20,158 nt of DNA. It comes from a virus. The notes beneath the pieces were generated by a model that saw only the letters and a program-made list of their open reading frames with translations, made no database searches and was not told the DNA's origin. Positions 1 to 20,158 of this stretch are shown piece after piece. The stretch spans positions 1 to 20,158 of IMG/VR virus record IMGVR_UViG_3300017744_000210. One strand, given 5' to 3'. A program made the translations under genes and the position numbers. Positions within the stretch are counted from its first letter, which is position 1. Every line of letters begins with the position of its first letter.

Positions 1-22
1 TGGTAAGTGTTATATAATAAAG

Positions 23-51
23 AGAAAAGTAAAAATATAGAAAAGTAAAAA
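23..51. repeat. 13-base direct repeat upstream of the first gene
   Basis: AGAAAAGTAAAAA occurs at 23-35 and again at 39-51, with a 16-base period. It lies in the A/T-rich leader upstream of the scaffold-like gene. It may be a simple-sequence duplication or a binding site; nothing else in the sequence decides between these. Confidence 0.35.
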
Positions 52-68
52 CCAATTAAATTAAATAC

Positions 69-76
69 TAAATTTG
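69..76 (+). promoter_or_regulatory. possible Bacteroidetes-type -7 element
   Basis: TAAATTTG matches the Bacteroidetes -7 consensus TAnnTTTG and lies 20 bases before the ATG at 97. I see no convincing TTTG element at the expected -33 position, so this is only a candidate promoter for the capsid operon. A single 8-base match in A/T-rich DNA is weak evidence. Confidence 0.2.
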
Positions 77-96
77 TAAATTAAAACAATATATAT

Positions 97-1179
97 ATGG
101 ACCCAAATGAAAAAATACAATTAGACGATATTACCTTTGACGATGTCATTGCAGGTGATGGAGTTGACACAGTTGCTGAGATAGAACCAATCGAAGGCGT
201 AACTGAAGAAGAAGAAGTAAAAGAAGAAACACCTGAATCTGAACTTGAAGATATAGAAGATCAAGAAGAAGAGGAGGAGGAAGTAGAAGAAGAAGTAGAA
301 GCTAAAGAAGAAGAAGAAGATGAAGAACCATCTGATCCTGCTGATCCTACAGTTGTTCAAGAAATTTTAGAAAGCTTAGGATATGAAGGAGAGTATGAAG
401 ATACAGCAGAAGGTTTGACAGAAATGACTAAAGACGTAGCTTCTCAAATGGCAGATGATAGAATTGAAGAAGTGCTTGAGAAATTTCCATTAGTTAAAAA
501 ACATTTAGACTATGTTTTAGCTGGAGGAGAATCTCAAAAATTTATGACAGCTTATGATCCTAATTTGGATTACAATACTATGGAAATTGCAGAAGATGAC
601 TCGAGAAGTCAAAAAGCAATTCTTTCAGATTATTTCCAACAAAAAGGTCATGATGCAGATTTTATTAAAGAAATGCTTGAAGATTATGAAGACTCTGGTA
701 AGTTAGCTAATAAAGCTAATGCAGCTAAAGATGCTTTAGGTAAAGTACAAGCACAGCAGAAAGAACAGTTAGTAGAACAACAAAGAGCAGAACTACAAAA
801 GCAGCAAGAGCAGCAAATGGAGTTTTGGAATGGAGTTCAAGAGACAATTAAAGAATCAAAAGAGTTTGCAGGATTGCAAGTTCCAGAAAGAGAAAAATCA
901 AAATTCTTTAACTATCTCTCGAAGCCGGTAACTAAAGAAGGTTACACACAGCGTGATATAGATCACTCTGAAGCTGAAATGGAAAAAAAGTTAGCTATAG
1001 ATTATTTGATGTATAAAGGATTTAATCTAGAGGACATTATAAACAAGAAGGCAAGAACAACGGCTACGAAAACATTAAGACAAAAAATAACTAAAAACGA
1101 AGAAACTGTAAAAAGTGCTCGTAAAAGATCAACAAGAAAGAAAAGCTTTGATTTAGATAATTTAGATCTTAATATTTAA
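97..1179 (+). CDS. putative capsid scaffolding / head-assembly protein
   Basis: This 360-residue protein has the build of a phage scaffolding protein and sits directly before the capsid gene, the classic scaffold position. Residues about 28-85 are extremely acidic, dominated by Glu runs. The middle (about 95-210) is mixed helical. A Gln/Glu/Lys-rich stretch at about 212-245 should form a coiled coil. Residues about 317-349 are strongly basic, a typical capsid-binding tail in scaffolds. There is no signal peptide or membrane segment. The start at 97 is the first ATG after an A/T-rich leader and has no Shine-Dalgarno sequence, as expected in Bacteroidetes. An internal virion protein is an alternative. 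The role is inferred from composition and position, not from recognised homology. Confidence 0.6.
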   Translation: MDPNEKIQLDDITFDDVIAGDGVDTVAEIEPIEGVTEEEEVKEETPESELEDIEDQEEEEEEVEEEVEAKEEEEDEEPSDPADPTVVQEILESLGYEGEYEDTAEGLTEMTKDVASQMADDRIEEVLEKFPLVKKHLDYVLAGGESQKFMTAYDPNLDYNTMEIAEDDSRSQKAILSDYFQQKGHDADFIKEMLEDYEDSGKLANKANAAKDALGKVQAQQKEQLVEQQRAELQKQQEQQMEFWNGVQETIKESKEFAGLQVPEREKSKFFNYLSKPVTKEGYTQRDIDHSEAEMEKKLAIDYLMYKGFNLEDIINKKARTTATKTLRQKITKNEETVKSARKRSTRKKSFDLDNLDLNI

Positions 1180-1184
1180 AAATA

Positions 1185-1223
1185 TACCTAAACAGGGAAA
1201 TAGGTACCCTATAAAATTTTATA
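1185..1223 (+). promoter_or_regulatory. structured leader of the capsid gene
   Basis: The 47-base gap before the capsid ATG at 1227 is dense in self-complementarity. TACCTA (1185-1190) pairs with TAGGTA (1201-1206). AGGG (1194-1197) can pair with CCCT (1207-1210), and ATAGG (1200-1204) with CCTAT (1208-1212). A perfect 14-base palindrome, TATAAAATTTTATA, occupies 1210-1223 and ends three bases before the ATG. These pairings compete with one another. A translational or transcript-processing role is only a guess, since A/T-rich DNA yields such palindromes easily. Confidence 0.3.
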
Positions 1224-1226
1224 AAA

Positions 1227-2681
1227 ATGGCAGTAAATGGAACAAATATAAGCGTTCAAAAGACGTTTTACAATGATTCGCAAATGACTGATATGAACAG
1301 TCTTGCTAATGCATTGTTATCTAAACCTACTGAACTGTCTCCAATTATTACTCATTTAGCAGGTAAAGATGACAAAAGATTTCCACTATCTTTCTTAACA
1401 GAAGGTGTTGGAAACACAAAGTCTATTGATCGCTTGGAGTATGAATATCGTGTGGCAACACATAGATTGAGAACGAGACCAGTAGCAGCAACAATGACTA
1501 GCACATCAAATGTTGGTTTAGGAGGAGCAAGCTTCGAGCTTACTTTCCCAGACAAGCATTTTGTATTCCCATACGTATTAGTATCTCAAGCAGGTACTCA
1601 AGCACGTATTATGAAAGAGCCACAGCAAGTAGCTGGAGGATCTCAATGGAAATACACTTTACAATTAGTAAACCCAGCACCATCAGCAACAGTTGCAGCA
1701 GCAGATGTTACTGCAGGAGCGCTTTGGGCTCAAATGTATGCACCTGTAGGAGTTGATTTCTCTAGAGGTAATGCATCTAATTGGGAAACTCCAGGATTAG
1801 TAAGAAACAAACTAACTACAGTTAGAAAATCTTACCACATGTCTGGAAACGCTAAAGATTTTGTAGCAGAATTTGCTCTACCAACTAAAGGTGGATCTAC
1901 TACTAAACTTTGGATGGACTATGAGGAGTACTTACACATGCTTGACTTTAAAGAAGAGTGTGAAATGTATTACTGGTATGGTCAAAAAACTTACGATTCA
2001 AACGGACATACTCACATGAAAGATGAGAATGGACAGCCTGTAATCGTTGGTCCTGGTCTTTTAGAGCAAATTGTTAATACTGACACTTACTCTGTAATGA
2101 CTGAAGCTAAACTTAAGAACATCATCGGAGATTTATTCTACGGAATGACTGATGCAGCAACTAAACAAGTAACTTTATATACTGGTACTGGTGGTGCAAG
2201 AGAATTTGATGAAGCTCTTAAAAATCATTTCTCAGGATCTTCTGGATCTTGGAAAGTAGGTGGAGAAAACAGATTTATCACAGGTTCAGGACGTAACCTA
2301 GGATTAACTGGATACTTCACATCCTATGAGCATGTAGATGGACACACAATCAATGTGGTAAAATTACCATTATTTGATCATGGTGCCGTGGCGCAAGCTC
2401 GTGCAAAACACCCTATTACAGGATACTCTTTAGAATCTTACAGAATGGTATTTGTTGATCAATCAAATTATGATGGTCAAAATAACCTTCAGATGATTTC
2501 TAAGAAAGGTCGTGAAGCAATGAGATGGTGTGTAGCTGGATCTGTAGTCCCTAGAGGATTTGATTCAACTTCCGCTAGAGCTTCTGATGTGGACGGGGCG
2601 TCTGTACATATGTTGAAAACTGCAGGTATCGCTCTTAAGAGATTTGATACTTCATTAGACATCACTTGTACAGCATCTTAA
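1227..2681 (+). CDS. major capsid protein (putative)
   Basis: The 484-residue product is most likely the major capsid subunit, assembling the icosahedral head in the cytoplasm. The length suits the larger HK97-fold capsid proteins. The pattern also fits: an N-terminal region ending near a PxELSP segment, a long mixed alpha/beta body, a helix at about 230-256 rich in Glu, Met and Tyr (EEYLHMLDFKEE then YYWYG), and a GPGLLEQI segment near 275 followed by a tube-like TGTGG stretch. The gene lies between a scaffold-like gene and a strong hairpin, as capsid genes often do, and G- and C-containing codons are more frequent here than in neighbouring genes, as expected for high expression. The sequence resembles capsid proteins of Bacteroidetes phages, possibly crAss-like or Cellulophaga podoviruses, but I could not align it. 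Confidence 0.75.
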   Translation: MAVNGTNISVQKTFYNDSQMTDMNSLANALLSKPTELSPIITHLAGKDDKRFPLSFLTEGVGNTKSIDRLEYEYRVATHRLRTRPVAATMTSTSNVGLGGASFELTFPDKHFVFPYVLVSQAGTQARIMKEPQQVAGGSQWKYTLQLVNPAPSATVAAADVTAGALWAQMYAPVGVDFSRGNASNWETPGLVRNKLTTVRKSYHMSGNAKDFVAEFALPTKGGSTTKLWMDYEEYLHMLDFKEECEMYYWYGQKTYDSNGHTHMKDENGQPVIVGPGLLEQIVNTDTYSVMTEAKLKNIIGDLFYGMTDAATKQVTLYTGTGGAREFDEALKNHFSGSSGSWKVGGENRFITGSGRNLGLTGYFTSYEHVDGHTINVVKLPLFDHGAVAQARAKHPITGYSLESYRMVFVDQSNYDGQNNLQMISKKGREAMRWCVAGSVVPRGFDSTSARASDVDGASVHMLKTAGIALKRFDTSLDITCTAS

Positions 2682-2713
2682 CATAGGCATTAATTTGCGT
2701 CTATATATTGGTT

Positions 2714-2759
2714 TTTGATTAAGGTTGTGGGGGAGCAATCCCCCATAGCTTTAATTAAA
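2714..2759 (+). terminator. 20-bp hairpin after the capsid gene
   Basis: The left arm 2714-2733 pairs with the right arm 2740-2759 around the loop AGCAAT. All 20 positions pair, four of them as G-U wobbles, and the loop is closed by GGGGG/CCCCC. No run of T follows, so it may be a weak terminator, a 3' stabilising hairpin or an RNA-processing site that raises capsid mRNA relative to downstream genes. The wobbles show that pairing is better on the + strand transcript than on the reverse one. Confidence 0.6.
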
Positions 2760-2767
2760 TTATTAAC
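2751..2767. repeat. 17-base repeat, copy 1
   Basis: TTAATTAAATTATTAAC is identical to 12812-12828. This copy overlaps the right arm of the post-capsid hairpin and the spacer behind it. A shorter core, AATTATTAAC, also follows the stop codon at 5718. The motif is A/T-only apart from its last base, so chance recurrence in this genome is quite possible. Confidence 0.3.
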
Positions 2768-2819
2768 GGAGAGTTATTCTTTACATCCACTTAATTAAAA
2801 CTTTAAAAGAACTATTATT

Positions 2820-3632
2820 ATGAGTAAAAAAGTAACACTTAGACAAAAGGAATTATTAAACCATTTGCCTAAAGCAGTAAGAGCTGAAGCTATATATAAG
2901 CTAAGCAGCGTTTATGTAAATAGACAACCCCTAAAAGGATTTACCCCTGAAGAAGAAAAAAAGTATATGCAAGGAATTTTAGATGTTAGTCCAGAGCACA
3001 ATGATTGGCCTAAACATTCTAAACAATTTTGGGCAGAACTTACAATCCCAATTGGATTTACTGGGGTAGAACTAGAAATAGGTATGGATGATAATGACAA
3101 TCCTCTTAGTATAATGGATTATATTAAATATAGGTTTGCATTAAAACATCCGCATGTAGCCATGACTAAAAAAGAAATGGATTCAGATTTTAATAAAAGA
3201 TTTTATATTCAAGACCTTACACGAGATGATAAAGTTAAGAATAATGAAATACAAATGAAAAAAGATGCAGATAAAGAATTTATTAAGATGTCCTCTAATG
3301 AAAAAGCTATGAAGAGAGTATTAAGATTAATTTCTAATACTAATCCTGATAGAATGACAGTAGAACAAATTGAAAATTCTTTATATGAACTTAAAAATGC
3401 TAATCCAAAGAAATTTGTTAGAATTGCTACAGATAAGAATTTAGAATTAAAAGCTGAAATTGAAGAAATGGTTACAGCTGGAGTTTTAAGAAAGATAGGA
3501 AATCAGATTATTTTTATTGATGAGACATTAGGAGATACAACACAAGATACAGTTGTATTCTTAAAAGATAAAAAGAACTCTGGTAAATTAACATTATTAA
3601 GAGCTAAACTAAAAGAATTATCATTAGTATAA
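2820..3632 (+). CDS. uncharacterised head/neck-region protein
   Basis: I do not recognise this 270-residue soluble protein. It has no signal peptide, membrane span or cysteine cluster. It is rich in Lys and Glu and predicted mostly helical. Residues about 90-115 have an aromatic, more globular look (YIKYRFALKHP). From about 145 onward it reads as charged helices, and the last 60 residues resemble a small winged-helix-like module (TAGVLRKIGNQIIFID pattern), which is speculative. It is the first gene after the capsid hairpin, and its stop is followed after one base by the next start, so the two are almost certainly co-translated. Position suggests a head-completion, neck or DNA-packaging accessory protein. 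Confidence 0.6.
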   Translation: MSKKVTLRQKELLNHLPKAVRAEAIYKLSSVYVNRQPLKGFTPEEEKKYMQGILDVSPEHNDWPKHSKQFWAELTIPIGFTGVELEIGMDDNDNPLSIMDYIKYRFALKHPHVAMTKKEMDSDFNKRFYIQDLTRDDKVKNNEIQMKKDADKEFIKMSSNEKAMKRVLRLISNTNPDRMTVEQIENSLYELKNANPKKFVRIATDKNLELKAEIEEMVTAGVLRKIGNQIIFIDETLGDTTQDTVVFLKDKKNSGKLTLLRAKLKELSLV

Positions 3633-3633
3633 T

Positions 3634-4761
3634 ATGAATGTACAAGAAATGCATTTAGCAATACAGCAAGGAGTGGATAAAATAAATTCACTCCAAGCTG
3701 ATTTGCTTTTACCTCAAGAAATAGATATAGAATTAAATAAGTCTCAAATGAGATTTATTAATACAAAGTATGGTAAAAATAATAAGTATAGGAAAGGATT
3801 TGAAGAGTCCCAAAAACGTATTGATGATTTAAGATCATTAGTAAGAGAGTATGAGGCTTCTGTAAATTTTAAAGAAACATTAGGAGTTAAGTTTTCTATT
3901 GATTCTTTTACTTTACCTCCTGACTATTTATATTTAGTTAACACTTTAGCTAGAGTTCATAGAAACGATAGCTGTAGTCAAATAGATTATTTTTTAAATG
4001 AGCCTACACCTGTATTATTTTTTACTATTTCTTTAGATTCATTTGTTTGTAACAACAACTCTTCAATTGCAAATTCAATTGTAATGTATGAAGACGCTAG
4101 TGATTTAACACAAGGACAAGCTATAGTTTGGCAAAACAATAATAGCTACACATTTCCACAAGATATAAATGGTGTTAAAGGAAATATATTAGATAACCCA
4201 GGAACAGGTTTTTCAATATACTGGGAACAGTTTGGAGAACTAAACTATCAAGGACAATTTATTGTAGTTCCAGATCCAAATGTATTTTCTTGGTTAGAGT
4301 GGGATGCATCAGTAGGTACAGTAACAACTTTAGTTAATGTAGCTTCTGGAGGATCACATCTACAAAGTCAAACTCCTTTATATTCAGCAGCAAATTTAAA
4401 AGAAAAAAGAGTATTAAATTCAGATCCTGTAGAAGTTACAGTTAGTAGCACCTTTGCACAGCAAGATGATATTTTTACATTGCTAACAGATCCTTTTAAT
4501 ACAACCAAACACACAGACCCATTATACACAATACGTGGTAATGCTATAGATATGTACACGAGTGATATATTTATAATAGACGCTTTGAAAATAACATATA
4601 TAAGAAAACCCTCTAAGATTTCGTTATCTTTGGGGATTAGTTGTGAATTACCCGAACACTGTCATCAAGAGATAGTGGACATGACAGTGAGTAGCATACT
4701 TGAAGGGATCTCAGATCCAAGGTATCAAACTCATCAAATAGAGGTAAATAAAAATGAATAA
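3634..4761 (+). CDS. putative head-tail connector / ring protein
   Basis: The 375-residue product starts with a helical segment reading QQGVDKINS, then EIDIELNKSQMRFI at about 29-42. This pattern (a helix with E-x-D-x-x-L-N-x-x-Q/M-x-x-FI) recurs in phage adaptor and ring proteins that dock onto the portal, including those of Bacteroidetes phages. A further charged helix follows (about 50-75), then a long beta-rich body with many Asn, Ser and Thr. The C-terminus returns to helix (CHQEIVDMTV, about 345-355), again as in connector proteins. Its place two genes after the capsid fits a head-to-tail joining role. It begins one base after the upstream stop codon. The assignment rests on local pattern and position; a tail tubular protein A-like function is the main alternative. 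Confidence 0.6.
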   Translation: MNVQEMHLAIQQGVDKINSLQADLLLPQEIDIELNKSQMRFINTKYGKNNKYRKGFEESQKRIDDLRSLVREYEASVNFKETLGVKFSIDSFTLPPDYLYLVNTLARVHRNDSCSQIDYFLNEPTPVLFFTISLDSFVCNNNSSIANSIVMYEDASDLTQGQAIVWQNNNSYTFPQDINGVKGNILDNPGTGFSIYWEQFGELNYQGQFIVVPDPNVFSWLEWDASVGTVTTLVNVASGGSHLQSQTPLYSAANLKEKRVLNSDPVEVTVSSTFAQQDDIFTLLTDPFNTTKHTDPLYTIRGNAIDMYTSDIFIIDALKITYIRKPSKISLSLGISCELPEHCHQEIVDMTVSSILEGISDPRYQTHQIEVNKNE

Positions 4762-4785
4762 TTATTAATTTAAAAATATAAAAAA

Positions 4786-5718
4786 ATGGCAAGACATTTA
4801 ATAGTAGGAGATGGTACTTCATTATCTGGTTCACTTACAGGTGGGTTAGTTGATGATGGTGCAGTTTCCGTACAAAAAATGAGCGAATCAGGACCTACAG
4901 AATTAGTACTTGGGGATACATTCGCAGATGCTCCACAAATTAGAATTGTAGGTGGTGGATCTGATGGAAAAAATATTGCAACTCCTTGGTTTTACGGAAG
5001 AGATGTAGTAGATTATAGCGGAAAAGTAGGAGCTGCTCAAGCAGCCCAAGTAAAAAGAGCAACTTTTGCTACTGCTGCAACTGCAGCTGGACAACATACT
5101 TTAAAAGTTATGAATAAAACAAATGGTAACTCACCATTTGAAAGTAAATCATATACTATTACTGTAGCTGCTGCTTCAGCTGTAACAGTTCACTGTACAG
5201 CTTTTACTACAGCTATTAATGCTGATTTACCTCATTGGGTAAATAGTATTACTAACAATGGATCTAGTATTGATTTTACAGGTTTCAAAAAAGGTGAAAC
5301 TAAAGCTGATGGTTCAGTTCAAGAAAATTTAGTAGAAATGGAATTATCTTTTGAAGCTATTGATGGTAACGGTAACGGAACTACAATGGCTGAAAGTGTA
5401 CAAACTGCAGGATCAAGAGGATCTGGTGATGGTTTCTATTTACAAGAATATGAAGATACATTAATGGGATCTCAATATGGTTACTACGAAAGACGTAATC
5501 TTCCTATTAAGCCAACTAATCAAGTAGCTACAGGTACTTTATACGATATGTATAATATTACAGCAACTAAAGATGGTTCTTCTTCTTCACAAATTCACGG
5601 AGTAGATAATTTAATTGAAGTTACTCTTGGACTAAAAGCAGGTGATGCTGATAGTTTAATTGTAGAAAATAAACTTAACGCATATTTCGCAGGAGTATTT
5701 CCTAACGTTATACTGTAA
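4786..5718 (+). CDS. putative tube/ring-type virion protein
   Basis: This is a 310-residue, Gly/Ala/Ser/Thr-rich protein without signal peptide or membrane segment. The N-terminus (about 1-50) is loop-like, with repeated short strands. Residues about 97-165 form a strand-rich block (KSYTITVAAASAVTV) of the sort seen in tail tube or sheath subunits. A central GDGFYLQEYED segment (about 213-223) is followed by a YYERRNLPI turn. The last 40 residues (EVTLGLKAGDADSL) end in a hydrophobic tail. Codons such as GGTAAC and CGT are relatively frequent, suggesting strong expression. It is probably a multicopy structural subunit of the tail tube, neck ring or head surface. I cannot tell which from sequence alone. 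Confidence 0.55.
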   Translation: MARHLIVGDGTSLSGSLTGGLVDDGAVSVQKMSESGPTELVLGDTFADAPQIRIVGGGSDGKNIATPWFYGRDVVDYSGKVGAAQAAQVKRATFATAATAAGQHTLKVMNKTNGNSPFESKSYTITVAAASAVTVHCTAFTTAINADLPHWVNSITNNGSSIDFTGFKKGETKADGSVQENLVEMELSFEAIDGNGNGTTMAESVQTAGSRGSGDGFYLQEYEDTLMGSQYGYYERRNLPIKPTNQVATGTLYDMYNITATKDGSSSSQIHGVDNLIEVTLGLKAGDADSLIVENKLNAYFAGVFPNVIL

Positions 5719-5746
5719 TTATTAACTTTTAAAAACATAAAATAAA

Positions 5747-6124
5747 ATGGCAAGTAACAAATCACTCAGAAAAATGACTGCAACAGCAAGCTTTGTTCAA
5801 GCAACTGATGCTTCTTCTGGAACAGGTGCAAAAACTATTTCAGATACGATGAGTATCCCGATCGGAGCAACTGTAACAGCGTGTATTACAGTACCAAGTG
5901 TTAGTTCAAACTCTTCAAGTAATGGTGAAACAGGTACTATCACAGTAGGTGGTGTATCAGTTTCAGCAGCACATAACCAAGCAGCTATGGCTGCAGGTAA
6001 TGTTGTTACTGATGTAACAGGTGGTGTAACAACAGATGGTACAGCTATTGGTATAACTGTAGGTGGAGAAGCTTTCACTGCAGGATCAATGGATATTATC
6101 ATTGAGTATTATCTATTAGACTAA
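5747..6124 (+). CDS. small virion surface protein (putative decoration protein)
   Basis: The 125-residue product is almost entirely Gly, Ala, Ser, Thr and Val with very few charged residues after the first ten, so it should fold as a compact beta-sandwich. It has no cysteine and no membrane span. The C-terminus ends in an acidic and aromatic IIIEYYLLD strand. Small, expressed, low-charge proteins next to capsid genes often decorate heads or line tails; that is the basis for this call. It is the last gene before the strong terminator at 6140-6183, so it closes the head transcription unit. No catalytic motif is visible. Confidence 0.5.
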   Translation: MASNKSLRKMTATASFVQATDASSGTGAKTISDTMSIPIGATVTACITVPSVSSNSSSNGETGTITVGGVSVSAAHNQAAMAAGNVVTDVTGGVTTDGTAIGITVGGEAFTAGSMDIIIEYYLLD

Positions 6125-6139
6125 TACTTAATTTAACAT

Positions 6140-6183
6140 AAGACTTATAGGGGGCATTAGTCCCCCTGTTAGTCTTTTTTTTT
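6140..6183 (+). terminator. rho-independent terminator
   Basis: A 15-bp stem (6140-6154 with 6162-6176, one mismatch and one G-U pair) encloses a 7-base loop and contains GGGGG/CCCCC. It is followed by an uninterrupted T run through 6183. It ends the capsid and connector transcription unit and separates it from the appendage genes. Confidence 0.85.
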
Positions 6184-6203
6184 CTAATCTTAAAAAATAA
6201 ACT

Positions 6204-6731
6204 ATGGCTTTAACAGTTGCAGCATCTAATACATGTGAGCAGATAAATATAATTGCAGATTATTATAGTGCTAGTACTAGTGCTAATTTAACTTTTAGTG
6301 CATTAAATGCATCAGGACAAAGTATATTAAATATAACATCTCCAAGTTTTACAGTAACTGCTTCAAGCGGTCCTATTACTTATCCTTTATTAGTTTCTGA
6401 TTTATCTGTAACTAATGGAATTGTAACCATAGTCTCCTACATTAATGGAGCAGAAATGGACAGAAAGTCTGTATTACTTAATTGTGATATTGATTGCTGT
6501 CTAACAAAATTAACCAATGAACTTATAGACTGTGCATGTGATTGTGCAAAATGTTCTTCAGTTTTAGCAAAAGCTCAAAAGATTATGTTATTATTAAAAT
6601 CTGCTGAGTATTCATTAAAGCAATCAAATAATGTACTTACTACATTAAAAGCAGGATATATTACAGATGCACATAATAAATACACTAAAGCAAGAGAGGT
6701 TTGTGACAATAGTTGCGGATGCGATTGCTAA
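6204..6731 (+). CDS. 12-cysteine protein preceding the giant appendage protein
   Basis: The 175-residue product has two parts. Residues 1 to about 93 are strand-rich and polar, like an Ig-type or fibre-base domain. The rest is helical and cysteine-rich: CDIDCC, then CACDCAKC, and finally NSCGCDC at the very C-terminus, giving twelve cysteines in all. The spacing suggests metal binding or a disulfide/metal-stapled helical bundle. There is no signal peptide, so the protein is made in the cytoplasm and presumably built into the virion. It lies 11 bases before the giant appendage gene, which itself ends in a Cys-containing helical region, so the two may assemble together. I know of no assigned function. 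Confidence 0.65.
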   Translation: MALTVAASNTCEQINIIADYYSASTSANLTFSALNASGQSILNITSPSFTVTASSGPITYPLLVSDLSVTNGIVTIVSYINGAEMDRKSVLLNCDIDCCLTKLTNELIDCACDCAKCSSVLAKAQKIMLLLKSAEYSLKQSNNVLTTLKAGYITDAHNKYTKAREVCDNSCGCDC

Positions 6732-6742
6732 ACAAATAAAAT

Positions 6743-9700
6743 ATGTTTAAATACTTTCCAATATTTTACTACCCAGAAGGAGAAGGATACGGTGAGCAAG
6801 GAGGTGGTCAAGAACAATCTGAAGATCAACAACAAGAAAAAACCTCATCTGGTTCTGGAGAATCATCAGGTGAAGACTCTGGCGGTGGAGCTATTGGAAC
6901 AGCTGTAAGTTACAACACGGATTCAGATATACAGTCTGATACCCCAGATATAAAAGGAGATGTAGTAGAAGGTGATGGAGAAATTAATTTAAGAGTAACT
7001 CCATATTCAGGTTTACCTTCTCAACATAGAAGAGGTCAAATGTTTGGAGCACCTCCACCTCCAGGATTAGCTAAGCATATACAACTACATGCAGGACCTT
7101 ATGTTCCATCAGGTAGTTTATCAGCAGCATTTATAAGAGTACAGGTAAATGCTTATGTTACAGCAGAAGATTCAACTACAGGTGCACTTACTATAGATGC
7201 AGAGTTTGATGAAGTTGTATCTATTAGTGATGTAACACCTTCTAATTCACCCGGGGCACCATATTTTACAACAACTAGTAATAATTATGAAATAGAACCT
7301 TATAATTTAGGATCACAAGCTATACTTTCATACCAATCTTCTAATTATTTAGCTGATCCAACTTTTACAGGTTCAAAACAAATATATTTAGAATACGAAA
7401 ACCTAGGAACAGCTTTACCTTTTTGTCCATTTCAAAGAAAAATTAGAGTAACTTGGGCGGGAGGAGACTCTAGAGAGTTTGAAGTTATTTTACCAGGAAC
7501 AGCACATCTAGATCTTAGTCATGGTAGTGCTAGTCATCCTTCGTATACAAACTCAGTAAGAGCAGACGGGTGTCAAGGAGACGGAACTTCAGGACATGTG
7601 CACACATCAGTAAGTGATGTTTCTATTGGATACGCTGGAAATAATCATGATGACTACATGTATGCAGGATTTTTTAAAACAGTCAATGGTAATAATACTA
7701 CAATGCCTTCTGGTTATCATGAAAATCTTACTTGGAATAATTTTAAATACTATGACTGGGCTTTTGATTCTAATGATGGACCATTTAATTTTGGAGCAAC
7801 TGGTAATCAAGAAGACGGTTATTCAGGAGAACAATATTACAAAGGTTTTATAACAAACCTTGATGGGGATAACAATGTTACTCCAGGAACAGGTAATGTA
7901 GTTAATGCTAGTGACTATTTTAATAATAACATAAGTGGTAATGCATACGATTGGTTAGAAGGAAACTTACTACAACAGTCAATGTTAATTGGTTTTGGTA
8001 TGCCTTATATTTTTGATGCTGCTAATACTGGAGTTGGTTTTAGATTTTCAAACGTACACGTATATTCAGAAGATACTCCAGATTGTACAACAGCACCACC
8101 ACCGGGACCAACCTTTACAGTTTGTACTGATCAAGGATCTACTGATCACTGGTTATTAACAGGAGAAGATTGTAGTGGTGCTAATTTAATAACTCCAATT
8201 AATTATGTTGCAAATCCTAGTCTTGCAACCTTTGTAACACAAAATCATCCAAATACATGTTGTACAGATTGTAATGGGCTATCCCTATCTGCAATAGCTG
8301 TAGATGCAACAACACAAGGAGGAAGTGACGGAATAATAGAGGTTACAGTTTTAGATGGAGGATTTTCAGGAGGAATAGGAACAGCTACTGGAAACGAAAC
8401 AGGTAATGGTAGATATGCATGGACAATTCAAGCATTAAATGCTACTAGCATTGGAGGTTTAGGTACTGGCTCAATGTCAAGTCCAGTTGTTTTAGGGTAT
8501 GGATACGCAACTCATCCATTAGGAGGTCAAGATTATGTTAATACTTTTACATTTGGATTTCAAGAAGACTTAGCTCAAGATGCAGTTACTACAACACAAA
8601 GTTCAGCATTTGCAGGTCTTACAGCTTTGCAAGTTACTGCTAATAGTGTTACATCAACATTAATTCCACCTAGTACAAATAATGGTACTTTTACTACAGG
8701 TCTTATAGCAGGATGCTATAGAATATTTGTAAGAGACGAAAGTGTAAATGGAGCAAATACTACAGTTCCTTGTTACGCATACATAGATGTATGTGTACAA
8801 GATGGAGTTGGTCAAGCAGGATGTACAGATAATGATGCTAGTACAAATGATGGAGCAGCTTTAAATTATAATTCAAATGCAGTAGTAGATGATGGTTCTT
8901 GTTTATATTGTAATGCAAACAATGGAACTTTAATAAATGCTAGTTCTCAACTTGCTCCTACAGCAGGAGAAATAGCGCTAGCTAGTCTAAACTCATTTAT
9001 AGCAACACCTACACTTAGAACAAATTCAAATGATGGTGCAGTTAATATGGCTTTTATTAATCCAACTGCTTTATTTCAACCTTTTATAAATGATGTTGTA
9101 GATGCTAATGGAATGGCAAATGCACAATATACTTTACAATTTTATAACACTGGGAGTAAAGTTGATTGGGATGCTGCACAAAATAGTGCTGCTTCTAATG
9201 ATTTAACTAATTTTTCTACAGTAGGTAGTTTAATAAACAACACTAATTTAGGGTGGTCTGGACTTTGGAATACAGCTAGTATAGGTACAAATATAAATTA
9301 TGGGTATTATGCTGTAAAAGTGGCAATTATTGATCCAGATGCTACAGTAGAAGTAGAACAATGTTATCAAGTATTTTATTTTACAATACCTATAAATGTA
9401 TGTGTAGATGCAAGTGGTAATTATGCCACAGCTATTACAAATACAAATAGTCCTCCTGGTGTATTAATAATACCAGTAGCAGAAGATATTTTATGGTGGC
9501 CTAATCCGTCTATGTGTTCAATATTAAATAGTTTTTGTTGTGCTCAACCTACATTAACAAATCCATCACAGACGTGTCAAACTAATCAATTAGTAGCAGA
9601 TTTTTATTGTGATCCTGTACCAGATTTATTAACCTTTACATTAGAACATGCAGATTGGCAAGGTGTAATAACTGTAGTAAATACAAATACTTATGTGCCT

Positions 9701-11359
9701 ACTAATAATGCTGCATATCAATTTACGTATACGCAAGGACCAACATTAACTTCTACTAACTTTGTAGACGATGGTTTTTATAGAGTAGTACTAACAAGTT
9801 CATACAGTAACTCTCCAGATTGCACACAAACAAGTGCAACTGTACAAATTTCAACTGCTACATTTGGTTGTACTGATTCAACAGCTTTAAATTATGATCC
9901 ATTAGCTAATTGTAATCAAGGATGTATTTATTGTGTGTACGGATGTATGGATCCAGTTGCTATAAATTATGATCCATTAGCAACTTGTGATGATGGAAGT
10001 TGTATAGCTCCAATTCTTGGATGTACAGACCCAACTGCATTAAACTATGACCCAGCTGCTAATACTAATAATGGTTCATGTATATATGGAACATATGGAT
10101 GCACAGACCCTAATGCTTACAATTACAATGTAAATTGTGCAGGTATTACTGTAGTAGCAACTGTAGATGACGGGTGTTGTTTCTTTCCATGTAATCCTAA
10201 TAACCAAGGTAAACCAAGTTCATTTACTACAACAAATGCAACAGGAACTTGTGGAGCAAGTAATGCAGATGGAACAGTAACTGTTAGTATTGCATTTCCT
10301 GGTAGTAATATAATGGCAGGACAAACTAAAACAATAGAATATTTTACAAATGCTGGAGTATCAGTATATGCAGATCCTACTACATATTCTGCAGCTGCAA
10401 CTTCAACTTTTACACAATTAGTTTCTGGAGTATACTATTTTGTTATAACAGATAACTGGGGATGTACAGAAACACAAACTTTTTCAATTAGTAGTACAAC
10501 AGTAACATGTGGTTGTACAGATCCTAATGCTTCAAATTATGATCCAGCTGCAACACTAGATGATGGTTCATGTATTTATGGAGGATGTATAGATCCTAAT
10601 GCTTTAAACTTTAATCCAAATGCAGCGTTTGATGATGGGTCATGTAAATACCCAGCAGTAGTAAGCCCATGTATACCTAGTAATACTAACTCATTAATTA
10701 GATTATTAGAAGCATGTATAGCAAAAAATGGATTTCAGTATTACAATAAGTTAGTTACTGGTCAAGCAGATGATTGTTCTATAATGAATGCTTGGAAAGT
10801 TATTTTAATAGAGTACTTAGTAAGTAAAAGAGGAACTAAATGTATATATAATTGTGCAGACTCTTCAACTGCAAACGTGTCTAGCTTAACTACATGTTCT
10901 TCAAAGTGGATAATAGGAGGACCTAAAACAGGAGCTAACGATCAAGCATTTGCAGGATCAATTATAAATCCAGGACAAGGAACTACAATAACAGATCCAA
11001 ATTTATACTTTGTAGCTGGTAATACTTTGTATTTAGGAGATGTTATAAAAATGCCTAGTGGTAATATATATGAAGTAGTTCCACCAGCAACAAACTTTAC
11101 TGGGGCAAGTGCTAATCCTGAAACTTCTCAAGGAGCACAGTCTGGATACTGGCAGCAATGTGTATCAGGCTTACAAATAAGTTCATTCCCAAACAATGTG
11201 AACTATTTAGATAAATTTAATACATTTGTAGCTAAGTTTTGTGTAGACTGCAATATAGTAGATGAAAACGTAATTAAAAACACTAGATCTTTTCCAGCAT
11301 CAAACAGAGGTAGAACAGGTAGATTGAGTATTGATGGTATTAACGGTTTAGAAATATAA
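6743..11359 (+). CDS. giant virion appendage protein with SprB-like domains and GCTD repeats
   Basis: This 1538-residue protein lacks a signal peptide, so it is best read as a virion-borne fibre or appendage. Residues about 10-50 are a Gly/Glu/Gln/Ser linker; a beta-rich region runs to about 445. Then come several beta-sandwich modules that resemble SprB repeats (DG-x-V-x-V near the start, then G-x-Y-x-V-x-D-x-x-x-C): about 513-688, 760-887 and, clearest, 1165-1256 (DGTVTVSI; SGVYYFVITDNWGC). Interspersed are seven GCTDPxALNYDPxANxDDGSC units at 8819-8908, 9866-10192 and 10511-10651. The acidic DDGSC ends look suited to Ca2+ binding and a disulfide. The last 240 residues form a separate Cys-containing domain. 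SprB is the flavobacterial gliding adhesin, so these are host-like modules. Function is inferred as adsorption. Confidence 0.75.
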   Translation: MFKYFPIFYYPEGEGYGEQGGGQEQSEDQQQEKTSSGSGESSGEDSGGGAIGTAVSYNTDSDIQSDTPDIKGDVVEGDGEINLRVTPYSGLPSQHRRGQMFGAPPPPGLAKHIQLHAGPYVPSGSLSAAFIRVQVNAYVTAEDSTTGALTIDAEFDEVVSISDVTPSNSPGAPYFTTTSNNYEIEPYNLGSQAILSYQSSNYLADPTFTGSKQIYLEYENLGTALPFCPFQRKIRVTWAGGDSREFEVILPGTAHLDLSHGSASHPSYTNSVRADGCQGDGTSGHVHTSVSDVSIGYAGNNHDDYMYAGFFKTVNGNNTTMPSGYHENLTWNNFKYYDWAFDSNDGPFNFGATGNQEDGYSGEQYYKGFITNLDGDNNVTPGTGNVVNASDYFNNNISGNAYDWLEGNLLQQSMLIGFGMPYIFDAANTGVGFRFSNVHVYSEDTPDCTTAPPPGPTFTVCTDQGSTDHWLLTGEDCSGANLITPINYVANPSLATFVTQNHPNTCCTDCNGLSLSAIAVDATTQGGSDGIIEVTVLDGGFSGGIGTATGNETGNGRYAWTIQALNATSIGGLGTGSMSSPVVLGYGYATHPLGGQDYVNTFTFGFQEDLAQDAVTTTQSSAFAGLTALQVTANSVTSTLIPPSTNNGTFTTGLIAGCYRIFVRDESVNGANTTVPCYAYIDVCVQDGVGQAGCTDNDASTNDGAALNYNSNAVVDDGSCLYCNANNGTLINASSQLAPTAGEIALASLNSFIATPTLRTNSNDGAVNMAFINPTALFQPFINDVVDANGMANAQYTLQFYNTGSKVDWDAAQNSAASNDLTNFSTVGSLINNTNLGWSGLWNTASIGTNINYGYYAVKVAIIDPDATVEVEQCYQVFYFTIPINVCVDASGNYATAITNTNSPPGVLIIPVAEDILWWPNPSMCSILNSFCCAQPTLTNPSQTCQTNQLVADFYCDPVPDLLTFTLEHADWQGVITVVNTNTYVPTNNAAYQFTYTQGPTLTSTNFVDDGFYRVVLTSSYSNSPDCTQTSATVQISTATFGCTDSTALNYDPLANCNQGCIYCVYGCMDPVAINYDPLATCDDGSCIAPILGCTDPTALNYDPAANTNNGSCIYGTYGCTDPNAYNYNVNCAGITVVATVDDGCCFFPCNPNNQGKPSSFTTTNATGTCGASNADGTVTVSIAFPGSNIMAGQTKTIEYFTNAGVSVYADPTTYSAAATSTFTQLVSGVYYFVITDNWGCTETQTFSISSTTVTCGCTDPNASNYDPAATLDDGSCIYGGCIDPNALNFNPNAAFDDGSCKYPAVVSPCIPSNTNSLIRLLEACIAKNGFQYYNKLVTGQADDCSIMNAWKVILIEYLVSKRGTKCIYNCADSSTANVSSLTTCSSKWIIGGPKTGANDQAFAGSIINPGQGTTITDPNLYFVAGNTLYLGDVIKMPSGNIYEVVPPATNFTGASANPETSQGAQSGYWQQCVSGLQISSFPNNVNYLDKFNTFVAKFCVDCNIVDENVIKNTRSFPASNRGRTGRLSIDGINGLEI
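9866..10651 (+). repeat. GCTD coding repeats in the giant protein (two clusters)
   Basis: Units start at 9866, 9941, 10019 and 10097 (spacings 75, 78 and 78 bases), then a SprB-like domain intervenes and units resume at 10511 and 10583 (72 bases). A seventh, isolated unit is at 8819-8908. The unit starting at 10097 has an insertion and reads DDGCC instead of DDGSC. These belong to the same family as the repeats at 17214-18377. Confidence 0.85.
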
Positions 11360-11369
11360 AAAAAATAAT

Positions 11370-12815
11370 ATGGCAAAAGTAACAGACTTAGGAACCTTAG
11401 CAAAAACTAGTGTAGCGAGTACAGATTTTTTACTTGTTACAAATAGTAACTCAGGTCAATCAAAAAAATTAACAGTAGAAAGTCTATTTCCATCTGTATC
11501 TACAGCAGGAACTAGCAGTGAATCACTATATAATAGTGCAACACTAACAAATAAAAATCAAATAGCTTTTAAAGGAATAAAGAGTGGTGATACAGGTTTA
11601 TTAACTGTAGGTACAACTTCTAGTAATATTGTATTAACAGTATTAGAAGCTGGTGTAGATCTTAGTTTATGTAATAATGCTACATCTGGATTTATAAGTG
11701 GTATAGATTTTACAGGTACAGTTACAGGTGTAAATCCTGTAGTAAATGGAGGTACTGGAATATCTACAATAGCTAAAGGTGCAATGCTTTATGCAAGTGC
11801 TGAAGATACAATTGCAGCTACAGCAGCTATGTCTACAAATGGACAATTATTGATAGGTAATGCAACTACTGGATACCCATCAGTAGCAACTTTAACTGCA
11901 GGTTCTGGTATAACAATTACAAATGCAGCAGGAGCTATTACATTAGCAGCTACTATTACAAATGCAGAAGCAAACATAGATATGCGTAATGCAGCTAATA
12001 ATGCTACATATAATGTAGATTTAGTTGGAGGAACAGCATTTATTTCTGGAGATGGAACAGCAGAAGGATTAACAGTAGATAATGATGGTAAAGTATTTGT
12101 AGGACAAGGAACTCCTACTGCAGCATTTGCTGATACATTAAACATCAAAGGAGGTATTAGATTTACTAACACAGATGCCCCTACAATAAAACCTACAGCT
12201 ACTACATCTAGTACAGCTGGTCAAGCGGTAACAATTGAAGGAGGAGGAAGTGCTGGTGCAGCTGCAGGACATTTAAATTTAACAGGAGGTACAGCATCAG
12301 GAAATGGAGCTGGAGGTAATGTAGTTCTTACAGCAGGTAGAGATACTTCAGGAAGTTCAGACGGAACAATTCAATTAAAAACATATACAAGTGGTACAGC
12401 TACTGCAGGATTAAGTGTTGCAGCTGAGGGACAAAACGTATCAATTGATACAGGTAACTTAGTTATTACCCAAGCAGCTAAAGGTCTTGTACATACAGGT
12501 ACAGGAACAGTTACACAAGAATCAAACCACGCAACAGGAGTTACAATTAATGCAACTTCTGGTAGAATAACATTAGCGGCATCAGCGCTAGCTGCAGCAA
12601 CTAATGCAGAATTTACTGTAACGAATAGTACAGTAACTGCTAACTCAATTATTATGTTAACAGTGCAAGATGAGAATACAACTAATAATGCACAATTAAC
12701 TGCGTGTACACACACAATAGCGAGTGGTAGTTTTAAAATATCGTTACATAATCCAGCGGCTACTGGAGCAACATCAGCCACAAGTAGTAAAATTCACTTT
12801 TTAGTGATTAATTAA
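11370..12815 (+). CDS. tail-fibre protein
   Basis: The 481-residue product has the composition of a phage fibre: very high Thr, Gly, Ala, Ser and Asn, few charged residues and many short beta-strand and turn patterns (GTGISTI, AGSGITITNAAGAITL). The first about 45 residues, with DLGTLAK, TDFLLVTNS and SKKLTVESLF, look like the conserved virion-attachment segment that begins many marine phage fibres. Residues about 285-330 are a Gly/Ala-rich shaft, and the C-terminus (about 385-481) should be the receptor-binding tip. It follows the giant appendage gene by 10 bases. Another fibre gene starts at 19783, so the phage probably carries more than one fibre type. Confidence 0.75.
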   Translation: MAKVTDLGTLAKTSVASTDFLLVTNSNSGQSKKLTVESLFPSVSTAGTSSESLYNSATLTNKNQIAFKGIKSGDTGLLTVGTTSSNIVLTVLEAGVDLSLCNNATSGFISGIDFTGTVTGVNPVVNGGTGISTIAKGAMLYASAEDTIAATAAMSTNGQLLIGNATTGYPSVATLTAGSGITITNAAGAITLAATITNAEANIDMRNAANNATYNVDLVGGTAFISGDGTAEGLTVDNDGKVFVGQGTPTAAFADTLNIKGGIRFTNTDAPTIKPTATTSSTAGQAVTIEGGGSAGAAAGHLNLTGGTASGNGAGGNVVLTAGRDTSGSSDGTIQLKTYTSGTATAGLSVAAEGQNVSIDTGNLVITQAAKGLVHTGTGTVTQESNHATGVTINATSGRITLAASALAAATNAEFTVTNSTVTANSIIMLTVQDENTTNNAQLTACTHTIASGSFKISLHNPAATGATSATSSKIHFLVIN

Positions 12816-12828
12816 TTAAATTATTAAC
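12812..12828. repeat. 17-base repeat, copy 2
   Basis: TTAATTAAATTATTAAC is identical to 2751-2767 and overlaps the stop codon of the fibre gene. Unlike copy 1 it has no hairpin beside it. A regulatory role is unproven. Confidence 0.3.
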
Positions 12829-12844
12829 CAATTCATAATAGACG

Positions 12845-13255
12845 ATGAAAACAATTAAAGCAAAAAACGGAGAGTGGGTAAATTTATCAAACCACTTACC
12901 AAAATTAACAAAAGTAGAAAGTAAACAATTTGCAATAGCAGTTGCAGATAACATTTTAAAATTAAGAGAAGCTCTAAAACATTTAGATGGAATCTTAATA
13001 GCAACTCCAGAGTTTGCGGAGCTAGCTGCAAAAATGAGAGTTTATGAAAACAAGACGGATAAAAAATCTTTAGCAGCAATAGAAAAATTAAAAAAAGCTA
13101 ATGCTGAAGTAATAGAAGCTAGAGAAAAGCAAATTGATGATGTTAATTTAGTATTAGCAGAAGACTTTGAAATAGAAATAACACCTATTACTGAAGATAT
13201 GTATCCTGAAAATATAACAGCTGAACAAATAATGGGATTACAAATACTTAAATAA
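12845..13255 (+). CDS. small helical protein of unknown function
   Basis: The 136-residue product is mainly helical and charged. After a short strand (TIKAKNGEWVNLS) comes a helix pair around 25-60 (KQFAIAVADNILKLREAL, then ATPEFAELAAKM). A long Lys/Glu/Ala helix at about 72-108 should form a coiled coil, and an acidic tail ends in ENITAEQIMGL. There is no signal peptide or membrane span. It sits between the fibre gene and the outer-membrane protein gene, whose start follows its stop after one base. A fibre-assembly chaperone or other helper would fit, but I do not recognise the family and claim no function. Confidence 0.55.
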   Translation: MKTIKAKNGEWVNLSNHLPKLTKVESKQFAIAVADNILKLREALKHLDGILIATPEFAELAAKMRVYENKTDKKSLAAIEKLKKANAEVIEAREKQIDDVNLVLAEDFEIEITPITEDMYPENITAEQIMGLQILK

Positions 13256-13256
13256 A

Positions 13257-14315
13257 TTGAAAAGAAAATTATTTACATTAATATTATTAGTTATTTTAAT
13301 TTCTTGTACTGCACCAAAAAAATGTTGCGGACAAATAGATTTTAAAAAAGCTTTTAAATTTTCTACATTTTATGCATCTGTAAACGGAGGTACATCTTTA
13401 TCTGATGAAGATGTATTCTCTGTTAATACAGGAATATTGCAACAAAATGTTATTAGAACACCTTATGATTATAATCTAGCTTTAGGAGTTAGAAAAATAG
13501 CTAGGTTTGGGTATGAGAATAGAGCAAATACGTTCTATGATGGTACAGAAACTAGTTGGTCAGATGGTGCTAATGTAGGTAAGGTATCTGGTTTAGAATT
13601 TTTATTTGAAGCTAATTATAAAAGACAGCAGGGTGTAGATTATTTAGATCAACACCACTTTATTAGATTTGTAGCAGATAAGTACATATTAAAAGGAGAG
13701 TATTTAGAAGATGGGTTTGCGGATATTAAATACTTTGAAACATCTCAGAGATATAGATATAAAGTAAATAATAAAATATCTTTTAATGCTGGACTTGTAC
13801 AAAGACTATCTGAACCTTATGGGTATGATCCTTTAGCAGATTGGATGTTAGGTAATGGTAATTTACATTACACATACTTAGCAATACAAGAAGGATACTC
13901 AATTGATGTATTTAATAATGAATACAAAGACCCTCAAGGTAATATTGTTGCAACAAGTAAAGAAGTATGGGAAGAAGTAGTAATCCCAAACGTATTATAT
14001 AATTATTCAGAAAGAAAAAGAAATGAGTTAGATAATACTATACAACATTCTATAGTATTAGGATTTGATTTTTATTATTATAAGAAAAACTTTTGGGCTC
14101 ATAGTTGGGCTAATGTAATGCCTTATCATTTAGATAATGGTGAGTTTTCTTATGAAAAATACAATGATGGACAATGGCTTGATTATTCTGGAGGTTTAAT
14201 ATTTGGATACAAGTACACTAAAAATTTAGGTGCTTTTGTAGAAGGTAAATACAATAAGTATTGGAATAGAGAGTGGTACGATTTTAAATTTGGAATTAAT
14301 TATATAATATTTTAA
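13257..14315 (+). CDS. putative outer-membrane beta-barrel protein with signal peptide
   Basis: The 352-residue product starts at TTG (13257), one base after the previous stop; no nearer ATG would keep the signal peptide. Residues 1-16 form a Sec signal (MKRK then a hydrophobic core). Cleavage could be at a lipobox, LISC with Cys17, or by signal peptidase I before Gln26 (CCGQ), a common flavobacterial ending. The mature protein is rich in Tyr, Phe and Trp in alternating strands, and its last residues (FGINYIIF) form the aromatic-ending beta-signal recognised by the BAM machinery. Together these point to an outer-membrane barrel. No phage structural motif is visible. It could block adsorption of competing phages or alter permeability; both are inference. 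It overlaps the nuclease gene by one base. Confidence 0.65.
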   Translation: MKRKLFTLILLVILISCTAPKKCCGQIDFKKAFKFSTFYASVNGGTSLSDEDVFSVNTGILQQNVIRTPYDYNLALGVRKIARFGYENRANTFYDGTETSWSDGANVGKVSGLEFLFEANYKRQQGVDYLDQHHFIRFVADKYILKGEYLEDGFADIKYFETSQRYRYKVNNKISFNAGLVQRLSEPYGYDPLADWMLGNGNLHYTYLAIQEGYSIDVFNNEYKDPQGNIVATSKEVWEEVVIPNVLYNYSERKRNELDNTIQHSIVLGFDFYYYKKNFWAHSWANVMPYHLDNGEFSYEKYNDGQWLDYSGGLIFGYKYTKNLGAFVEGKYNKYWNREWYDFKFGINYIIF

Positions 14316-14668
14316 TGTATACATACGTAATAACATTAGACAGAGTTATCGATGGGGACACCATAGATGCTATGATTGATCTAGGATTTGATGTACATGT
14401 TAAAAAAAGAATTAGGTTTATGGGGATAAATACTCCAGAATCTAGAACAAGAGATTTAGAAGAAAAGAAATTAGGACTTGCGGCAAAAGCTAGAGTTGAA
14501 GAACTGCTAACAACATGTTCTTGTATTACTTTAAAATCTCACGGCTCAGGAAAGTTTGGTAGATGTTTAGGAGAACTTTTTATAGAAATAGAAAATGAAG
14601 CCGTAAATTTAAATCAATTATTAATTTCTGAAGGACACGCAGAAGCGTACTTTGGAGGAAAACGTTAA
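14315..14668 (+). CDS. staphylococcal-type nuclease (SNase/thermonuclease fold)
   Basis: This 117-residue protein is a compact SNase domain that would hydrolyse DNA or RNA with Ca2+. The motifs are in order: RVIDGDTID (Asp13, Asp15; matching Asp19 and Asp21 of staphylococcal nuclease), RIRFMGINTPE (Arg34 and Glu42, matching catalytic Arg35 and Glu43) and GKFGRCLGE (Arg83, matching Arg87). Position 39 is Asn where the reference enzyme has Asp40, a metal ligand. There is no signal peptide, so it acts in the infected cell's cytoplasm or is packaged. It starts on the last base of the upstream stop codon, so the two are translationally coupled. Likely roles are host DNA breakdown or nucleotide scavenging. 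Confidence 0.88.
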   Translation: MYTYVITLDRVIDGDTIDAMIDLGFDVHVKKRIRFMGINTPESRTRDLEEKKLGLAAKARVEELLTTCSCITLKSHGSGKFGRCLGELFIEIENEAVNLNQLLISEGHAEAYFGGKR

Positions 14669-14671
14669 AAT

Positions 14672-14851
14672 ATGAATTTTATAAATAGCTGGAATGCTGG
14701 AAACAAAAAAGAAAAATACGAAATTAACTTTAGAGTAGGTACATTAACTATTCTTGAAATTTCATTTTGCCCTTGTGAAATGTGTGAAAACGATGAATCA
14801 AGTTGTGCAAAATTTAGATTTATGATGTTTAACCTTGGATTTGAACTATAG
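14672..14851 (+). CDS. 59-residue CxCxxC protein
   Basis: A short complete gene fills the gap between the nuclease and the holin-like gene, starting three bases after the upstream stop and ending seven bases before the next ATG. The product begins MNFINSWNAG, contains strand-like stretches (YEINFRVGTLTILEISF) and a CPCEMC motif at residues 33-38 with a further Cys at 45, spacing that could hold a zinc ion. The C-terminus is hydrophobic (RFMMFNLGFEL). There is no signal peptide. Tight packing in the operon and a clean open frame argue that it is real. I cannot assign a function. Confidence 0.6.
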   Translation: MNFINSWNAGNKKEKYEINFRVGTLTILEISFCPCEMCENDESSCAKFRFMMFNLGFEL

Positions 14852-14858
14852 TTGAATT

Positions 14859-15140
14859 ATGGCAAAAGAACTAAGCGAAGATACAGCTGTACAATTAAGT
14901 CTAAAAACATTAGGAGGGGTGGCCTTTTTGATAGCTACCTTAGTTGGTATGTGGTTTACATTACAGGCAGATATAAACGAAGCAAAAGAACTACCGGTTC
15001 CTCCGGATCCTGAAGTTTCACGTATGGAGTTTGATATGAAAGACCAAATGATACGTAATACTATTATAACTACACAAAAAGATGTAGAAGAAATAAAAGG
15101 TACTCTTGAGAAAATAGAAGATAAATTATACAATAGATAA
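14859..15140 (+). CDS. one-TM coiled-coil membrane protein (holin-like candidate)
   Basis: The 93-residue product has one strong membrane segment at about 17-38 (GGVAFLIATLVGMWFTLQ) after a short hydrophilic N-terminus. A proline-containing hinge follows (ELPVPPDPE, about 44-52), then a charged C-terminal helix (about 55-93) likely to be a coiled coil. This layout is common among small phage inner-membrane proteins, including some holins and antiholins, but it has no diagnostic motif. The DUF5675 gene downstream would supply a possible lysis partner. An envelope tether for the exported proteins next to it is an alternative. Its stop shares one base with the next start (TAATG), indicating translational coupling to the thioredoxin-like gene. 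Confidence 0.6.
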   Translation: MAKELSEDTAVQLSLKTLGGVAFLIATLVGMWFTLQADINEAKELPVPPDPEVSRMEFDMKDQMIRNTIITTQKDVEEIKGTLEKIEDKLYNR

Positions 15141-15469
15141 TGAAAAAACTAATTTGTTTACTTATATTATTTTTTATACTTAATTCTGCTAATGCACAAA
15201 TTGTAGTAACAGAATTTAATGCTGAGTGGAATGCCTCTAATAAAGTTGCGTGGGTAGACAAACTATCTGATTGTGATATTGCAAAAGTTGATATTACAAA
15301 AGAAACAGCTTTGCAACAAAAACATAAAGTAGTTATAGTACCTACTATAATTATATTTAAAGATGGTGAAGAAATAAAAAGGTTTCAAGCAGATCTTAGT
15401 TTTAAAATGCTTGCAACAAGAAAAGAGATACAAAACTTTATTAATGAACAAATAATGTCAGATTTTTAA
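15140..15469 (+). CDS. exported thioredoxin-fold protein lacking the CxxC active site
   Basis: The 109-residue product has a clear signal peptide: MKK, a hydrophobic core at about 4-14 and an ANA cleavage site before Gln20, placing the mature 90-residue protein in the periplasm or outside. The mature part has the thioredoxin layout: strand, FNAEW, then the active-site position, KVDITKE, and VVIVPTIIIFKDGEE with the cis-Pro at residue 68. Where thioredoxins read WCGPCK, this reads WNASNK (30-35), so both catalytic cysteines are Asn. It cannot do thiol-disulfide exchange by the usual route; a binding or chaperone role is more likely. The only mature Cys is Cys45. It is coupled to the upstream membrane protein and lies one base before the T9SS protein gene. 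Confidence 0.75.
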   Translation: MKKLICLLILFFILNSANAQIVVTEFNAEWNASNKVAWVDKLSDCDIAKVDITKETALQQKHKVVIVPTIIIFKDGEEIKRFQADLSFKMLATRKEIQNFINEQIMSDF

Positions 15470-15470
15470 A

Positions 15471-18400
15471 ATGAAAAAATTATTATTAATATTATTATTA
15501 TTACCTTTTATAGGAATAGGACAAAATACTTGGGTAAACTACCAAGTACAATATGATTTTTATGCACCAGCAGAATCACACTTTTTTATGGTATCTGATG
15601 CTAATGGTGATACAGCTATGTTTCATCAACCAACTACTCCTTATGAGTTTTTAGATACTACAATATTTATAAACTCTGGTAATTACACTGTATCTTTAGT
15701 TGATAGCTTTGGTGATGGATGGATTTCTAATCAACCAGCATTTTTTAGAATGCGTAATTTATGTCAAGGATTAATAATAAACTGGGATCCAGTATTAGGT
15801 TCTTTTTACTTAAGAGATACTACTGTAAACATATTGCCTTGTGCACCACCAGTATATGGGTGCATGGACCCAAACGCTTTAAATTACGACCCGTTAGCTA
15901 CAATAGATGACGGTAGTTGTACATATCCACCTTGTAATGGTATTATAAACGACACAGCTTGGCAAATGTGTTGGGGAGCTCAAGCAGCTATATCATGGGA
16001 GTGGGAAACAAATAACAATACAAACTGCGCTGTAATAGAATTACATTATGGATCTGCAAATGGTTACAACATAACAATACCTGGGTTTTGGCCTAGTGGT
16101 GGTTGGAGTAACTTTGCTATAGGTGCAGGACCTGGACAAATGCCTCCTAATTGGAATGAAGAACATTATATGGTATTAGAGTTTATTGATGGAACTTTAT
16201 CAGACACAATGTTTTTTACACCAACAGCTTGTATACCAGGTTGTACAGATCCAATGCAAGAATCATATAATCCTTGGGCAACAACTGATGACGGATCATG
16301 CTCAGGTACTACATGTGATACAGCAACTGAATATCAAATAACAATGGAGCTTACACTTGACAATTGGCCAGGTGAAACTTCATGGATAATGAACAGTGGT
16401 GGTATAATAGATCAAGCACCACAAGGTACTTATAACTTTAATGATATAGGACAAACATTTACTTATACTTTTTGTATAGATCAAAACATAGGCTTTGAAT
16501 TAATACTAAATGATAGTTATGGTGATGGTATGGCTGGAGGAGCTTTAAATGGTAATGTAGTTATATATGACTGTAACGGTGATACTATATGGAATTTACC
16601 TGATCCTAATTTTGGGACTGTAACTTATTTAGGACCACAAAATGGTGTACCTTGTAACACAACCCCAGATATATATGGTTGTACAGATGATGATTACGTA
16701 GAATATGTTGATAGCGCAAATGTTGATGATGGTAGTTGTTTAACATTACACACTTACGGTTGTACTGATCCTGCTGCATTTAATTATAATCCAAACGCTA
16801 CAATTATGGATTTAGTGCCTGATTGTAATTATACATTGATATTAGAAGACGATGCAGGTGATGGTTGGGGTAATTCATATTTAGGAGTATCACAAGGTCA
16901 AATGTTATGGAACTTTACAATGGGACCTGGTTCTTACGCTGATACATTTAATTTAATATTAGATTCAGATGCACCTGTAACAATATATTACTTTGAGATA
17001 GGTGGACCACAAACACCACCTGAAGAAGTACAGTTTCAAACATGGCATAATTCTTTTAAACTTGTAAATGCTAATGACATTGTATTATTAGAAGAAGGTA
17101 CAAATCCTTTTGCTAATAATGGTCAAGGCGCTTTACAAGCATTTGATAGTCCTTTTTGGTACACTTATTCTGCAGTTCCTTATTGTGGTGATTATTGCAT
17201 ACCTACAATATTAGGGTGTATGGACAGTACAGCTTTTAATTATGTAGATTCTGCTAATACAGATGATGGTTCTTGTATACCTGTAGTATTAGGTTGTACT
17301 AATCCACTTGCATTTAATTACGATGCATTTGCTAACGTAGATGATAGTAGTTGTGTATCTACAATTATTGGATGTATGGATTCATTAGCGTTTAATTACA
17401 ATCCTTTTGCAAATGTTAATGATCCAGCTTCATGTGTACCTGTTATATATGGATGCATGGATGATACTATGTTTAACTATAATCCTGCAGCAAACACACC
17501 TGACACTTGTATACCAGTAATATTTGGATGTACAGATGCATTAGCATTTAATTATGATAGTTTAGCTAACACTAATAATAACTCTTGTATACCATTTATA
17601 TATGGGTGTACAAATCCTGCAGCATTAAATTATAATCCGCTAGCAAATACTGATGATTCAACATGTATAGGTGTAGTATATGGGTGTACTGATCCTACAA
17701 TGTGGAATTATAATCAATTAGCTAATACAGACAATGGCTCCTGTATTCCATTTATTTATGGATGTACAGACTCAACTATGTTTAACTATGATCCTTTGGC
17801 TAATACAGATAATAATACTTGCATACCTTTTATATACGGATGTACTAACCCTATAGCTTTAAACTTTGATCAGAATGCTAATACAGACGATTTTAGTTGT
17901 ATATTACCAATCTACGGATGTACAGACAGTACAATGTTTAATTACGATCCGTTAGCAAATGTAGACAATGGAACATGCATACCATACATATATGGGTGCA
18001 CTAATCCAGTAGCACTTAATTATAATCCAAATGCAAACACAGATGACTTTTCTTGTATACTACCTATATATGGTTGTATGGATAGTACTATGTTTAATTA
18101 TAACCCACTAGCAAATGTTGATAACGGAAGTTGTATTCCTTTTATATATGGTTGTACTAATCCTAATAGTATCAACTATAATCCAATGGCTAATACTGAG
18201 GATTTTAGCTGCATTCCTTTTGTTTATGGGTGCACTGATTCTACAGCTCTTAATTATGACTCATTGGCTAACACAGATAATGGCTCATGTATTACGGCGG
18301 TTGAGGGATGCATGGATGCAAATGCTTTTAACTATGATGCGTTTGCTAATGTAAATGACTCTGCATCTTGTTTATATGATGCACAATGTATTACAGGACC

Positions 18401-18671
18401 AGGTAATCCTTATTGGTTAAACGATCTTTGTTATGCTTGGGTTATTGAAGTAGATGATTACTGTTGTAATAATGCATGGGATAATATATGTCAATTAACA
18501 TACGATCATTGTAATGATAATTGGTCAGGACCTTTACCTAAAAGGACAGATAAAAATTTAATACAAGTTACAGATTTACTAGGTAGACCTGTAAACAAAA
18601 TTAAAAATCAGCTTCTATTCTACAGATATAATGATGGAAGCGTAAATAGAAAAATAATAATTAAAAAATAA
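15471..18671 (+). CDS. phage-encoded T9SS cargo: secreted GCTD-repeat surface protein
   Basis: The 1066-residue product is built for export. It has a Sec signal peptide (MKKLLLILLLLPFIGIGQ, ending at Gln18) and, at about 1024-1066, a type IX secretion sorting domain of the Bacteroidetes kind (VTDLLGRPV, then the KIIIKK end). Between them are three domains marked by D-x-x-GDG-W/M motifs (residues 78-84, 348-354, 460-466), four scattered GCTD units (starting at 15858, 16239, 16677, 16758) and a 15-unit array at 17214-18377. A Cys-rich module (DDYCCNNAWDNIC) precedes the sorting domain. Such architecture is typical of secreted or cell-surface flavobacterial proteins and unexpected in a phage virion operon. 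It should reach the outer face of the host, where it might act in adhesion, surface masking or superinfection exclusion. Confidence 0.8.
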   Translation: MKKLLLILLLLPFIGIGQNTWVNYQVQYDFYAPAESHFFMVSDANGDTAMFHQPTTPYEFLDTTIFINSGNYTVSLVDSFGDGWISNQPAFFRMRNLCQGLIINWDPVLGSFYLRDTTVNILPCAPPVYGCMDPNALNYDPLATIDDGSCTYPPCNGIINDTAWQMCWGAQAAISWEWETNNNTNCAVIELHYGSANGYNITIPGFWPSGGWSNFAIGAGPGQMPPNWNEEHYMVLEFIDGTLSDTMFFTPTACIPGCTDPMQESYNPWATTDDGSCSGTTCDTATEYQITMELTLDNWPGETSWIMNSGGIIDQAPQGTYNFNDIGQTFTYTFCIDQNIGFELILNDSYGDGMAGGALNGNVVIYDCNGDTIWNLPDPNFGTVTYLGPQNGVPCNTTPDIYGCTDDDYVEYVDSANVDDGSCLTLHTYGCTDPAAFNYNPNATIMDLVPDCNYTLILEDDAGDGWGNSYLGVSQGQMLWNFTMGPGSYADTFNLILDSDAPVTIYYFEIGGPQTPPEEVQFQTWHNSFKLVNANDIVLLEEGTNPFANNGQGALQAFDSPFWYTYSAVPYCGDYCIPTILGCMDSTAFNYVDSANTDDGSCIPVVLGCTNPLAFNYDAFANVDDSSCVSTIIGCMDSLAFNYNPFANVNDPASCVPVIYGCMDDTMFNYNPAANTPDTCIPVIFGCTDALAFNYDSLANTNNNSCIPFIYGCTNPAALNYNPLANTDDSTCIGVVYGCTDPTMWNYNQLANTDNGSCIPFIYGCTDSTMFNYDPLANTDNNTCIPFIYGCTNPIALNFDQNANTDDFSCILPIYGCTDSTMFNYDPLANVDNGTCIPYIYGCTNPVALNYNPNANTDDFSCILPIYGCMDSTMFNYNPLANVDNGSCIPFIYGCTNPNSINYNPMANTEDFSCIPFVYGCTDSTALNYDSLANTDNGSCITAVEGCMDANAFNYDAFANVNDSASCLYDAQCITGPGNPYWLNDLCYAWVIEVDDYCCNNAWDNICQLTYDHCNDNWSGPLPKRTDKNLIQVTDLLGRPVNKIKNQLLFYRYNDGSVNRKIIIKK
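17214..18377 (+). repeat. 15-unit GCTD coding tandem array
   Basis: Fifteen units of about 26 codons (78 bases) follow one another, each reading G-C-[TM]-[DN]-x-x-x-x-N-[YF]-[ND]-x-x-A-N-x-x-x-x-[ST]-C. Units 1 and 15 start 1092 bases apart, exactly fourteen times 78: the 27-codon third unit is offset by the 25-codon fourth. Within the array, TDSTMFNYxPLAN and TNPxxLNxxxNAN types alternate. Each unit holds two cysteines and an acidic loop that could bind calcium. Synonymous codons differ between adjacent units. Confidence 0.9.
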
Positions 18672-18678
18672 AAAATAA

Positions 18679-19041
18679 ATGGCAACATTAATAGCAAAAT
18701 TAACATTATCGAGTAGTAATATTTCAAGCGATTCTTTAAATGTTACTGTAACAAATACTGCGTCAACAACTACACCTAGTGTAGGATTATCTAGATTAGC
18801 AATAACAACAGCTGATAACCAAGAATTAGTAGATGAAGGAACAAGTGGAGTATTCTATTTTTACTTTAAAAATTTAGATGCAACAAATTTCGTTGTTCTT
18901 CAAACTACAGCTAGTGTACAATATGCTAGAGTAGGTCCTGGAGAGTTTGTATTTTTTCCTATAAACGACGGAGCTGGATTAGAAGCTAGAGCAGATACTG
19001 CTACTTGTAATGTAGAGTACGCATACTGGAAAAAAGCATAA
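18679..19041 (+). CDS. small virion-associated protein
   Basis: The 120-residue product is beta-rich and polar. It starts with strands (LIAKLTLSSS, SLNVTVTNT), then has VGLSRLAITT, a GVFYFYFKNLDATNFVVLQT strand pair and a VGPGEFVFFPI turn, ending in VEYAYWKK. The motif order NLDATNFV, GPGE-x-x-FFP and a terminal EYxYW is one I associate with small proteins in marine phage tail regions, but I could not check this. There is no signal peptide. It begins eight bases after the T9SS gene and marks the return to virion-type genes. Its exact position in the particle is unknown; a fibre or baseplate accessory is likely. Confidence 0.6.
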   Translation: MATLIAKLTLSSSNISSDSLNVTVTNTASTTTPSVGLSRLAITTADNQELVDEGTSGVFYFYFKNLDATNFVVLQTTASVQYARVGPGEFVFFPINDGAGLEARADTATCNVEYAYWKKA

Positions 19042-19043
19042 AT

Positions 19044-19505
19044 ATGAAACTACAGGTATTACGATTCAGTAGTGAGTCTGATTCTACTAATGGCTTACTT
19101 TTAGATGTGACAGATGGGATAAATTTTCTTGCTTATACTTTAGAAGATGAGTATAGAAAAAAGAAAAGAAGTAAAGAGACAAGAATACCTGCTGGAACAT
19201 ATGAAATAAAATTAAGAAATGAAGGAGGATTCAACCAAAGGTACAGTAAAAAGTATTCTCGTATCCATAGGGGTATGTTGCATATTATTGATGTACCTGG
19301 TTTTGAGTACATTCTCATTCATGTTGGCAATAGTGATGAGCATACTGCAGGCTGTTTACTTGTGGGTGATAGTCAAGAAAACAACCAAGTAAATAAGAAT
19401 GGTTTTATAGGGAGTTCAGGCAATGCATATAAGAGAATTTACCCACTTATAGCAGATGCCGTAGAAAATGAAGGGGTAACAATACAATATATAGATTTAG
19501 ATTAA
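19044..19505 (+). CDS. DUF5675 family protein
   Basis: The 153-residue product matches the DUF5675 pattern. It has a strand-rich N-terminus, RIPAGTYEI (47-55), a conserved core VPGFEYILIHVGN (84-96) and T-A-GCLLVG (101-108), with a C-terminal SSGNAYKRIYPL helix. The His93 and Cys104 pair, in HVGN and TxGC, recalls the His/Cys arrangement of L,D-transpeptidase-like folds, so action on peptidoglycan is plausible though unproven. DUF5675 genes are frequent in phages and integrated elements, often near lysis or tail genes. There is no signal peptide; access to the wall would need a holin, and the one-TM protein at 14859-15140 is a candidate. Confidence 0.8.
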   Translation: MKLQVLRFSSESDSTNGLLLDVTDGINFLAYTLEDEYRKKKRSKETRIPAGTYEIKLRNEGGFNQRYSKKYSRIHRGMLHIIDVPGFEYILIHVGNSDEHTAGCLLVGDSQENNQVNKNGFIGSSGNAYKRIYPLIADAVENEGVTIQYIDLD

Positions 19506-19506
19506 A

Positions 19507-19752
19507 ATGGCAAAGTGGATTAAACAACAAAAGTTAACAAACAATATTTTTACAACAGATGCAAATTATGTACACTCACAAGGTGTACCTGCTTCTCAAT
19601 GGGTTATTACTCATAATTTAGGTAAAAAATCCTCAGTAACAGTTGTTGACTCTGCAGACCAAGTCGTAATAGGCCAGGTAACGTATAATAGTGTTAACCA
19701 GGTTACATTAGACTTTCAAGGTTCTTTCTCAGGGAAAGCATACTTTAATTAA
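19507..19752 (+). CDS. stand-alone tail-fibre tip domain
   Basis: The 81-residue product looks like the C-terminal domain of a marine phage tail fibre carried as its own gene. It contains YVHSQGVPASQWVITHNLGK (about 21-40), then SSVTVVDSADQVV, and it ends in QGSFSGKAYFN. The HNLGK followed by a VVDS strand, and the SGKAY-x-N ending, are the pattern I associate with fibre tips. It starts one base after the DUF5675 stop and lies 30 bases before another fibre gene, so it may attach to that fibre as a separate subunit. There is no signal peptide. A fragment left by gene splitting is an alternative, but it has its own intact start and a normal leader. Confidence 0.6.
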   Translation: MAKWIKQQKLTNNIFTTDANYVHSQGVPASQWVITHNLGKKSSVTVVDSADQVVIGQVTYNSVNQVTLDFQGSFSGKAYFN

Positions 19753-19782
19753 AAATAATAATAAACATAAAAAAATAAAAAA

Positions 19783-20158
19783 ATGGCAGAAGTAAAATTT
19801 ATAGCGGATATTAACTTAACTAATAATCAGCTTACAAATGTTAAACTTCAAAATTTAACATCCGATCCTTCTGGTTTAGCTGGTGAAGGACAGATATATT
19901 ATGATAGCAACGCTAATGTAATAAAATTTCACACAGGCTCAGACAACTGGGTATCTCTTTCATCAGCATCTGGTGACATTACTGCAGTTACTGCTGGTGA
20001 TGGTTTAACTGGTGGTGGTAGTTCAGGGGGTGTAACTTTAGCTGTAGGTGCTGGTGACGGTATAACAGTTAACTCAGGTGATGTAGCAGTAACAGCTGCA
20101 AACACAAACATAACATCTCTTACAAACGCTTCTTTAACAGTTGGTAGAGATGCACACA
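19783..20158 (+). CDS. tail-fibre protein, 5' part (runs off window)
   Basis: An open frame begins at ATG 19783 after an A-rich leader and continues without a stop to the window end (125 codons seen). The visible N-terminus includes FIADINLTNNQLTNVKLQNL, SGLAGEGQIYYDS and KFHTGSDNWVSL. This pattern (a PSGLAGEGQIYYD-type turn followed by a strand ending in WVSL) is common at the start of marine phage fibres. After it come Gly/Thr/Val-rich repeats such as GDGLTGGG and GAGDGITV, the start of a beta-helical or fibrous shaft. It would be the second long fibre gene in the window, after 11370-12815. The receptor-binding end is beyond the window. Confidence 0.8.
   Translation, partial: MAEVKFIADINLTNNQLTNVKLQNLTSDPSGLAGEGQIYYDSNANVIKFHTGSDNWVSLSSASGDITAVTAGDGLTGGGSSGGVTLAVGAGDGITVNSGDVAVTAANTNITSLTNASLTVGRDAH

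Follow-up and report, generated by a model that had tools for sequence, protein, structure and literature searches.

Why would a phage encode an exported thioredoxin-fold protein without the two catalytic cysteines, and is such a gene a decayed copy or one kept for another task? This question is raised by a gene at 15140-15469 of IMG/VR record IMGVR_UViG_3300017744_000210, which we analysed from position 1 to 20,158 (20,158 nucleotides, hereafter the window). Because its capsid gene at 1227-2681 matches PF23898 (E = 3.2e-82), the window phage was taken to be crAss-type. The capsid gene, the thioredoxin-fold (Trx) gene and the Trx gene's neighbours described below are all encoded on the plus strand. 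The first-pass annotation, made from the sequence alone, had proposed a protein-binding or chaperone role, for instance towards the disulfide-rich repeat protein encoded next to it. We found no close Trx relative among isolated phages, where the best match was partial with an E-value of about 5e-3, and no literature on cysteine-less thioredoxins in phages.

The translated product is 109 aa long and begins MKKLICLLILFFILNSANA-QIVVTEFNAEWNASNKVAWV..., with a Pfam Thioredoxin match (PF00085) at E = 6.6e-8, above the gathering score. The same match was observed in all 81 family members scanned, while NCBIfam TIGR01068 scored 32.1 on the window protein against a cut-off of 96.8. An AlphaFold model of the mature domain with 81 sequences reached a pLDDT of 94.8 and a pTM of 0.85, and its PDB matches were thioredoxins (best E 4.8e-6, TM about 0.73-0.77). 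An earlier model, which included the signal peptide and used 17 sequences, packed poorly (pTM 0.43) and was set aside. The product as modelled thus has a thioredoxin fold, the outcome that had been claimed, with model and PDB comparison both coming out thioredoxin-like. The mature protein begins at strand beta-2, and the classical beta-1/alpha-1 is absent. In the translation, W30-N31-A-S-N34-K stands at the position of thioredoxin WCGPCK, as previously read, with N31-A-S-N34 (15230-15241) at the C-x-x-C position. The cis-proline reported at residue 68 is likewise present, as P68 in V-P-T (15341-15343), and this position is invariant in two family alignments (A1 and A4). The FxAEW strand described as kept is found as FNAEW, but with Asn at the Trp28-equivalent, and the Asp26-equivalent in the family is H, E, Q or Y. 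Judged from these residues, thiol-disulfide exchange at the usual site is impossible for this protein.

A survey of homologues for the NASN-type site, suggested in the first-pass annotation, ruled out that 15140-15469 is a decayed copy of a CxxC protein. None of 184 distinct relatives had CxxC, while 182 had N-x-x-N (174 by pattern, plus eight out-of-register members read by eye); the two exceptions were L153 (N..K) and L136 (S..Q). N31 was found in 180 and N34 in 179 of 181 members, with residues 27, 31 and 34 each being Asn in 179-180 of them. The AAT and AAC codons for these residues interchange freely across the family, in many combinations, and a constant residue over varying codons points to purifying selection on the asparagines. 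The loss of both cysteines had therefore been correctly noticed but understated, as NxxN is the conserved norm of a large phage family. Searches of viral contigs returned 34 relatives from the single sequence and at least 428 from the alignment. A distant member from a Flavobacteriales-order genome (L258) reads YWAGWNDKN, keeping the Trp28 position as well as NxxN. Canonical WCGPC thioredoxins that some of these phages also encode (e.g. L025, L052, L056, L061) are separate genes lacking module features and were rejected as family members. Such a WCGPC thioredoxin, without a signal peptide, was seen in the L025, L052, L056, L061, L081, L093 and L038 loci, which thus encode redox-active copies alongside redox-dead ones. 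In L115, L116, L153, L173, L187 and L224, the mature N-terminal region was also observed to hold an additional pair of Cys residues (e.g. QNICKTDVCVVEFNAGWN).

The signal peptide that had been claimed covers residues 1-19 (15140-15196), ending in NSANA, with predicted cleavage before Gln20. Such a Gln right after the cleavage site is the Bacteroidota Q-rule (PMC5837995), and of the 86 family members checked, 85 have it at this position. By these sequence features, the Trx-fold protein is most likely secreted to the host periplasm.

Clustering of neighbouring genes gave the Trx gene two constant partners, c1 (about 350 aa across its family) and c2 (about 93 aa). In the window, c1 is a 352-aa exported protein (13257-14315) and c2 a 93-aa membrane protein (14859-15140), whose stop codon shares one base with the Trx start. 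A SNase-type nuclease, identified by domain match, lies between them (14315-14668); it was present in 24 of 110 loci and is not a constant part of the module. All 183 loci have c2 and Trx on the same strand, and the median distance between the two genes is 0 nt. When loci were found via c1 alone or c2 alone, the Trx gene was present in 74 of 80 and 77 of 79, respectively, counts that are not fully independent because the two sets share contigs. In all eight loci without it, the available sequence stops short of the expected Trx position.

By sequence, neither c1 nor c2 matched a known family in Pfam or the PDB, and no relatives of either were found among isolated phages. A host origin of c1 was rejected, given that a match occurred in one of 296 order-level genomes, on the same contig as Trx and c2 matches. 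The export of c1, its lack of a transmembrane helix and the C-terminal Phe of most copies suggest a putative outer-membrane beta-barrel. A strand-alternation test gave 19 against 18.1 +/- 2.3 in shuffled sequences, no better than chance, and the outer-membrane placement is therefore kept as putative. The window copy carries a lipobox-like LISC; such signals were seen in some crAss-type copies only, the others having ordinary signal peptides with Gln. For c2, one hydrophobic segment (KD-19 maximum 1.97) is predicted as a single transmembrane helix, followed by a helical, charged C-terminus of coiled-coil type. It contains no Cys, and its charges leave the topology unfixed.

Downstream, 1 nt after the Trx stop, begins the gene for a secreted Cys-rich protein with GCTDxxAxNY repeats (15471-18671), a putative cargo of the type IX secretion system (T9SS). 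The window cargo has a Sec signal peptide, MKKLLLILLLLPFIGIGQ, and signal peptides were recognised by pattern in 109 of 118 cargos. Among distinct loci whose flanks reach 5.5 kb or more on each side, all 51 encode a protein with a T9SS-type C-terminus, as recognised by T9SS-tail profiles seeded on these same loci. All 123 cargos examined were Cys-rich (4.5-6.9 % Cys), with at least four repeats each. These counts lend indirect support to the link to the adjoining disulfide-rich repeat protein that had been suggested, but not as an exclusive one, as c1 and especially c2 are linked to Trx at least as tightly, and of 97 cargos encoded downstream, only 41 are found 60 nt or less from the Trx stop.

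All six cargo relatives tested pass the TIGR04183 and PF18962 cut-offs, while the window cargo's shorter C-terminal sorting-type tail (LIQVTDLLGRPVNKIKNQLLFYRYNDGSVNRKIIIKK; 18558-18668) was missed by both. When 60 Flavobacteriales-order genomes were scanned with an alignment of this tail, 23 had matches, as many as 49 in a single genome, and the matches read as examples lay at the extreme C-terminus. The T9SS translocon protein SprA was present in 10 of 10 of these putative host-type genomes that were tested. The window-type tail is possibly an undescribed T9SS sorting-tail variant. Its pattern, ..DLLGRxxxxxNxLLFYIYDDGTVEKKII.., is the one that recurs in these small Flavobacteriales-order genomes having SprA. 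Elsewhere in the window, a 1538-aa protein with no evident signal peptide (6743-11359) shares its GCTDPxAxNY repeats with the secreted cargo; the repeat is used in one likely virion protein and one exported protein. In locus L004 (6384-7418), and also in L051, the gene directly behind the NxxN gene encodes an Omp28-like protein (NCBIfam NF033782, E = 1.6e-21) with a cysteine site and a similar C-terminal tail.

Summarised over carriers, a crAss-type capsid was found in 14 of 44 records. Four of the other 25 records tested had a T4-type Gp23 capsid; no capsid was found in the rest, many of which are fragments, and none of the non-crAss carriers had an HK97-type capsid. Both crAss-type and T4-type phages carry the module, in differing gene orders, which indicates selection for the gene set and not mere inherited neighbourhood. 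Module sequences are 55-70 % identical across these carriers, and such identity between phages so different suggests exchange between lineages. Searches of isolated phages did not find the module in any of them, and the collections scanned were mostly marine metagenomes. On sequence grounds, Trx, c1, c2 and the Cys-rich protein with a T9SS tail constitute an envelope module of four proteins that is conserved among marine Bacteroidota phages. Two further observations concern the carriers: the Gp23-type capsid match in the L038 record (G010, 150626-152065) has one in-frame TAA, which could reflect a sequencing error, an interruption or recoding, and a DUF5675 protein in the late region of the window (19044-19505) has weak Tlde1 similarity and is a candidate cell-wall enzyme.

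Since the redox site is lost while the fold is kept, and the protein is exported and tied to an envelope and surface set, a binding role is the simplest reading. We favour a redox-inactive periplasmic adaptor or holdase-type chaperone serving a phage-encoded surface-display module, an explanation we consider plausible while stopping just short of calling it probable. Secreted to the host periplasm as a binding protein, Trx would take up an extended peptide from one of its module partners in the groove that the Asn pair and the cis-Pro loop line. That partner is probably the repeat cargo, whose large size, repeats and richness in disulfides make it an attractive client, although c2 could be the true partner, given that its linkage to Trx is tighter than that of the cargo. 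Trx might then help pass the cargo to the host T9SS, and the infected cell would display it on the surface, where surface masking, superinfection exclusion and adhesion are candidate roles. For peptide binding, the identity of the partner, display and any benefit to the phage, this is what we infer from the module as a whole. We put forward more hesitantly the broader proposal of a dedicated system, common to unrelated marine Bacteroidota phages, that loads a Cys-rich surface protein into the host T9SS; the NxxN thioredoxin would be the chaperone for this cargo in the periplasm, and two new envelope proteins would also belong to the system.

As the main rival reading, the same genes could instead form a lysis module that stands in for known spanins: an i-spanin-like c2, c1 as its outer-membrane partner and the Trx-fold protein as periplasmic coupler would break open the outer membrane when infection ends. 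The predicted layout of c2, with one transmembrane helix and a C-terminal coiled coil, fits an i-spanin, and the report that Bacteroidetes phages use unimolecular spanins only (PMC12596118) makes a hidden spanin system conceivable. Holin-like, endolysin or similar genes near the module in 67 of 110 loci leave room for such a role, but this proximity is weak evidence because most phages have their lysis genes grouped with the late genes. No conserved lipoprotein partner accompanies c2, which itself lacks the Cys present in 507 of 528 two-component spanins (PMC6139136), and the invariant T9SS-type surface protein would go unexplained. A lysis role seems unlikely to us.

We regard as very improbable that the protein targets a host periplasmic oxidoreductase, the alternative partner named in the first-pass annotation, and acts on it as decoy or inhibitor, a Cys-less fold filling the partner site of a DsbD-like protein or reductase and altering periplasmic redox chemistry during infection. 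The fold and cis-Pro surface are intact and redox chemistry is absent, as such a decoy would have it, but the Asp26 and Trp28 equivalents are also changed, so the surface for redox partners is not well preserved, and the obligatory linkage to c1, c2 and cargo would be unexplained. A superinfection-exclusion or receptor-masking complex, with Trx as a structural subunit bridging c2 and c1 and no chaperone role, draws support from components predicted for the inner membrane, periplasm, outer membrane and surface, and from a module common to unrelated phages. Neither an exclusion phenotype nor a known homologue speaks for it, and we would not expect it to hold. For the module as a whole it is compatible with the periplasmic adaptor or chaperone that we favour; the two readings part only over what the Trx-fold protein does.

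With Trx as an adaptor or chaperone, the family would be a clear case of fold reuse for binding, as the thioredoxin fold is strongly selected yet the redox site is lost throughout. The proteins that always accompany it, a T9SS-type surface protein among them, suggest that abundant marine viruses use the host secretion system to rebuild the cell surface of infected Bacteroidota, and constant co-encoding suggests a small virus-borne kit for this remodelling. Through the module, the function of several uncharacterised proteins that occur in hundreds of viral contigs also becomes open to experimental testing.

Compared with thioredoxin (PF00085; TIGR01068), the Trx-fold protein shares the fold, the cis-Pro loop and the FxAxW strand end, but it has NxxN for CxxC and Asn for Trp28, lacks beta1-alpha1 and is exported. 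Redox-inactive chaperones such as ERp29 and the PDI b' domains have a thioredoxin fold without catalytic Cys and act in the secretory compartment. The phage protein resembles them in lacking these cysteines and in its predicted place in a secretory compartment, a likeness of fold, with client binding putative; unlike them, it is single-domain, phage-encoded and marked by a conserved Asn pair. Two-component spanins such as lambda Rz/Rz1 (PMC6139136) resemble the module in one component, the small membrane protein c2 with its predicted coiled coil, whereas the module has no conserved o-spanin lipoprotein, a c2 without Cys, and extra Trx-fold and T9SS components. Finally, the only earlier report of phage-encoded T9SS cargo that we found concerns one phage, Cryophage, whose proteins with T9SS type A sorting domains were termed a unique occurrence (PMC7468147). 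Phage-encoded proteins with T9SS sorting domains are common to both cases, but the Cryophage cargos are variable and of enzyme type, while here a constant Cys-rich repeat cargo belongs to a conserved module in many marine phages.
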